From the NCBI RefSeq assembly GCF_900105185.1, contig NZ_FNTJ01000001.1, positions 3,120,501 through 3,184,500 of the forward strand: DNA of 64,000 bases, read 5' to 3'. Origin of the DNA: Pseudomonas saponiphila (lineage in GTDB: Bacteria > Pseudomonadota > Gammaproteobacteria > Pseudomonadales > Pseudomonadaceae). Within the stretch, counting starts at the first letter, position 1; the number at the start of each line of letters is the position of its first letter. Shown in pieces: positions 1 through 64,000 of this stretch. A program made the position numbers and the translations under genes. The notes beneath the pieces are model-generated. The model searched no databases. It was not told where the DNA came from and saw only the letters and a program-made list of their open reading frames with translations.

Positions 1-50
1 CCGGCCAGGGCGTGGGGCAGATCGGGGCAGGTCGGTGCAAGAGGCGCTGG

Positions 51-77
51 CACTTTCGCCGGCAAGCCGGCTACGGG
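51..77. repeat. Single REP-like element
   Basis: The sequence TTCGCCGGCAAGCCGGCT is one arm of the REP family seen again at 7.8-8.2, 22.7, 40.8, 44.9 and 46.7 kb. No partner arm is seen within this window. The rest of 1-207 shows no gene that I can support. Confidence 0.6.
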
Positions 78-177
78 GGGGAGGGGGCTTTTGCGTAGCG
101 GCGTGTCGGAGAAGGCGTCGGTGAGGTTGGCGCAAGGCGCGATGGCCTATGCGCCAGTCAGCCGGGGCTTGCGGGAT

Positions 178-196
178 GGGGGCCGTGGCGGCCCCC
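178..196 (-). terminator. Possible hairpin downstream of cptA
   Basis: GGGGGCC and GGCCCCC form a 7-bp stem 12 nt past the cptA stop codon. No T-run follows on the minus strand, so a role as an intrinsic terminator is uncertain. Confidence 0.3.
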
Positions 197-207
197 GAGG
201 CGGAGCC

Positions 208-1950
208 TTACTGCTGTACCACGGCGGCGTCGGCCGGGGTCTTGGGCTTCATCAGGCTGAAGTCGATCAGCGGCTTGCTCTGGCGCGAGTAGGGGTTGCC
301 AATCAGCAAGGGGCGCGGCTTGAAGCTGTCGCTGACCAGGCTGCGGCTTGGGTCCAGCTGATCGAAGCTCAGGCCGGCCAGTTCGGCCCAGGTATGCACC
401 AGCTGGGAGCTGATGTAGGGCCGGCTGAGGTCGGAAGCAAAGTTCCAGTCATGGGTTTCGCGCCATTTCGGCGAGGCCCAGGCCATGAATGGAATGGTGT
501 ACATCGGCGCGGTGGGCTTGCCTTCGTTGCGTCCCAGGGTGTCGTGCCCGGCGGAGTCGAAGACGTCTTCGCCGTGGTCCGACAGGTACAGCAGGAAGCC
601 GTTGGGGTCGGTCTTGGCGTAGTCCTTGATCAGGCTGGACACCACGAAGTCGTTGTACAGCACGGCGTTGTCATAGCTGTTGTAGGTCGGCACCTGGTCG
701 TCGTGCACGCCGGCCGGCACGCCCTGGCGATCGGTGAATTTCTCGAAGGTCGGCGGGTAGCGGTACTGGTAGCTCATGTGCGTGCCCAGCAGGTGCACCA
801 CGATGAACTTGCGTGGGGCGCTGTCGGCCAGGGCCTTGGAGAAGGGCTCCAGCACGTCACCGTCGTACTGGCGGGCGTTCTGGTTGCGGTTGTTGTTCAG
901 GTACACCTGCTCGTCCGCCTGTTCGGAAAAGGTGGTGAGCATGGTGTTGCGCTTGGTCATGGTCTGCTGGTTGGTGATCCAGTAGGTCTTGTAGCCGGCC
1001 TGCTTCATCACGCTGACCAGGGACGGGGTCTTGAGATACAGGTCGGGGTTTTCTTCATCAGCAAAGGTCAGCACCTGCTGCAACGCCTCGATGGTATAGG
1101 GGCGCGGGGTGATGACGTTGTTGAACACCGCCAGCTGGTCCTTGAGCTTGTCCAGCTCCGGAGTGGTCTGGCGCGGATAGCCGTAGAGGCTCATGCGCTG
1201 GCGGTTGGTGGATTCGCCGATCACCAGCACCAGGGTGGCTGGCTGGTTGGCCATGCTGTCCTTGAGGTTGGTCAGGGGCGGAATCTTGCTGACGCTGTCG
1301 AGCATGCCTTGCATGCCGTCCAGCTGCTGACGGTAGCGGCGATAGGCGACCACCATCTGCCATGGCACGGCCGGCTCGATGCGGGTTTCGAATTTTTCCA
1401 GGCCGTCGGCCATGGTATCTGCGCGCGAGATCTGTTTGACCAGGGGGTAGCCGACAATCGCCACCAGGATCGCCACGGCGGCGAGCAGTGCCTGGCCCCG
1501 GGGCAGGTAGACCGGGCGCAGGCGGGTCCAGAGAAAGATGGCAAAGGCCGTGTGGGCCAGGAAGGCCGCGACCATCCACCAGGCAAAGTACTGGGTCAGG
1601 TATTCACCAGCTTCCGAGGGGTTGGACTCGAAGATGATGAAAATGACGCTTTGCGAGAACTCCTGCTGGTAGATGAAGAAGTAGCCCAGGCTGGCCATGG
1701 AACAGGCCCAGAGCACCACGCCGATCACCGCCGCCATGACTTTGGTGCGAGCCGGGAACAGCAGCATCGGCGCCAGCCAGATGGCACTCATGAAGAACGC
1801 CTGGCGGAAACCGGCGAAGCCGGACGTGTCGGTCAGCTGGATCAGCAGTTGGGTGATGCCGGAGAAATACCAGAAGAACAGGAATAGCCAGAGCAGGCCC
1901 ATCCAATCGAAACCCGCCGCAGATGAGTTACTGCGTTTGAACAAAGCCAT
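208..1950 (-). CDS. cptA: Phosphoethanolamine transferase, CptA-like
   Basis: This is an inner-membrane enzyme of the sulfatase-fold phosphoethanolamine transferase family, which moves phosphoethanolamine from phosphatidylethanolamine to lipopolysaccharide (core heptose in the case of CptA). Of its 580 residues, the first ~170 hold about five hydrophobic membrane segments and the rest is a periplasmic catalytic domain. Visible motifs are VIGESTNRQRMSLYGY (residues 243-258, metal-binding Glu 246), the likely nucleophile Thr 286 in TPRPYTIEAL, and SDHGEDVFD near the end. The start has the ribosome site GGGGAG 7 nt upstream. It is the last gene read leftward here. The family is clear. The acceptor (core versus lipid A) is taken from resemblance to CptA. 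Confidence 0.85.
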   Translation of the reverse strand: MALFKRSNSSAAGFDWMGLLWLFLFFWYFSGITQLLIQLTDTSGFAGFRQAFFMSAIWLAPMLLFPARTKVMAAVIGVVLWACSMASLGYFFIYQQEFSQSVIFIIFESNPSEAGEYLTQYFAWWMVAAFLAHTAFAIFLWTRLRPVYLPRGQALLAAVAILVAIVGYPLVKQISRADTMADGLEKFETRIEPAVPWQMVVAYRRYRQQLDGMQGMLDSVSKIPPLTNLKDSMANQPATLVLVIGESTNRQRMSLYGYPRQTTPELDKLKDQLAVFNNVITPRPYTIEALQQVLTFADEENPDLYLKTPSLVSVMKQAGYKTYWITNQQTMTKRNTMLTTFSEQADEQVYLNNNRNQNARQYDGDVLEPFSKALADSAPRKFIVVHLLGTHMSYQYRYPPTFEKFTDRQGVPAGVHDDQVPTYNSYDNAVLYNDFVVSSLIKDYAKTDPNGFLLYLSDHGEDVFDSAGHDTLGRNEGKPTAPMYTIPFMAWASPKWRETHDWNFASDLSRPYISSQLVHTWAELAGLSFDQLDPSRSLVSDSFKPRPLLIGNPYSRQSKPLIDFSLMKPKTPADAAVVQQ

Positions 1951-2176
1951 TCGGTGCTCCCCACAATTCCATGATCATTGGGCGCAGGTGGCGCGCCGCC
2001 AATGAAGCCCGCCGTCGATAACAACACGGCCACAATGGCCTGGAGTATCGAGTGGCAAGTGTGAAAAGTTCGTGAGGCAGGTGTGGGATTTTTGTCCGTC
2101 TAGCCGCAGTCGCGGCCTTGCGGCGGGGGCGCCGTCGGACAGCCAGCGCAGGCCGGGCCTGCGTCCAGGGGCGAGT

Positions 2177-2359
2177 TCAGCTCGCGGAGGGGAGGTGCAG
2201 CTCGGCGACAGGGCCTTGAGCCTGGGCCTGTAACATCCGGCGCAGTTGTGCGACCTCTTGTTGCAATTGATCGCGTTGCTCCCTGAGCTGACGCAATTCG
2301 TCGCGACGAATGGTCACATACAGGGTTTGTGCTGGTCGTGCCGGTTGTACTGTGCCCAT
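2177..2359 (-). CDS. Small coiled-coil protein, unknown function
   Basis: A 60-residue protein. After a short Pro/Gln/Ala-rich start it reads YVTIRRDELRQLREQ and continues as a charged heptad-like coiled coil of about 35 residues. The start chosen is the ATG preceded by GAGGTGA at 6 nt; an upstream in-frame TTG lacks such a site. No known domain is recognised. It lies between cptA (226 bp away, same strand) and the divergent gnd operon. Confidence 0.55.
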   Translation of the reverse strand: MGTVQPARPAQTLYVTIRRDELRQLREQRDQLQQEVAQLRRMLQAQAQGPVAELHLPSAS

Positions 2360-2660
2360 TGCTTCACCTCGCAAATGGCGTGCCTCAACTATGCTTTGCT
2401 CTGCCCATGCCGGGCGTGGAGCGCTGTCGCAGGCGGCGATTTTATTTCTTTTTCGGGCAATGGGAACTTTTTTATTTTTCGAGGTCGCCGTGTCTTGCTG
2501 TGGTTTTCTGTCGCTATTGCCTCAGGCTCTGCGAAACTTCGCCCCGGGTGCCTGGACTAATCTTCACTCGTTGCCCGCCCGCCGGGGCGGGGATCAGGTT
2601 CGGCCAGGTCGGGTTGAGCACAGGTGGCCGCAAAAACTGCGCTTATGGCTGAAGATTGCG

Positions 2661-2689
2661 CTGTCTTGGAGCGTCTTGCCTTGTATAGT
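2661..2689 (+). promoter_or_regulatory. Candidate sigma-70 promoter for gnd-zwf-HAD
   Basis: CTGTCT and TATAGT are separated by 17 nt, about 80 bp before the gnd start. The -10 matches TATAAT in 5 of 6 positions and the -35 is weak (3 of 6). The rest of the 2375-2767 divergent spacer is AT-richer than its flanks and shows no further motif I can name. Confidence 0.4.
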
Positions 2690-2767
2690 TGCGCCCCTTG
2701 AAGTGGGTACCGGCTCATTGGGCCATCTATTTTTGATCTGAATTTTTTGCAGTAGGAGCATCAGCAC

Positions 2768-3744
<977 letters not shown>

Positions 3745-3748
<4 letters not shown>

Positions 3749-5262
3749 CCGCTACGCGAAAGAAGTCCAAGGCGTTGCCGGCGCCGCCGACCACGCTGTT
3801 CCTGTTCGGTGCCCGGGGCGATCTGGTCAAGCGCCTGCTGACCCCGGCGCTGTACAACCTGAGCCGCGACGGCTTGCTGGATGAGGGACTGCGGATTGTC
3901 GGCGTCGACCACAACGCGGTGAGCGACGCCGAGTTCGCCACGCTGCTGGAAGACTTCCTTCGCGATGAAGTGCTGAGCAAACAAGGCCAGGGGGCGTCCG
4001 TGGACGCCGCCGTCTGGGCCCGCCTGACCCGGGGCATCAGCTATGTCCAGGGCGACTTCCTCGACGACAGCACCTATGTCGAGCTGGCCGCTCGGATTGC
4101 CGCCAGCGGCACTGGCAACGCGGTGTTCTACCTGGCCACCGCGCCGCGCTTCTTCAGTGAAGTGGTGCAGCGGCTGGGGGCGGCGGGGCTGCTGGAGGAG
4201 CGCGAGGATGGCTTTCGCCGGGTGGTGATCGAGAAGCCCTTCGGCTCCGACCTGCAGACCGCCGAAGCCCTCAACGCCTGCCTGCTCAAGGTCATGAGCG
4301 AGAAGCAGATCTATCGCATCGACCATTACCTGGGCAAGGAAACCGTGCAGAACATCCTGGTCAGCCGGTTCTCCAACAGCCTGTTCGAAGCGTTTTGGAA
4401 CAATCATTACATCGACCACGTGCAGATCACCGCGGCGGAAACCGTCGGGGTCGAAACCCGTGGCAGCTTTTATGAACACACCGGCGCCCTGCGGGACATG
4501 GTGCCCAATCACCTGTTCCAGCTGTTGGCGATGGTGGCGATGGAACCCCCGGCAGCCTTTGGCGCCGACGCGGTGCGTGGCGAGAAGGCCAAGGTGGTGG
4601 GGGCGATCCGCCCCTGGTCCCTGGAAGAAGCCCGGGCCAACTCGGTGCGCGGTCAGTACGGTGCCGGCTTGGCAGGCGCCAAGCCGCTGCCGGGCTATCG
4701 CGACGAGGCCAATGTGGCGCCGGACAGCAATACCGAAACCTACGTCGCGCTGAAGGTGATGATCGACAACTGGCGCTGGGTCGGGGTGCCGTTCTACCTG
4801 CGCACCGGCAAGCGCATGAGCGTGCGCGACACCGAGATCGTCATCTGCTTCAAGCCGGCGCCCTATGCGCAATTCCGTGACACCGAGGTCGAGCGTCTGT
4901 CGCCGACCTACCTGCGGATCCAGATCCAGCCCAATGAAGGCATGTGGTTCGACCTGCTGGCGAAAAAGCCCGGGCCGAGCCTGGACATGGCCAATATCGA
5001 GCTGGGCTTTGCCTACCGCGATTTCTTCGAAATGCAGCCGTCCACCGGCTACGAGACGCTGATCTATGACTGCCTGATCGGCGACCAGACGCTGTTTCAG
5101 CGCGCCGACAACATCGAGAACGGCTGGCGTGCGGTGCAGCCCTTTCTCGATGCCTGGAAGCAGGACGCCGGGGTCCAGCCTTATCCCGCCGGCACCGATG
5201 GCCCGGCGGCTGGCGACGAGCTGCTGGCGCGGGACGGCCGGGTCTGGCACGCCCTCGGATGA
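3745..5262 (+). CDS. zwf: Glucose-6-phosphate 1-dehydrogenase
   Basis: Oxidises glucose 6-phosphate to 6-phosphogluconolactone at the head of the pentose phosphate/Entner-Doudoroff routes. The 505 residues carry the N-terminal nucleotide-binding loop [13 protein letters not shown] and the substrate motif RIDHYLGKE, both diagnostic. It overlaps gnd by ATGA and the next gene by ATGA. Pseudomonads generally carry more than one G6PDH, another lying beside pgl/edd. This copy, paired with gnd and lacking pgl or edd nearby, resembles the gnd-linked isozyme. Its coenzyme preference cannot be read with certainty. Confidence 0.93.
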
Positions 5263-6080
5263 CGGTCTCCCAGGTGCCGTCGATCCAGTTCCTGCTCAGT
5301 GACATGGACGGCACGCTGCTGCGGCCCGACCACAGCATCAGCCCCCGCACCCTCGACGCCGTTCGCGCCCTGCGCGAGTCCGGGGTGGCTTTCAGTCTGG
5401 CCACCGGCCGACCGCCGCGGGCCATGCAGCAGCAGATCGAGGCCCTGGGCGTGGACCTGCCGACGGCAGGGTTCAACGGTGGCAGCATCGTCGGTCCCGA
5501 TGGCCGCTTTCTGGTTCGTCATCATGTTCCGGTGCCGGCCGCGGTAACCGCCTTGCTGCTGCTCGAGCCCTGGCCGCAGATCGAAACCTGGGTCTTTGCC
5601 GACAACCAGTGGCTGCTGCGCCACCTCGATGGCGACCTCATGCCCCTGGAGCGCCAGGCGCTGGGCTATGGGCCGAAAGTGGTGGACAGTTTCGAGGAGT
5701 ACCTGCCGCGCATCGACAAGATCGTTGCCGCCAGTCGCGACCATCGGTTGCTGGTGGAACTGGAGTCCCGCTTGCACGCAAGCACCGCGGGTCAGGCCCA
5801 GGCGTCCCGTTCGCAACCCAGGTTCCTGGATGTCACCGCCCTGCAGGCGGACAAGGGCCAGGCCCTGATCACCCTGGCCGAGTACCTGGGCGTGCCGCTG
5901 CAGCACACGGCGGCGCTGGGCGATGGTGGCAACGATTCGGCGATGTTCCAGCGTGCCGGCCTGTCGATTGCCATGGGCCAGGCGCCGGAGCAGGTCAAGC
6001 GCCAGGCTGATGTGATCACCGGCAGCAACCTGGAAGACCGCGCCGCCGAGGCCATCGAGCGCTACATCCTCATGCGCTGA
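5259..6080 (+). CDS. Cof-type HAD-superfamily phosphatase
   Basis: A haloacid-dehalogenase hydrolase of the Cof/IIB subfamily, probably dephosphorylating sugar phosphates or similar small metabolites in the cytoplasm. Motif I is SDMDGTLL (Asp 15 and Asp 17), motif II sits in SLATGRP, and motifs III/IV appear as DKGQALI and LGDGGNDSAMF. Its 273 residues are normal for the family. It is the third gene of gnd-zwf-HAD, coupled to zwf by an ATGA overlap, which suggests a housekeeping or metabolite-repair role linked to hexose phosphates. The actual substrate is unknown. Confidence 0.85.
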   Translation: MTVSQVPSIQFLLSDMDGTLLRPDHSISPRTLDAVRALRESGVAFSLATGRPPRAMQQQIEALGVDLPTAGFNGGSIVGPDGRFLVRHHVPVPAAVTALLLLEPWPQIETWVFADNQWLLRHLDGDLMPLERQALGYGPKVVDSFEEYLPRIDKIVAASRDHRLLVELESRLHASTAGQAQASRSQPRFLDVTALQADKGQALITLAEYLGVPLQHTAALGDGGNDSAMFQRAGLSIAMGQAPEQVKRQADVITGSNLEDRAAEAIERYILMR

Positions 6081-6157
6081 GGGCCATGGCCGGGCGTTGC
6101 GCCGGGCCACGGGCCTGCAGCTGTCGATTCAGGTGCGCCGCAACATGCAGGCCGCGC

Positions 6158-7660
6158 CTACAGCCAGTAGCTCACCGCGTACCAGCCCAGCAGGCCCATG
6201 ACCACGGTGTAGGGCAGGGCCATCCACACCATGCGGCCGTAGGACAGGCGCACCAGCGGCGCAATCGCCGACGTCAGCAGGAACAGGAACGCCGCCTGGC
6301 CGTTGGGCGTGGCTACGCTGGGCAGGTTGGTGCCGGTGTTGATGGCGATCGCCAGGGTTTCGAAGTGCTCCCGGCTCATCTGTCCGGCGACAAAGGCGCG
6401 TTTCACTTCGGTGATGTAGATGGTGGCGACGAACACGTTGTCGCTGATGGCCGACAGCAGGCCATTGGCGATGAACAGCATGCCCGGTTGCTGCTCCTGC
6501 GGCAGCGCCAGCACCCACTGGATCAGCGGCACGAACAGTTGCTGCTGGTGAATCACCGCGACCACGGCAAAGAACACCACCAGCAGGGCGGTGAAGGGCA
6601 TGGCGTCCTTGAAGGCGTTGCCCAGCCGGTGCTCATCGGTAATCCCGGTGAAGGCGGTGATCAGCACGATCACCAGCAGCCCGATCAGGCCGACCTCGGC
6701 CACGTGCAGGGCCAGGCCGACAATCAGGATCAAGGCCGCCAGCCCTTGCACCAGCAGCGCCGCACGCTGGCGCGAGGTGCGCTGGGCATCGTCCTCGGCA
6801 GCGTAGTTGGCCAGTACCCGACGCACGTTGTCCGGCAGCAGGGTGCCGTAACCGAACCAGCGCAGTTTCTCCAGCAGCACGCAGGTCACCAGCCCCGCCG
6901 CCAGCACTGGCATTGAAACCGGCGCCACCTTGCTCAGGAACTCGGCGAAGTGCCAGCCCATTTCATGGCCGATCAACAGGTTCTGTGGTTCACCCACCAG
7001 GGTGCACACGCCACCCAGGGCCGTGCCCACGGCGCCGTGCATCAACAGGCTGCGCAGAAAGGCGCGGAACTGCTGCAGGTCGTCGTGATGCAGGGTTGGC
7101 AGATGCTGGTCATCGGCAAAGGCGCTGTCCTGGCGCGGGTCATTGCCGGAGGCCACCCGGTGGTACACCGAGTAGAAGCCCACGGCGGCGCTGATGATCA
7201 CCGCGGTGACGGTCAGGGCGTCGAGGAAGGCCGAGAGAAAGGCCGACAGAAAGCAGAACAGCAAGCCCAGCAGCGCTTTGGAACGCACCCCCAGCAGTAG
7301 CCGGGAGAACAGGAACAGCAGCAACTCCTTCATGAAATAGATGCCGGCCACCATGAACATCAGCAGCAGGATCACCGGGAAGTTGTGCACCAGCTCGTCG
7401 TACAGGGCCTGGGGCGTGGCCATGCCCAGCAGCAGCGCCTCCACCAACAGCAGGCCACCGGGCATCAATGGGTAGCACTTGAGGGCCATGGCCAGGGTGA
7501 AGATGAACTCGATCACCAGGCACCATCCGGCCGCGGCCGGGCTGACCCAGACGTACAGCAAGGGATTGAGCAGCAGGAAGGCGAGGATGCTGGCCTTGTA
7601 CCAACGAGGGGACTGGCCGAGAAAATTGTGCGCAAACGCCTGGGCCATTGAGCCGGACAT
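6158..7660 (-). CDS. nhaB: Na+/H+ antiporter NhaB
   Basis: An inner-membrane sodium/proton antiporter of the NhaB family that expels Na+ and helps pH homeostasis. The 500 residues form about a dozen hydrophobic segments; NhaB proteins are ~500-515 residues. The opening [22 protein letters not shown] and the internal [18 protein letters not shown] are typical of the family. The start used has AAGGAG upstream; a longer reading frame to 7771 adds a non-conserved leader and was not used. It converges with the gnd operon. The 77-bp spacer between them shows no clear terminator. Confidence 0.9.
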
Positions 7661-7774
7661 GGGCTGCTCCTTGTGTTGAGAAGCGCGCAACTTGCCGCAT
7701 GGCGAATTGAGAATCAAGAATTGATGAAATCTTTTGCGACAATCTCCACGACCCAAACGACCTGCCACCAACCA

Positions 7775-8180
7775 TTGCGGGGCAGGCTTGCCGGTGAAGG
7801 GGGCGATGGGGTTTGTGCATTGTTCAAGGGCGCCTTCGCTGGCGAGCCAGCTCCTACAGGTACAGCCGCATCTTGCTCTTGCCGTAGGAGTCGGCTTGCC
7901 GGCGAAAGGGCCGATGGGCCTTGTGCATTGTTCAAGGACGCCTTCGCTGGCGAGCCAGCTCCTACAGGCATGGCCGCATCTGTCGCTTGCCGTAGGAGCC
8001 GGCTTGCCGGCGAAGGGACCGATGGGTCTTGTGCATTGTTCAAGGGCGCCTTCGCTGGCGAGCCAGCTCCTACAGGTACGGCCGCATCTGTCGCTTGCCG
8101 TAGGAGCCGGCTTGCCGGCGAAGGGGCCTTTGAGCCTTGCGCAGTGCTCAAGGACGCCTGAGCTGGCAAGCCGGCGCGTA
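7775..8180. repeat. Tandem array of a 108-bp REP/REPIN unit
   Basis: The motif CGTAGGAGYCGGCTTGCCGGCG recurs at 7883, 7991 and 8099, exactly 108 bp apart, with a diverged copy starting near 7775 and a partial last unit. Each unit contains the inverted partner CGCTGGCGAGCCAGCTCCTAC about 50 bp later, so every unit is a two-armed REPIN joined by a short spacer (TTGTGCATTGTTCAAGG). Because 108 is a multiple of three, spurious repeat-peptide reading frames stay open on both strands. The array fills the gap between nhaB and paaZ. Confidence 0.9.
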
Positions 8181-8193
8181 CATGGGGCGGGGT

Positions 8194-10248
8194 TTAGTCG
8201 GGGCGTTTGGCGACCAGGGTCAGGATGTCGTAGCTGGCCACCAGTTCACCCAGTTGGTTGGTCACTTCCACGTCCCAGGCCACCACTCCTTGTGGCGTGC
8301 CCTGGGGGCTCTGTTTGCCCTGGTCGATCTTGCGCTTGCAGGTCAGGCGCGCCTGCAGGGTGTCGCCAATCCCCACCGGGCTGATGAAGCGCAGGGTGTC
8401 CAGGCCATAGTTGGCCAGGACCGGGCCCGGCCCCGGGGAAACGAACAGGCCGGCCGCCGCCGAAAGTACGAAGTAGCCGTGGGCAATGCGCTTGCCGAAC
8501 TGCGACTCTTTGGCGGCGATCTCGTCGAAGTGCATATAGAAGTGGTCCCCCGACAGGCAGCCGAAGTTCACCAGGTCGGCCTCGGTCACGGTGCGCCGGT
8601 GGGTCAGCAGGGATTCGCCGATGCGCAGGTCCTGGAAGTGCCGGCGGAACGGGTGGACCTCGGTTTCGATGACCTTGGCGCCGCGCAGGTATTCGCCGGT
8701 CACTGCCGCCAGCATGCTCGGGGAACCCTGCACCGCGGCCCGCTGCAGGTAGTGCTTGACCGCCCGCAGGCCGCCCAGCTCTTCACCGCCGCCGGCGCGA
8801 CCCGGGCCACCGTGCTTGAGTTGCGGCAGCGGCGAGCCGTGACCGGTGGATTCGCCGGCGCACTCGCGGTCCAGGACCAGCAAGCGGCCGTGCCAGCTGG
8901 CAGCCCGGGGAATGACCTGGGCGGCGATGCCCGGGTCCTTGGTCACCAGGCTGGCCACCAGGCTGCCCTTGCCGCGGGCGGCCAGTTCCAGGGCCTGGTC
9001 CAGATCGTCGTAGGCCATCAGGCTGCTGACCGGGCCAAAGGCCTCGATATCGTGGGCGCCGCCCTGGGCCAGGGGATCACGGGTCAACAACAGGGTCGGG
9101 GCAAAGAACGCGCCCTGGCTGACGTTGTCGCCCCGGGGTTCGAAGCCGTCCCGGGCGCCGAACAACAGGTCGCTGCTGTGCAGCAGGCTTTCCAGGCGCT
9201 CGGCCACATCCCGCTGTTGCGCGTGGGAGGCCAGGGCGCCCATGCGCACACCTTCCACCGATGGATCGCCGACCACCACCTTCGACAGACGCTCGCGCAA
9301 GCCCGTGGCCACGGCGTCCAACTGCTTGGCCGGAACCATGGCGCGGCGGATGGCGGTACATTTCTGTCCGGCCTTGACCGTCATTTCCCGCACCACTTCC
9401 TTGATGAACAGCTCGAATTCCGGGTCGTCCGGAGTTACGTCCGGGGCCAGGATCGCGCAGTTCAGCGAATCGGCCTCGGCGTTGAAGGGCACCGAGTGGC
9501 GGATCAGGTTGGGGTTGGCCCGCAGCGTGGCGGCGGTGACCGCCGAGCCGGTGAAGGTCACCAGGTCCTGGCCTTGCAAGCGATCCAGCAGATCGCCGGT
9601 GCCGCCGATCACCAGTTGCAGGCTGCCTTCGGGCAACAGGCCGGACTCATGCATCAGGCGCACCGCGGCCTCGGTCAGGTAGCTGGTGGCACTGGCCGGC
9701 TTGACGATGCAGGGCATGCCGGCGAGGAAGCAGGGGGCGAACTTTTCCAGCATCCCCCAGATGGGAAAGTTGAAGGCGTTGATGTGCACCGCCACGCCGC
9801 CACGGGGCACCAGGATATGGGTGCCGGCAAAACTGCCGAGCTTGCTCAGGGTCTGCGCCGGGCCTTCGTGCAGCAGGTTGCCCGAGGGCAGCTCGCGGGC
9901 GCCGAGCCCGGCATAGCTGAACAGGGTGCTGTTGCCGCCCTCGATGTCGATCCAGCTGTCGGCCCGGGTCGCGCCGCTGTGGTGGGACAGGGCGTACAGC
10001 TGTTCCTTGCGTTCACCAAGGTACAGCGCCAGGGCCTTGAGGCGCCGGGCGCGTTCCTGGAAGTCCACGGCCAGCAGGGCTCGGGCGCCGTTCACGCGGC
10101 CATGTTGCAGCGCTTCGGCGAAATCCAGGGGCTCTTCATGGGTGCGCGCCACTTCATGGCCGTCGATGGCGCTGCGCAAGGCCTGGGCCGGGTGCTGGCC
10201 GATCCAGCGGCCGCCGATAAAGCTTTGCAGGGTAGGAGACTGTGGCAT
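8194..10248 (-). CDS. paaZ: Phenylacetate degradation bifunctional protein PaaZ
   Basis: Opens the oxepin-CoA ring and oxidises the resulting semialdehyde, giving 3-oxo-5,6-dehydrosuberyl-CoA. The N-terminal aldehyde dehydrogenase domain (~1-520) has catalytic Cys 297 in VKAGQKCTA and general base Glu 258 in FNAEAD. The C-terminal MaoC-like hydratase (~550-684) has [11 protein letters not shown] and [14 protein letters not shown]. Its 684 residues match the family. It is the last gene of the paaA operon and carries both activities, so the pathway need not depend on a separate dehydrogenase. In older pseudomonad naming it is paaN. Confidence 0.93.
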
Positions 10249-10311
10249 GGGAGAAAGGCTCCGAAAGGTCAGTTGAGGGCCGGCGCACCGTAGCGGGCGC
10301 CGGGAGGCAAC

Positions 10312-11958
10312 TCAGTGATGGCTGGCGCCGCCAGCGCCGATGCCGGTCATGGACCGGATGAACTGCGCCAGGTAGCGGCCGCGCTCCAGCTCGGCCCGGG
10401 GCGAGCGGTCGCTGATGGACAAGGCCCAGGCCGTGAAGAACGCCAGGCTCATGGAGAACAGCGCCGGGTTGGCGTAGGGAAACAGCGCCTGGGGGTGGTG
10501 CAGCACATTGACCCAGACCGCCGGGCTGAGGATCAGCAGGACAATCGCCGAGATCAGCCCGGCCAGGCTGCCGCCCACCGCGCCCCGGGTGGTCAGGCCT
10601 TTCCAGAACATGGAAAGAAACAGCACGGGGAAATTCACCGACGCGGCAATCGCCAGCACCAGCCCCGAGAGAAAGGCGATGTTCTGCGATTCGAACAACA
10701 GCCCCAGCAGCACCGCCAGGACGCCGATGCACAGGGTGGCGATCTTCGAGACGCGCATTTCCTGCTGGGTGCTGGCCTGGCCTTGGCGCATCACGCAGGC
10801 ATACAGGTCGTGGGACACCGCCGAGGCGCCGGACAGCGCCAGCCCGGCCACCACCGCGAGGATGGTGGCGAAGGCCACGGCCGAGATGAAACCCAGGAAC
10901 AGGTTGCCGCCCACCGCCTGGGCCAGGTGCACCGCGATCATGTTGGCGCCGCCGATGATCGCGCCGCTGGCGTCGCGATACGCAGGCTCGCTGCCGACCA
11001 TGACGATCGCGCCGAAGCCGACCACGATCAGCAACAGATAGAAGTAGCCGATGAAACCGGTGGCATAGAGCACGCTCTTGCGCGCTTCCCGGGCGTCGCT
11101 GACGGTGAAGAAGCGCATGAGGATATGGGGCAGCCCGGCGGTGCCGAACATCATCCCCAGCCCCAGGGAAATGGCGTCCACGGGGTTCGACAACAGCCCG
11201 CCGGGGGCCATGATCGCGCTGCCTTTGGCGTGTACCTCACTGGCTCGGGCGAACAGCGCCTCGGTGCTGAAGCCAAAATGCCTGAGCACCATGAAGGCCA
11301 TGAAACTGGTGCCCGAGAGCAGCATCACCGCCTTGATGATCTGCACCCAGGTGGTGGCCAGCATGCCGCCGAAGGTCACGTAGCAGACCATCAGCAGGCC
11401 CACCAGCATCACCGCGTGGAGGTAACTGAGGCCGAACAGCAGTTCGATCAGCTTGCCGGCGCCGACCATCTGTGCCACCAGGTACATCAGGGCCACGGTC
11501 AGGGTGCCGAAGGCCGAGGTCAGGCGTACCGGAGTCTGGGCCAGGCGATAGGACACCACGTCGGCGAAGGTGTAGGTGCCCAGGTTGCGCAGGCGTTCGG
11601 CGATCAGGAACAGGATGATCGGCCAGCCGGCCAGCACCCCGAGGGCGTACAGCAGGCCGTCGTAGCCGTTGAGAAACATCATCGCCGAGATGCCCAGGAA
11701 AGACGCCGCGGAGATCATGTCACCGGCAATCGCCAGGCCGTTCTGCAGGCCGCTCATGCCGCCGCCGGCGGTGTAGAAATCCTTGGCCGAGCGGGTGCGC
11801 AGGGCGGCCCAGCGAGTGATCCCCAGGGTCAGCAGGACGAACACCAGGAACATGCCGATGGCGTTCCAGTTCAGCGGGCGGGCGCTGTCGTCGGCGGCCA
11901 GGGCCAGGTCCCCGGCCAGCAGGCAGGGCAGCAGGAAGGCTCCTGCAAGGCGCTTCAT
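10312..11958 (-). CDS. Sodium:solute symporter, ActP-like (phenylacetate uptake candidate)
   Basis: A 548-residue SSS-family permease with a cleavable-looking N-terminus ([21 protein letters not shown]) followed by about 13 membrane segments. Family motifs such as [34 protein letters not shown] and [22 protein letters not shown] match acetate permease ActP. The reading frame is open to 12570, but the real start is the ATG overlapping the DUF485 gene stop as ATGA. Position within the paa operon implies phenylacetate as the substrate (PhaJ role), an inference from context. Confidence 0.85.
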
Positions 11959-12263
11959 GACCGGCACTCGCGCTTGAGTCTGTCGTTCAGCGGGTCCAGC
12001 AGCCGGTTGCTCCGATACACATAAAGACCGGTGAGGGCAAAGGCCAGGACGATCATCGCCACGCCCACCGGCATGCCGACACTGGTGGCCCCGCCGGACA
12101 GCGAGCGGCCCAGCAGGGCGGGATTGAAGGCCACCAGCAAGACGAAGCCGTAGTAGGCCAGGAGCATGACCAGGGTCAGGGACCAGTAGAGTCGCTGCTT
12201 GCGCCGGACCAGCTGGATAAAGTCCGGGTGGCGGGTGATGCGATCTATTTCTTGCGGGCTCAT
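11955..12263 (-). CDS. DUF485 membrane protein, symporter partner
   Basis: A 102-residue protein with two hydrophobic segments (~25-50 and ~62-85) and the N-terminal pattern [19 protein letters not shown]. This is the DUF485 family, typically encoded immediately before ActP-like symporters. Its stop overlaps the symporter ATG, so the two are co-translated. It is probably a small accessory subunit or stability factor for the permease. Its molecular role is unproven. Confidence 0.85.
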
Positions 12264-12313
12264 GAGCTGTTCTCTCTTGTTGTTGTTCTGGGGCACGCGT
12301 AGCGACGCTTGGC

Positions 12314-13390
12314 TCACGGCTGGTCGAAGTCCAGGACCACCGTGTCGCTGAGGGGAAAGGACTGGCAGGAGAGCACGTAACCGGCCGCCACTTCGTAGTC
12401 TTCCAGGGCGTGGTTGCTGTCCATTTCCACCTCGCCTTCGATGACCTTGCACTTGCAGGTGGAGCAGACCCCGGCCTTGCACGAATACGGCAGCTCGGCG
12501 CCCTGGGCGTTGCCGGCATCCAGCAGGCTCTGGCTGTTGCGCGGCAGGTCGAAGGCCAGGGCCCGGCCATCGCTGATCACGGTGACCCGGCTGACTTGCG
12601 GGTCGAGGGCGCGGGCGGCCTCCCGGGCCTGGCGCTTGTGCTGGTCGCCGGCGGCATGGAACAGCTCGAAGTGGATGCGCTCGGCGCTCATCCCGGCGGC
12701 CTTGAGGCTGTCGCGCACGGTTTCGGTCATGGCCTGGGGGCCGCAGATGAAGGCCGCGTCCAGTTGCCCGACATCGACCCAGCGGGAAAACAGCTGCCGG
12801 CATTTGTCCTGGTTGATGCGGCCGTTGTAGAGGTCGATGTCCTGCTGTTCGCGACTGAACACGAACACCAGGTTCAGGCGCTGCAGATAGCGGTTCTTCA
12901 AGTCCTCCAGCTGTTCGCGAAACAGCGCCGAGGCGCTGGAACGGTTGCCGTAGAGCAGGGTGATGCGACTCAGCGGCTCGCCCTCAAGGGTGCTCTTGAT
13001 GATCGACAGGATCGGCGTGATGCCGCTGCCCGCGGCCACCGCCAGGTAGTGGCCGCGACGGCTCGGCTCCAGATCGACATGGAAGCGGCCGGCCGGAGGC
13101 ATGACCTCCAGCGACTGGCCGGGCTTGAGCCGTTCGTTGGCGAAGGCCGAAAAGCGTCCGCCGCTGACGCGTTTCACCGCGATGCGCAGCTCGTCGTCAT
13201 TCACCCCGCTGCAGATGGAGTAGGAGCGGCGGACTTCCTCGCCTTCCAGTTCGGTGCGCAGCACCAGATGCTGGCCCTGGGTGAAGTGGAACTGCGCTTG
13301 CAGGTGCGGGGGAATCTCGAAGGCGATGGACACCGCGTCGCGGGTTTCGCTGCGTACATCCTTGATGGTCAAGCGGTGGAACTGGCTCAT
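12314..13390 (-). CDS. paaE: 1,2-phenylacetyl-CoA epoxidase reductase subunit PaaE
   Basis: Transfers electrons from NAD(P)H through FAD and a 2Fe-2S cluster to the PaaA di-iron centre. The N-terminal ferredoxin-reductase domain has RRSYSICSG (FAD binding) and [12 protein letters not shown] (NAD(P) binding). The C-terminal plant-type ferredoxin has cluster cysteines in [14 protein letters not shown] plus VLSCQSF. Its 358 residues are full length. It is fifth in paaABCDE, with 28 nt to paaD. Confidence 0.94.
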
Positions 13391-13418
13391 GCTGATTCTC
13401 CTCTGAGGCGCGGGCGGC

Positions 13419-13949
13419 TCAGATGCACTTGAAATAGTCGAAGGGTTCCAGGCAGTCGCGGCAGCGGTACAAGGCCTTGCAGGCAGTGGAGCCGAACTCG
13501 CTGAGGCGCTCGCTGTGGGCGCTGCCGCATTGCGGGCAGAGCACCTGGGGCGCGTCCCCCAGCAGGCTGCGCTTGCTGCTGCCCGAGGGCGGCGCGATGC
13601 CGTAGGCCCGCAGGCGCTGGCGACCGCGCTCGGTGATCCAGTCGGTGGTCCAGGCCGGGGTCAGTTGGCGCACCAGGCGCGGGGCCTTGAAGCCGGCCTG
13701 TTCCAGGGCCTGGCGAATGTCGTGCTCGATCACCTCGGTGGCCGGGCAGCCGGAGTAGGTGGGAGTGAGCGCCACCTGCAGATGGCCGGCCTGCCAGTCC
13801 AGGTCGCGGACGATGCCCAGGTCGAGCACGCTGACCACCGGCACTTCCGGGTCCATGACCTGATCCAGGGTGCTCCAGGCCAGGTCCAGGTCGCCCTGTT
13901 GCAGGTCCCTTGCGCCCTGGTCGCTGCCGATCAGTTCACCAGACCGCAT
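13419..13949 (-). CDS. paaD: 1,2-phenylacetyl-CoA epoxidase subunit PaaD
   Basis: A MIP18/DUF59-type maturation protein needed for PaaABCE activity, thought to help iron-sulfur or di-iron assembly. The DUF59 core reads DPEVPVVSVLDLGIVRDLDW and TYSGCPATEVIEHDI. The C-terminus holds a Cys-rich zinc-ribbon-like stretch with CPQCGSAH and CRDCLEPFDYFKC. The start chosen is MRSGELIGSDQ, which overlaps the end of paaC by 14 nt. The open frame further upstream is just the shadow of paaC. Confidence 0.9.
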   Translation of the reverse strand: MRSGELIGSDQGARDLQQGDLDLAWSTLDQVMDPEVPVVSVLDLGIVRDLDWQAGHLQVALTPTYSGCPATEVIEHDIRQALEQAGFKAPRLVRQLTPAWTTDWITERGRQRLRAYGIAPPSGSSKRSLLGDAPQVLCPQCGSAHSERLSEFGSTACKALYRCRDCLEPFDYFKCI

Positions 13950-14697
13950 CGGGGTAGGCCCTCGGCAGGAATTGCATCTCGGCCAGCAGTGGGCCCAGGT
14001 GCTCGGTGTGCAGGCCCCGGCGTGCATCCAGGTAGAAATGGCTCGGCGCCTCGGGCACGGGCAGGGTGGCCCGGGCGAAGAGGCTTTCGACACTGGCGCG
14101 CCAGGCCTCGGCCACCTGGGCCGGATCGGCCCACAGGCCAGCCCGGTGCAGCTCGATTTCCGTGGCGTGCTGCTCGACCAGCTCGCCGGTGAAGCGCCAC
14201 AGCCGCGGGAGCGCCTGGAGCATGCGCTGGTGGCTTTCCTCGGTGCCGTCGCCCAGGCGCTCGACCCATTCGCTGGAGCGCCGCAGGTGATAGGTGACCT
14301 CCTTGAGGGCCTTGGCGGCGATTCCGGCCATCCGCTCATCCGCCGACTGGCTCAGGCCCTTGAGGGTTTCCAGGTGCCAGGCGTCGTAGAAGAACTGCTT
14401 GAGCAGGGTCACCGCGAAATCGCCATTGGGCTGCTCCACCAGCAGCAGATTGCGGTAGGCCCGCTCGTCCCGGCGGAACGCCAGGTGATCGGCGTCGCGG
14501 CCATCGGCCAGTAGTTCGGCGGCGTAGTCCAGCCAGTTGCGGGCCTGGCCCACCAGATCGAGGCCGACGTTCATCAGCGCCAGCTCTTCTTCCAGGGCCG
14601 GGGCCCGGCCGCACCATTCGCACAGGCGCTGGCCCTGGATCAGGGCGCTGTCGCCGAGGCGCAGCAGGGGGTTGATCAGATCGTTTGCAGGGTTCAT
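13936..14697 (-). CDS. paaC: 1,2-phenylacetyl-CoA epoxidase structural subunit PaaC
   Basis: A non-catalytic helical ferritin-like subunit that pairs with PaaA in the epoxidase. The 253 residues are rich in helices and contain VGQARNWLDYAAEL and EQPNGDFAVTLLKQFFYDAWHLETL, typical of PaaC. The start used (MNPANDLINPLLRLGDSAL) lies 8 nt after the paaB stop; an in-frame ATG four codons upstream is possible but less well placed. Confidence 0.92.
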   Translation of the reverse strand: MNPANDLINPLLRLGDSALIQGQRLCEWCGRAPALEEELALMNVGLDLVGQARNWLDYAAELLADGRDADHLAFRRDERAYRNLLLVEQPNGDFAVTLLKQFFYDAWHLETLKGLSQSADERMAGIAAKALKEVTYHLRRSSEWVERLGDGTEESHQRMLQALPRLWRFTGELVEQHATEIELHRAGLWADPAQVAEAWRASVESLFARATLPVPEAPSHFYLDARRGLHTEHLGPLLAEMQFLPRAYPDAVW

Positions 14698-14705
14698 GGC
14701 TGGCC

Positions 14706-14987
14706 TCACATATGTCCGACTTCAGGGGGCAGCTGATAGAAGCTGGCGTGGCGGTAGACCTTGTCGTCGGCGGGGTCGAACAGCGGATCCTTGTCATCCG
14801 GGGAGGAGGCGACGATCTGCGCCGAGGGCACCACCCACAGGCTCACGCCTTCGCTGCGCCGGGTGTAGAGGTCCCGGGCGTTGGTCATGGCCATGGCGGC
14901 GTCGGCGGCGTGCACGCTGCCGACATGCTTGTGATTGAGACCGTGCTTGCTGCGCACGAAGACTTCGTAAAGGGTCCATTCAGACAT
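14706..14987 (-). CDS. paaB: 1,2-phenylacetyl-CoA epoxidase subunit PaaB
   Basis: A small 93-residue subunit of the PaaABC(D)E multicomponent epoxidase. The opening MSEWTLYEVFVRSKHGLNHKHVGSVHAADAAMA and ARDLYTRRSEGVSLWVVPS are characteristic of PaaB. It has 30 nt to paaA upstream and 8 nt to paaC downstream. Confidence 0.94.
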   Translation of the reverse strand: MSEWTLYEVFVRSKHGLNHKHVGSVHAADAAMAMTNARDLYTRRSEGVSLWVVPSAQIVASSPDDKDPLFDPADDKVYRHASFYQLPPEVGHM

Positions 14988-15017
14988 GGCATTGACTCCG
15001 GATCAGGCTGGGCGCGC

Positions 15018-16007
15018 TCAGGCGGCGTTCTTGTTGGCTTTCTTCTGGGCATGGGCCACGGCGGCGGCCCGCACCCAGGCGCCGTCGTCGATGGCTTTGC
15101 GGCGGGTTTCCAGGCGCTCCTGGTTGCATGGGCCATTGCCCTTGAGCACCTCGTAGAATTCCTGCCACTGGATCTGGCCGAAGTCGTAGTGGCCGCGCTC
15201 GGCGTTCCACTTCAGCTCCGGGTCGGGGCAGGTACAGCCCAGCAGCTCCAGCTGCGGGATGGTCTGGTCGATGAAGCGCTGGCGCAGTTCGTCGTTGCTC
15301 TGGCGCTTGATCTTCCAGGCCATGGACTGGGCGCTGTTAGGGGAGTGTTCGTCGCTGGGGCCGAACATCATCAGGGCCGGCCACCATAGGCGGTCGATGG
15401 CATCCTGGACCATGTCCCTCTGCGCCTGGTTGCCCTCGCGCATCATGGTCAGGAGGATTTCGTAGCCCTGGCGCTGGTGAAAGCTCTCTTCCTTGCAGAT
15501 GCGCACCATGGCCCGGGCATAGGGGCCGTAGGAGGTGCGCTGCAGCACCACCTGGTTGACGATGGCGGCACCGTCCACCAGCCAGCCCACCGCACCCATG
15601 TCGGCCCAGTTCAGGGTCGGGTAGTTGAAGATGCTCGAGTACTTGGCGCGGCCGCTGTGGAGCTTGGCGATTTCCTCGTCGCGGTCGGCGCCCAGGGTTT
15701 CCATGGCGCTGTACAGGTACAGGCCGTGGCCGGCTTCGTCCTGGATCTTGGCCATCAGTTGCAGCTTGCGCTTGAGGGTCGGGGCGCGGGTCACCCAGTT
15801 GCCTTCGGGCAGCATGCCGACGATTTCCGAGTGGGCGTGCTGGGAGATCTGCCGGATCAGCGTCTGGCGGTAGGCATCGGGCATCCAGTTCTTGGCCTCG
15901 ATCTTGATCTCGCTATCGATTTTTTCCTGGAAGGTGCGTTCCTGCTCGGACATTTCTGCCAGCGGCGTGATGCGCTTGACCCCCGTGTCTACCAGCTGTG
16001 CGTACAT
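15018..16007 (-). CDS. paaA: 1,2-phenylacetyl-CoA epoxidase catalytic subunit PaaA
   Basis: Di-iron catalytic subunit that epoxidises phenylacetyl-CoA to its 1,2-epoxide, the step that breaks aromaticity. The 329 residues show the metal-ligand motifs [22 protein letters not shown] and [14 protein letters not shown] (the EX2H pairs). It is the first gene of the paaABCDE-DUF485-symporter-paaZ operon, with a recognisable promoter and operator within 110 bp upstream. Confidence 0.95.
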
Positions 16008-16048
16008 GCAGTGTCTCCCGGGTTGAAGGTGTGGGTGAGGCTGTGATG

Positions 16049-16077
16049 TTTATATGTGATACACAAATAAATATCAA
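16049..16077 (-). promoter_or_regulatory. Sigma-70 promoter of the paaA operon
   Basis: Reading the minus strand, TTGATA (16077-16072) and TATAAA (16054-16049) are 17 nt apart, 40-70 bp before the paaA start codon. This is a strong match to the sigma-70 consensus (5 of 6 at each box). The putative PaaX site lies in its spacer. Confidence 0.65.
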
Positions 16078-16114
16078 ACACAAAATAACGTGTCATGTTT
16101 GGTTTGTGTATCGC
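16055..16114. promoter_or_regulatory. Putative PaaX operator at the paaA promoter
   Basis: TGTGATACACAAA at 16055-16067 is followed by the inverted copy TTTGTGTATCGC at 16103-16114. The first copy fills the promoter spacer. The same 13-nt word with one change occurs at the paaF promoter. PaaX is known to repress paa promoters through TGAT-type inverted sites and to be released by phenylacetyl-CoA. Assignment to PaaX here is inferred from shared position and sequence. Confidence 0.6.
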
Positions 16115-16140
16115 TTTGCCGGCACGCTGTTTCTCCGGGC

Positions 16141-16167
16141 AAAAAAAAAGCCCCGTCATCACGGGGC
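16141..16167 (-). terminator. Intrinsic terminator after paaK
   Basis: On the minus strand GCCCCGT-GATG-ACGGGGC is followed by nine T residues, starting about 18 nt past the true paaK stop. It separates the upstream paaFGHIJK operon from the paaA promoter. Confidence 0.9.
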
Positions 16168-16185
16168 AGAGGGTATGGCTAATCG

Positions 16186-17504
16186 CTACTTGCGCTTGTC
16201 GAGCACTCGGCAGGCCTTGCCTTCGGAACGCTTCAGGCTGAACGGTGGCTGCAAAACGATACGCGAGCTGATGCCGATATGGTTCTTTATGTGGCGACTC
16301 AGTTCGCTGCAGATGGTCCGTTGTTGCTGGTCCCCAGGTGCTGGTGCTCGCTCTTGAGCTCGACGTGGATGTCGACGCTGTCGAGATTGCCGTGGCGGTA
16401 CAGGTGGATCTCATAGCAGGGCGCCAGGTGCTCGGCCTTGAGCACCAGCTCCTCGACCTGGGTGGGGAACACGTTGACCCCGCGAATGATCAGCATGTCG
16501 TCGCTGCGCCCGGTGATCTTGTCGATGCGCCGCATGGGGCGTGCGGTTCCCGGTAGCAGGCGGGTCAGGTCGCGGGTGCGGTAGCGGATCATCGGCAGCG
16601 CCTCCTTGGTCAGGGAGGTGAGCACCAGTTCGCCCATTTCCCCATCGGGCAGCACCTGGCCGGTCAGCGGATCGATGATCTCTGGATAGAAGTGGTCTTC
16701 CCACAGGGTCGGTCCGTCGCGGGTTTCGGCGCATTCCATGGCCACCCCGGGGCCAATGATTTCCGACAGTCCGTAGATGTCCAGGGCGCTGATGCCCAGG
16801 CGCCGCTCGATGGCGCCGCGCAGTTCATCGGTCCAGGGCTCGGCGCCGAAGATGCCCAGGCGCAGCGCCAGTTGCTGCGGGTCCAGGCCCTGGCGTTCGA
16901 TCTCGTCGGCGATGTTGAGCATGTAGGAGGGCGTGACCATGATGATGTCCGGCTGGAAATCCTTGATCAGTTGCACCTGCTTTTCGGTCTGGCCGCCGGA
17001 CATGGGGATCACCGTACAGCCCAGGCGTTCGGCGCCGTAGTGCGCTCCCAGGCCGCCAGTGAACAGGCCGTAGCCGTAGGAAATATGCACCTTGTCCCCC
17101 GGCCGGCCGCCGGCGGCGCGGATCGAGCGCGCCACTACCTGGGCCCAGGTGTCGATGTCGTTGCGGGTGTAGCCGACCACCGTGGGCTTGCCGGTGGTGC
17201 CACTGGAGGCGTGCAGGCGCACCACCTCGTGCATCGGCACCGCGAACATGCCGTAGGGATAGTGGTCCCGCAGGTCGGACTTGGTGGTGAAGGGCAGTTG
17301 CGCCAGGTCTTCCAGGCGGCGGATGTCCTGGGGGTGCACGCCCTGGGCGTCGAAGCGCTGGCGATACAGGGGCACCCGCTCGTAGGCATGGTTGAGGCTC
17401 CAGCGCAGGCGCTCCAGTTGATGCTGGCGCAACTGGTCGATGCTGGCGGTTTCCATCGGGTCCAGCAGGGGGGCGGGCACGGTTCGGGCAATCGGCATGT
17501 TCAT
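16186..17504 (-). CDS. paaK: Phenylacetate-CoA ligase PaaK, frameshifted in this sequence
   Basis: Activates phenylacetate to phenylacetyl-CoA, the entry step and the source of the PaaX inducer. The P-loop SSGTTGKP lies at residues 100-107, and YGLSEIIGPG is intact. As sequenced the frame stops at 16299 after 401 residues, ending in unrelated TSNNGPSAAN. A one-base insertion in the C run at 16332-16335 restores a further ~48 residues, including RHIKNHIGISSRI and SEGKACRVLDKR, ending at TAG 16186. The rebuilt protein is 439 residues, the usual PaaK length. The lost tail holds the A10-type lysine needed for adenylation. Either a real mutation or a sequencing slip in a homopolymer. Confidence 0.88.
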
Positions 17505-17585
17505 GGTTTCACTCGAATTGTTGTTGTCTTGTCACGCGCCGGTAGGCGGGTTCTGAGTGCATGCAGGGATGAAGTCCTGAAGTAG

Positions 17586-18791
17586 TTACAGCCTCTCGAT
17601 GATCAGGGCAATGCCTTGGCCGACCCCGATGCACATGGTGCACAGGGCATAACGTCCCTGACGCTGCTCCAGTTCGTGCAGGGCGGTGGTCACCAGCCGC
17701 GCGCCGCTCATGCCCAGGGGATGCCCCAGGGCAATGGCGCCGCCGTTGGGGTTGACCCGCGGATCGTCGTCCGCCAGCCCCAGTTCGCGCAGCACCGCCA
17801 GGGCCTGGGCGGCAAAGGCCTCGTTGAGCTCGATGACGTCCAGGTCCGCCAGGCTGAGCTGGGCCAGGTCCAGCACCTTGCGACAGGCTGGCACCGGGCC
17901 GATGCCCATGATCCTGGGCTCGACCCCGGCGGTGGCCATCGCCACCACCCGGCCCCGGGGCCGCAGGTCATGGCGCTGGGCCAGGGCCGGACTGGCCAGC
18001 AGCAGGGCGCAGGCGCCGTCGTTGAGTCCCGAGGCGTTGCCGGCAGTGACGCTGCCATCACGGCGGAAGGGCGTCGGCAGTTTCTGCAACTGCTCCAGGG
18101 TGGTTGCGGCCCGCGGGTGCTCATCCACGGCGATCTCCAACGGCGGGCCTTTGCGCTGGGCAATGCTCACCGTGACGATCTCCCGGGCCAGGCGGCCACT
18201 GGCCTGGGCCGCGCAGGCCCGCAGCTGGCTGCGCAGGGCGAAGGCGTCCTGGTCGGCGCGGGAGATGTTGAACTGCTCGGCGACGTTCTCGGCGGTTTCG
18301 GCCATCGAATCGATGCCGTACTGCTGCTGCATCAAGGGGTTGACGAAACGCCAGCCCAGGGTGGTGTCGTACAGCTCGGCCTGGCGCGAGAAGGCGCTTT
18401 CGGCCTTGGCCAGCACCAGCGGCGCCCGGGACATGGACTCTACGCCGCCGGCCAGGACCAGCCCGGCCTCGCCACTGCGAATCGCGCGGGCGGCGCTGCC
18501 CACGGCGTCCAGCCCGGAGCCGCACAGCCGATTGAGGGTGACCGCCGATACGCCGGTGGGCAGCCCGGCCAGCAGCGCCGACATGCGGGCCACGTTGCGG
18601 TTGTCTTCGCCGGCCTGGTTGGCGCAGCCGTAGATCAGGTCGTCAACCTCGCTCCAGTCGACCTGCGGATGGCGGCGCAGCAATTCACGCAGGGGGATCG
18701 CCCCCAGGTCATCGGCGCGCACGCTGCTCAGCGCTCCGGCGTAGCGCCCGATCGGGGTTCGGACGGCATCGATGATCAGTGCGTCATTCAT
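17586..18791 (-). CDS. paaJ: 3-oxoadipyl-CoA / 3-oxo-5,6-dehydrosuberyl-CoA thiolase PaaJ
   Basis: Thiolytic enzyme that acts twice in the phenylacetate route, releasing acetyl-CoA and finally succinyl-CoA. The 401 residues contain the acyl-enzyme cysteine in [12 protein letters not shown], the histidine in [13 protein letters not shown], and the C-terminal cysteine in [13 protein letters not shown]. It closely resembles PcaF thiolases, but its position between paaI and paaK fixes the role. Its start overlaps the paaI end by 8 nt. Confidence 0.92.
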
Positions 18792-19233
18792 GGTCTGTCT
18801 CCTGTGTCAGCACTGGGCCGCGCACTTTGTAGGATTTGCCTTGAAACAGGGCAATCAGCTGTCCCTGCTGGTTTTCGATACGAACCGCATAGTGCCCTGT
18901 GCGCCCCCGGCGGTTCTGTTCATGGCAGTCGGCGGTCAGGGCGTCGCCCTGATGCGCCGGCGCGATGTATTCGATGCTGCAGCCCATGGCCACCGTGGCT
19001 TGGTCATAGCTGTTGCAGGCCATGGCGAATGCCGAGTCGGCGAGGGCGAAGAGCACGCCGCCGTGGCAGGTGCCGTGGCCCTGGAGCATGTCCTGGGTCA
19101 CGGTCATGCCCAGCCGGGCCGCGCCGGGGGCCACCGAGAGCAGGCGCATGCCCATTGCGTTGCTGGCCCGGTCGCGTTCGAAAAGACGCTGGGCGCAGCG
19201 TCGAGCCAGTTCCATGGCGTCATGCTCAGTCAT
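18784..19233 (-). CDS. paaI: Hydroxyphenylacetyl-CoA thioesterase PaaI
   Basis: Hot-dog-fold thioesterase that hydrolyses stalled ring-hydroxylated phenylacetyl-CoA derivatives and so frees CoA. The 149 residues carry HGTCHGGVLFALADSAFAMACNSY, the active-site signature of PaaI. The start is the ATG that overlaps the end of paaH by 8 nt; the longer open frame to 19446 is the shadow of paaH. Confidence 0.92.
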   Translation of the reverse strand: MTEHDAMELARRCAQRLFERDRASNAMGMRLLSVAPGAARLGMTVTQDMLQGHGTCHGGVLFALADSAFAMACNSYDQATVAMGCSIEYIAPAHQGDALTADCHEQNRRGRTGHYAVRIENQQGQLIALFQGKSYKVRGPVLTQETDHE

Positions 19234-20743
19234 GAAACCCCCTCCCTTCAGCCGCGTAGCGCCGCAGCAGAAGGGAAGGCCGGTAGCGCTCCTCGCCATA
19301 GGCGCCCTGGAGGTTTTCCAGCACCTTGAGCAGAGGTTCCAGGCCCAGCCGGTCGGCCCAGGCCAGAGGGCCCTGGGGGTAGTTGACCCCGCTGCGCATG
19401 GCCAGATCGATATCCGCCGCCGAGGCCACGCCCTGCAACACGGCATCGGCGGCTTCGTTGGCGAGCATGGCCACGGTGCGCAATACGGCCAGGGCCGGTG
19501 TGTCGCTGAGTCGGCTGACCTGCAGTCCGGCTCGTTGCAGCAAGGCGACGGCCTGGTCCAGGGCCTTGGGGGCGATCGCGCCAGAGCAACTGACGGCCAG
19601 GCGGCTGGCTTGGCGATAGTCCAGCGCCAGGTCCAACAGCACCAGGTTGTTGCCCAGGCCTTCGTCCCGGGCCCGTTGGCCGGCCGGGCGACCGTCGCTC
19701 GGCGCGAGGATCGCCTCGCCGACCCGCAGCAGGCCGCGACCGTCGCGGCGGATCACCCGGACGCCCTGGTTCTCCAGGCGCTGGACCAGGGGCGCGGCCC
19801 AGCCAAGGTCGCCCTCGAGCACGCAGTGCTCGATGACGGCGTCGCTGGTCAACCCGGCCGCGGCCGGGCGTGGCGCACCGTCGGCGTAGGCGTAGAAGCC
19901 CTGGCCGCTCTTGCGCCCCAGGTAGCCGGCGTCCACCAGTTCCTTCTGGATCAGTGAAGGCTGGTAGCGCGGGTCACCGTAATAGGCTGCGTGCACCGAG
20001 CAGGTCACCGCGTAGTTGATGTCCTGACCGATCAGGTCGGTGAGTTCGAAGGCGCCCATGGCGAAGCCGCCGGCCTCGCGCAGCAGCGCGTCGAGGGTGG
20101 CGCAGTCCGCGGCCCCTTCCTGCAGCAGGCGCAGGCTTTCGCCATAGAAGGGCCGGGCCACGCGATTGACGATAAAGCCCGGGGTCGAGCGGCTATGCAC
20201 CGGATGCTTGCCCCAGCGACTCATGGTCTGGTACAGGCGGTCCGCCAGGACCGGGTCGCTGGCCAGCCCGCGCACCACCTCCACCAGGGCCATCACCGGC
20301 GCGGGGTTGAAGAAGTGCAGCCCCAGCAGGCGCCGTGGGTGTTGCAGGCCGGCGGCAATCGCGGTGATCGACAAGGAAGAGGTATTGCTGGCAAGGATGC
20401 AGTCGGCGCGACACAGGGCTTCCAGCTCGGCGAACAGTTGCTGTTTGGCCGGCAGCTGCTCGGCGATGGCTTCGATGATCAGGTCGCTGTCCGCCAGTTG
20501 CTCCAGGCTCTGCGCCGCTTGCAGGCGGCGGACGTCCTCCAGGGCGCTCTGTTCAAGCTTGCCTTTGAGTACCCGCTGGCCGAGCCGCTGGTCGATCGCG
20601 GCAATGGCCTGGGCCGCCGCTTCCGGCCGCTGGTCCAGCAGCAGCACCGGATGCCCGGCCTGGGCCGCGACCTGGGCGATGCCGGCCCCCATGGCTCCGG
20701 CGCCGACCACGGCAATGCGTGCGTTATGGCTGAGTGGGCCCAT
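19226..20743 (-). CDS. paaH: 3-hydroxyadipyl-CoA dehydrogenase PaaH
   Basis: NAD-dependent oxidation of 3-hydroxyadipyl-CoA to 3-oxoadipyl-CoA. The 505 residues start with the Rossmann motif GAGAMGAGIAQVAAQAG; the dehydrogenase domain includes SNTSSLSITAIA and GLHFFNPAPVMALVEVV. A second C-terminal 3HCDH helical domain repeats the fold, as in PaaH rather than single-domain FadB2. The start is 2 nt past the paaG stop. Confidence 0.93.
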   Translation of the reverse strand: MGPLSHNARIAVVGAGAMGAGIAQVAAQAGHPVLLLDQRPEAAAQAIAAIDQRLGQRVLKGKLEQSALEDVRRLQAAQSLEQLADSDLIIEAIAEQLPAKQQLFAELEALCRADCILASNTSSLSITAIAAGLQHPRRLLGLHFFNPAPVMALVEVVRGLASDPVLADRLYQTMSRWGKHPVHSRSTPGFIVNRVARPFYGESLRLLQEGAADCATLDALLREAGGFAMGAFELTDLIGQDINYAVTCSVHAAYYGDPRYQPSLIQKELVDAGYLGRKSGQGFYAYADGAPRPAAAGLTSDAVIEHCVLEGDLGWAAPLVQRLENQGVRVIRRDGRGLLRVGEAILAPSDGRPAGQRARDEGLGNNLVLLDLALDYRQASRLAVSCSGAIAPKALDQAVALLQRAGLQVSRLSDTPALAVLRTVAMLANEAADAVLQGVASAADIDLAMRSGVNYPQGPLAWADRLGLEPLLKVLENLQGAYGEERYRPSLLLRRYAAEGRGFHD

Positions 20744-20745
20744 GT

Positions 20746-21537
20746 TCAGCACCCCTTGAAGACGGGGCTGCGTTTTTCCATGAAGGCGCTGACGCCCTCG
20801 CGGTAGTCTTCGCTGCGGCCCGCCAGGCGCTGCAGGTCGCGCTCCAGGTCCAACTGCTGGTCGAAGCTGTTGTGCAGGCTGGCATTCAGGCTGCGCTTGA
20901 TCAGGGCCAGGCCGTAGGTGGGCTGGCTGGCCAGGTGGCGGGCCAGGCGCAGGGCTTCGTCCCGCAGCGCGTCGTCGTCCACGCATCGGTGGATCAGCCC
21001 CCATTGTTCGGCCTGTTCGGCGCTCAGGCGATTGCCCAGCAGGGCCAGGGACTTGGCCCGGGCCATGCCCACCAGCCGGGGCAGCAGCCAGGTGCCGCCG
21101 GAATCGGGAATCAGCCCGAGCTTGCAGAACGCCTGGATAAAGCTCGCGGAGCGCGCCGCCAGCACCAGATCGCAAGCCAGGGGCAGGTTGGCCCCGGCGC
21201 CGGCGGCCACGCCGTTGACCGCGCAGATCACCGGCAGTGGCAGGTCGCGCAGCTCGCGTATCAGCGGGTTGTAGAACGCTTCGATGGATTGCCCCAGGTC
21301 CGGCGGCGCCTCGCCGGGGGCGACGTTACGCTCGCCCAGGTCCTGCCCGGCGCAGAAGCCGCGGCCTTCGCCGGTGAGCAGCAACACCCGCACCTCGGGG
21401 TTGTTGCGCACCAGCTTGAGGGCGCTGCGCAGCTCGCCGTGCATCTGCGCAGTGAAGCTGTTGAGCTGTTCGGGACGGTTGAGGCTGACAAGGGCGACGC
21501 CCTGGTCAATGGAGAACAAGAGGGTGGCGAAGTTCAT
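20746..21537 (-). CDS. paaG: 1,2-epoxyphenylacetyl-CoA isomerase PaaG
   Basis: Crotonase-fold enzyme that converts the ring epoxide to oxepin-CoA and also isomerises the later dehydroadipyl-CoA double bond. The 263 residues contain GEGRGFCAGQDLGERNV and NGVAAGAGANLPLACDLVLAARSASFIQAFCKLGLIPDSGGTWLLPR (oxyanion and catalytic loop). It is second in paaFGHIJK. The start at MNFATLLFSIDQGVALV matches the family; the frame upstream of it is the shadow of paaF. Confidence 0.92.
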   Translation of the reverse strand: MNFATLLFSIDQGVALVSLNRPEQLNSFTAQMHGELRSALKLVRNNPEVRVLLLTGEGRGFCAGQDLGERNVAPGEAPPDLGQSIEAFYNPLIRELRDLPLPVICAVNGVAAGAGANLPLACDLVLAARSASFIQAFCKLGLIPDSGGTWLLPRLVGMARAKSLALLGNRLSAEQAEQWGLIHRCVDDDALRDEALRLARHLASQPTYGLALIKRSLNASLHNSFDQQLDLERDLQRLAGRSEDYREGVSAFMEKRSPVFKGC

Positions 21538-21583
21538 GGTCGGGACACTCTGTGCAGGTCGAAAGGGACGGTGCGGGTTGTTC

Positions 21584-22357
21584 TCAGTGGCCCGAGAACT
21601 GCGCCGGGCGTTTTTCCTGGAATGCGGCGATGCCTTCCTCGCGGTCGCGGGTGCCGGCCAGCACGGTAAAGGCATGGCGTTCCAGGCGCAGGCCGCTGGC
21701 CAGGTCGGTGTCCATGGCCTTGAGCAGTGCTTCCTTGGCCAGGCGCAGCGCCAGTGGCGCCTTGCCGGCGATCAGGCGGGCCAGTTGCAGGGCGCGCTCG
21801 ACCACCAGCTCCGGCTGGGTGACTTCGCTCACCAGGCCGGCGCGCAGGGCATGCCGGGCATCTATGGCTTCGCCCGTGAGCACCATCTGCATGGCCAGGG
21901 ACTTGCCGACGGTGCGCGGCAGGCGCTGGGTGCCGCCGGCGCCGGGCATGATCCCGAGGTTGATTTCCGGTTGGCCGAAGCGCGCGTCCTCGCCCGCGAT
22001 GATGATGTCGGCGTGCATGGCCAGCTCGCAGCCGCCACCGAGAGCGAAGCCGTTGACCGCGGCAATCAGCGGTTTGCTGAAGCGGCGGATCTGTTCCCAG
22101 CTGGACTGGCGCGGATCGTTGAGGATGCCGGTCAGGTCGCGTTCGGCCATTTCCTTGAGGTCGGCACCGGCGGCGAACGCCTTGCGGTTGCCGGTCAGGA
22201 CCACGACCTGGGTGTGCGGGTCGGCCTCGGCTTCTGCCAGGGCTTGCGCCAGCTCCGCCAGCAGGGCGGTGGTCAGGGCGTTGAGGGCTTGCGGACGTTG
22301 CAGGGTGATCAGGCGAACACCGCCGCCCAGGGTTTCGACTGCAAGGTGTTGAGGCAT
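21584..22357 (-). CDS. paaF: 2,3-dehydroadipyl-CoA hydratase PaaF
   Basis: Crotonase-family enoyl-CoA hydratase acting on 2,3-dehydroadipyl-CoA. The 257 residues show GNRKAFAAGADLKEMAERD and NGFALGGGCELAMHADIIIAGEDARFGQPEINLGIMPGAGGTQRLPR, with both acidic catalytic residues (Glu in the GCEL region and in the PEINLG region). AGGAGG precedes the ATG. It is the first gene of paaFGHIJK; the promoter and operator lie 75-105 bp upstream. Confidence 0.92.
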   Translation of the reverse strand: MPQHLAVETLGGGVRLITLQRPQALNALTTALLAELAQALAEAEADPHTQVVVLTGNRKAFAAGADLKEMAERDLTGILNDPRQSSWEQIRRFSKPLIAAVNGFALGGGCELAMHADIIIAGEDARFGQPEINLGIMPGAGGTQRLPRTVGKSLAMQMVLTGEAIDARHALRAGLVSEVTQPELVVERALQLARLIAGKAPLALRLAKEALLKAMDTDLASGLRLERHAFTVLAGTRDREEGIAAFQEKRPAQFSGH

Positions 22358-22431
22358 GGTGAACCTCCTCGGGAGGTTGCGGCCGGTTGCCGGCTCGATT
22401 GTTGGATCGGCTGGGGAGCCGGTTTTGGCCG

Positions 22432-22462
22432 AGTATATCGTAAATGTGATACATAAAATCAA
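22432..22462 (-). promoter_or_regulatory. Candidate sigma-70 promoter of paaFGHIJK
   Basis: On the minus strand TTGATT (22462-22457) and TATACT (22437-22432) flank a 19-nt spacer. Both boxes match well (4 and 5 of 6) but the spacing is longer than ideal. The PaaX-like word lies in the spacer, as at paaA. Confidence 0.5.
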
Positions 22463-22487
22463 TAGTGATTAGATTTAATGTGTCTCA
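22445..22487. promoter_or_regulatory. Putative PaaX operator at the paaF promoter
   Basis: TGTGATACATAAA at 22445-22457 differs by one base from the paaA-promoter site. An imperfect inverted partner, TTTAATGTGTCTCA, lies downstream at 22474-22487. The rest of the 22488-22739 spacer toward paaY contains one REP arm and no other recognised signal. Confidence 0.55.
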
Positions 22488-22681
22488 TTGTTTTCCGAGG
22501 ATGGGGTGTGATTGGGCAGAAGGGCTGGCTTGATCAGGCGATGGATGAAGGCTGCGCTGTTATCCGTATGTAGCGTGCTGGCCAGCCACGGCTTCTTGTG
22601 TGCTGAGAATGATCTGATACAGAATGCCGGCGCTGTTGGTTTGTAATGGGCTTGATCGCGTCGCGCTGTTGCGCTGCCGCA

Positions 22682-22704
22682 TTCGCCGGCAAGCCGGCTC
22701 CTAC
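22682..22704. repeat. Single REP element
   Basis: TTCGCCGGCAAGCCGGCTCC followed by TAC is one arm of the same REP family found elsewhere in the window. It lies 35 bp before the paaY start. Confidence 0.75.
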
Positions 22705-22739
22705 AACGATGGTCTTTGAGTGTTTGGCGGGGGGAGAGC

Positions 22740-23333
22740 ATGACGTGTTACAGCCTCGATGGATTGACTCCAGTGGTCGATCCCAGTGCTTATGTACACC
22801 CTTCGGCGGTGCTGATCGGTGATGTGATCGTCGGTCCGCACTGTTATGTCGGTCCGCTGGCCAGCCTGCGGGGGGACTTCGGGCGGATCATCCTCGAAGA
22901 GGGCGCCAACCTGCAGGACACCTGTGTCATGCACGGCTTTCCCGAGAGCGATACGGTGGTCGAGCGCAACGGCCATATCGGCCATGGCGCGGTGCTGCAT
23001 GGCTGCCGGATCGGTGCCGATGCGCTGGTGGGCATGAACGCGGTGGTGATGGACAACGCGGTTATCGCGGCGCGATCTTTCGTTTCGGCGGCGGCTTTCG
23101 TCAAGGCCGGCTTTGTCTGTGAGCCGCAGTCGCTGGTGATGGGCGCGCCGGCTCGGGTCACGCGGACCTTGAGTGATCAGGAGGTGGCCTGGAAACAGGC
23201 CGGCACCCGTGAATATCAACACCTGACCCGACGCTGCCTGGCACAGATGCAGGTCTGTGAGCCACTGCCGCAGGTGGAGCCTGACCGGCCACGCTTTGCC
23301 GGTAGCCAGGTGCGTCCCAAGCACAGTCTTTGA
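22740..23333 (+). CDS. paaY: Phenylacetate pathway thioesterase PaaY
   Basis: Left-handed beta-helix protein of the gamma-carbonic-anhydrase-like group. PaaY hydrolyses dead-end CoA thioesters of the paa pathway, complementing PaaI. The 197 residues contain hexapeptide repeats ([20 protein letters not shown]) and the zinc histidines in [28 protein letters not shown]. The ATG follows GGGGAGA. It is transcribed away from paaF and is followed after 82 bp by paaX with no terminator seen between, so the two are probably an operon. Confidence 0.9.
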
Positions 23334-23415
23334 GGCCAAGCGCGGCAATCACCAGCTCGGGCCGCTGCTGGCCGTTGAAACCCGCTATATTTCTTCCTTT
23401 TTGTCCGGTACGTCC

Positions 23416-24339
23416 ATGTCGTCCCTCGCGCCACTGAATCATCTGATCAAACGCTTTCAGGAACAGACCCCGATCCGCGCCAGCTCGCTGATCATCACCT
23501 TGTACGGCGATGCCATCGAGCCCCATGGCGGCACGGTCTGGCTGGGTAGCCTGATCCAACTGCTGGAACCCATGGGGATCAACGAGCGACTGATCCGCAC
23601 CTCGATCTTCCGTTTGAGCAAGGAGGGCTGGCTGAGCGCCGAAAAGGTCGGGCGGCGCAGCTACTACAGCCTGACCCTCAGCGGCCGCCGGCGTTTCGAC
23701 AAGGCCTTCAAGCGGGTGTACAGCGCTGCTGTGCCGGCTTGGGACGGCTCCTGGTGCCTGGTGATGCTCTCGCAGTTGCAACCGGAGTTGCGCAAGCAGG
23801 TGCGGGAGGAGTTGGAATGGCAAGGATTCGCCGCGATGTCGCCGCTGTTGCTGGCCTGCCCGCGCAGCGATCGCGCCGACGTCAATGCCACCTTGCAGGA
23901 ACTGGGCGCCCTGGAAGACACCATTGTCTTCAGCACCACGGCCGAGGATGTCCTGGGTTCCAGGGCCCTGCGCCTGCAGGTGCGCGAGAGTTGGAACATC
24001 GATGAGCTGGCGGCGCATTACAGCGAGTTCATCCAGTTGTTCCGCCCGCTATGGCAGGCCCTGCGGGAGCAGGAGCAACTGCAGCCGGAGGACTGTTTCC
24101 TGGCCCGTCTGCTGCTGATCCACGAGTACCGCAAGCTGTTGCTGCGTGATCCGCAGTTGCCGGACGAGCTGCTTCCCGGGGACTGGGAGGGCCGGGCGGC
24201 GCGCCAGCTGTGCCGCAATATCTATCGCCTGATCCAGGCCCGGGCCGAGCAATGGCTGGCCAGCGCCCTGGAAAACGCCGACGGCCCGCTGCCGGATGTC
24301 GGCGAGAGCTACTACCGGCGTTTTGGCGGACTGCTCTAG
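23416..24339 (+). CDS. paaX: Phenylacetyl-CoA-responsive repressor PaaX
   Basis: Transcriptional repressor of paa operons; phenylacetyl-CoA releases it from DNA. The 307 residues are the normal size. The N-terminal winged helix reads IRASSLIITLYGDAIEPHGG..GSLIQLLEPMGINERLIRTSIFRLSKEGWL, then GRRSYYSLT, followed by the PaaX central and C-terminal domains ending YRRFGG. The ATG has only a weak ribosome site. The longer open frame to 23257 overlaps paaY and is not used. Confidence 0.93.
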   Translation: MSSLAPLNHLIKRFQEQTPIRASSLIITLYGDAIEPHGGTVWLGSLIQLLEPMGINERLIRTSIFRLSKEGWLSAEKVGRRSYYSLTLSGRRRFDKAFKRVYSAAVPAWDGSWCLVMLSQLQPELRKQVREELEWQGFAAMSPLLLACPRSDRADVNATLQELGALEDTIVFSTTAEDVLGSRALRLQVRESWNIDELAAHYSEFIQLFRPLWQALREQEQLQPEDCFLARLLLIHEYRKLLLRDPQLPDELLPGDWEGRAARQLCRNIYRLIQARAEQWLASALENADGPLPDVGESYYRRFGGLL

Positions 24340-24551
24340 GCGCAAGCTTTGTTGATCGGGCCGGTCAGTCTCGGCGATCCGTTGATGGGGCGGATGGTTG
24401 CGCGGCAAAGGCGCCTAAAGTGCGCTGGCTAGTTGCCAGAAACAGGGTTGGCGGCGTGCTGTTCATAACAGCAGAAACAACCAGCGGCTGAGCGCGTAAG
24501 TTGTCGAGGAGGGAGAGATAGATAGCGTGCTTAGTTGTTTGTCTTGAATAA

Positions 24552-24576
24552 CGGATCACCCCTTGGGGTGATCCGT
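24552..24576. terminator. Strong hairpin downstream of the 88-residue gene
   Basis: CGGATCACCCC-TT-GGGGTGATCCG is a perfect 11-bp stem located just past the stop at 24589 on the minus strand. The following tract is only moderately T-rich, so the efficiency is uncertain. It may work in both directions, ending paaYX on the plus strand. Confidence 0.6.
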
Positions 24577-24588
24577 TAACAGCACCGC

Positions 24589-24855
24589 TTACTTGGGCAT
24601 GGCCCAGGACTGCAAGATATAACCTTCCTGGCTCAGTTCAGCCCGGGCCTGCTTGAGCAGGTCTTCGAGCTGGGCCGGATCGGAGTAGGCGCTGGTGGGG
24701 ATGCGGGTCTGGCCGATACGGGTGCTGGTACGGTCGACGACGGTCAGGCTCAGTTCGCCGTTCCCGTCCTGTGGGGCCCAGGCCACGCATTGAAAAGGCT
24801 TGAATGCGCGGTCGGCGATCAACAGTGCTTCGTTTCTACGGAGCGGGGCGTTCAT
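24589..24855 (-). CDS. Conserved hypothetical protein
   Basis: An 88-residue soluble protein starting MNAPLRRNEALLIADRAFKPFQCVAWAPQDGNGELSLTVVDR and ending ..LSQEGYILQSWAMPK. No signal peptide, membrane segment or known motif is seen. The start used has GAGAAG upstream; an in-frame ATG eight codons earlier has none. It stands alone between paaX and the sigma-54 regulator, divergent from the latter. Confidence 0.65.
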   Translation of the reverse strand: MNAPLRRNEALLIADRAFKPFQCVAWAPQDGNGELSLTVVDRTSTRIGQTRIPTSAYSDPAQLEDLLKQARAELSQEGYILQSWAMPK

Positions 24856-24879
24856 GGGGTCTTCTCTCAGTGTGCCCAA

Positions 24880-25209
24880 TCAGATGATGTGCCGTCGGTT
24901 GGGCTTACCGTTCGGCTGGTTATGTGTACTGATGCACTGAGGTGGGGATCGGGTCACACGGAAAAACAAGTTTTTACAACTTTCGTGCTGCACGCTTGTG
25001 TGCGGGCCATTAGTTGCGGCGCTTTTAAAAAACTACTGCAACAATCAGTCGCTCGCAGAGCCAGTTCGCCGACGTCTTAGTTCTTTTGGTAATCAAGGCT
25101 ATAAGCAATCGATACATTTGCTCGTCAAGTTCTTGCTAATGTTACAGCCAGGTTTCCCAAACCACTGTTTCTAATAACTTTTTCGAACTTTTGGCGTCAA
25201 GGAATGCTC
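24880..25209. other. Divergent intergenic region, no gene
   Basis: About 330 bp separate the 88-residue gene from the sigma-54 regulator. The right half (25077-25200) is markedly AT-rich for this genome and probably holds the regulator promoter. I see no clear sigma-54 box and no small gene here. Confidence 0.5.
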
Positions 25210-26535
<1,326 letters not shown>

Positions 26536-26546
26536 GGCGAAAAACG

Positions 26547-26586
26547 CCAAGGCCCGCAGCGATCGGACAATCGCGGCGGGCCTTGG
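26547..26586. terminator. Bidirectional terminator between the regulator and fapF
   Basis: CCAAGGCCCGC and GCGGGCCTTGG form an 11-bp stem, with an inner GCGAT/ATCGC stem. TTGTT follows on the plus strand. It lies between two convergent genes and can serve both. Confidence 0.8.
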
Positions 26587-26601
26587 TTGTTAGCGGGTGG
26601 A

Positions 26602-27903
26602 TCAGAAGTAGTAGGGGAATTTCAGGCTGAAGGTGAAGTCCGGTGCGTCCTGGGTCATGCCCAGGGACAGGTTGGGCACGACGGTCAGGTGCTCGGTGGC
26701 GGCAATGGTCATGCCGACGTTGAAGTAGGCGGCGTTGGCGTCGCTCGATTGCACCGTTTGCCAGTCCTGGCCGGTGTACTTGATCTTGCTCTTCTTCTGG
26801 ATCTGATCCGACACCGAGAACGCCATGCTCATCTTTTCGTTGAGAGCGAAGGCTACACCGGCGCCAATCTGGAAGCTGTCGCCCAATTGCACCTTGCCGG
26901 GGATCTTCTGCCCGGCATTGGAGCTGATGTCGCCGAACGATTCTTCCAGGTTGTGGGTGTAGGACAGGCTACCGAACAGCACCGCCGGGTCGAAGGTCTT
27001 GACCAGCGAGATCCCGGGGGTCACCGACCAGACACCATTACCGGTCGGCAGGCTTTCAGGCACGACCAGGTTGTTGTTGCCAGGGTCCGGATTGGTGAAC
27101 TTGATGCCGAAAGGGTCCTTGCCGGTGGGCGCCTTGACCCGCAGGCTGACCACGGCGTCGGGCAGGGAGTCGGACTCGTCGAGGAACTTGTAGGCCACCC
27201 CGACGTTGACGTCACCCAGGGTCGGATCGCGAGTGACGGTGCTTTCCGAGATGGATTGGCTGCTGCCGCCGTTGGCGCCGCCCGACTGGTAAGTCGATTC
27301 GCGATAGACAACCGGCGCGTTTATATCGAATTGCCAGCGGTTGTCCAGGTTGTAGCGGGCGGTCAGGTCGAGGGTCCAGGTGTCGGACTTGATCCGGTCC
27401 AGGTTGACGGTGCCCAGCAGGATCGAGTCCAGTGCCAGAAAACCGTTGAGGGTCAGCTGGCGGGTGTCGTAGCGGGCGTAGCTGAGGCCCGTTTCAACGC
27501 TGAACTTGCCTCCGCCGAAGAAGCCGCTGGCCTCGTCGTAGAGGTTGGTCACGCTCTGCGCCGGCGTCGAGTCATCCTTGAGTGACTGGCCATAGCTCGC
27601 GCCCCCCGCTGCGCCCCCTGACGCTGCTGCGGCGCCTCTGCCAGCCACCTGCTGGTTGCCCTTGAGGTCGGCGGGTGATTTGGCCAGGCGCTTGGGCGGC
27701 GGCGCCGCGGGTTGGTCTTCGACTTGGCGTACCCTTTGTTCCAATACTGCCAGCGCCTTCTGCTGCACTTCGTAACGTTGCTTCAGCTCCAGAAGTTCCT
27801 GTTTCAGGGTCTCTACGTCCGCATCAGGCGCCGCCTGCAAGGCCGCCGCCGGAAATAGAGTGCTCAAACATACAACTGCGCGCAGTGAAACCGATCGATA
27901 CAT
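26602..27903 (-). CDS. fapF: Functional amyloid secretion channel FapF
   Basis: Outer-membrane beta-barrel, trimeric in studied homologues, that exports the Fap amyloid subunits. The 433 residues have a signal peptide ([24 protein letters not shown]), a coiled coil of about 35 residues ([30 protein letters not shown]), a Gly/Ala-rich linker, and a barrel domain ending in the outer-membrane signature FSLKFPYYF. The start at 27903 begins the signal peptide; the frame open to 27954 only adds non-conserved residues overlapping fapE. It is last in fapABCDEF. Confidence 0.93.
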
Positions 27904-27950
27904 GAAATAAACCGTCCCTTGTGAACCCCAATGGTCGAAAAAAGCGTAGT

Positions 27951-28691
27951 TCAAAATTTCAGATTGCGTAGTCCGTTTAGGGTGGTCAGGTTGCAGTCCA
28001 GTGCCCCTTTGCTGGGGCCGTTGTTTTGCAGGACTATGTTGAGCTGGGTCAGGTTGCTGACCAGGTTGCTGTTGCCTAGCAGCCGGGTGTTCTGCAGGAC
28101 GTTGCCCTGGCCCACCTGCTGCAAGGTTCCGCCCTGATTGGCGCTGGCCAGAATGGCCATCTGGATCCCGCCGTTGATCGCCGACACCGAGACGCTGCCG
28201 GCGGCATTGCTGCCGGTGATGGTCTGGCCGCTGAGCAGGGCCTGGCCAGGGTTGCTGCTCAGGCCGGGCGCCTGGTTGGCCTCGCTGACATTGATGCTGA
28301 CGTTGTTGTAGGCGCTGTTGCCGTCGCCGGCGGCACGCACCACCTGGGTCACGCCCTGGCCGGTACCCAGGCCGGAGCCACCGATCACGTTGCCGCTGCC
28401 TTGGGCAGGAGTGCTGCCGTTACCGGCCTGGTTGATGGTGGTGACGTAGAACTGCGGGGTGACGGTGGACTGCTGAATCTGCAGGGTACTGGTGGCGCCG
28501 ATCAGGTCGCCGCTGGCGTTGCGCCAGGTACTGCTCATGACGATGCCGAAACTGATGATGCGTCCCGGCATTACATAACGCCCGCGCATTTGCGAGAGTT
28601 CCTGGTCCTGCACTTCGATGGGCTTGAAACCAGCATGGGCTGGAAGCGCTGCTGCCAGACAGGCCGCAGCCAGCCAGTATGTAGTCTTCAT
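27951..28691 (-). CDS. fapE: Functional amyloid component FapE
   Basis: A 246-residue secreted protein with signal peptide [20 protein letters not shown]. The rest is rich in Gly, Ser, Asn and Gln, with short motifs ([21 protein letters not shown]) that resemble curlin-like or Fap repeats, and ends NGLRNLKF. FapE is a minor fibre-associated or export component in the Fap system; its exact role is not settled. It is 50 nt after fapD and 47 nt before fapF. Confidence 0.92.
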
Positions 28692-28741
28692 CTGCTGCTC
28701 CCGGAGCGTCCTGCCCCCCGTTTTAGCGTGGCGCGCTCCTT

Positions 28742-29422
28742 TTAGAAGAAGTCGCTCTGGATGAAACCGAAATCCATCAGTTCCGCGTCTTTGACTGGAT
28801 AGAAAGTATCGAGCTTGTTTTTCGCGGTCAGCGGGGCGGGCGGGTCGAGCAAGGCATTGGTCTTGTCATAGCCCGGGCCGATGATGGCAAAGACGATGCC
28901 GTTCCAGCCCTTGACGAAGTCTTCATGGGTGTAGCGTTTGTGACCCAGTACCGGATCACCGATGTAGACCCAGTCTTTCTGGGCCCGCTGCATCACCACG
29001 AAGTGTTTGTAGCCGCGAATTTCCATCAATACGATCACCGGGATGGTCACTGCCTCGAGCTTTTCCGGAGGAATCCGGTAGCCCCTGGCGCGCATGCCGA
29101 TGCTTTCCGCATAGCGTTTCATGTCAAGCATCGAGAAGCCCTGAGTCTGGACCAGCTTCTGGTCCGAATTCATCAGCATGCCCTTGATCACTTGTTCCTC
29201 GTTGACGTCCAGCCAGTAGGCCTGGCGCAGGATGGTTGCCAGCGCTGCGGCACCGCAGCTGAAGTCGGTCTTCTGTTCGACGATGTCGCTGAATTTGCGC
29301 TCACGCACGCTCTGCACTTGCTTGAAGATCAGGCCGCCGCCCGCGAGCCCGGCCACGGCCATCTGCGCGGAGTACACGGGGCCGCATAGGCTCAACAGTA
29401 GAATGATGATCGCAGTACGCAT
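28742..29422 (-). CDS. fapD: Fap-associated C39-type cysteine protease FapD
   Basis: A 226-residue exported protease (signal MRTAIIILLLSLCGPVYSA) of peptidase family C39. The catalytic triad is visible as Cys 56 in KTDFSCGAAALATIL, His 140 in GYKHFVVM and Asp 156 in YIGDPVLG. FapD is required for fibre formation in studied pseudomonads, presumably processing Fap components before or during export through FapF. It follows the fapC terminator. Confidence 0.93.
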   Translation of the reverse strand: MRTAIIILLLSLCGPVYSAQMAVAGLAGGGLIFKQVQSVRERKFSDIVEQKTDFSCGAAALATILRQAYWLDVNEEQVIKGMLMNSDQKLVQTQGFSMLDMKRYAESIGMRARGYRIPPEKLEAVTIPVIVLMEIRGYKHFVVMQRAQKDWVYIGDPVLGHKRYTHEDFVKGWNGIVFAIIGPGYDKTNALLDPPAPLTAKNKLDTFYPVKDAELMDFGFIQSDFF

Positions 29423-29449
29423 GATCGTTACGCCTGGTGAGACTGTGGA

Positions 29450-29471
29450 AAAGCCCCGTTTCCGGGGCTTT
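29450..29471 (-). terminator. Terminator between fapC and fapD
   Basis: AAAGCCCCG-GAAA-CGGGGCTTT followed by TCC on the minus strand gives a 9-bp stem with a T-rich end, 14 nt after the fapC stop and 28 nt before fapD. It probably causes partial termination, making fapC more abundant than fapDEF. Confidence 0.7.
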
Positions 29472-29485
29472 CGTTACGATCGCTA

Positions 29486-30475
29486 CTACATGCAGGCTTT
29501 GCAGCCGGCGGCGATGGACAGCGAGTTGCTTTGTTGGTTGCCCACACCAGCCGAGACGTTGGCGCCGCCGTTGCCGGAGAAGCCGTTCATCGAGTTGGTC
29601 ATGCTGGCGTTGTTGACCACTGGGTTTTTCCAGCCGTCTTTGGTCAGCACTTGCTGGGTCCAGAAGCCAGCCAGTTCGATGGTGCCTTGTTCCTTGAAGG
29701 TGAGTTTTTGATCGTCGTTGCCGTGGCCTTTGTTGTCGCCATAGCCATGGCCGCTGTGATCGTCGCCGCCTTCGATCTTGCCGCTGCCGGTGCCTTTGTA
29801 GGTGCCGGAGGCCACGAAGCCGCCAGTGAGGGTGTCTTTTTTGTAGGCTTGGACACCTTTGTTATCCACCACCAGGTTGGTGGAGGTTTGGTTGGCCGAG
29901 GCGGCGGCGGTGGCTACGCGACCACCGGACACAGCAATGGCCAGGTTGTTTTTCTGTTGGTTGAAGTCGCCGGCGGTGACGTTGACGCCGATGTTGCCGG
30001 AGCCGTTGTTGCCGGAGTTGTTCATCGAAGCGTTGTTTTGGGTCGACGAGTTTTTCACGTAGTTGTTGTTGTTGACCTGGGTGGCGCTGGAAGCGGCCAC
30101 GGCGCTGCCGAAGATGAAGCTTTCGTCAGCGGTTGCCAGGGCAGCGGCGTTGTCTTGTTGGTTGCCGTCGCCGGCGGCGACGTTGGCGCCCATGTTGCCG
30201 TTGGAGCTGTTCAGGGAGTTGTCCATCTTGGCGTTGTTGTTGGTGCCCTGATTTTTCACCACGTTGGTGTTGCTGTTCTGCACGTCGATCACTGCAGCAC
30301 CGGCCCCAGCGGTGATTTGCAGCAGAGTGTTGAGATCCGGACCTTGGTTGTGATCGCCATGGCCGTGGCCATGACCGCCGTTGTTACCATGTTCGTTACC
30401 ACCTGCCTGAGCTGCCATTGCCATGACAGCGGCCAGTGCGAAAACCAGTGGTTTGAGAGCCATTGTAGGTTTCAT
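29486..30475 (-). CDS. fapC: Major functional amyloid subunit FapC
   Basis: The main structural protein of Fap biofilm fibres. Of 329 residues, 1-24 are a signal peptide. Residues 25-43 form a His/Gly/Asn-rich segment (GGNEHGNNGGHGHGHGDH). Three imperfect Asn/Gln/Ser-rich repeats follow at about 76-113, 131-182 and 272-322, each with the core GxxGxNVxAGxxNQQxN. Linkers between them are short (~18) and long (~90, with a second His/Gly stretch at 238-252). The C-terminus has a CxxC (Cys 325, Cys 328). GGAGA precedes the ATG. It is third in fapA-F. Confidence 0.95.
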   Translation of the reverse strand: MKPTMALKPLVFALAAVMAMAAQAGGNEHGNNGGHGHGHGDHNQGPDLNTLLQITAGAGAAVIDVQNSNTNVVKNQGTNNNAKMDNSLNSSNGNMGANVAAGDGNQQDNAAALATADESFIFGSAVAASSATQVNNNNYVKNSSTQNNASMNNSGNNGSGNIGVNVTAGDFNQQKNNLAIAVSGGRVATAAASANQTSTNLVVDNKGVQAYKKDTLTGGFVASGTYKGTGSGKIEGGDDHSGHGYGDNKGHGNDDQKLTFKEQGTIELAGFWTQQVLTKDGWKNPVVNNASMTNSMNGFSGNGGANVSAGVGNQQSNSLSIAAGCKACM

Positions 30476-30538
30476 GGTGTTTCTCCGGTGCTTATTAGTT
30501 GGTTAAGTGTTGGTACTTTCTAATCGCACTACGACGGG

Positions 30539-31117
30539 TCAATCGGCGACCCGGATGCTCAGGGTGTTAGCCATGCGGTTCCCCACCCCGGCACTCTGGT
30601 TCACCTGAATCACCCCACGGCTGCCGGTGAAGGCCTGGTCGCTGGTAACGACCTGGCGGCTGCCTTGCTGAGGGTCAGATGCTCCCGAGCTTGGTAACAG
30701 CGCGACGTTCTGCTGGGAGAGCGCGCTGTCGTCGATGCTTTGCGGATTGGCACTGATGCTGATCCGCAAGGCATTGACCATCTGGTTGTTGGCCCCGGAC
30801 GACTGGTTGACACCCAGTGCGCCGTTGCCGTTGCTGAACGAGTGGCCGCCGATGGTGCTGCTGGCATTGACCGAGCGGTCGGCTGGCGTGGTGATCTTCT
30901 GGGTCACGCTGGTGCTGGCCTTGGCATTGGTGCCGATGGCGATGGCCCGCACGTTGGTCTGCTGTTGCTGGTCGCCGGCGGCCTGGTTGATGTTGAGGTT
31001 GCCGGTGTAGCCCGAGCCGGAATTGTTCAGGGTCGCGGTGTCCTGGACCTGGGTGGCGCTATCGGCCATGGCTGAAGTGCAGGCCAGCAGGGCGATAAAC
31101 AGCAGTGAGCGCTTCAT
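30539..31117 (-). CDS. fapB: Minor functional amyloid subunit FapB (nucleator)
   Basis: A 192-residue secreted protein thought to nucleate FapC polymerisation. The signal peptide is MKRSLLFIALLACTSAMA. Three repeats share the core GxxxxNQxxGxxNQxxNxLxI, at about residues 39-60, 99-120 and 168-189, with linkers between them. GGAGG precedes the ATG, which lies 1 nt after the fapA stop. Confidence 0.94.
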   Translation of the reverse strand: MKRSLLFIALLACTSAMADSATQVQDTATLNNSGSGYTGNLNINQAAGDQQQQTNVRAIAIGTNAKASTSVTQKITTPADRSVNASSTIGGHSFSNGNGALGVNQSSGANNQMVNALRISISANPQSIDDSALSQQNVALLPSSGASDPQQGSRQVVTSDQAFTGSRGVIQVNQSAGVGNRMANTLSIRVAD

Positions 31118-31118
31118 T

Positions 31119-31559
31119 TCAGCGGCCTCCGATGTTGCTCAACGGCGCCATGCCGGAATTGATGGAGCGGTTGATCGACCCGGAGATCGACGACCCGGAG
31201 CCGCCACCGTGGCCAGCGCTCATGCCGGGCAGGCCGTTGGGGTTGGTCACCACGTTGAGGCCGGCGACCCCGCTGCCACTGGGCATTACGACGCCGCGAA
31301 CCAGCGAGCCGCTGTTGATCCCGGCGAACTCGCTGTCGCTCATTTCGTTGTTGAGTGTGCCGGTGACCTGTCCCGACGGGTTGGCGTTGACCGTGGTCGG
31401 GTTGGGATCCAGATTCAGCGGACGACCGGCGGGGGTCGGGTGTACCTGGCGTTGCAGAACGATCTGGCCATTGCCTGCCGCCAGGACCGAGAGGCTGACC
31501 GCGCTGACGGCACAGCCGATCAACAGTAGGCGGGTGAAACGTTGCTTCAGAGTCCCCAC
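31119..31559 (-). CDS. fapA: Fap amyloid periplasmic chaperone-like protein FapA
   Basis: The first protein of the Fap operon, 146 residues, with an N-terminal signal segment (LLLIGCAVSAVSLSVLAAG) and a disordered Gly/Ser/Asn-rich body containing AGHGGGSGSSISGSINRSINSGM. FapA is proposed to influence subunit ratios and guard FapC in the periplasm. It starts at GTG with AAGGA 8 nt upstream. The sigma-54 promoter lies 54-70 bp upstream. Confidence 0.9.
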   Translation of the reverse strand: MGTLKQRFTRLLLIGCAVSAVSLSVLAAGNGQIVLQRQVHPTPAGRPLNLDPNPTTVNANPSGQVTGTLNNEMSDSEFAGINSGSLVRGVVMPSGSGVAGLNVVTNPNGLPGMSAGHGGGSGSSISGSINRSINSGMAPLSNIGGR

Positions 31560-31612
31560 GGCGGCATTCCTTCTTCTCGGTGCTGGCCCTAGTCAGCGTT
31601 GACAGGGAGAGA

Positions 31613-31628
31613 GCAGAAGCCGTGCCGC
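31613..31628 (-). promoter_or_regulatory. Sigma-54 promoter of fapA
   Basis: On the minus strand GGCACGGCTTCTGCT carries GG and GC separated by exactly 10 nt, the -24/-12 signature (consensus TGGCACG-N4-TTGC). The predicted start is near 31601, giving a leader of about 42 nt. A sigma-54 activator gene borders the operon, which supports the call. Confidence 0.65.
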
Positions 31629-31688
31629 TTTTGATTTGTCTTGCAGATTCAAGGACTTGGGAAAATCCCCCGGAAATTGCCCGCCTGA

Positions 31689-31708
31689 CTGTTTCATGCT
31701 TGAGACAG
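31689..31708. promoter_or_regulatory. Candidate upstream activator site for fap
   Basis: CTGTTTCA-TGCT-TGAGACAG is an imperfect palindrome (7 of 8 pairs) centred about 97 bp before the predicted fap start site, the usual distance for an enhancer-binding protein. No second copy was found by eye in 31560-31888, which otherwise holds no gene. Confidence 0.4.
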
Positions 31709-31888
31709 TTCGCCATAGCGGCCACTAGCCATAGCCTTGCAAATGCTCTGGAACAGGGGTTGCTGCGGGGGTGTATCAGTGACTTAACAGTTTTCCCGGC
31801 GCGCGACGCAGGCCCCGTAATTGGCGGCCTGATCTGCCGGGGAGTGTTTCAGAAATGGACACTCTGGCGCCCGGCCACTGTTGCAGGA

Positions 31889-32413
31889 TCAGTCCTGCAG
31901 CAGCTGCCGGACCTGGGCGAAGGCCTGTTGCCGGCGCGCCTGCCAATCCCCGCGAATGATCCGATAGTCTTGCCCATGGCGTTCCAGCCACTGCCGGGTG
32001 GCGGCAAAGAAGGCCAGGCGCTGCGCCAGTTGTGGCTGGCAGCGCTGACCGTCATCGCTCCAGTCGACATCCTCCGGCGATAGCAGCAGATGCAGGTCGT
32101 AGTGGCGGGACAGCAATTGCGGCTCCAGCCAGGCCGGGCAATCGCCGAACAGGGTCTGGCTCCACAGCAGGTTGCTCAGCAGGTGTGTATCGAGGATCAG
32201 CAGGGCCGGCTGCTGCGAGCGCGCCTGATCCTCCCAGGCCAATTGGCCACGGGCAATCGCGGGGATGTCCGCCAGGCAGGTGTCGCGGCGTTCCTGTTCG
32301 ATGAAGTGGCGCACGTACTCGCCCACCTGGATGCCGCCAAAATGCGCTTGCAACTCGGCCGCCAGCCAGCTCTTGCCGCTGGACTCGGGGCCGGTGAGGA
32401 CCAGCACCTTCAC
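31889..32413 (-). CDS. NadR-like nicotinamide riboside kinase family ATPase
   Basis: A 174-residue P-loop protein resembling the C-terminal ribosylnicotinamide kinase domain of NadR, which phosphorylates nicotinamide riboside to NMN. Walker A is GPESSGKS (8-15), then GEYVRHFIE and LILDTHLLSNLLWSQTLFG. It lacks the nucleotidyltransferase and repressor domains of NadR. It starts at GTG overlapping the pnuC stop (GTGA), so uptake and phosphorylation of nicotinamide riboside are coupled. The exact substrate is inferred from this pairing. Confidence 0.82.
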   Translation of the reverse strand: MKVLVLTGPESSGKSWLAAELQAHFGGIQVGEYVRHFIEQERRDTCLADIPAIARGQLAWEDQARSQQPALLILDTHLLSNLLWSQTLFGDCPAWLEPQLLSRHYDLHLLLSPEDVDWSDDGQRCQPQLAQRLAFFAATRQWLERHGQDYRIIRGDWQARRQQAFAQVRQLLQD

Positions 32414-32973
32414 GATTGCAGGGCCGGGTCGGCGCGCCAGGAGCGCCAGCCCTGGACCGCCAGCAGGGTGAACAGGGCGTAGAGGGCGGCGGTCAGGTAC
32501 AGCGCCTTGTAGACGAACAGGCCGACGAAGATCACGTCCACGGCGATCCACAATGGCCAGCATTGCACGCGTTTCTGCGCCATCCACCACTGCGCCACCA
32601 GGCTGAAGGCGGTCAGGGCGGCATCGAGCCAGGGTTGCGCGGCATCGGTCCAATGGGCCATGGCCGCCCCCAGCAACAGGCTGCCCAGCGCGCCAAGGGC
32701 CAGGCCCTGGAGCAGGCCGACGGTCTGCAACTGGCTGACCGGGCGCCCCTGATGCTGATCGCCACCCCGGGTCCACTGCCACCAGCCATAGAGCTGCAGC
32801 ACCGCGTAGACCACCTGCAGGAGCATGTCGGAATAGAGTTTGACCTCGTAGAAGATCCAGCTGTAGAGCAGCACCATGACCAGGCCGATGGGCCAGCACC
32901 AGGGGTTCTGCTTGACCGTCAGCCAGACGGCGATCACGCCTAGCGCAGCGGCAAACAGTTCAAGCCCGGACAT
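32410..32973 (-). CDS. pnuC: Nicotinamide riboside transporter PnuC
   Basis: An inner-membrane facilitator for nicotinamide riboside. The 187 residues form about seven membrane segments, with the family pattern WCWPIGLVMVLLYSWIFYEVKLYSDMLLQVVYAVLQLYGWWQW and the conserved WIAVDVIFVGLFVYKALYLTAALY. The downstream kinase overlaps it by GTGA. Some PnuC relatives carry thiamine or riboflavin, but the neighbour supports nicotinamide riboside. Confidence 0.9.
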   Translation of the reverse strand: MSGLELFAAALGVIAVWLTVKQNPWCWPIGLVMVLLYSWIFYEVKLYSDMLLQVVYAVLQLYGWWQWTRGGDQHQGRPVSQLQTVGLLQGLALGALGSLLLGAAMAHWTDAAQPWLDAALTAFSLVAQWWMAQKRVQCWPLWIAVDVIFVGLFVYKALYLTAALYALFTLLAVQGWRSWRADPALQS

Positions 32974-33060
32974 GGCGGTTCCTTGGGGAAGTGGAGGAGG
33001 GGGCGGATTGTACCCAGACTCGGCCCCGGACGTTAGCCCGGAGCCGCGCGCCCGTGGTGA

Positions 33061-34698
33061 CTAGACGCGGAACTGGCGCAGCAGGCCGTTGAGCTGCTCC
33101 GAGAGTTCCTTGAGGTGCCGGCTGGCGGCGCTGGAGTGCTGGGCGGCCAGTGCCGTGCCCTGGGACAGGCCCGCCGCCTGCCCGACGTTGTGGTTGATGT
33201 CCTCCACCACATGGGCCTGTTGCAGGGTGGCGCTGGCGATCGAGGCATTCAGGCCGTTGAGGGTGCGCAGCGCCTGGCCGATGGCGTTGAGGCTGGTGCC
33301 GGCCAGCCCGGCCTGCTCGATGGTCGACTGCGAGGCCCGGCTGCTGTCGCCGATGACCCTGACCGCGGCCTCGGAGTGACTCTGCAGGCGTTCGATCATG
33401 CCCTGGATTTCCGCGGTGGACTGCTGGGTGCGCTGCGCCAGCAGGCGCACTTCGTCGGCCACCACGGCAAACCCCCGGCCCTGTTCCCCGGCCCGGGCGG
33501 CTTCGATGGCGGCATTCAGGGCCAGCAGGTTGGTCTGCTCGGCAATCGAGCGGATCACCTCCAGCACGGTGCCGATCTGGGTGCTTTCCGTCGCCAGGGT
33601 ACGGATCACTTCCACGGCCTGGTCAATGGTCGCGGATAACTGATCGATCTGTTGCAGGCTGCCGTCGATGTTCAGCTGGCCCTGCTGGGCCTGGGCTTCG
33701 GCTTCGCGCACTTCGCTGGCCGCGTGCTCGGCGTTCCTGGCCACATCCTGCACGCCGCTGGTGACCTGGCTGATGGCCGCGGCCACCTGCTCCATCTGCT
33801 GGGACTGCTGCTGACTGCGTTCCTGGGCCTCGCTGGCGTTGCTGCCCAGTTCGCTGGATGACTGCTCCAGGGCCGCAGCGCTGGACTGCAACTGGGTGAC
33901 CACCCCGCGCAGCTTGGCGGTGAAGCCATTGAAGTGCCGGGCCAGCTCGGTGACCTCGTCCTGGCCGTGGGTATCCAGGCTCCGGGTCAAGTCGCTTTCA
34001 CCGCTGGCGATGTTGGCCATGGCATGCACCGTCTCGCGCAGCGGGCTGACGATGCTGCGCGCGATCAGCACCACCAGGACGGTCATCAACAGGGCGATCA
34101 CCAGGCCAATGGAAGAGGCCTGCAGGACCTGGGCATAGAACTCCTGCTGCAGGTCGTCGATGTACACCCCGGAACCGATGATCCAGCCCCAGGGCTGGAA
34201 CAGCTGTATATAGGAAGTCTTCTGCACTGGCTGCTCGGCCCCGGGCTTGGGCCAGCGGTAATCCACCATGCCGGCGCCCTTGGACTTGGCCAGGGCGACC
34301 ATTTCGTTGAACACCTCGAAGCCGTCCGGATCCTTGACCGCCGCCAGGTTCTGTCCGTCGAGCTTGGGGTTGGCCGGGTGCATGATCATCACCGGCGTCA
34401 GGTCGTTGATCCAGAAGTAGTCGTTCTGGTTGTAGCGCAAGCCGCGGATGGCTTGCAGCGCCTGTTGCTGTGCCTGTTCGCGGCTCAGGCTGCCGGCGGC
34501 CTCCAGGCCCTGGTAATAATTGAGCACCCCGGCGGCGGTCTGTACCACATGCTGGGTTTTCTGCGCCTTGGCCCGGTACAGGTCACCGTGAATCTGCCCG
34601 AGCATCATCACGCCCAGGGTCACCAGGGTCAGCACCGCCACGATCAGGATCAGCCACAAACGCTGACTGATGGACATCTTGCGCAAGCTATTCATCAT
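33061..34698 (-). CDS. Methyl-accepting chemotaxis protein with a Cache sensor
   Basis: A 545-residue chemoreceptor. A membrane segment at ~12-32 leads into a periplasmic single Cache domain ([29 protein letters not shown] and [15 protein letters not shown]), then a second membrane segment (~190-210), HAMP, and a signalling domain with the hairpin tip [38 protein letters not shown]. It has no C-terminal CheR-binding pentapeptide. AGGAG lies 7 nt before the ATG at 34698. Single-Cache receptors often sense carboxylic acids; the ligand is unknown. Confidence 0.92.
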
Positions 34699-34989
34699 CC
34701 GGTCACTCCTGGTTCTTGTACTTGTCATGAAAGGCCGTGAGCATCCAAGCACGCCAGCCTTCGAGCGCCTACCCTACGGAAGTCCAATAACATCGCGGTG
34801 TATTTTGCGCCTGTCTGCTAGGATTTCGGCGTCTTCGCGCAAAACCTGAACCTTTCTGCCTTTTTCACAGAATTTTCATGGGCTTGTGTTGAACTTGCGG
34901 CCGGGAAAATTTCACCTGCGCCGAGCGCATTGCTTGAATCGACTACTTAAAAAAGAGGCATGCCTGGAGCATTGCCTTATGGGGGATTG
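34699..34989. other. Divergent promoter region, chemoreceptor and uppP
   Basis: The 291 bp between two divergent genes contain no supportable reading frame. The part nearest uppP is AT-rich (TACTTAAAAAAGAGG). No sigma-28 box typical of chemotaxis genes was found by eye on the minus strand. Confidence 0.4.
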
Positions 34990-35820
34990 ATGGATCTTTG
35001 GAGCGCCGCACAGGCATTGATACTCGGGATTGTCGAAGGGCTGACCGAGTTCTTGCCCATCAGCAGTACCGGACACCAGATTATTGTCGCTGACCTGCTC
35101 GACTTTGGTGGCGAGCGGGCGATGGCCTTCAACATCATCATTCAGCTGGGCGCGATCCTGGCCGTGGTCTGGGAGTTCCGGCGCAAGATCCTGGAGGTAG
35201 TGATCGGCTTGCCGAGCCAGCCCAAGGCCCAGCGCTTCACGGTCAACCTGCTGATCGCCTTCTTCCCGGCGGTGGTGCTGGGGGTGATCTTCGCCGACCT
35301 GATCCACGCCTATCTGTTCAATCCCATCACCGTGGCCACGGCCCTGGTGATCGGCGGGATCATCATGCTCTGGGCCGAGCGGCGCGAGCATCGGGTGCAC
35401 GCCGAAAGCGTGGACGAGATCACCTGGAAGGACGCACTGAAAGTCGGCTGTGCCCAGTGCCTGGCGATGATCCCCGGGACTTCGCGCTCTGGCTCGACCA
35501 TCATCGGCGGCCTGCTGTTCGGCCTGTCGCGCAAGACCGCTACCGAGTTTTCGTTCTTCCTGGCCATGCCCACCATGGTCGGGGCCGCGGTGTATTCGGG
35601 CTACAAGTACCGGCACCTGTTCCAGCCCGACGACTTTCCGGTGTTCGCCATCGGCTTCGTTACCGCCTTCATCTTTGCCATGATCGCGGTCAAGGGGCTG
35701 CTGAAGTTCATTGCCAGCCACAGCTATGCGGCGTTCGCCTGGTACCGCGTCGCCTTCGGCCTGCTGATCCTGGCGACCTGGCAGTTCGGCTGGGTCGACT
35801 GGACGGCGGTCAAGTCGTGA
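34990..35820 (+). CDS. uppP: Undecaprenyl-diphosphatase UppP
   Basis: Membrane phosphatase that recycles undecaprenyl pyrophosphate to the monophosphate carrier used for peptidoglycan and surface polysaccharides; it also confers low-level bacitracin resistance (BacA). The 276 residues contain the two signatures [14 protein letters not shown] (from residue 16) and [15 protein letters not shown]. The start at [17 protein letters not shown] is preceded by GGGGG. Its TGA overlaps the next start as GTGA. Confidence 0.93.
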
Positions 35821-36239
35821 AGAGCTCCGGCCGCGCAGCGCATCGGGGCGGCGCTGCGCGCATCCGCCACCTGAGGTTCAAGCTGCTGGTGCTGGTCCTG
35901 CTGTGCGCCTTGCCGTTGTCCGGTTCGTTGTCCCTGTGGTGGCGTGGCATCTCGATCGTGCCCCTGGTGGCCTACGGCGCGGTCAGCCTGCTGACGTTCC
36001 TGTGTTACTGGCACGACAAGCGTCAGGCCCGGGCCGAGGGCCGGCGGATTCCGGAGAATGTGCTGCATGCCCTGGAACTGGCCGGCGGCTGGCCTGGGGC
36101 CCTGCTGGCCCAGCAACTGTTGCGGCACAAGACCCGCAAGCTGTCCTATCAGACCTTGTTCTGGCTGATCGTGGCCTTGCATCAGGTCTACTGGATCGAC
36201 CGGCTGTTCCTGGAAAACAGCCTGCTGAGCCTGTTCTAG
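35817..36239 (+). CDS. DUF1294 membrane protein
   Basis: A 140-residue protein with a basic N-terminus, two or three membrane segments, and the DUF1294 signature [34 protein letters not shown]. Some family members carry an N-terminal cold-shock domain; this one does not. It starts at GTG overlapping the uppP stop. Function unknown; coupling to uppP suggests an envelope role. Confidence 0.78.
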
Positions 36240-36595
36240 AGCAGCAGCCCGACCTGCGCCCGCTTGGGCAACTTGCCCACCACCAGTTGATGGGAGCGTT
36301 GCAGCAGGGCCCGGAGTTCCTCGGCACCCAGGGGGTAGGGCGTCTGCATGATGATCCAGTGCGCCCGCGCCAGATAGGGCGCCGGGGCAATGCCCGGACG
36401 GTCGACATGGCCGAGAAACAGCTCCTGGTCGACCTTGAAGGCCAGGGAGCTGCCCCGCAGGTTCTGCAGGGCGAACATCTTGCTGCCGGCAATCGAGAAC
36501 ACGCGCACACCGCCCCATTTGTAGTCCTCTCGCGCTCCGGGCAGGTCCAGGCAGAATTGCGCCACTTGTTGTTCAGTGAGGATTGCGTCATTCAC
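36236..36595 (-). CDS. MmcQ/YjbR-like protein
   Basis: A 119-residue cytoplasmic protein of the YjbR fold (double-wing, CyaY-like), with GAREDYKWGGVRVFSIAGSKMFAL and APYLARAHWIIMQ. Members are often called DNA-binding but biochemical roles are poorly defined. It starts at GTG with GGAG upstream and overlaps the LysR gene stop as GTGA, so it is co-translated with the regulator. It ends 4 nt inside the convergent DUF1294 gene. Confidence 0.8.
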   Translation of the reverse strand: MNDAILTEQQVAQFCLDLPGAREDYKWGGVRVFSIAGSKMFALQNLRGSSLAFKVDQELFLGHVDRPGIAPAPYLARAHWIIMQTPYPLGAEELRALLQRSHQLVVGKLPKRAQVGLLL

Positions 36596-37500
36596 AGCAG
36601 TCTTTCTCCACAGCCTTCGAAGGATTCGCTCAGGTGCTCGATCCAGGCCCGCACGGCCGGCAATACACCGCGGCGGTGAGGATACACCGCCTGCAGCCAG
36701 CCGCCAGGCAATGACCATTGCGGCAGCATCTGCACCAGTTGGCCGCTGGCCAGTTCGGCCTCGCAATACAGCATCGGCAGGACAGTGCAGCCCAGGCCGG
36801 CGAGGGCACAGGCGCGCCGCATGATGAAGTCGTCGTTGCCCAGGCGCGCTTCCAGGGCCAGGTCGCAGGTGTTGCCCTGTTGGTCCAGCAGCCGCAGGTG
36901 CACCAGCCGATCGGCCTCCAGGGCGCCGAGGATAGGCACCTGCCGCAGGTCTTGCGGATGCTGCACCGGGTGCTCCTTGAGGAAGTCGGGACTGGCGACT
37001 ATTGCGGTTTGCGCGCGGCGCAGGCGACGGGTCACCAGTAGCGGATCTTCGTCACCGTGCTCACGCACTCGCAGGGCCACGTCGATGCCTTCGGTCACTA
37101 GGTCGACACGGCGGTTGAGCAAGAGCATCTCCAGCTGCACCTGGGGGTATTTCTGCAGGTAGCTGCTGACCAGCGGTGTCAGCAACTCATGGGCCAGCCC
37201 CACCGGACTCGACACCCGCAGGCGTCCTCGGGGTTCGCTGGCCATGCTGGCCACGGCTTCGTCGGCCATTTCCGCTTCCAGCAACATCGCCTGGCAATGG
37301 CGCAAGTAACGCTCGCCCACGGCGGTGAGCTTGAGCTGGCGGGTGGTGCGTTGCAGCAAGCGGGCCTTGAGCCGCTCTTCGAGTTCGGCGATGCGCCGCG
37401 ACAGCCGCGACTTGGGGATGCCCAGCACACGCCCGGCAGCGGCGAAGCCACCGGCTTCCACCACCTTGGCGAAGTAATACAGATCGTTGAGGTCTTGCAT
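36592..37500 (-). CDS. LysR-family transcriptional regulator
   Basis: A 302-residue regulator of the CrgA/AaeR-like subgroup. The N-terminal winged helix reads LNDLYYFAKVVEAGGFAAAGRVLGIPKSRLSRRIAELEERLKARLLQRTTR. The effector domain starts GRLRVSSPVGLAHELLTPLV. It is divergent from azoR with a 131-bp spacer, so it is the probable regulator of that azoreductase, a common arrangement. Effector unknown. Confidence 0.88.
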   Translation of the reverse strand: MQDLNDLYYFAKVVEAGGFAAAGRVLGIPKSRLSRRIAELEERLKARLLQRTTRQLKLTAVGERYLRHCQAMLLEAEMADEAVASMASEPRGRLRVSSPVGLAHELLTPLVSSYLQKYPQVQLEMLLLNRRVDLVTEGIDVALRVREHGDEDPLLVTRRLRRAQTAIVASPDFLKEHPVQHPQDLRQVPILGALEADRLVHLRLLDQQGNTCDLALEARLGNDDFIMRRACALAGLGCTVLPMLYCEAELASGQLVQMLPQWSLPGGWLQAVYPHRRGVLPAVRAWIEHLSESFEGCGERLL

Positions 37501-37631
37501 GAGAGGAGGGCTCGATTGTCCTGCTGGTGGGACGAACTATCGCATTTATACCGGCTAATCAGCTATTGAATTCATCTGTAGGATTGCCCACATCCGATCG
37601 CCCAGTGGCGGTCCTCACTTGGAGATCCCAG

Positions 37632-38243
37632 ATGAAACTCTTGCATATCGATTCCAGCATCCTTGGTGACAACTCGGCCTCCCGTCAGCTGAGCCACAGC
37701 GTGGTCCAGGCCTGGAAAGCCGCCCAGCCTGACGTGACAGTGACCTACCGCGACCTGGCCGGGGACGCCATCAGCCACTTCTCCGCCGCCACCCTGGTGG
37801 CCGCCGGCACCGCCGCCGAACTGCGCGACGCCGCGCAGCAGCACGAAGCCCAGCTCAGCGCCCAGGCCCTGGCCGAGTTCCAGGCCGCCGATGCCGTGGT
37901 GATCGCCGCGCCAATGTACAACTTCACCATTCCCACCCAGCTCAAGGCCTGGATCGACCGGATTGCCGTGGCCGGCCAGACTTTCCGCTACACCGAAGCC
38001 GGCCCGCAAGGCCTGTGCGGTGGCAAGAAAGTGATAGTGGTTTCCACCGCCGGCGGCCTGCATGCGGGCCAGGCCACAGGGGTTGCCCACGAGGATTACC
38101 TCAAGGTGCTGTTCGGTTTCCTCGGCATCACCGACATCGAGTTCGTCCGTGCCCACGGCCTGGCCTACGGCGAAGAAGTGCGCAGCAAAGCCCTCAGCGA
38201 TGCCCAGGCGCAGATCAGCGAGCAACTCTTCGCCGCCGCGTAA
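37632..38243 (+). CDS. azoR: FMN-dependent NADH-azoreductase
   Basis: Flavodoxin-like quinone/azo reductase using NADH and FMN. The 203 residues match AzoR, with [14 protein letters not shown] (FMN phosphate loop), [19 protein letters not shown] and [14 protein letters not shown] precedes the ATG. It is divergent from the LysR gene. Azo dyes are laboratory substrates; the physiological role is probably quinone or nitro-compound detoxification. Confidence 0.9.
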
Positions 38244-38290
38244 GACTTGTGTAAAGACGCTTTCCTGCACGGCAGGCGGCACTAGACTCT

Positions 38291-38335
38291 GTATTCTGAT
38301 CACTGTTTGAAGTGATCAGGATACGGAGTTTTTTT
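38291..38335 (+). terminator. Terminator after azoR
   Basis: GTATTCTGATCACT and AGTGATCAGGATAC form a 14-bp stem with one mismatch and a 6-nt loop, then GGAG and seven T residues. It lies 47 bp past the azoR stop. The 38336-38507 stretch that follows holds no gene. Confidence 0.75.
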
Positions 38336-38507
38336 ATTGGTGGTTTTCAGTGTTTCTGGCCCAGGTTATGCACGTTTGATAATCAGCGCAGTGATACTTG
38401 CGCGCTGTGCATTCCGAGTGCTGGGCCGATCTCGCTGCAAGGCCTTGGCGGCAAGGGATAGCAGAGGCAAAGCGCTTTCTCGATCCAGCGGCAAAGGTGG
38501 GCGTGTC

Positions 38508-39545
38508 ATGAAACGTCTTGGTGCAGTGTTACTGATCTGCCTGCTCGGCAGCCTGATATCGGTGCAAGCCGCCCCTGGGCCACATCCGCACTGGAGCGTT
38601 GGTTTCCATGAGATGAGCTTTCTCGATCCCCTGGACCTGCAGCCGATGCGCGCCATCGCCTTTTATCCGTCCACCGGCGTCGAGCACGCCAGTGCGCTCG
38701 AAGGCTACAAAATCGCCGCCTCGCGGGATGCCAAGATCGCCATCGGTCGCTTTCCCATGCTGATGCTGTCCCACGGCAACACCGGTACGCCCCTGGCCCT
38801 GCACGACCTGGCCACTTCCCTGGCGCGCAAGGGCTTCGTGGTGGTGGCGGTGATTCATCCCGGTGACAACTCCAAGGACCACAGCCGCCTGGGCACCTTG
38901 AGCAATCTCTATGGGCGGCCGATCCAGATTTCCGAAGCCATTACCGCCACCCTGGGCGATCCGATGCTGTCGCCCTTCGTCAATGCCGACCAGGTCGGGG
39001 TGATTGGCTATTCCGCTGGTGGCGAGACGGCCTTGATCCTCTCCGGCGCCACACCCGATCTGGATCGCCTGCGGCGCTACTGCCAGGAACGCCCCGATGA
39101 TCGCGATGCCTGCAATACCCGGGGCGAGCTGATCGTCGACCGCGACGATCTGCAGCCAGTGGCCGATCCGCGGGTGCATGCGCTGATGCTGATGGCGCCC
39201 CTGAGCCTGAAGTTCGGCCGCCACACCCTGGCCGGGGTGCATGTGCCCGTGCTGCTCTACAGCGGCGATGGCGACCAACTGGTGGCCCTGGACAAGAACG
39301 CTGCGGCCCTGGCACGCAAGCTACCGGTGGCTCCGGACTTCAAGCTGCTGGCCGGCGCCGGGCACTTCGTGTTCATGGCGCCGTGCACCGCCGAGCAGTT
39401 GGCGGCCATGCCGGCCCTGTGCACCGACGCCGACGGTGTAGATCGCGAAGACATTCATCGCAACCTGATTGCCGAAGCCGGTCGCTTTTTTGCCCATACC
39501 CTCGGCCGCCCAAGCCGGGCCGGGATGCAGACCGCCGACCAGTGA
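38508..39545 (+). CDS. Secreted alpha/beta hydrolase, dienelactone-hydrolase-like
   Basis: A 345-residue exported protein (signal peptide MKRLGAVLLICLLGSLISVQA) with an alpha/beta-hydrolase fold. The oxyanion strand is LMLSHGNTGTPLALHDLATSL, the nucleophile elbow GYSAGGETA and the late His in AGHFVFM. It resembles predicted dienelactone hydrolases and lipoprotein signal-peptide-bearing PAF-acetylhydrolase-like proteins. The substrate is unknown. The longer frame upstream lacks a signal peptide. It converges with the MFS gene, with 1 bp between stops. Confidence 0.8.
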   Translation: MKRLGAVLLICLLGSLISVQAAPGPHPHWSVGFHEMSFLDPLDLQPMRAIAFYPSTGVEHASALEGYKIAASRDAKIAIGRFPMLMLSHGNTGTPLALHDLATSLARKGFVVVAVIHPGDNSKDHSRLGTLSNLYGRPIQISEAITATLGDPMLSPFVNADQVGVIGYSAGGETALILSGATPDLDRLRRYCQERPDDRDACNTRGELIVDRDDLQPVADPRVHALMLMAPLSLKFGRHTLAGVHVPVLLYSGDGDQLVALDKNAAALARKLPVAPDFKLLAGAGHFVFMAPCTAEQLAAMPALCTDADGVDREDIHRNLIAEAGRFFAHTLGRPSRAGMQTADQ

Positions 39546-39546
39546 C

Positions 39547-40734
39547 TCAGCCGCCGGCCCGGCGCTTGAGCAGCAGGGTCAGGCCCAGGCCGGCGAGTGA
39601 CAGCAGGGCGGCGCAGAAGAAGATCCAGGCATACCCCAGGTTCAGCGCCACGGCGCCCATCAGCGGCCCGGCAATCGCCAGGGCCAGATCGAAGAACACC
39701 GCATAGGCGCTCAGACCGGCACCGCGGCTGCTGTTGGGCACTTGCTTGATGGCTTCCACCCCCAGGGCCGGGTACACCAGCGACAGGCCGCAGCCGGCCA
39801 GTCCGGCGCCCACCAGCGCCCAGGCAGCGGACGGCGCCAGCCAGAGCAGGACCAGCCCAATAGTCTCGATGCACATGCAGGCGATGGCTGCGGCAAAGCC
39901 GCCAACCCGGCTGATGCTGGAGATGAACAGCAGTCGCGCACAGATGAAGCACACCCCGAACACCGTCAGGCAATAGGCTGCGCCGGTCCAGCCACGACTC
40001 AGGTAGAACAGGGTGATAAAGGTGGTCAGGGTGCCGTAGCCGATGGAGGCCAGGCACAGGCTGGTCCCGAACGGGGCAATGCGTCCGAACACCGTCCAGA
40101 AGGCCAGGCGTTCACCGCGAATCACCGGCACCGAGGGCTTGTTGCGGATCAGCAGCAGCGCCAGTACCGCCAACAGCGACAGGGCGATCCCCAGGCTGGC
40201 GAACCCGAACTGCTGGACCATTGCCACCCCCAACGGCGCCCCCATGGCGATGGCGCCATAGGAGGCGATGCCGTTCCAGGAAATCGAGCGCGCGGTGTGC
40301 TCCGCGCCCACCTGTCCCATGCACCAACTGATGGTGCCGACCCCGATCAGGCCCTGGGCCACGCCCAGCAGCAGGCGTCCCCCCAGCAGCACGCTCAGGC
40401 TCGCCAGCGGCCAGTCTTGCAGCAGCACCGAACCCAGGGTCAGCAGGCCGCTGAGCAAAATCCCCAGCAAGCCGTAGATGATCGAACGCTTGGTGCCCAC
40501 GGTGTCCGACAGGCGCCCGGCCATGGGCCGGCTGAGCAGGGTGGCCAGGTACTGGGCGCCGATGACCAACCCGGCAATCAGTGCACTGAAACCCAGCTGC
40601 TCATGCACATAGCCCGGCAGCACCGCGATCGGCAGGCCGATGCAGAGAAACGCAATGAAGGTATAGAAAACGATGGCAACGATCTGCAGGGTGATCGCCA
40701 TGGAGCTTTGAGCGGGGCTTTGTGGCGCTGGCAT
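39547..40734 (-). CDS. MFS transporter, YhhS/YfcJ-like
   Basis: A 395-residue major-facilitator protein with about twelve membrane segments. The loop 2-3 signature reads LLSRPMAGRLSDTVGTKRSIIYG. The segment order and opening IVAIVFYTFIAFLCIGLPIAVLPGYVHEQLGFSALIAGLVIG resemble the YhhS/YfcJ group of putative drug or sugar efflux proteins. Substrate unknown; it stands alone. Confidence 0.85.
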   Translation of the reverse strand: MPAPQSPAQSSMAITLQIVAIVFYTFIAFLCIGLPIAVLPGYVHEQLGFSALIAGLVIGAQYLATLLSRPMAGRLSDTVGTKRSIIYGLLGILLSGLLTLGSVLLQDWPLASLSVLLGGRLLLGVAQGLIGVGTISWCMGQVGAEHTARSISWNGIASYGAIAMGAPLGVAMVQQFGFASLGIALSLLAVLALLLIRNKPSVPVIRGERLAFWTVFGRIAPFGTSLCLASIGYGTLTTFITLFYLSRGWTGAAYCLTVFGVCFICARLLFISSISRVGGFAAAIACMCIETIGLVLLWLAPSAAWALVGAGLAGCGLSLVYPALGVEAIKQVPNSSRGAGLSAYAVFFDLALAIAGPLMGAVALNLGYAWIFFCAALLSLAGLGLTLLLKRRAGG

Positions 40735-40827
40735 GAAGGCTCGTTCGCGTGCGGCGGTTAGAGATCCGCATCATCGCGTGGCGCGATTATAAAAGGAAGC
40801 AGGCTAACGATCTTTCCCCTCCGCCCC

Positions 40828-40908
40828 GTAGGAGCTGGCTTGCCAGCGAAGGCGTTCTCAGGGGCAATGCCGACTCAAGGGCCTTTTCGCCGGCAAGCCA
40901 GCTCCTAC
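40828..40908. repeat. REPIN (paired inverted REP arms)
   Basis: GTAGGAGCTGGCTTGCCAGC at 40828 and the inverted TTCGCCGGCAAGCCAGCTCC ending at 40908 enclose a spacer of about 35 bp. It lies between the MFS gene and the ybiT terminator. Confidence 0.85.
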
Positions 40909-40932
40909 GAGAGGGGGGCGTGCATACGAAAA

Positions 40933-40956
40933 AGCCCCGTCACACCGGACGGGGCT
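40933..40956 (-). terminator. Intrinsic terminator after ybiT
   Basis: On the minus strand AGCCCCGTC-CGGTGT-GACGGGGCT is followed by TTTT, about 33 nt past the ybiT stop. Confidence 0.88.
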
Positions 40957-40988
40957 TTCTTCTTGCCGCTTACAGCTTGCCGCTGCCT

Positions 40989-42575
40989 TTAGAACATCAC
41001 GCCCTGGCTGCGCAGGTAGTCGTCGTAGGTGCCGCTGAAGTCGGTCACGCCGCTCGGGCTCAGCTCGATGATGCGAGTGGCCAGGGACGAGACGAACTCA
41101 CGGTCGTGGCTGACGAAGATCAGGGTGCCCGGGTAGTTTTCCAGGGCCAGGTTCAAAGCCTCGATGGATTCCATGTCCAGGTGGTTGGTCGGTTCGTCCA
41201 TCACCAGCACGTTGGGCTTTTGCAGGATCAGTTTGCCGAACAGCATGCGACCTTGCTCACCACCGGAGATCACCTTCACCGACTTGAGGATCTCGTCGTT
41301 GGAGAACAGCATGCGGCCCAGGGTGCCACGGATCATCTGCTCGCCCTGGGTCCACTGGCCCATCCAGTCGAACAGGCTGACGTCGTCTTCGAAGTCGTGG
41401 GCGTGGTCCTGGGCGTAGTAGCCGATTTCCGCGCTTTCAGTCCATTTCACCGAACCGGCGTCCGGGGTCAGCTCGCCCACCAGGGTGCGCAGCAGGGTGG
41501 TCTTGCCGATACCGTTGGGGCCGATGATCGCCACGCGCTCGCCGGCTTCGACGGTGAAGCTGAAGTTCTGGAACAGGGTCTTGCCATCGAAGCCCTTGGA
41601 CATGCGCTCCAGGGTCACCGCCTGGCGGTGCAGCTTCTTGGTCTGTTCGAAGCGGATGAACGGGCTGACCCGGCTCGACGGCTTGACTTCGGCCAGCTGG
41701 ATCTTGTCGATCTGCTTGGCCCGGGAAGTGGCCTGCTTGGCTTTCGAGGCGTTGGCCGAGAAGCGGCTGACGAAGGTCTGGAGTTCGGCGATCTGGGCTT
41801 TCTTCTTGGCGTTGTCCGACAGCAGCTGCTCGCGGGACTGGGTCGCGGCGATCATGTACTCGTCGTAGTTGCCCGGGAACAGGCGCAGCTCGCCGTAGTC
41901 CAGGTCGGCCATGTGGGTGCAGACACTGTTAAGGAAGTGCCGGTCGTGGGAAATGATGATCATGGTGCTGTTACGCGCCGTGAGGATGTTTTCCAGCCAG
42001 CGGATGGTGTTGATGTCCAGGTGGTTGGTCGGTTCGTCCAGCAGCAGCACTTCCGGATCGGAGAACAGCGCCTGGGCCAGCAGCACCCGCAGTTTCCAGC
42101 CTGGAGCGACTTCGGTCATCGGGCCGAAATGCTGTTCCAGGGGAATGCCCAGGCCCAGCAGCAGTTCGCCGGCGCGGGATTCGGCGGTGTAGCCGTCCAT
42201 CTCGGCGAACTCGGTTTCCAGCTCGGCCACGGCCATGCCGTCTTCTTCGGTCATTTCCGGCAGCGAGTAGATGCGATCGCGCTCGGCCTTGACCTTCCAC
42301 AGCTCCTCGTGACCCATGATCACGGTGTCGATCACGGTGAATTCTTCGTAGGCGAACTGGTCCTGGCGCAGTTTACCCAGGCGCACGTTGGGTTCCAGCA
42401 TGACCTGGCCGCCGGACGGCTCAAGGTCGCCGCCGAGGATTTTCATGAAGGTCGACTTGCCGCAACCGTTGGCGCCGATCAGACCGTAACGGTTGCCACC
42501 GTTGAACTTGACCGAAACGTTCTCGAACAGTGGCTTGGCGCCGAACTGCATGGTGATGTTAGCTGTGGAGATCAA
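40989..42575 (-). CDS. ybiT: ABC-F family ATPase YbiT
   Basis: A cytoplasmic ABC-F protein with two ATPase domains in one 528-residue chain and no membrane segments; such proteins act on ribosomes. The first domain has GANGCGKST and [11 protein letters not shown], the linker is Lys/Ala-rich ([34 protein letters not shown]), and the second has [23 protein letters not shown] and [10 protein letters not shown]. The first signature is VAPGWKLR rather than LSGG, as in E. coli YbiT. It is a single-gene unit with its own terminator. Confidence 0.9.
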
Positions 42576-42824
42576 TTACTTACCTACCAGTGATTTAGCG
42601 CCGACCTTGAATCCACAAAGCGCGATCTGGAGCCTTCCAGGTCGGGCCGGTCTGAGTGTGGAGCTGAGCCAGCGGGCGTACGTCGAGCGCAACATTCCGG
42701 CGCCAGGGCCGGGTTGCTGAGCAAAAAGTGCGGGGTGCGTGTTGGAATTTGTGCGCATTGTCGCATATGTAAACGAGCAGTTGTATGACGCTCGGGTAGG
42801 GAATTTAGCCGGGGAGGGCGATGC

Positions 42825-43559
42825 TCAGTGCTCGCCGGTCCCGTTGCAGGCAGGAATCAGCGTTTGGATAAAGGCATGCAGCTGCGCGGCGGCCTCTCGC
42901 GGCGCGGCCTGGAGCAGGCAGTGGGGACCGTCGATGTCCACCAGGCGCGCATCCGGGCGCAACTGCCTGACCAGGGCCGCCGCCGAGGCGGGCACCAGCC
43001 GATCGCGGGAGGCCCGCAGGTATGACACCGGCACCGAGGTTTCCCTCAGGGCCCGACTCGCGTCCACTGCGATCACCGCTTGCAGCCGGGCCTGCAAGAC
43101 GCGCGGCGCCACTTGGGCAATGGCGGCGGCTAGCGCCTGGCGCAGCGATGGCGTGGAAAAACCGCCGAGCAGCAGGGCGTCCATCGGCCAGAAAGGCAAG
43201 CGCCCCATGGGCAACAGTCCAAGCAGCGGCGCCAGGGGCGCCAGCGCCGGCCGTGGGTTGCGCACGAAACTGCAGCACAGCACCAGGCCCAGCAGTCCTG
43301 CCGGACGCCGGGCGGCAATGCTCACCGCCACCGGGCCGGAAAACGACTCGCCCAGCAATACGAACGGGCGGTCCGTCGGCAGTTGTTGCCATACCCGTTC
43401 CACCAATGCGCAGTAGTCCAGCACCTGATCGGCGGGGTAATCCAGCACTTGCACGGGCAGACTCGGGTCCAGGGCCTGGCGCAGCGGGTCGAACAGGGTG
43501 CCGGTGCCATCCATTCCCGGCAGCAGGACCAGGGTTGGCGAAACAGTGAGGGCGATCAA
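42825..43559 (-). CDS. Alpha/beta hydrolase
   Basis: A 244-residue hydrolase with LVLLPGMDGTGTLFDPL (oxyanion loop), nucleophile elbow GESFSGPVA and the C-terminal His in DIDGPHCLLQAAP. The start used is TTG with AAGGA 8 nt upstream, which places the first strand right at the N-terminus. The frame is open to 43628, but those residues (SSRWLRYAARRPLPF) are not family-like. Substrate unknown; divergent from lpxO. Confidence 0.72.
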   Translation of the reverse strand: MIALTVSPTLVLLPGMDGTGTLFDPLRQALDPSLPVQVLDYPADQVLDYCALVERVWQQLPTDRPFVLLGESFSGPVAVSIAARRPAGLLGLVLCCSFVRNPRPALAPLAPLLGLLPMGRLPFWPMDALLLGGFSTPSLRQALAAAIAQVAPRVLQARLQAVIAVDASRALRETSVPVSYLRASRDRLVPASAAALVRQLRPDARLVDIDGPHCLLQAAPREAAAQLHAFIQTLIPACNGTGEH

Positions 43560-43918
43560 TGGCGCTGTCCTTGCGGGGTGGAAGGGAAGTGGGCGGCGCG
43601 CAGCATAGCGCAGCCATCTGCTCGACACAGCCCGCAGGGGCAGGCCAGAGGGCTGCAGAGGGTTTTGTTGAGCTAAGTCAAAACCTCACGCGATACCCGC
43701 AATTTTCTACAGAAGTCGCGCAGCTTTTCACAAATTTGAGTTAACCCTTGGTTACAAACTGTGGCTAAAATGCCAGCCGACGGCCAGATGCCGAGGGTCG
43801 GATCGGCGATGGAAACCTTCGCCGATCACGCTTTTTTCAACTCAGACGCTGCCATTTGCCTTTGGCCCACCGGGCTTGCAGGGCGCAGCATGTTCTCTTC
43901 TGACGTGTGACGATTTCC
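43560..43918. other. Divergent region before lpxO, no gene
   Basis: About 360 bp. The centre (43680-43775) is AT-rich, with TTAACC and TAAAAT spaced 19 nt as a weak promoter candidate for lpxO at 43741-43771. I see no coding sequence. Confidence 0.35.
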
Positions 43919-44818
43919 GTGAAACTCATCATTGCCGCTGCATACGTTTTATCCATTGCGTACGTACACCTGCGGGGGCGCGTGCGCCATAAACTGGGAC
44001 GCCAACTCAGCGATCACTCGACCTTCCTGGCGCCCATCAACTGCTTCCTCTATCTGTTCTCCAAGTTTCCCAACCGGCCCTACCTGGACCCGGCCGACTT
44101 CCCCGAGATGAACAAGCTGCAGGAACACTGGGAAGAGATCCGTGCCGAAGGCCAACAGTTGTTGCAGGCCGGTGAGATCAAGCGCTCGGACCAGTACAAC
44201 GACGTGGGTTTCAACTCGTTCTTCAAGACTGGCTGGAAGCGCTTCTACCTGAAGTGGTACGGCGACAGCCACCCTTCGGCGATGAAACTGTGCCCGCGCA
44301 CCACCGAGCTGGTGCAGAGCATCGGCTCGATCAAGGCGGCGATGTTCGCCGAGCTGCCACCGGGTTCGCGCCTGGTGCGCCACCGCGACCCCTATGCCGG
44401 GTCCTACCGCTATCACCTGGGGCTGTCCACGCCGAACAACGAAGGCTGCTTCATCGAAGTGGACGGTGAGCGCTATCACTGGCGCGACGGCGAAGCGGTG
44501 ATGTTCGACGAGACTTACATCCACTACGCGGAAAACACCACCGAACAGAACCGCATCATTCTGTTCTGCGATGTCGAGCGACCGATGAAGTATCGCTGGG
44601 CCGCCGCGTTCAATGGCTGGTTCAGCCGCACCGTGATGTCTGCTGCGGGTTCGCCCAACGATGCCGGGGACAAGACCGGTGGCCTCAACCGCGCCTTCAA
44701 CAAGCTGTACAAGATCCGCCTGCGGGGCAAGGAGCTGAAGAAGCGCAATCGCACCCGCTACTACCTGGAAAAGTGGGCGATCTTCGCCGCCTTGCTGCTG
44801 CTGTTCATCTATATCTGA
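43919..44818 (+). CDS. lpxO: Lipid A 2-hydroxylase LpxO-like dioxygenase
   Basis: Fe(II)/2-oxoglutarate-dependent hydroxylase of the aspartyl/asparaginyl beta-hydroxylase family. LpxO adds a 2-OH to a lipid A acyl chain at the inner membrane. The 299 residues have an N-terminal membrane segment (KLIIAAAYVLSIAYVHL) and a C-terminal one. The iron/2-OG motifs are RHRDPYAGSYRYHLGLSTP and ETYIHYAENTTEQNRIILFCD. The start used is GTG 43919, matching the usual MKLIIA opening; an in-frame GTG at 43907 is possible. Confidence 0.85.
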   Translation: MKLIIAAAYVLSIAYVHLRGRVRHKLGRQLSDHSTFLAPINCFLYLFSKFPNRPYLDPADFPEMNKLQEHWEEIRAEGQQLLQAGEIKRSDQYNDVGFNSFFKTGWKRFYLKWYGDSHPSAMKLCPRTTELVQSIGSIKAAMFAELPPGSRLVRHRDPYAGSYRYHLGLSTPNNEGCFIEVDGERYHWRDGEAVMFDETYIHYAENTTEQNRIILFCDVERPMKYRWAAAFNGWFSRTVMSAAGSPNDAGDKTGGLNRAFNKLYKIRLRGKELKKRNRTRYYLEKWAIFAALLLLFIYI

Positions 44819-44900
44819 CTGGCTCCTCCCGCCTCTTGGCCTGCTCCTACATCTGGAGGCAGTCCTGCGTAGGGGCTGGCTTGTGCAGGCGCAGGCTTGT

Positions 44901-44982
44901 GTAGGAGCTGGCTTGCCAGCGAAGGCGCCGGCCCGGGCGATACCGGGCTCAGCGACCTCTTCGCCGGCCAGCCGGCCCCGAC
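44901..44982. repeat. REPIN between lpxO and the next gene
   Basis: GTAGGAGCTGGCTTGCCAGC at 44901 pairs with the diverged inverted arm TTCGCCGGCCAGCCGGCCCC ending at 44982. A further degraded fragment (GTAGGGGCTGGCTTGTG) precedes it. The remaining 44983-45114 shows only the AT-rich run near 45040. Confidence 0.75.
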
Positions 44983-45114
44983 ACAGCGGCGCCTCATGCG
45001 GGCCGCGGACATCGGGTGTTACAGGTTCTGCAGGATTATTTAATTAACAAAGCCGAACCCTGGGCGTAGCGTGGAATCGTATTCGATACCTTGTCGCTCC
45101 TCAGGAGGCTTGTC

Positions 45115-45495
45115 ATGAACAGTCTGGCTCGCGGCTTTGCCGCATTGATCACGCTGGCTTGGGCCAGCGGCACTGTCTGGGCCGCCAGCCCTGAAACGCC
45201 TCCTTTCAAAGCGCTGCCCGGTTCCGTGCAACTGGCGCAAAACCTGCCCAACAGCGGCAACAACGACCCCTACAGCAACCCCATTCGCCGGGCCAATCCC
45301 AACAGCATGCAGGGCACCCGAAATGCCGGTGCGCCGCTGCGCGGCCCCGGCACCGCGCCCATTGGCCGGCCGCCGACCCTGGAGAACGGCGGTATCGGCA
45401 ATGGCTATCCCCGTGGCGGGGTGCAGCGGCCAAACCCCGACCCGCGGGTGCAAAGTCCTCGAAACATCGATAACGACAACAGCAACCGGCGCTGA
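45115..45495 (+). CDS. Small secreted Pro/Asn/Gly-rich protein, unknown
   Basis: A 126-residue protein with signal peptide MNSLARGFAALITLAWASGTVWA. The mature part is low complexity and probably disordered (NLPNSGNNDPYSNPIRRANPNSM, GIGNGYPRGGVQRPNPDPRV) with no cysteine. AGGAGG lies before the ATG. It is 74 bp upstream of the sugar dehydrogenase on the same strand, so it may be co-transcribed. No known domain. Confidence 0.65.
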   Translation: MNSLARGFAALITLAWASGTVWAASPETPPFKALPGSVQLAQNLPNSGNNDPYSNPIRRANPNSMQGTRNAGAPLRGPGTAPIGRPPTLENGGIGNGYPRGGVQRPNPDPRVQSPRNIDNDNSNRR

Positions 45496-45569
45496 GCTGT
45501 CTTGCCGGATGGGCGACCGCTGCCGTGCGGCTCGCCAGGGATTCTCTTGAGCCATAGAAGGAAGCTAGC

Positions 45570-46721
45570 ATGTTGCGTCAAACCCTTTTCGCCACCTTGT
45601 GCGCCAGCGTTCTGCTGGGCAGTGCCTTGCCCGCTGCGGCGGCCAGCCCCCAGTCCTTTGCCAGTGAGCAGGGCAGTCTCAGCCTGACCCCGGTGGTGCA
45701 AGGTCTGCAGCATCCCTGGGCCTTGGCATTCCTGCCCGATCGCCAGGGCATGCTGGTCACCGAACGTCCCGGCAACCTGCGGCTGGTGAGCCCGGACGGT
45801 AAGCTTTCGGCTCCGTTGAGCGGGGTGCCCAAGGTTTGGGCCAATGGCCAGGGCGGCTTGCTCGACGTGGCGCTGTCGCCGGACTTCAAACAAGACCGCC
45901 TGGTGTACCTGTCCTACGCCGAGGGCGGTGGCGAGGGCGGGACTGCCGGCACCGCCGTGGGGCGCGGGCGCTTGCGCGATGACCTGAGCGGGCTCAAGGA
46001 CTTCCAGGTGATCTTCCGCCAGGAGCCCAAGCTGTCCACCGGCAATCACTTCGGTTCACGGCTGGTGTTCGACCGCGACGGCTACCTGTTCATCACCCTG
46101 GGGGAGAACAACAACCGGGCCACCGCCCAGGACCTGGACAAGCTCCAGGGCAAGGTCGTGCGCCTGTATGCCGATGGCCGAGTGCCGGACGACAACCCCT
46201 TTGTCGGCCAGCCCGGGGTGCGGCCGGAGATTTGGAGTTTCGGCCACCGCAACCCCCAGGGCGCGACGCTCAATCCCTGGAGCGGCACCCTGTGGGAGAA
46301 CGAGCACGGACCCAAGGGCGGCGACGAGATCAACCTGATCGAGCGCGGCAAGAACTACGGCTGGCCCCTGGCGACCCACGGGGTCGACTATTCCGGCCAG
46401 CCGATTCCCGAGGCCACGGGCCAGACGGTCCCGGGCACCCTGGCCCCGCATCATGTCTGGGACAAGTCTCCCGGCATCAGCGGCATGGCGTTCTACGACG
46501 CCGATCGCTTCAAGCCCTGGCAGCACAACCTGTTCATCGGCGCCCTGGCCGGCCGTGAACTGATCCGCCTGCAATTCGATGGCGACCGAGTCATCCATGA
46601 AGAGCGTCTGCTGGGGGACCTCAAGGCGCGGATTCGCGACGTGCGCCAGGGGCCGGACGGTTATCTGTACATCCTCACCGACGAGGATCAGGGCGCGCTG
46701 TACAAGGTCGGCCTGGAGTAA
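45570..46721 (+). CDS. PQQ-dependent aldose sugar dehydrogenase (YliI-like)
   Basis: A periplasmic soluble sugar dehydrogenase of the YliI/Asd family. The 383 residues have a signal peptide (MLRQTLFATLCASVLLGSALPAAAA) and a six-bladed beta propeller with family motifs HPWALAFLPD, GGLLDVALSPDF, GNHFGSRLVFDRDGYLFITLGE, GHRNPQGATLNPWSGTLWENEHGPKGGDEINLI and GYLYILTDEDQGALYKV. The substrate range is broad in homologues and is not predictable here. Confidence 0.87.
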   Translation: MLRQTLFATLCASVLLGSALPAAAASPQSFASEQGSLSLTPVVQGLQHPWALAFLPDRQGMLVTERPGNLRLVSPDGKLSAPLSGVPKVWANGQGGLLDVALSPDFKQDRLVYLSYAEGGGEGGTAGTAVGRGRLRDDLSGLKDFQVIFRQEPKLSTGNHFGSRLVFDRDGYLFITLGENNNRATAQDLDKLQGKVVRLYADGRVPDDNPFVGQPGVRPEIWSFGHRNPQGATLNPWSGTLWENEHGPKGGDEINLIERGKNYGWPLATHGVDYSGQPIPEATGQTVPGTLAPHHVWDKSPGISGMAFYDADRFKPWQHNLFIGALAGRELIRLQFDGDRVIHEERLLGDLKARIRDVRQGPDGYLYILTDEDQGALYKVGLE

Positions 46722-46742
46722 TCCGCCCCAACACCCACAGCC

Positions 46743-46824
46743 GTAGGAGCTGGCTTGCCAGCGAAAGCGTCGGCGAGCACAGCACCAGGCTCAAGGACCG
46801 CTTCGCCGGCAAGCCGGCTCCTAC
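46743..46824. repeat. REPIN overlapping a stop codon
   Basis: GTAGGAGCTGGCTTGCCAGC starts at 46743 and the inverted arm TTCGCCGGCAAGCCGGCTCC..TAC ends at 46824. The last bases provide the TAG stop of the GNAT-C39 gene at 46821-46823. Confidence 0.85.
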
Positions 46825-47924
46825 GCCTGGGGGCGCGAGGAGAGGATGACCGCGGCCCGCAGCTTGCTGCTGCCGAAGCTGCACATCTTGTCGAACTCGC
46901 CGTGGCTCACCGGCAAGTGCTGGCAGTCCATGGGCTGGCGGTGCTGGCTGTGGTCCACATCCGGATCGTGCAGGTAGACGAAATCGTCGTCGCAGTCGGT
47001 GACTATCACCCAGTGGGGGGCCTTGGAACGGGTCAGGCGATAGCTGCTGATCAGCACCAGGGGCTGGCCGCCTTCACTGAGGCGCTTGGCCAGCTCCAGC
47101 GGTCCGCCCAGCACCTGCTGCACCTCGCTGGCGTCCAGTTCCCTGCAGAACTCGTCGTGAACCAGGCGCATGACGTCCTTTTTATGCTCGTCACGCACGC
47201 CATTGAGAAACAGCGGCCCGGCGCTGTTGACCTGCAGGCGCACGGCAAAGCCCCGGCGCCAGGCAGCCAGCGCCAGGCCCTGGGGGCTGCAGCCACCGTG
47301 GCCCGAGGTCATGAATACCGTGGTGGCTTCGCGCCAGATCTGTAGTTCCTCGCGCCGTTCCAGGGGGCGCGAGGCTTGCAGGGCGGCCATGGCCATCAAC
47401 AGGCAGGCCGGACCACAGGTGAAGTCGGTGGTCTGCTGGTAGTAAGGCACGCGGATGCTGCGGGTTTCGCGGTGCTGGAGGATGCGTTTCTCCAGGCGCA
47501 GGGCATCGGCGTGGTCTTCGTAGTAGTCGTGGATCCGGGCAAAGCGCCGGTAGCCATGGCGTTCGTACAGGGCCAGCGCCGCCGGATTGTCGGTGCGTAC
47601 CTCCAGGCGCAGGTAGGCGCAGTCATGGGCCAGGGCGCAGGCCTCGATCCGTTGCAGCAGGCGTTTGCCCAGGCCCAGCCCCCGGGCGTCCTCGGCAATG
47701 GCGATGGAGTACAGGCGCGCCAGGGAGGTGCCGCGATGAAACAGCACCAGGGCATAGCCCAGCAACCGCGCCTGATGCTCGGCCACCAGCAGTTGGCCGT
47801 GGGCGCGGTTGATCATCCACTGGAAGCTGCGCGGGGTCAGCCGGTCGCTGGTGAAACATTGCTGTTCCAGGGCCACCAGCGCCGGCAGATCGTCGGGGGT
47901 TGCAGTGCGAAAGACAAGATCCAT
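46821..47924 (-). CDS. GNAT acetyltransferase fused to a C39-like peptidase
   Basis: A 367-residue two-domain protein. Residues ~1-150 are a RimI-like GNAT domain with acetyl-CoA loop RGLGLGKRLL (81-90) and LEVRTDNPAALALYERHGYRR. Residues ~155-367 are a C39/papain-like peptidase domain with Cys 170 in TTDFTCGPACLLM, His 304 in KAPHWVIVTD and Asp 320 in YLHDPDVD. It is divergent from the RLAN/RimK ligase gene, 93 bp away. This pairing suggests acylation, trimming and amino-acid ligation on the same peptide or metabolite. Substrate unknown. Confidence 0.88.
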   Translation of the reverse strand: MDLVFRTATPDDLPALVALEQQCFTSDRLTPRSFQWMINRAHGQLLVAEHQARLLGYALVLFHRGTSLARLYSIAIAEDARGLGLGKRLLQRIEACALAHDCAYLRLEVRTDNPAALALYERHGYRRFARIHDYYEDHADALRLEKRILQHRETRSIRVPYYQQTTDFTCGPACLLMAMAALQASRPLERREELQIWREATTVFMTSGHGGCSPQGLALAAWRRGFAVRLQVNSAGPLFLNGVRDEHKKDVMRLVHDEFCRELDASEVQQVLGGPLELAKRLSEGGQPLVLISSYRLTRSKAPHWVIVTDCDDDFVYLHDPDVDHSQHRQPMDCQHLPVSHGEFDKMCSFGSSKLRAAVILSSRPQA

Positions 47925-48017
47925 ATAACCGCCGTAAAAGTTGCGTAACGAAACGAGACTTCAAAAAAAGTTCGTGCTTAATAGAAAGGGTCAGGTTCTT
48001 CAGCGAGAGCGAACTTT

Positions 48018-49604
48018 ATGTCAGCGGTACAAGGTCATTGGCGAGAAGTATCCGAGCAAAGTTTGCCGGCGACAATCACTTCGACAAGTTATTTTTCCCC
48101 ACTGGGCAGAACTTCAAGTCAAGTCATCATCATTGTCGAACGCAAGGAAGACTGGGCGTCCTACTTTCCCAGTGAAGACATTCTCACGGCCCAGGAGTAC
48201 CTCGAACAGAGCCGCGAAAGTGTGCCGGGAAAACGGATCCAGGTGATCAACCTGTGCCGCAGCTACAAGTACCTGGGGCACGGTTACTATTGCTCGTTGC
48301 TCGCCGAAGCCCGTGGTCACCGGGTGATTCCCTCGGTGCGCACGATCAGCGAACTGACCCGCAAGGCCCTTTACGGCTTGGCTCTGGACGACCTGGACAA
48401 GACCCTGGAAAAGGCCCTGAGCAATCATCTTTACAGCGATACCGAAGGCTTCACTTTAACCCTCTACTTCGGCAAGACGCATATCGAGCCATTGCAGGAG
48501 TTGGCCCGCCAGCTGTTTGAATTGTTCCCCTGTCCGATTCTGTTAGTTGATTTCAAGAGAACCGACAGTTGGCATATCGAAGGCGTGAAGTGCGGAGCCT
48601 TGCACAAGTTGCGCGACGATCAGGAAGATCAGTTTGCCAACTCGCTGGACAGTTTCAGCCGCAAAGTCTGGCGGGTGCCGCGTTCTCGGCAACTGGCCCG
48701 TTATGACCTGGCGATACTTCACGATCCCCATGAAGCGCTACCGCCTTCCAATGCCCGGGCGCTGGAGAGTTTTATCCGGGTCGGCAAGGGCCTGGGCATC
48801 GACGTGGAACTGATCGAGAAGAAGGACTACTCGCGGCTGGCCGAATACGACGCGTTGCTGATCCGCGAAACCACCAGCGTCGACAATCACACCTACCGCT
48901 TCGCCAAGAAGGCCGAGAGCGAAGGATTGGTGGTGATGGACGATCCGACCTCGATCCTGCGCTGCACCAACAAGGTCTATCTCACGGACCTGCTCAAGGG
49001 CCACCAACTGGGCATGCCCGCCACCGAGATTCTCTACAAGGAGCGACCGGAGGATTTCGAGGGAGTGGGCGAACGCCTGGGCTTTCCCCTGGTGCTGAAG
49101 ATCCCCGACGGCTGCTTCTCCCGGGGCGTGATCAAGGTCGAGAGCCAACAGGCGCTGCTGGCGGCCACCGCCGAACTGTTCGAGCACTCGGTGCTGCTGT
49201 TGGCCCAGGAATTCTTCTACACCGAGTACGACTGGCGCATCGGCGTGCTCAATCGCAAGCCGATCTTTGCCTGCCAGTACTTCATGTCCAAGGGCCACTG
49301 GCAGATCTACAACCATAAGGCCAAGGGCCAGGACATCAACGGCGAGTGCCGCACCCTGGCGGTCCACGAAGCGCCGCGGGCAGTGGTGGAGCTGGCGGTA
49401 AAGACCGCCAACCTGATCGGCGACGGGCTGTATGGGGTCGACCTCAAGCAGTCCGGGGACAAGGTGGTGGTGATCGAGGTCAACGACAACCCCAACCTCG
49501 ACGCCGGCATCGAGGACGCCTACCTGCAGGACGACCTGTACTCCCTGGTGCTGGAGGAATTCGTCCGCCGCCTGGAGCTCAAACGTCGCGGCCAGGCCTG
49601 GTGA
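48018..49604 (+). CDS. RimK-type ATP-grasp ligase with RLAN domain
   Basis: A 528-residue amide-bond-forming ligase. After a ~35-residue tail, the RLAN domain (~35-200) starts VIIIVERKEDWASYFPS. The ATP-grasp region (~290-515) shows TNKVYLTDLL, PLVLKIPDGCFSRGVIKV, LLAQEFFYTEYDWRIGVL and the metal-binding end GVDLKQSGDKVVVIEVNDNPNLDAGIED. RimK relatives add glutamate or other amino acids to peptide C-termini. It is divergent from the GNAT-C39 gene and followed after 7 nt by a CorA-like gene. The start could lie nearer VIIIVERK, but no ATG exists there. Confidence 0.88.
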   Translation: MSAVQGHWREVSEQSLPATITSTSYFSPLGRTSSQVIIIVERKEDWASYFPSEDILTAQEYLEQSRESVPGKRIQVINLCRSYKYLGHGYYCSLLAEARGHRVIPSVRTISELTRKALYGLALDDLDKTLEKALSNHLYSDTEGFTLTLYFGKTHIEPLQELARQLFELFPCPILLVDFKRTDSWHIEGVKCGALHKLRDDQEDQFANSLDSFSRKVWRVPRSRQLARYDLAILHDPHEALPPSNARALESFIRVGKGLGIDVELIEKKDYSRLAEYDALLIRETTSVDNHTYRFAKKAESEGLVVMDDPTSILRCTNKVYLTDLLKGHQLGMPATEILYKERPEDFEGVGERLGFPLVLKIPDGCFSRGVIKVESQQALLAATAELFEHSVLLLAQEFFYTEYDWRIGVLNRKPIFACQYFMSKGHWQIYNHKAKGQDINGECRTLAVHEAPRAVVELAVKTANLIGDGLYGVDLKQSGDKVVVIEVNDNPNLDAGIEDAYLQDDLYSLVLEEFVRRLELKRRGQAW

Positions 49605-49611
49605 GGCGCCG

Positions 49612-50553
49612 ATGATCCACAGCTATCGGCTGGCCCAGGGCAGCTTGCAGGCGGTACCGGCAGGGGAGGCGCAGGTCATGCTGTTCAGCAACCCGGACCT
49701 GGCGGAGCGCGAGCTGTTGCACAGCGCCTTCAAGCTCGACGAGCACGCCCTGGCCTCGGCGCTGGACCCGGACGAAGTGTCGCGCATCGAATTCCATCCC
49801 GATTACCTGTTCCTGATCTGGAAGCGTCCGGAAAACTATTCCGGTGGCGGCAGCCTGTCCTTCGAAGTGTCGTCCTGCGGCCTGCTGTTCTGCCCCGACC
49901 GGCTGCTGGTGATCGCCCCCGACGACACACCACTGCTGGGCCTGGGGGCGCGCCATCATCTGCATACCCCGCTGGATGTGCTGCTGGACCTGTTGCTCAA
50001 CAACATCCATCACTACCTGGGGCACCTCAAGGTGATCAAGCTGGTGGCCAGGGAGCTGCAGCACAAGTTCAACAGCTCGATGGAAAACCGCCACCTGATG
50101 CAGATGTTCAACCTGAGCGAGAGCCTGATCTATTACCTCAATGCCCTGCACAGCAACGGTGCGCTGCTGACCCGGCTGCGTAACCACGCCGAAAAGGAGC
50201 GCTTCGGCCCGCAGGCGGTTGGCCTGATCGACGACCTGATCATCGAGAACAACCAGTGTTACAAGCAGGCGGAAATCTACTCCACGGTGTTTGCCGGGCT
50301 GATGGACGCCCGGGGCAACCTGATGAACAACAGCACCAACAAGCTGTTGCGCAAGCTGACGCTGATCAACGTGGTGTTCCTGCCGCTGAACCTGATTGCC
50401 AGCATCGGCGGCATGTCCGAGTTCAGCATGATGACCGCCGGCACGCCGTGGTGGATCGCCTATTCGCTGTTGCTGCTGGCCATGCTGCTGGCAGCGGCCG
50501 GCATGTCCCTGGGGCTGCGTCGGCTCACCGGCCACAGCCACCGGGCCGGTTGA
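49612..50553 (+). CDS. CorA-family divalent cation transporter, GMS variant
   Basis: A 313-residue CorA/ZntB superfamily protein: a soluble N-terminal domain, a long helical stalk and two C-terminal membrane segments (~245-262 and ~275-297). The usual pore motif GMN is replaced by GMS in ASIGGMSEFSMM (~264-272). It may move Mg2+, Zn2+ or another ion. It starts 7 nt after the RLAN/RimK stop, so it is in the same operon, possibly serving the metal-dependent ligase. Confidence 0.85.
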   Translation: MIHSYRLAQGSLQAVPAGEAQVMLFSNPDLAERELLHSAFKLDEHALASALDPDEVSRIEFHPDYLFLIWKRPENYSGGGSLSFEVSSCGLLFCPDRLLVIAPDDTPLLGLGARHHLHTPLDVLLDLLLNNIHHYLGHLKVIKLVARELQHKFNSSMENRHLMQMFNLSESLIYYLNALHSNGALLTRLRNHAEKERFGPQAVGLIDDLIIENNQCYKQAEIYSTVFAGLMDARGNLMNNSTNKLLRKLTLINVVFLPLNLIASIGGMSEFSMMTAGTPWWIAYSLLLLAMLLAAAGMSLGLRRLTGHSHRAG

Positions 50554-50556
50554 GTC

Positions 50557-51321
50557 TTACTGCGGCTGCAGGGTCAGCACCTCGAAGCCGTCGCGGGTCA
50601 CCGCCACCGTGTGTTCCCACTGGGCCGAGAGGCCGTTGTCGCGGGTCACCACGGTCCAACCGTCCTTGAGCCCGCGGACCCGGGCGCTGCCCTGGTTGAG
50701 CATCGGCTCGATGGTGAAGACCATGCCTTCTCGCAGTTCCAGGCCGGTGCCGGGGCGGCCGAAGTGCAGGATCTGTGGCTCTTCGTGCATCTGCCGGCCG
50801 ATACCGTGGCCGCAGTATTCGCGCACCACGCTATAGCCCTTGGCCTCGGCGTGGGCCTGGATGGCATGGCCGATATCGCCGAGGCGAGCGCCCGGGCGCA
50901 CCACCTTGATCGCCGCCCACATGGCTTCGAAGGTGGTGTCCACCAGGCGCCGGGCCTTGGGGCCGACCTCGCCGATCAGGTACATCTTGCTGGAGTCGGC
51001 GATGTAGCCGTGCTTTTCCAGGGTGATGTCGATGTTGACGATGTCGCCGTCCTTGAGCACGGCCTTGGCGTCGGGCATGCCGTGGCACACCACCTCGTTG
51101 ATCGAGGTGTTGATGCAAAAGGGGTAGTTGTACTGGCCCTTGCTCGCCGGGCGCGCCTTGAGCTGGTGGCGGATGAAGTGTTCCACCGCGCTGTCCAGCT
51201 CCAGGGTCGACAGGCCGGCGACCACAAAACTGTCGAGAAAGGTGAACACCTCGGCCAGCAGTCGCCCGGATTCGCGCATCAGCGCCAGTTGTTCCGGGGT
51301 CTTGATCAGTGCCTGGGTCAT
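50557..51321 (-). CDS. map: Type I methionine aminopeptidase
   Basis: Removes the initiator methionine from nascent proteins. The 254 residues include the metal ligands in NIDITLEKHGYIADSSKMY (two Asp), EYCGHGIGRQMHEEPQI (His), and EGMVFTIEPML (Glu), plus the N-terminal NEVVCHGMPD substrate His. Its ATG overlaps the stop of the ParD-like gene (ATGA). Pseudomonads usually also have a map beside rpsB; this one, linked to a ParD-like protein, is probably a second copy. Confidence 0.92.
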   Translation of the reverse strand: MTQALIKTPEQLALMRESGRLLAEVFTFLDSFVVAGLSTLELDSAVEHFIRHQLKARPASKGQYNYPFCINTSINEVVCHGMPDAKAVLKDGDIVNIDITLEKHGYIADSSKMYLIGEVGPKARRLVDTTFEAMWAAIKVVRPGARLGDIGHAIQAHAEAKGYSVVREYCGHGIGRQMHEEPQILHFGRPGTGLELREGMVFTIEPMLNQGSARVRGLKDGWTVVTRDNGLSAQWEHTVAVTRDGFEVLTLQPQ

Positions 51322-51518
51322 GCCTGGCCCCTGAGCAGATCGCTCTTGTTGAGCAACAACTTGTTGATCAGGTCGTTGTAGGCCAGGTGCGGGTTGAGCT
51401 CGGCCAACAGGCCGATCTTGATCCAGAACTCGGCCTGGGCGTTGATCGAGCGATCCATGGCGGTGCTGGCCACGCGGATCTGCTGGTGCAGTTCATCGGA
51501 GATCTTGACGATGCCCAT
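51318..51518 (-). CDS. ParD-like antitoxin-type protein
   Basis: A 66-residue protein, MGIVKISDELHQQIRVASTAM.. then ..INAQAEFWIKIGLLAELNPHL. This is the ParD-like ribbon-helix-helix family, normally a DNA-binding antitoxin. No ParE toxin is adjacent; the next gene, joined by ATGA, is map. AGGGAG precedes the start used. The frame is open to 51605, but that section runs into the heptamer repeat. A palindrome just upstream may be its own operator. Confidence 0.8.
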   Translation of the reverse strand: MGIVKISDELHQQIRVASTAMDRSINAQAEFWIKIGLLAELNPHLAYNDLINKLLLNKSDLLRGQA

Positions 51519-51540
51519 GCTTGGGGCTCCCTTGAGCAAA

Positions 51541-51566
51541 TATATGAATCGTATATGTTTCATATA
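51541..51566. promoter_or_regulatory. Palindrome upstream of parD-map, candidate operator
   Basis: TATATGAA and TTCATATA form perfect 8-bp inverted arms at 51541-51548 and 51559-51566, 23-48 bp before the ParD-like start. It is the AT-richest spot nearby. Ribbon-helix-helix proteins bind such sites to autoregulate. Confidence 0.5.
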
Positions 51567-51570
51567 ATCA

Positions 51571-51605
51571 GCGGCAAGCGGCAAGCGGCAAGCGGCAAGC
51601 GGCAA
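51571..51605. repeat. Heptamer tandem repeat (GCGGCAA)x5
   Basis: Five perfect copies of GCGGCAA run from 51571 to 51605, directly upstream of the palindrome. Copy number may vary by slippage and could alter promoter spacing for parD-map. Confidence 0.9.
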
Positions 51606-51657
51606 GCCGGGAGCTGGTGGGCGCTTTGGTGCTGGGCGTGAGTCGCGGAGAAAAGCA

Positions 51658-51663
51658 TTGACC
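51658..51663 (+). promoter_or_regulatory. Candidate -35 box of the ilvA leader
   Basis: TTGACC matches the -35 consensus in 5 of 6 positions. At 17 nt downstream the -10 (TTAGTT) is poor. If it is correct, transcription starts almost at the leader-peptide ATG, which would fit the lack of a ribosome site there. Confidence 0.3.
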
Positions 51664-51694
51664 GCAAGGCGCGGGCGCGGTTAGTTTCCGGTCC

Positions 51695-51763
51695 ATGACT
51701 TTTTCTGCCTATCGTTCCCAGCCAAGCATTATTACCGCCATTACCGATTGGCGGGCTTGCTGA
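51695..51763 (+). CDS. Leader peptide of the ilvA attenuator
   Basis: A 22-codon reading frame with the central run Ile-Ile-Thr-Ala-Ile-Thr (codons 12-17), ending at TGA 51761-51763. The protein itself would have no function. Stalling at Ile or Thr codons would control the hairpins that follow. The ribosome site is weak. It is supported by the matching stem arrangement 51735-51799 and by the gene downstream, a threonine dehydratase that starts isoleucine synthesis. Confidence 0.65.
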   Translation: MTFSAYRSQPSIITAITDWRAC

Positions 51764-51799
51764 CGACTGCACCCAACCCGCCCTGGAGGCGGGTTTTTT
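51735..51799 (+). promoter_or_regulatory. Transcription attenuator before ilvA
   Basis: Four segments can pair alternately. Segment 1 CCGCC (51735-51739) lies inside the Ile/Thr codons and pairs with segment 2 GGCGG (51750-51754). Segment 2 GGCGGG (51750-51755) can instead pair with segment 3 CCCGCC (51777-51782). Segment 3 also pairs with segment 4 in the terminator ACCCGCC-CTGGA-GGCGGGT plus TTTTT (51776-51799). A ribosome stalled on Ile codons would free segment 2 and prevent the terminator. Confidence 0.65.
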
Positions 51800-51841
51800 C
51801 TCTCTGTCTCCCGGGCTCCGAACACAGCCAGGAGCACCCTC

Positions 51842-52882
51842 ATGAATCACCCCAGCCGTCTTGCCAGCCCCCCTTTGCCCAGCGCCGACATGGCCTTGCT
51901 GGAACGCTACGTGAAGATGATCCTCGCCGCGCCGGTCTACGACCTGGCGATCTGCACGCCGTTGCAGGCGGCGCCCGCGCTGTCGCAACGGCTGGGCAAC
52001 CAGATCCTGCTCAAGCGCGAGGACCTGCAGCCGACCTTTTCCTTCAAGATCCGTGGCGCCTATAACCGCCTGGCGCAACTCACCCCGGAGCAGAAGCAGC
52101 GGGGGGTGATCACCGCGTCCGCCGGCAACCATGCCCAGGGCGTGGCCCTGGCCGCGCGGGAGCTGGGGATCAAGGCAACCATCGTGATGCCCGCCAGCAC
52201 CCCGGAACTCAAGGTGCTGGGGGTGCAGAGCCGCGACGCCGAGGCGATTCTGCATGGCGAGAGTTTTCCCTTTGCTCTGGCCCACGCCCTGAGCCTGGCC
52301 CAGCACACCGGCAGTACCTTCGTCTCGCCCTTTGACGACCCCCATGTGATTGCCGGGCAGGGCACCGTGGCCATGGAGATCCTGCGCCAGCACCCGGGGC
52401 CGCTGGACGCGATCTTCGTTCCGGTGGGCGGTGGCGGGTTGATCGCCGGGATCGCCGCCTACGTCAAATACCTGCAGCCGCAGATCCGCATCGTCGGCGT
52501 CGAGTCAGAACATTCCAACTGCCTGCAGCAGGCACTGGCGGCGGGGGAGCGGGTGGTCTTGCCCGCGGTGGGCACCTTTGCCGATGGCGTCGCGGTGGCG
52601 CAGATCGGCGAGCACGGGTTTCAGATCTGCCGGCATCATGTGGACCAGGTGATCAGCGTCAGCAACGACCAGTTGTGCGCCGCGATCAAGGACATCTACG
52701 ACGACACCCGCTCGATCACCGAGCCGTCCGGCGCCCTGGCGGTGGCCGGGATCAAGCAGTACGTGGCCCAGGGCGGCATCAGCGGCCAGACCCTGGTGGC
52801 CATCGACTCTGGCGCCAACATCAATTTCGACAGCCTGCGCCACGTCGCCGAACGCGCCGCCTTGAGCAGCATCCCGGCCTAG
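51842..52882 (+). CDS. ilvA: Threonine dehydratase, catalytic domain only (IlvA-like)
   Basis: PLP-dependent conversion of threonine to 2-oxobutyrate and ammonia, the first committed step to isoleucine. The 346 residues have the Schiff-base lysine Lys 69 in PTFSFKIRGAYN, ASAGNHAQGVALAA, the phosphate loop VGGGGLIAG and SGANINFDSLRHVAERA. The ~170-residue C-terminal ACT-like regulatory domain of classical IlvA is absent, so isoleucine feedback on the enzyme may be lost. The leader upstream suggests control at transcription instead. A serine/threonine catabolic role is the alternative. Confidence 0.85.
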   Translation: MNHPSRLASPPLPSADMALLERYVKMILAAPVYDLAICTPLQAAPALSQRLGNQILLKREDLQPTFSFKIRGAYNRLAQLTPEQKQRGVITASAGNHAQGVALAARELGIKATIVMPASTPELKVLGVQSRDAEAILHGESFPFALAHALSLAQHTGSTFVSPFDDPHVIAGQGTVAMEILRQHPGPLDAIFVPVGGGGLIAGIAAYVKYLQPQIRIVGVESEHSNCLQQALAAGERVVLPAVGTFADGVAVAQIGEHGFQICRHHVDQVISVSNDQLCAAIKDIYDDTRSITEPSGALAVAGIKQYVAQGGISGQTLVAIDSGANINFDSLRHVAERAALSSIPA

Positions 52883-52931
52883 CAGCGGGCTCGCCAGCGA
52901 AGAGGCCCGCCAGAGCGGGCAACGCCGGCAC
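52883..52931. repeat. Degenerate REP fragment
   Basis: GCGGGCTCGCCAGCGAAG followed by a short GCCCGCC/AGCGGGC hairpin resembles a worn REP pair between two convergent genes. It may act as a weak terminator. Confidence 0.4.
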
Positions 52932-53237
52932 CTACGAGAGCACTGGGCGCAGGAAACTGCGCTCGTAACTGAGGATGAACTTCTTCTCCATCACCGACGC
53001 CACCAGGGCCACGCTGTCCGGGTCGCTGAGGGCGTTCTGGCGATAGGCTTCGTAATCGGCCAGGGAGGGGAAGCTGAACAGGCAATAGGCAATGTTGCTG
53101 GCGCCTTCCGAGGGCAGGAAATAGCCATGGTGGGTGCCGCCCAAACGCCTGACCACCCCGATCCAGGCTTTGCAATAGGCTTCGAACTCGGGCAACTGGT
53201 AGGGATCGATCACGTATTTGACATGGCAGGTAATCAA
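52932..53237 (-). CDS. NIPSNAP family protein
   Basis: A 101-residue ferredoxin-like-fold protein of the NIPSNAP family. The opening ITCHVKYVIDPYQLPEFEAYCKAWI and SNIAYCLFSFPSLADYEAYRQ are typical. The start used is TTG with GGAG at 8 nt, giving the usual family N-terminus; a GTG three codons earlier abuts that GGAG. Function unknown; some bacterial members sit with redox enzymes, but none are next to it here. Confidence 0.75.
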   Translation of the reverse strand: MITCHVKYVIDPYQLPEFEAYCKAWIGVVRRLGGTHHGYFLPSEGASNIAYCLFSFPSLADYEAYRQNALSDPDSVALVASVMEKKFILSYERSFLRPVLS

Positions 53238-53561
53238 AGAAGGCACTCCGGGTAAGGGGAAGGATCAGCGCTGTTGTGATCGGGTCAGGCGATCGATCAA
53301 CCCGGGCACGACGCCCCGGGCATTCTGCGGGGCGGCAAAGCGCCAGCGCAACCGCCTGCCATGGCCGGCTTAAAGTCAAAGCCCCTGGTACTGAGAGCGA
53401 AATCGAATTTAGCAAGGTCGCCAAAGCGACTTACTCTGTAACTTGGCTTCGTCTGTAAGGACAAAACGGACCTGAGCCAGAATCGCTAACGAACACGGAC
53501 GTCGCGACCAGCAGGCATTCGCCCATTGACTGGTCGTGTTGAACAGATGGAGAGCTTCAGC
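53238..53561. other. Divergent intergenic region, no gene
   Basis: About 320 bp between the NIPSNAP and DUF1652 genes. The stretch 53400-53460 is AT-rich with short direct repeats (AAGGTCGCCAAAGCGACTTA). No promoter or RNA gene can be named. Confidence 0.4.
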
Positions 53562-53828
53562 ATGTTTTTATCTGCCCTGGAACTGCGCAACATCATTGAG
53601 AGCAGCTTTCTGCCCAAACGCTGCCAATGCACCCTGAGCCCGGACCTGTCGATGACGGTCAAGGTCTATGGCGACCATGAAACCGACCGTATCGAGCTGT
53701 TGGTCAGCGGCATTGACGCTGCGCAGCTCAATGGCTGCCGGGAAATCAACGAACTGATCGCCGAGTTGCGCTACGACCTGGCCAATGCCTCGGGCGGGGT
53801 GCCTTGCCTCAAGCGCAGGGCCCATTGA
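53562..53828 (+). CDS. DUF1652 protein
   Basis: An 88-residue protein typical of pseudomonads: LSALELRNIIESSFLPKRCQCTLSPDLSMTVKVYG..LLVSGIDAAQL..REINELIAELRYDL. DUF1652 has no assigned function. The ATG chosen has GGAGAG at 7 nt; an in-frame ATG further up (53526) gives a non-conserved extension. Confidence 0.78.
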   Translation: MFLSALELRNIIESSFLPKRCQCTLSPDLSMTVKVYGDHETDRIELLVSGIDAAQLNGCREINELIAELRYDLANASGGVPCLKRRAH

Positions 53829-53880
53829 GCGCGGTCGCAACGCTCACCGAGGCCCGCCCCTTGAATAGCCCCACGCCGCA

Positions 53881-54144
53881 TCAGTTTTCGTACAGGCAGG
53901 CGTGGGCGTGCTTCTGGTAGGAGATTTCCGCCAGTTCTCCCGCCTTGTTGATGTAGCGCATATTGGCGGTCACCACCTCGCAGCGGCTGGTCGGCGGCTC
54001 GGTCATCGAGATGACCTTGGCCACGTCCAGGCGCATGCCGTACTGGTAGGGCACGACTTCGACATTGACATCCGAGGCCTGGGCCAGGCCGGTGAATCCG
54101 CACAGGGCCAGGGCGGCCAGGGCAAAGCGCTTGCGTGTGTTCAT
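53881..54144 (-). CDS. DUF2790 secreted protein
   Basis: An 87-residue exported protein with signal peptide MNTRKRFALAALALCGFTGLAQA and the DUF2790 body DVNVEVVPYQYGMRLDVAKVISMTEPP..CEVVTANMRYINKAGELAEISYQKHAHACL. GGAGA precedes the ATG. Members are small periplasmic proteins in Pseudomonas, often regulated by metal or copper stress; no specific role can be given here. Confidence 0.82.
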   Translation of the reverse strand: MNTRKRFALAALALCGFTGLAQASDVNVEVVPYQYGMRLDVAKVISMTEPPTSRCEVVTANMRYINKAGELAEISYQKHAHACLYEN

Positions 54145-54258
54145 AGTGGTTCTCCATTACAGACAGTGACGGTTCAGCCCGAGGACTGAACCCGCTGCAC
54201 GAAGCCCTAAAAGCGTTCCGGGCCAGTGCGCTCCGAAATAGAGTGCTTATTTAGGATT

Positions 54259-54288
54259 AATCTATCATTAAGAGTTTTTTGATAGATT
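54259..54288. promoter_or_regulatory. AT-rich inverted repeat upstream of the DUF2790 gene
   Basis: AATCTATCA and TGATAGATT form perfect 9-bp arms separated by 12 nt, 115-145 bp before the DUF2790 start. It could be an operator or the end of the exopolysaccharide operon transcript. Confidence 0.4.
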
Positions 54289-54337
54289 TTGAAATATATC
54301 GTTCCTGTCCTATATACCGCCCGGCGATGGGCGGCTC

Positions 54338-54357
54338 CCGGGCCGCGTCCGGCCCGG
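54338..54357 (-). terminator. GC-rich hairpin after the exopolysaccharide operon
   Basis: CCGGGCCG-GACG-CGGCCCGG forms an 8-bp stem directly after the ChbG-like stop codon. There is no T-run immediately after it, so it may be a mRNA-stabilising or rho-type end. Confidence 0.4.
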
Positions 54358-54359
54358 CT

Positions 54360-55139
54360 TCACAGTTCGCTGTAGGCGATCCGTTGATGCTGGGGCAGGG
54401 CGCGTTTCAGCAACTGCTCCAGGGATTGCCCGGGTGGCAGGTAGTCGTCGCCGAAATCGCCATCGGCCAACCGGGTCGGGTGCGCCACCACCTCCACCAC
54501 GCCGGCCGGGCAAAAACCCTCCAGCAGGTCCCTGGGCGTGCACACCCAACGCACCGAACCTCCCGCCAGCCAGGCGATGCGTCGGTTCAAGGCGCTTTTG
54601 AACAGTCGCTTGAGCGGGCCGATATTGCCGCCGACATTGCGCGCCAGGCGCACGGGCACCCCCTGCCGGGCGGCGAAGCGGGCGACGATCGGCGCCACCG
54701 GCCACAGATTGTGTACATGCTGGTGCGAGTCGATATGGCTGGGCCGCAGGCCCTGGTCGAGGCAGCGTTGCCACTGCGCCTGCAGCTCCTGCCACACCGC
54801 GTCGGCCGCCGCTTTCGGCAGGCGCAGGGCCGAGCGCGACAGGCCCAGCTCGAATTGCCCCTGGGCGTTGCACAACAGCGGCTGGCGGGCCATGCCCTGG
54901 CTCAGAGGCGCGCCGTAGGTCAGGTTGAAGTGCAGGCCGATGCGTCCCAGCAGCCCGTGCTCATGGCTCAGGCGACAGGCGTCCTCGAAGGCCGGCATGT
55001 TGGCCATCAGGGTCGCCGAGCTGATCACCCCGCGCTTGAAGGCGTCCAGGGTCAGTTGGTTGTAGTCCGGATCGAGGCCGAAATCGTCGGCGTTGACGAT
55101 GACCCGGTTTGCCCGGGTCACGCTGAGGGTCTGTTTCAT
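54360..55139 (-). CDS. ChbG/HpnK (YdjC) family deacetylase
   Basis: A 259-residue metal-dependent carbohydrate deacetylase. Family motifs are VNADDFGLDPDYN (metal Asp), GLHFNLTYG and SHIDSHQHVHNLWPV. It is the last gene of the exopolysaccharide operon and overlaps the gene before it by ATGA. The operon also contains a polysaccharide deacetylase of a different family, so two separate de-N/O-acetylations are likely on the product. Confidence 0.85.
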   Translation of the reverse strand: MKQTLSVTRANRVIVNADDFGLDPDYNQLTLDAFKRGVISSATLMANMPAFEDACRLSHEHGLLGRIGLHFNLTYGAPLSQGMARQPLLCNAQGQFELGLSRSALRLPKAAADAVWQELQAQWQRCLDQGLRPSHIDSHQHVHNLWPVAPIVARFAARQGVPVRLARNVGGNIGPLKRLFKSALNRRIAWLAGGSVRWVCTPRDLLEGFCPAGVVEVVAHPTRLADGDFGDDYLPPGQSLEQLLKRALPQHQRIAYSEL

Positions 55140-56260
55140 TGGCGGGTTCCTTGTGCAGTATCGGCCTGGCGGCGTTCGCGCCAGGCCTTGAGGCGCGGTT
55201 TGAGCAGCAGCCAGAGGCGTTCGGCAAGCCCCAGCAACAAGCCCCGGGGACGCCAGGAATAGAAGCTCCAGCGCTGTTGCAACACCAGGCCGCTCATGCG
55301 TTCGTGCAGTTGATGGCTGGAACGACTGAGGCTGACCCGGGAGGCGTCCACCCACTGCCAGCCATCATCCAGCCCCCAGCGAATCCACTCGTCCAGCAGC
55401 AGCCGGCCACTGCCCAGGTTGGCGTACTCGGCGAGGAAGGCGATGTTGTAGTCATACAGGCGCCCGCGCTCCAGCAGGCCCAGGCGATAGCTGATGCAGC
55501 GCCCCTGGTGTTTCAGCAGCACCACCCGCACACAGCCTTCGGCGGCCAGTCCGCGCAACGCGGTGCCCATCCATCGCTGGCGTTGAGGCCCGGAGAAGAT
55601 CCCCAGGCCGTCGGCGCCTTTCCAGCTGGCTTGCTCCACCTCGCGCAGGCGCTCCAGTACCTGGTCGATGTCGTCGGCCCCGGGGGCCAGGCGAACCACC
55701 CGGGCGTCGATTTCCCCACAGCGCTTGCGGCCCCGGCGCAGTTCGTAGCGCAGGGTGCCGCTGGGTTCTTCGCGGTCGGCGGCGACGATCAGGTGCTCCG
55801 GCACGCGACAGCTCAGGGCCGGCTGGCTGTAGCTGCTGGCCCGGCGCCAGGTCGCCAGCAGGCGGTCGGCGCCCACCAGCTCATGCAGTTGCAGCAGATC
55901 GTGGGGCAGTTGCCGACGGATCTGCCCGAGCGCTTCGGCCATGGCCGGGTGGCCGGCCTCGGTCACCAGCAGCGCCAGGCGATCGCTCAGGGGATGACCC
56001 AGGTGGCGCACCACCTGCAGCCTCATCCCGGCCCGGGATTCGCGGCCGCGGATCAGCGGCAGGCACAGCAGCAAGCGCTCGCCCTGCCAGCCCAGGAGAA
56101 TCTGCAACTGCTGCTGTTGCAGGGCCTGTTCCGCGCCCCGCAGCCAGCTCAGGCGATTGAACGGCGTTGCCCCCTCGACCTGCTGGCGCAGTTGTTCATA
56201 GGCCCCGGCGGGGAAGTCTTGCGCGCCAAGGCTGGCGCACCATTGCCAACGCAGATTCAC
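55136..56260 (-). CDS. BioF2-type GNAT acyltransferase (CelD/BcsL-like)
   Basis: A 374-residue protein of the Acetyltransf_6 (BioF2/FemAB-like) group, with NRLSWLRGAEQAL near the N-terminus and RCISYRLGLLERGRLYDYNIAFLAEYANLGSGRLLLDEWIRWGLDDGWQWVDA as the double GNAT signature. Such proteins are common in capsule and cellulose-like gene clusters. It overlaps both neighbours by 4 nt. Substrate unknown; probably adds an acyl group to the sugar or lipid intermediate. Confidence 0.8.
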   Translation of the reverse strand: MNLRWQWCASLGAQDFPAGAYEQLRQQVEGATPFNRLSWLRGAEQALQQQQLQILLGWQGERLLLCLPLIRGRESRAGMRLQVVRHLGHPLSDRLALLVTEAGHPAMAEALGQIRRQLPHDLLQLHELVGADRLLATWRRASSYSQPALSCRVPEHLIVAADREEPSGTLRYELRRGRKRCGEIDARVVRLAPGADDIDQVLERLREVEQASWKGADGLGIFSGPQRQRWMGTALRGLAAEGCVRVVLLKHQGRCISYRLGLLERGRLYDYNIAFLAEYANLGSGRLLLDEWIRWGLDDGWQWVDASRVSLSRSSHQLHERMSGLVLQQRWSFYSWRPRGLLLGLAERLWLLLKPRLKAWRERRQADTAQGTRQ

Positions 56261-56958
56261 GAGTGCTCCTTGTCATGGCCAGTGGCGACCGGGGCCTGGG
56301 CCAGGCGACCGCGACGCAGGTGCTGCAGGCGGGGTTGGTGGTAGGGGCGGCGGCGATGCCAGTGCAGGCAGCGCAACAGGCAATGCACATGCAGGGATTC
56401 GCCGACTTCCTGAAAGCCCAGGCGCATGTGCATCTTCAGCGCCGCCTCGTTGCGCACGTTGACCAGGGCCCGGGTGGCCTTGAAGCCCCGTTCGCGGTAC
56501 TCGTCCCAGAGCATCTTCTGCGCCAGGATCACCACCCCGGAGCCGCGAAACGGCGGCGCGCATTCACCGGCGAACTGGTACAGGCAGCCGGGGGGCACGC
56601 GCATCCAGCAGCGGTACAGCTGGTCATCGTAGTAATCGCGCTCGCTGACCCAGACCATCATCATCACGTTGCCGTCTTCGTCCAGGTGCGCGCTGCCGCG
56701 ACTGCCCTTGTCCAGCAGGCCGCGAATGGCCGGCAACTGGGCCTTGAAGTATTTGTCGAAGGCCGGCAGCAGCTCCCGGGTGATGGGCACCTGGGGCCAG
56801 CGCTGCGGGCTGATGGGGCAGGGCACCGGCAGGGCCAGGGCGCGTTCCAGGGTCAGCAGTTCCCAGTGGTAATAGAAGAAGCGTTCACGCAATACCCGCA
56901 GGCTGCCGCGCAGGCCCTTGCGACGGATCTTGGCCAACAGGCCGGTCAAGCGACTCAT
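56257..56958 (-). CDS. GNAT-fold protein of the exopolysaccharide operon
   Basis: A 233-residue GNAT-like protein: RGFKATRALVNVRNEAALKMHMRLGFQEVGE near the end is the acetyl-CoA-binding half, with PPFRGSGVVILAQKMLWDEY before it. The N-terminus is basic and amphipathic. It overlaps both neighbours by ATGA. It probably acetylates a cluster intermediate. A role in modification of the lipid carrier cannot be excluded. Confidence 0.75.
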   Translation of the reverse strand: MSRLTGLLAKIRRKGLRGSLRVLRERFFYYHWELLTLERALALPVPCPISPQRWPQVPITRELLPAFDKYFKAQLPAIRGLLDKGSRGSAHLDEDGNVMMMVWVSERDYYDDQLYRCWMRVPPGCLYQFAGECAPPFRGSGVVILAQKMLWDEYRERGFKATRALVNVRNEAALKMHMRLGFQEVGESLHVHCLLRCLHWHRRRPYHQPRLQHLRRGRLAQAPVATGHDKEHS

Positions 56959-58883
56959 AAGGTGTTCCAGGTCAAGGCAAACAGGGTTTCACCGGGCAGT
57001 TGGAAACTGGCCCGGCCTTGGTGGCACTGCAACTGGCCGGGGCGTGCCCGGCCATCGGCCCCGAGCAGTTGCAGGCTGGGGCCGGACTCGCAGAGTTGTG
57101 GGGCGCCCCCCAGGTCGATGGTCTGCTCCCGCTGGGTCTTGGCCACCCCCAGCAGGCTGTGGCGCGTGCCGTCCACAAGGGCCAGGGCATCCACTTCAAA
57201 AGACCGGTTGTCCAGGGCCTGGACCTCACCCAGCCAGTGCTGCTGGATGAACTGCTGGGCCCGGGCCACCGGCTTGAGGCTGAAGCGCTGGGCATCCTGC
57301 TGGGCCAGCATGCCCTTGGGATACTCGGGTTCGTCGGCGGCCTGGAACCAGTTGAGCATGTCCAGCAGGCCGTCCTGGGAGGCGTTGATCACCACCGAGG
57401 TCCACCACAACGCGGCGTAGTGGGTGTCCTGCTGATAGGGGCTCAGGTCCGGGCCGCTGGAGATATTGGTCTGGCTCAGCAGCAGCGCCTTGCGCGGCCG
57501 GCCTTGCTGATCCAGGCCCACCAGGTCGGCGGCGGCGCGCACGCTGGCGCGGTAACGGCGGGTGGCCAGCAGGTCACGGATCATCCACTCGTGCCAGGCC
57601 AGGGCATCGATGTCGGCGGCGTGCGCGGCCAGCAGCTGGCGCGCCCAGTCGATACCTCGGCGCTGCCCGGCGCCAACGCGAAACGGTCCGTCCAGCAGTC
57701 GCGAGCTGACCGGCATGGCGATGCGTACCCCGGCGGCCCGAGCCTCGGGGTTGGCCTTGGTGTGCTCCAGCATCCGCGCGAAATAGTCAGCGAACACCTC
57801 GTAGCTGGGGTAGTTGAGGTTGGGTTCGTCAGCGAACGCCAGGTAGTGCAGGCCCCGGTTGCCCAGTTGCGCGCTGTCCGCCAGCCAGGCGTCGAGCCCG
57901 GCCAAGGTCTGGCTATCGGCCGTCAGTACCGCCTGGCGCCCGGTGCCTGCCAGCAGGGTGATGTCGCGGTCGATGTTGAACGTCTCGCGGTACAGGCGGC
58001 GAAAGCTCAGCTCTCGTTCGGGCTCCTGGCGGATCACATCGACAAAGCTGTAGAAGTTCGCCGCCCGCGGCCCCAGGGCGCGCAGCAGCTCGAAGGTCGA
58101 GGGCGGCGGCGCGGCATAGGGCAGGGCGATTCCCAACTGCGGGCTGGGACCGCGCCGTTGCGGCTTGAGTTCGAGTTCGACCCGGCCCGGGAGCCATTGC
58201 AGCGGGTGCAGCTGGCGCAGGTCCTGGGCGAACAGGTTGGCGCTGCCGTCGAGCCAGAACGCCGCCTTGCCCGAGCCGCCCAGGGACAGGCGCCAGACCT
58301 CGTCCTGCGCGGCCACGGGCAGGGCGATGCGGTCGAACTGCCCGTACTGCGGATGCTCCACCAACTGCAGGCGCCGTTGCTCACCGTCGCTCAGGCGCGT
58401 GGCCTGCAGCACGCTGACCCCGCCGTAATACTTGCCGGCCAGTTGTGCCTGTTCACCGGCGGCCACGCGAAAGTACAGCTCGACGCCGCTGGGCACATCG
58501 GCGCTGAAATGCACCTTGGCCGGTTCGAACTGGGCCAGGGTCGAACTGTCGTGGCTGACCTTGAAGTTGCGGAAGCTGTAGCCCGGCACCTGCAGGCGAT
58601 AGTCGCCGCTGGCCGCGGGCAGGGCGAGGTCACGTTGGCCGTAGGGTTGGTCGGCGCGAATGTCCAGCTGTTGCAGCAACTGGCCATCGGGTTGCAGCAG
58701 GTACAGCTGTTCCTGATTGGCGTCGCTCTGCCAGGCCGGGCTCCAGCGCAGTTGCAGGGTGTCAGGGCGGTCGACCTGCAAGTACAGGCTGCCGTCGCGG
58801 ATATCGGCCCATTGCATGGGGGCCGCGTGCAGCGAAGGGGTCGCCGTGATCAGCATCAGGGCGAACAGGGAACGGGGTGTCAT
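56955..58883 (-). CDS. Secreted protein of unknown family, possible glycoside hydrolase-like barrel
   Basis: A 642-residue protein with signal peptide MTPRSLFALMLITATPSLHA. Residues ~20-250 are beta-rich; ~260-560 look like an alpha/beta barrel with HYLAFADEPNLNYPSYEVFADYFARMLEHTK and DIDALAWHEWMIRDLL, where Asp-Glu-Pro and Glu residues could be catalytic, as in clan GH-A. Its C-terminal ~80 residues resemble a beta sandwich. I cannot place it in a named family. It is embedded in the exopolysaccharide operon with 1-4 nt overlaps, so it probably trims or lyses the polymer in the periplasm. Confidence 0.6.
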   Translation of the reverse strand: MTPRSLFALMLITATPSLHAAPMQWADIRDGSLYLQVDRPDTLQLRWSPAWQSDANQEQLYLLQPDGQLLQQLDIRADQPYGQRDLALPAASGDYRLQVPGYSFRNFKVSHDSSTLAQFEPAKVHFSADVPSGVELYFRVAAGEQAQLAGKYYGGVSVLQATRLSDGEQRRLQLVEHPQYGQFDRIALPVAAQDEVWRLSLGGSGKAAFWLDGSANLFAQDLRQLHPLQWLPGRVELELKPQRRGPSPQLGIALPYAAPPPSTFELLRALGPRAANFYSFVDVIRQEPERELSFRRLYRETFNIDRDITLLAGTGRQAVLTADSQTLAGLDAWLADSAQLGNRGLHYLAFADEPNLNYPSYEVFADYFARMLEHTKANPEARAAGVRIAMPVSSRLLDGPFRVGAGQRRGIDWARQLLAAHAADIDALAWHEWMIRDLLATRRYRASVRAAADLVGLDQQGRPRKALLLSQTNISSGPDLSPYQQDTHYAALWWTSVVINASQDGLLDMLNWFQAADEPEYPKGMLAQQDAQRFSLKPVARAQQFIQQHWLGEVQALDNRSFEVDALALVDGTRHSLLGVAKTQREQTIDLGGAPQLCESGPSLQLLGADGRARPGQLQCHQGRASFQLPGETLFALTWNTL

Positions 58884-60190
58884 CAGGGCTTTTCCTTAGG
58901 GCGCAACAACTGGCGCACGTGGGCAATGTCTCCAGGTAGCAGAAGCAGGGTGCGGTACCAGGGCACGCCACTGAGCTGGCAGTACAGGCCGAGCATCACC
59001 AGGCTCACCGCCAGGTAGGCGATGGATGAGGCCAGGCCGGCACCGACGATGCCCAGTGGCGGGATCAGCAGCGCGTTGAGCATCAGGTTGAACAGGGCGC
59101 CGCCGGCCAGCAGCAGCGACAGGCTGCCGGGGCGCTGCTTGCCCAGCAGGTCCAGGCGCAGGATGCTCGCGTAGCACAGGCCGAACAGCCCCGGCAGCAG
59201 GGCCAGCAGGGCGCCGTAGGCCGGGGCATAGGCGGCGCCGAACAGGGTCACGATCAGCCATTGGCCGATCAGCGCCATGCCCAGGCAGGCGCCGAGCATC
59301 ACCGTGGCGGTCAGGCGCAGGGCCAGGGCGGTGAGCTGCTCGATGCCATGGCCCTGTTGCAGCAGGCGCTTCATCAGCGGTGTGGTCACCGCCTCGGGAA
59401 TGATCAGCAGCAGCTCGGCGGCGGCGCTGGCCATGGCGTACCAGCCGAGGGCGACGGGGTCCAGCAGCGCACCGATGAACAGGTAATCCGAGCGCAGCAT
59501 CAATTGTTGCGCCAGCACCCCGGGATGGCTCTGGGCGCTGTAGCGCAGCAGCTTGCCCTGTTCCCCGGGCTGCCAGCGCAGGCGCAGGTCATGCCAGCGT
59601 CGCAGCCAGCAGGTGCCGACGAGCGCCACCAGCAAGGTGCCGCCCAGCCAGCTGAGCAGCGCCGCCGACAGCGGCTGGTCGCGCCAGATCCACCACAGGC
59701 CGACGAACAGCAGCAGCGGCACCAGGGATTCCAGCAGGCGCAGGGCGTTGAAGGCCTCGACCCGGCCGTCGGCGTTGTGCAGGGTCAACAGGCCGCTCTT
59801 GAGCACGCTCAGCGGCACCGCCAGCAGCAACAGCCAGGCCAGGTCCCCCAGTTGCAGGCTCAGTTCCCAGTGGCTGCCCAGGGTCTGCATCACGCAAAGC
59901 CCGGCCAGGGTCAGCAGGCTGGCCAGCAGGCAGCCGTAGACCAGCACCTGGGTCAGCAGCAGGCCCATGGGTCGCTGGCGCGCTGCCTCATAACCGACAG
60001 CGGTGTTGAGGCCGCCGCTGGTCAGGGCGGCGATCAGCTCCGGCAGGGTGCTGAGCAGGGCGAACAGGCCGCGATCGGCGGGGCCCAGCAGGCGCGCCAG
60101 CAACACGTTGCGCAGCAGGCGCAGGCCGATCATCGCCAGCCGCGTGCCCATGCTCAGGGCCAGGTGCCAGAGGTAGCTGCCACGCTTCAT
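58883..60190 (-). CDS. Polysaccharide flippase (Wzx/MOP family)
   Basis: A 435-residue membrane protein with about twelve segments and the MOP flippase pattern RLLRNVLLARLLGPADRGLFALLSTLPELIAALTSGGLNTAVGYEAAR. It would move the lipid-linked repeat unit to the periplasmic face. The start at MKRGSYLWHLALSMGTRL overlaps the deacetylase stop by ATGA; the frame open to 60391 is a shadow of that gene. A Wzx/Wzy route is implied by the O-antigen-ligase/polymerase protein upstream. Confidence 0.85.
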   Translation of the reverse strand: MKRGSYLWHLALSMGTRLAMIGLRLLRNVLLARLLGPADRGLFALLSTLPELIAALTSGGLNTAVGYEAARQRPMGLLLTQVLVYGCLLASLLTLAGLCVMQTLGSHWELSLQLGDLAWLLLLAVPLSVLKSGLLTLHNADGRVEAFNALRLLESLVPLLLFVGLWWIWRDQPLSAALLSWLGGTLLVALVGTCWLRRWHDLRLRWQPGEQGKLLRYSAQSHPGVLAQQLMLRSDYLFIGALLDPVALGWYAMASAAAELLLIIPEAVTTPLMKRLLQQGHGIEQLTALALRLTATVMLGACLGMALIGQWLIVTLFGAAYAPAYGALLALLPGLFGLCYASILRLDLLGKQRPGSLSLLLAGGALFNLMLNALLIPPLGIVGAGLASSIAYLAVSLVMLGLYCQLSGVPWYRTLLLLPGDIAHVRQLLRPKEKP

Positions 60191-61185
60191 GCCCGGGCTC
60201 CTTGCAGCAGGCGCCAGGCCAGCAACCCCGGGCGGGCGGCGCTGGCCTGGCTGACGTCGATGCGCGGCAGGGCCAGCCACGGATTGCCCTCGGCCTCGAT
60301 CAGCCCCGGGCGAGTGCCCAGGGCGTAGCGGTAGCCCAGCGCGGCCACCGCGGCGCGCACCTCGGGGCTGTGATCGCCGTTGGGGTAGCAATACACCCCC
60401 AGCGGCGCCTGGCAGTGTTGCTGCAAGGCGGCGTGGGAGCGTTGCAGGTCGGCGTGCAGCGCCGGGCCGTCAAGCCGGGTGAGAATCCCGTGGCTGGCGC
60501 CGTGGGGACCGAAGCGCACCAGCGCCGAACGCTCCAGGTGCCTGACCTGTGCCCAGTCCAGGCTGTGGGGGGCGTGATCGTCCGGGCAGCTGTCGGCCAG
60601 GGCCTGCAGGCTGTGCGGGGCCAGGCCCTTGAGGCGTTGCAGGTACTCGCCCAGGAGCCGGCTGCGGGCATGCTCGTTGCCCGCTTGCAACAGCTCGGCA
60701 GGCGGCGCCAGGGCCAGTGCCCGCAACTGCGCCAACAGCGGCCGGGCCGCGGCGCTGTCGGGCTGCTGCCACAGGGTTTCGCCGATGGACTCCCACCAGA
60801 AGCCCTGGCGGCTGCCGATGAAGTCGGTGGACAGGAAGATGCTCGCCGGCATCTCGTAGCGCTCCAGCAGCGGGTAGGCGACCTCGGCGTTGTCGCGCCA
60901 GCCGTCGTCGAAGGTCAGGGCCAGCCGGGGCCGCGCGCCACCGGGAAACTCCAGCAGATGCTCCAGGGGCACGCAGTCGAAGTGCCGCCGCAGCCAGCGC
61001 AGCAACTGCTCGAAGTGCTGCTGGCCAACGCACAGCGGGGCGCGATGGGGCAGACTGGCGGCACTGTCGTCGGCCAGCACCCGGTGCAGCATCAGCACCA
61101 CCCCGGCGTCGCGCAGGCGTACCCGGGCCAGGCTGTGCAGGTAGGCGCTGCCGAGCAGGCGCTTGAGGGATTGTTTGAAGTTCAT
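60187..61185 (-). CDS. Polysaccharide deacetylase (NodB homology)
   Basis: A 332-residue NodB-domain protein with LMLHRVLADD, the catalytic LTFDDGWRDNAEVAYPLL, GPHGASHGILTRL (zinc histidines) and YCYPNGDHSPEVRAAVAALGY. It has no obvious signal peptide. The start used (MNFKQSLKRLLG) is 1 nt after the GT2 stop; the frame to 61218 overlaps that gene. It is probably a de-N-acetylase of the cluster product. Confidence 0.85.
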   Translation of the reverse strand: MNFKQSLKRLLGSAYLHSLARVRLRDAGVVLMLHRVLADDSAASLPHRAPLCVGQQHFEQLLRWLRRHFDCVPLEHLLEFPGGARPRLALTFDDGWRDNAEVAYPLLERYEMPASIFLSTDFIGSRQGFWWESIGETLWQQPDSAAARPLLAQLRALALAPPAELLQAGNEHARSRLLGEYLQRLKGLAPHSLQALADSCPDDHAPHSLDWAQVRHLERSALVRFGPHGASHGILTRLDGPALHADLQRSHAALQQHCQAPLGVYCYPNGDHSPEVRAAVAALGYRYALGTRPGLIEAEGNPWLALPRIDVSQASAARPGLLAWRLLQGARA

Positions 61186-61186
61186 G

Positions 61187-62323
61187 TCAGCGATTCTGTT
61201 GTGGGTTCCACAGGGCATAGCGCCGCCCGCGGAGAAACTGCCAGAGGCCCATGCTCATGCCGGCCAGGGTTACCAGCACGAAGGCGGCGAGACGAAACAC
61301 CTTGGGCAGGCGCCCGCGACGGTCCAGCAGGCCCAGCAGCCCGGCGCCGTGACCCAGCAACTGGGCCAGCAGGCACAGGCTGTAGAAGGCTCCGGCGTCC
61401 CACAGCCACAGGTTGCTGAGCAGCAACGGCAGCAACAGCACCGGGGCCAGGCGGCGGATCAGCTTGTGGCTGATCAGGGCGATGGCGTAGGCGCCGTGGC
61501 GCAGCGGGTTCATCAGCTCACGGCGCTGGGCCAGGCTCTGCAGGCCGCCGACCGTGACCCGCAGGCGCCGGCGATACTGCTTGTCGGCGTCGTCCACGCC
61601 CTGGTCCAGGACCTGGGCCTCTTCCACATAGACGATGCGCTTGCCCGCCACCGGGGCGCAGGTGCTGATGAAGAAGTCATCGTTGACCTCGGCGGGAATC
61701 CGCTGGAACAGCTCGCGGCGCAGGGCCAGCAGCGCGCCGTCGGCGGACACCATGCAGCCGGTGCGGTTCTCGGCCTGGCGCAACCAGGCCTCGTAGTGCC
61801 GGTACAGGCTGTCGCCCAGGCTCAGGTTGTGCCCCGGGTTGGGGATGATCATGTGCCCACCGCAGGCGCCCACCTGCGGGTCGGCCAGGGGCGCCAGCAG
61901 CTTGCCCAGGGTGTCGCCGGACCATTGGTTATCGGCGTCGGTGAACACCAGGATGTCGTTGCGCGCCAGCTCCACCGCGGTGTTCAGGGCTCCGGCCTTG
62001 CCCACCCGGGGCAGGTCCAGGACCACGATCCGCGAGTCGCGCACGGCCAGGGCGGTGGCCACGGTGTCGTCGCTGGAGCCGTCGCTGGCGAGGATGATCT
62101 GCAGGTCGCTGGCCGGGTAATCCTGTTGCAGCAGCGTGCGCAGCTTGTGTTCGATGTGCGGGCCTTCGTTATGGGCGGCGATGATCACGCTGACCGACAG
62201 CGGCAGCGCCTCCTGCTGCGGCCGCTGTCGCACGAACAGGCTGAGCAGGGCCAGCAGCAGCGGGTATCCGATCCAGGCATAGAAGGGCAGGAGCAGGCAC
62301 AGCCAGAAAAGAGTCTTAGCCAC
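61187..62323 (-). CDS. Membrane GT2 glycosyltransferase
   Basis: A 378-residue family 2 transferase with an N-terminal membrane segment, the A-fold (SVSVIIAAHNEGPHIEHKLRTLLQQDYPASDLQIILASDGSSDDT), nucleotide-binding VFTDADNQWSGD, an acceptor Asp in NDDFFISTC and QYRRRLRVT (QxxRW-like), then three or four C-terminal membrane segments. This is the layout of processive or lipid-linked synthases such as hyaluronan/cellulose-type enzymes. It overlaps the next GT2 by 8 nt. Confidence 0.85.
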   Translation of the reverse strand: MAKTLFWLCLLLPFYAWIGYPLLLALLSLFVRQRPQQEALPLSVSVIIAAHNEGPHIEHKLRTLLQQDYPASDLQIILASDGSSDDTVATALAVRDSRIVVLDLPRVGKAGALNTAVELARNDILVFTDADNQWSGDTLGKLLAPLADPQVGACGGHMIIPNPGHNLSLGDSLYRHYEAWLRQAENRTGCMVSADGALLALRRELFQRIPAEVNDDFFISTCAPVAGKRIVYVEEAQVLDQGVDDADKQYRRRLRVTVGGLQSLAQRRELMNPLRHGAYAIALISHKLIRRLAPVLLLPLLLSNLWLWDAGAFYSLCLLAQLLGHGAGLLGLLDRRGRLPKVFRLAAFVLVTLAGMSMGLWQFLRGRRYALWNPQQNR

Positions 62324-63281
62324 GGTCAGGTCTCACGGCAGCACGGTTGAAAAGTCCCTGCACCAGCGCCACGGCACCCAGGTGCAGGCGCACCCCGTGC
62401 AGCAGCCAGAGTTGCAGGACGAACAGCGGATCGCGGTGGCGCCAGCCCTGGCGCAGGGCCAGCAGCAACGGTGCCAGGGCGCCCAGCAGCAGGCACAGGG
62501 CGGCCGCGCCCGGCCGGCCCGCGACCAGGGCCAGCAGCGCCGCGCCGCTCAGCAGGGCGCAGGCCAGGCACAGCAAGGGAAAGCGCAACAGTCGCGAATT
62601 GAACCCGGCGGCCTTGAGCAATTGCCCATGACTGCCCTGGCGCCAGCGTTCCTTGCCGGCCCATTCGCCCCAACTGCCCTCAAAGCCCCAGTGCAGTACC
62701 TGGGGCTCGGGCAGGCTGATCTGACGGGCGCCGGCGGCGTGCAGTCGCAGGCCCAGGTCCTTGTCTTCGCCGGTGCGCAGGCGCTCGTCGAAACCGCCGA
62801 CCCGTTCGAACCAGACCCGCTGCAGGCACAGGTTGGCGCTGGGCAACCATTGCCGTGGCCGGGGCTGGCGGCCCGCGGTCAGGCTGCGCCGTTGCCAGGC
62901 CCGGGCGAACCAGGGCGCGCAGCGCGGCGCGGCGCAATCCAGGGCCAGGACGTCGGCGCGGTTGGCGGCCAACACCTGCCGCCAGAGCTGCAGCCAGTTG
63001 CCGGGCACTTCGATATCGGCGTCGACAAACGCCAGGCAATCGCCGGTGGCCACCGCGGCGCCGCGATTGCGCAGGGCGCCGATGCCGATCCCCGGGCACG
63101 ACAGCACCCGTGCGCCCAGCTCGCGAGCGCGTTGCGGCCCCTGGTCGGTGGAGCCGTTGTCGACCACGATCAGTTCGTAGTCGACGGCCGCGACCCTGGC
63201 CGCGAGGATCACGCTGTCCAGGGTGCGGGTGATGTGACGGGCCTCGTTGTACATGGGCACGATCACGCTGATCCTTTGCAT
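62316..63281 (-). CDS. GT2 glycosyltransferase
   Basis: A 321-residue family 2 glycosyltransferase with SVIVPMYNEARHITRTLDSV, VVDNGSTDQGP, AFVDADIEVPGNW and TGEDKDLGLRLHAAG, followed by two C-terminal membrane segments. It probably adds one sugar to the lipid-linked unit. It follows a 112-bp gap after the O-antigen-ligase/polymerase family gene and has AGGGAGG before its ATG. Confidence 0.85.
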   Translation of the reverse strand: MQRISVIVPMYNEARHITRTLDSVILAARVAAVDYELIVVDNGSTDQGPQRARELGARVLSCPGIGIGALRNRGAAVATGDCLAFVDADIEVPGNWLQLWRQVLAANRADVLALDCAAPRCAPWFARAWQRRSLTAGRQPRPRQWLPSANLCLQRVWFERVGGFDERLRTGEDKDLGLRLHAAGARQISLPEPQVLHWGFEGSWGEWAGKERWRQGSHGQLLKAAGFNSRLLRFPLLCLACALLSGAALLALVAGRPGAAALCLLLGALAPLLLALRQGWRHRDPLFVLQLWLLHGVRLHLGAVALVQGLFNRAAVRPDRG

Positions 63282-63393
63282 CTTTGCCTCCCTTGGCCAG
63301 ATGGTGTGGTGGTCATGGGCGCCGGGTGAGGGCGCGGTGTTGCGGTGCTGTCGGTGCTGCTCTTGGCGGCCCCAGCAGGCCCCTCGGGCCTTG

Positions 63394-64000
63394 TCAGCTC
63401 GGGGTTGGGCGCGGCACGCGGGCCTCTTCGGCCTGCAGCCGCAGCACGCTGGACAGGGCCAGGAAGATCCACAGGTACTTGTGGTTGGGAGCGCTGAGAA
63501 ACAGCAGGAACACCGCCATGGCCAGCAGGCTCAGGCCCAGGTGGGTGGCGATGTCGGCCTGCTCGCGCTGACCCCGGGCGAGAAAACCCAGGCGCGCTCG
63601 CTCGAAGTTGCGCAGGCCCATCAGCATCAGCGCCACGAAACTCAGGCCGCCGGGAATCCCCAGCTCGCTGAACAGCTCCAGGTAGGTGTTGTGGGCGCGG
63701 CGGAACAGATCCGGCTCGTTCATGTTTTCCGAGAAGCTGCTGGCGAAGCCGGTCTGCGCGTAATGGATCGGGAAGGTGCCCAGGCCCGAGCCCAGCAACG
63801 GGTTCTCGCGGATCATCTGGCCGCCCACCACCAGGTAGGAAGTGCGTCGGCCCAGGGAGGTGTCCGCCGAGTGCGAGCCGGACTTGAGCATGCTCAGGGA
63901 CTGGATCCGCTCCACGTACTGCGCCGGCAGCACGGCGATGCCCAGGGGCACCAGGATCGCCACGGCGAACATGGCAAACCCCAGGTGCTTGGGCCGCAGG
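63394..64000 (-). CDS. O-antigen ligase/polymerase family protein, 3' part
   Basis: The last ~200 codons of a gene that continues past the right window edge. Reading in from the edge it runs LRPKHLGFAMFAVAILVPLGI. The visible part has several membrane segments and the Wzy_C hallmark NPLLGSGLGTFPIHYAQ..RRAHNTYLELFSELGIPGGL. It is either the repeat-unit polymerase or a ligase. The first ATG in frame at 63972 is not the true start. Confidence 0.85.
   Translation of the reverse strand, partial: LRPKHLGFAMFAVAILVPLGIAVLPAQYVERIQSLSMLKSGSHSADTSLGRRTSYLVVGGQMIRENPLLGSGLGTFPIHYAQTGFASSFSENMNEPDLFRRAHNTYLELFSELGIPGGLSFVALMLMGLRNFERARLGFLARGQREQADIATHLGLSLLAMAVFLLFLSAPNHKYLWIFLALSSVLRLQAEEARVPRPTPS

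Follow-up and report, generated by a model that had tools for sequence, protein, structure and literature searches.

A putative isoleucine-responsive transcription attenuator upstream of the threonine dehydratase gene ilvA in Pseudomonas, coinciding with the catalogued RNA P9

The ilvA upstream region

The window, the entire 64,000-nucleotide stretch of Pseudomonas saponiphila DNA analyzed here, contains at 51695-51799 a short leader open reading frame (ORF), three overlapping hairpins and an intrinsic terminator, with ilvA, the gene for threonine dehydratase, beginning 42 bp further on. The leader of 22 codons extends from an ATG at 51695 to a TGA at 51761-51763, and its codons 12-17 are ATT ATT ACC GCC ATT ACC (Ile Ile Thr Ala Ile Thr). 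The features of the region, in window coordinates, are as follows:

51658-51663, plus strand: -35 hexamer TTGACC, from the sequence; TTGAC is conserved upstream of the leader ATG
51682-51687, plus strand: -10 hexamer TAGTTT (alternatively TTAGTT, shifted one base upstream), separated by 7 nt from the leader ATG, with three of six consensus bases
51695-51763, plus strand: leader peptide ORF MTFSAYRSQPSIITAITDWRAC, 22 codons with stop TGA, from the sequence; frame kept in relatives
51725-51797, plus strand: match to Rfam RF00624 (P9), 82.2 bits (gathering cut-off 43), E 4.4e-16, model positions 1-74 of 74
51728-51736, plus strand: control codons Ile12 Ile13 (Thr14); Ile in 112/112, Ile in 105 and Met in 7 of 112, and Thr in 109/112 loci
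51735-51740, plus strand: segment 1, CCGCCA, pairs with segment 2
51749-51755, plus strand: segment 2, TGGCGGG, pairs with segment 1 or segment 3
51775-51782, plus strand: segment 3, AACCCGCC, forms the antiterminator with segment 2 or the terminator with segment 4
51788-51795, plus strand: segment 4, GGCGGGTT, terminator stem
51794-51799, plus strand: U-run (six T) of the intrinsic terminator, from the sequence and a terminator scan
51830-51834, plus strand: AGGAG, likely ribosome-binding site of ilvA, from the sequence
51842-52882, plus strand: ilvA, threonine dehydratase, 346 aa; Pfam finds PALP only and no C-terminal regulatory domain

An initial annotation of this DNA had placed an Ile-Ile-Thr-Ala-Ile-Thr run of codons at segment 1 of a set of four segments that could pair 1-2, 2-3 or 3-4 ahead of a T-run. 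Both statements are borne out by the sequence, and the segments delimited here contain its shorter ones. Divergent from these elements is a gene for a ParD-like small protein (51318-51605, minus strand), directly before a type I methionyl aminopeptidase gene (50557-51321, minus strand), and head-to-tail GGCAAGC repeats at about 51570-51608 lie between the ParD-like gene and the promoter hexamers. A scan of the whole window against Rfam returned a single match, RF00624, which Rfam lists as type Gene with the description 'Pseudomonas sRNA P9'.

Conservation of the leader frame and its codons

We collected loci for comparison by similarity either to P9 or to the IlvA protein of the window, so that the sample is not an unbiased one. 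P9 gave 145 matches, 131 of them over the cut-off; 90 loci were fetched, including 77 over the cut-off. Sixty-eight of these 77 lead to ilvA, 60 being scored as direct and 8 via a gene for a SnoaL-like protein, and the other nine run into another gene or a contig end; inspection by eye also revealed an intervening SnoaL-like gene in L039, one of the 60, and a remnant of such a gene in L054. Among the 13 fetched matches below the cut-off, a leader ORF with an Ile core is present in three only (L075, L080 and L082), and weak matches to the model are largely chance terminators. An IlvA-like match is present in 151 loci, and the hairpin pattern in 119 of these. Dropping five exact duplicates and two loci outside the core pattern (L010 and L089, both of which have a leader ORF with IIIT), and keeping the copy in the window, left 112 loci.

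In each of these 112 loci the leader frame has an ATG 21-39 nt before the core, and the other two frames have one in none (0/112). The 80 loci found by the IlvA protein alone, without P9, include 50 that carry the hairpins. A frame-free test of these 50, made without the core pattern, found exactly one ATG 41-66 nt before segment 2 in every case (50/50), and the frame opened by this same ATG ends beside segment 2 and holds three to five Ile codons in all 50. The position of the leader stop is similarly constrained: relative to the start of segment 2 it lies 7 nt after in 99 of the 112 loci, 11 nt after in 7 (the clade of the window) and 4 nt before in 6. In all 112 loci, the stop thus lies no more than 4 nt before and no more than 11 nt after the point where segment 2 begins, a placement at which a ribosome finishing the leader would cover that segment. 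In the window and six near relatives a 1-nt gap follows the core, the stop is shifted and the last leader codons are altered. Among 52 non-independent pairs of near leaders, 48 differences are synonymous where 31.4 would be expected. When model R1 was run on 30 loci with a full-length IlvA and without the hairpin pattern, it gave no full match, the one partial match (L176, 13.8 bits) being to the terminator end. This comparative evidence indicates that the leader is probably translated. The leader frame, Ile codons and stems are kept in the relatives, which is the comparison that the initial annotation had proposed.

At the five core positions, the codons of the 112 loci specify Ile in 112; Ile in 105 and Met in 7; Thr in 109, with Ile, Ala and Ser once each; Ala in 111 and Ser in 1; and Ile in 112, these counts being partly conditioned by a core pattern that itself requires Ile-like codons. 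The 15-base core ATTATTACCGCCATT (Ile-Ile-Thr-Ala-Ile) is identical letter for letter in 99 of the 112 loci. The Ile codon is ATT at the first, second and third Ile place of the core in 110, 104 and 112 of the 112 loci, and the 99 Ile codons of six coding sequences of the window, ilvA included, comprise 12 ATT, 86 ATC and 1 ATA. No Val or Leu codon occurs in the core in any of the 112 loci.

Alternative pairing and folding

Antiterminator 2-3 and terminator 3-4 are mutually exclusive, and with the protector 1-2 they share segments. Folded in isolation, helices 1-2, 2-3 and 3-4 of the window have energies of -11.5, -13.2 and -13.7 kcal/mol, and the means over 45 rows are -11.2, -13.1 and -13.8 kcal/mol. 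These 45 rows form an alignment obtained by filtering 111 distinct loci and the window at about 93% identity. Standard pairs are kept in 88.6%, 89.2% and 97.2% of the cells of helices 1-2, 2-3 and 3-4, the last two figures being lowered by L047 and L075, in which segment 3 is misaligned by one base. Helix 1-2 has 7 doubly changed cells against 1.5 in shuffles, a value that 0/500 shuffles reached, the shuffles ignoring relatedness; counted as pairs with a double change there are 3 against 1.4, reached in 46/500. One of these helix 1-2 pairs changes from G-C to A-U in 4/45 rows, and the last pair is unpaired in 29/45. Helices 2-3 and 3-4 have 2 doubly changed cells each, and the seventh pair of 2-3 is broken in 30/45 rows, including the window. 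Since the covariation score of helix 2-3 is below that of two of its slid controls, its support comes from conservation more than from covariation. The covariation that the initial annotation had proposed to look for in the four segments is moderate for helix 1-2, where it appears as compensatory changes, and weak for helix 2-3.

Folding with an assumed ribosome footprint bears on how such a switch could operate. For transcripts ending at 51782, 51786 and 51790, placing the ribosome at Ile12 or Ile13 makes the antiterminator the optimal structure; with the ribosome at the stop codon or absent, the antiterminator forms at no transcript length tried. For transcripts ending at 51793 and 51799 the terminator 3-4 is best even with segment 1 masked (-13.7 versus -13.2 kcal/mol), and at 51793 it prevails wherever the ribosome is placed and also without one. 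Equilibrium folding of the whole transcript with the ribosome masked was tried as a model of the switch and set aside, as the antiterminator did not appear in it and only the shorter lengths gave it. Because the terminator wins in the full-length transcript even with segment 1 masked, the predicted switch must depend on folding during transcription, as classic attenuators likewise do. The scan for terminator-like structures, with one found against 0.8 expected, is weak evidence by itself.

Promoter and start of the leader

A TTGAC motif lies 25-45 nt upstream of the leader ATG in 111/112 loci, and equal windows 100 and 200 nt further up contain it in 18/112 and 0/112. A search 3-12 nt upstream of the ATG for the best TANNNT-type -10 hexamer places its end 5-8 nt from the ATG in 107/112 loci. 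The hexamer of the window is a poor one, with only half of the consensus bases, and a generic promoter scan of the region found none upstream of the leader. The leader ORF of the window lacks a Shine-Dalgarno sequence, and a motif of this kind precedes the leader ATG in 2/112 loci versus at least one candidate ilvA ATG in 94/96, the latter test having admitted several candidate ATGs per locus. From the conserved promoter spacing, we infer that transcription starts near 51693-51695, at or a few bases from the leader AUG, and that the leader is probably translated from a leaderless or near-leaderless message. The initial annotation had named a start downstream of 51763 as the observation that would speak against attenuation; a conserved promoter ending just before the leader ATG counters this, to the extent that the start can be predicted from it.

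A proposed mechanism of attenuation

Comparison of the sequences establishes the anatomy of the region, the alternative pairing and the conservation of the Ile codons, the stop and the reading frame. Together, these make it very likely that 51658-51799 acts as a ribosome-mediated transcription attenuator, with isoleucyl-tRNA as the signal and the threonine dehydratase gene behind it as the target. The central proposal of the initial annotation, that of a complete attenuator with an Ile-rich leader before ilvA, is in this respect supported by the relatives. Transcription would begin on the leader AUG or only a few bases away from it, and the leader would be read as a leaderless or nearly leaderless message. 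When isoleucyl-tRNA is short, the ribosome would stall at Ile12 or Ile13 with its front edge at about 51740-51743, covering segment 1; segments 2 and 3 could then pair before segment 4 is made, and RNA polymerase would read into ilvA. When it is plentiful, the ribosome would reach the stop codon and cover segment 2, 3-4 would form, and transcription would terminate near 51799. If the leader is not translated, 1-2 and 3-4 would form, and termination would result as well. Such a device suggests how many Pseudomonas species may control the first step of isoleucine synthesis.

The signal is likely to be isoleucine: the short leader carries codons for the end product, at core places where Ile is found in 112, 105 and 112 of the 112 loci. 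The initial annotation held that threonine is sensed besides isoleucine, so that both substrate and product would be monitored, and the Ile part of this stands, the Ile-rich leader being conserved. A stalled ribosome usually reaches about 15 nt forward, counted from the first base of the codon in its P site. By this geometry, a ribosome stalled at codons 12-14 would cover segment 1 and free segment 2, and one at codons 16-17 would cover part or all of segment 2; hence only codons 12-14 could serve as stall codons, and a stall at Thr17 would come too late in the leader to leave segment 2 free. Thr14 is kept in 109/112 loci though its first base (alignment column 46) is outside the counted stem, which speaks for threonine, as do the several leaders of another type that have IITT. 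Against this, bases 2-3 of Thr14 belong to segment 1, and Ile, Ser or Ala replaces it in three loci. Twelve more distant leaders, from other families of the order or class (L183-L191 and L197-L199), have Thr within the Ile run in four cases (L183, L186, L197 and L198) and lack it in eight, e.g. RIIIIP and RIIIIIP. Making threonine dehydratase upon a shortage of threonine would moreover be wasteful for the pathway. We therefore consider additional sensing of threonine unlikely beyond a possible minor role; threonine as the main signal, which we also considered, is made unlikely by the same replacements and absences.

The second alternative starts from the listing of P9 in Rfam and takes the element as an independent trans-acting sRNA whose position before ilvA is incidental. 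An attenuator leader that terminates does yield a short RNA, and PMC7298713 reports the Sinorhizobium meliloti trp leader RNA to be active in trans. Yet what is conserved in P9 is a reading frame that holds Ile codons and whose stop keeps its place relative to segment 2, 68 of the 77 fetched copies lead to ilvA, and the antiterminator pairing is kept. This makes an exclusively trans-acting P9 highly improbable, and P9 may additionally act in trans beside attenuation. The weakest alternative, a constitutive terminator with a chance ORF before an ilvA transcribed from elsewhere or by fixed read-through, can draw on the isolated energies, which slightly favour 3-4, and is hardly credible in view of the in-frame start (112/112 versus 0/112 out of frame), the lone ATG and fixed stop position in all of the 50 loci retrieved independently of P9, the Ile codons and the covarying 1-2 helix.

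The preferred reading, attenuation by isoleucyl-tRNA, gives a testable function to an RNA family so far listed only as an sRNA. P9 scores above the cut-off in 129/298 Pseudomonadaceae genomes and in 0/14 control genomes. The P9 model begins 30 nt inside the leader ORF, with the start codon and promoter outside the model, and Rfam describes it as an sRNA, whereas the attenuator reading comes from the initial annotation and the present analysis. An sRNA study is said to be the original source of P9, and Vitreschak et al. reportedly studied attenuators in proteobacteria in 2004. Novelty, which the initial annotation had left unverified, is weakened in that the RNA itself is already catalogued as P9; among the papers listed in searches of the open-licence literature, none describes P9 as an attenuator and none carries RF00624, an earlier description being possible. 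The main text, as far as accessible, of a 3'-end map of P. aeruginosa (PMC8297930), and likewise those of PMC2965389 and PMC2864571, do not mention ilvA.

Relation to the loss of the regulatory domain of IlvA

The IlvA of the window matches PALP only in Pfam, in agreement with the initial annotation, which had described an enzyme without its allosteric domain and had suggested that feedback moved from protein to RNA. Short and full-length IlvA were told apart by frame length, and Pfam finds Thr_dehydrat_C in both full-length proteins tested (L002 and L128). We built a quick tree of 136 IlvA catalytic domains, with SH-aLRT support only and midpoint rooting, from rows that stem from searches with this protein or P9 and are no census. 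It comprises 71 short IlvA with the attenuator, 35 full-length with it and 28 full-length without it, the remaining rows being one attenuator-bearing IlvA cut by a contig end and one short IlvA without the attenuator (L109); the L109 locus is itself cut by a contig end and still holds the 3' part of the motif (30.4 bits). The main clade of short IlvA has 62 rows (61 and L109) with a support of 99, and its sister is a group of 15 rows that are full-length with the attenuator. Ten short IlvA of another genus fall outside the main short clade. The genome of the window keeps a full-length IlvA with Thr_dehydrat_C and without the attenuator (L002), and L128 is an example of a full-length IlvA with Thr_dehydrat_C behind the attenuator.

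Because the attenuator also precedes full-length IlvA, it is most simply taken as older than the loss of the ACT-type domains. We examined the idea that it arose to replace the ACT domain and judge it unlikely on the same ground, and the suggestion of a move of feedback from protein to RNA is weakened by the 35 of 136 tree rows in which full-length IlvA follows the attenuator. In this sample, all ACT-less relatives of this IlvA with upstream DNA available have the attenuator, suggesting that loss of feedback at the protein level took place where feedback by RNA persisted. Two loci with an intact attenuator, L013 and L067, have a prematurely ending IlvA frame, of 221 and 117 codons counted from where the match starts and including the stop; these are possibly decaying genes or assembly errors.

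Related attenuators before other genes

Using a model derived from the 45 aligned rows, we searched 298 genomes of the family, 244 of the order and 321 of the class, the window genome and a few family members being counted in all three sets. Matches were found in 158 family and 34 order genomes (E <= 0.01 for both) and in 10 class genomes (E <= 0.001), the weak ones being largely due to chance. The strong matches outside the ilvA group combine an Ile-codon leader and similar hairpins with a different gene behind. One is a second copy in the genome of the window (G000:C1:2796118-2796225, minus strand; L037, G000:C1:2793000-2797500), with the leader MSLNLWQLRTAIITTCISQVG, which precedes the gene for a P-loop kinase of the AAA_33 family. 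In the genus, the motif accompanies this kinase in 6 of 25 fetched loci (of 32 matches).

A second recurrent neighbor is a gene for a SnoaL/DUF4440-like protein. It lies between the attenuator and ilvA in nine loci (L014, L038, L039, L041, L042, L046, L050, L052 and L072). In another genus of Pseudomonadaceae, it follows an IITT-type leader without ilvA (L047-L049, L051 and L053, with Pfam run on L047 only), and in L049 and L053 the start of a kinase-like frame (LHLLC) is present behind it. SnoaL-like genes also come after a P9-like attenuator, without ilvA, in L075, L079, L080 and L082 (Pfam on L080 only), and behind the attenuator in the class loci L197 and L198 (Pfam on L197 only). The window genome has no relative of the SnoaL-like protein at E <= 0.001.

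Further away, L183-L191 and L199, from other families of the order or class, have an Ile-run leader (e.g. MNTNLTQKTARIIIIP in L189) and P9-like hairpins, with a P-loop frame of the GKPGSGKST type behind. Pfam named no family for the two such frames searched (L184 and L187); for L184, NCBIfam returned 'DNA topology modulation protein' with a score under the cut-off. The L192 match (28.5 bits) precedes an ilvA, and a weak match in L207 (26.2 bits) lies before a GNAT protein. The only NCBIfam model matched by this GNAT protein (L207:1661-2239) is that of an isoleucine-tRNA ligase fusion, matched in its acetyltransferase part (1.1e-17) and far short of the model's cut-off. We tentatively raise the possibility, which we hold at less than even, that P9, rather than being an sRNA gene, is one branch of a widespread family of leaderless Ile attenuators in Gammaproteobacteria, which would, besides ilvA, also govern SnoaL/DUF4440-like, P-loop kinase and perhaps GNAT genes, not known to take part in isoleucine synthesis, in response to a shortage of isoleucyl-tRNA. 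That such a response is aimed at natural inhibitors of isoleucyl-tRNA synthetase or at isoleucine mimics is a guess. The attenuators before kinase and SnoaL-like genes point in any case to unexplored responses to isoleucyl-tRNA shortage.

Comparison with known attenuators

The attenuator of the Escherichia coli ilvGMEDA operon (ilvL) is multivalent, responding to Ile, Val and Leu, and controls a multi-gene operon. The element described here resembles ilvL in having a leader peptide with Ile codons, an alternative pairing of four segments and ilvA among the controlled genes. It differs in that its control run consists of Ile and one Thr, in its leader of about 21 codons that looks leaderless, and in that ilvA follows either directly or behind a SnoaL-like gene; a multivalent leader of the ilvL type would contain Ile, Val and Leu codons, and the last two are absent from all 112 cores. 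The Actinobacteria provide a likeness by layout, in another phylum and before another gene: in their ilvB leaders, terminator hairpins are overlapped by short ORFs that contain Ile, Val and Leu codon runs, and PMC1262725 calls the exact mode of regulation unclear. With regard to the start of the message, the closest parallel is the trpL attenuator of S. meliloti, which is ribosome-dependent and whose transcript, according to PMC7298713, starts at the AUG of the leader ORF. That system uses Trp codons and acts on trpE(G), and the AUG start was reported for it, whereas here it is deduced from promoter spacing. The proposed mechanism is thus of a known kind, the unexpected aspects being that the message probably starts leaderless and that relatives of the attenuator have targets outside biosynthesis.
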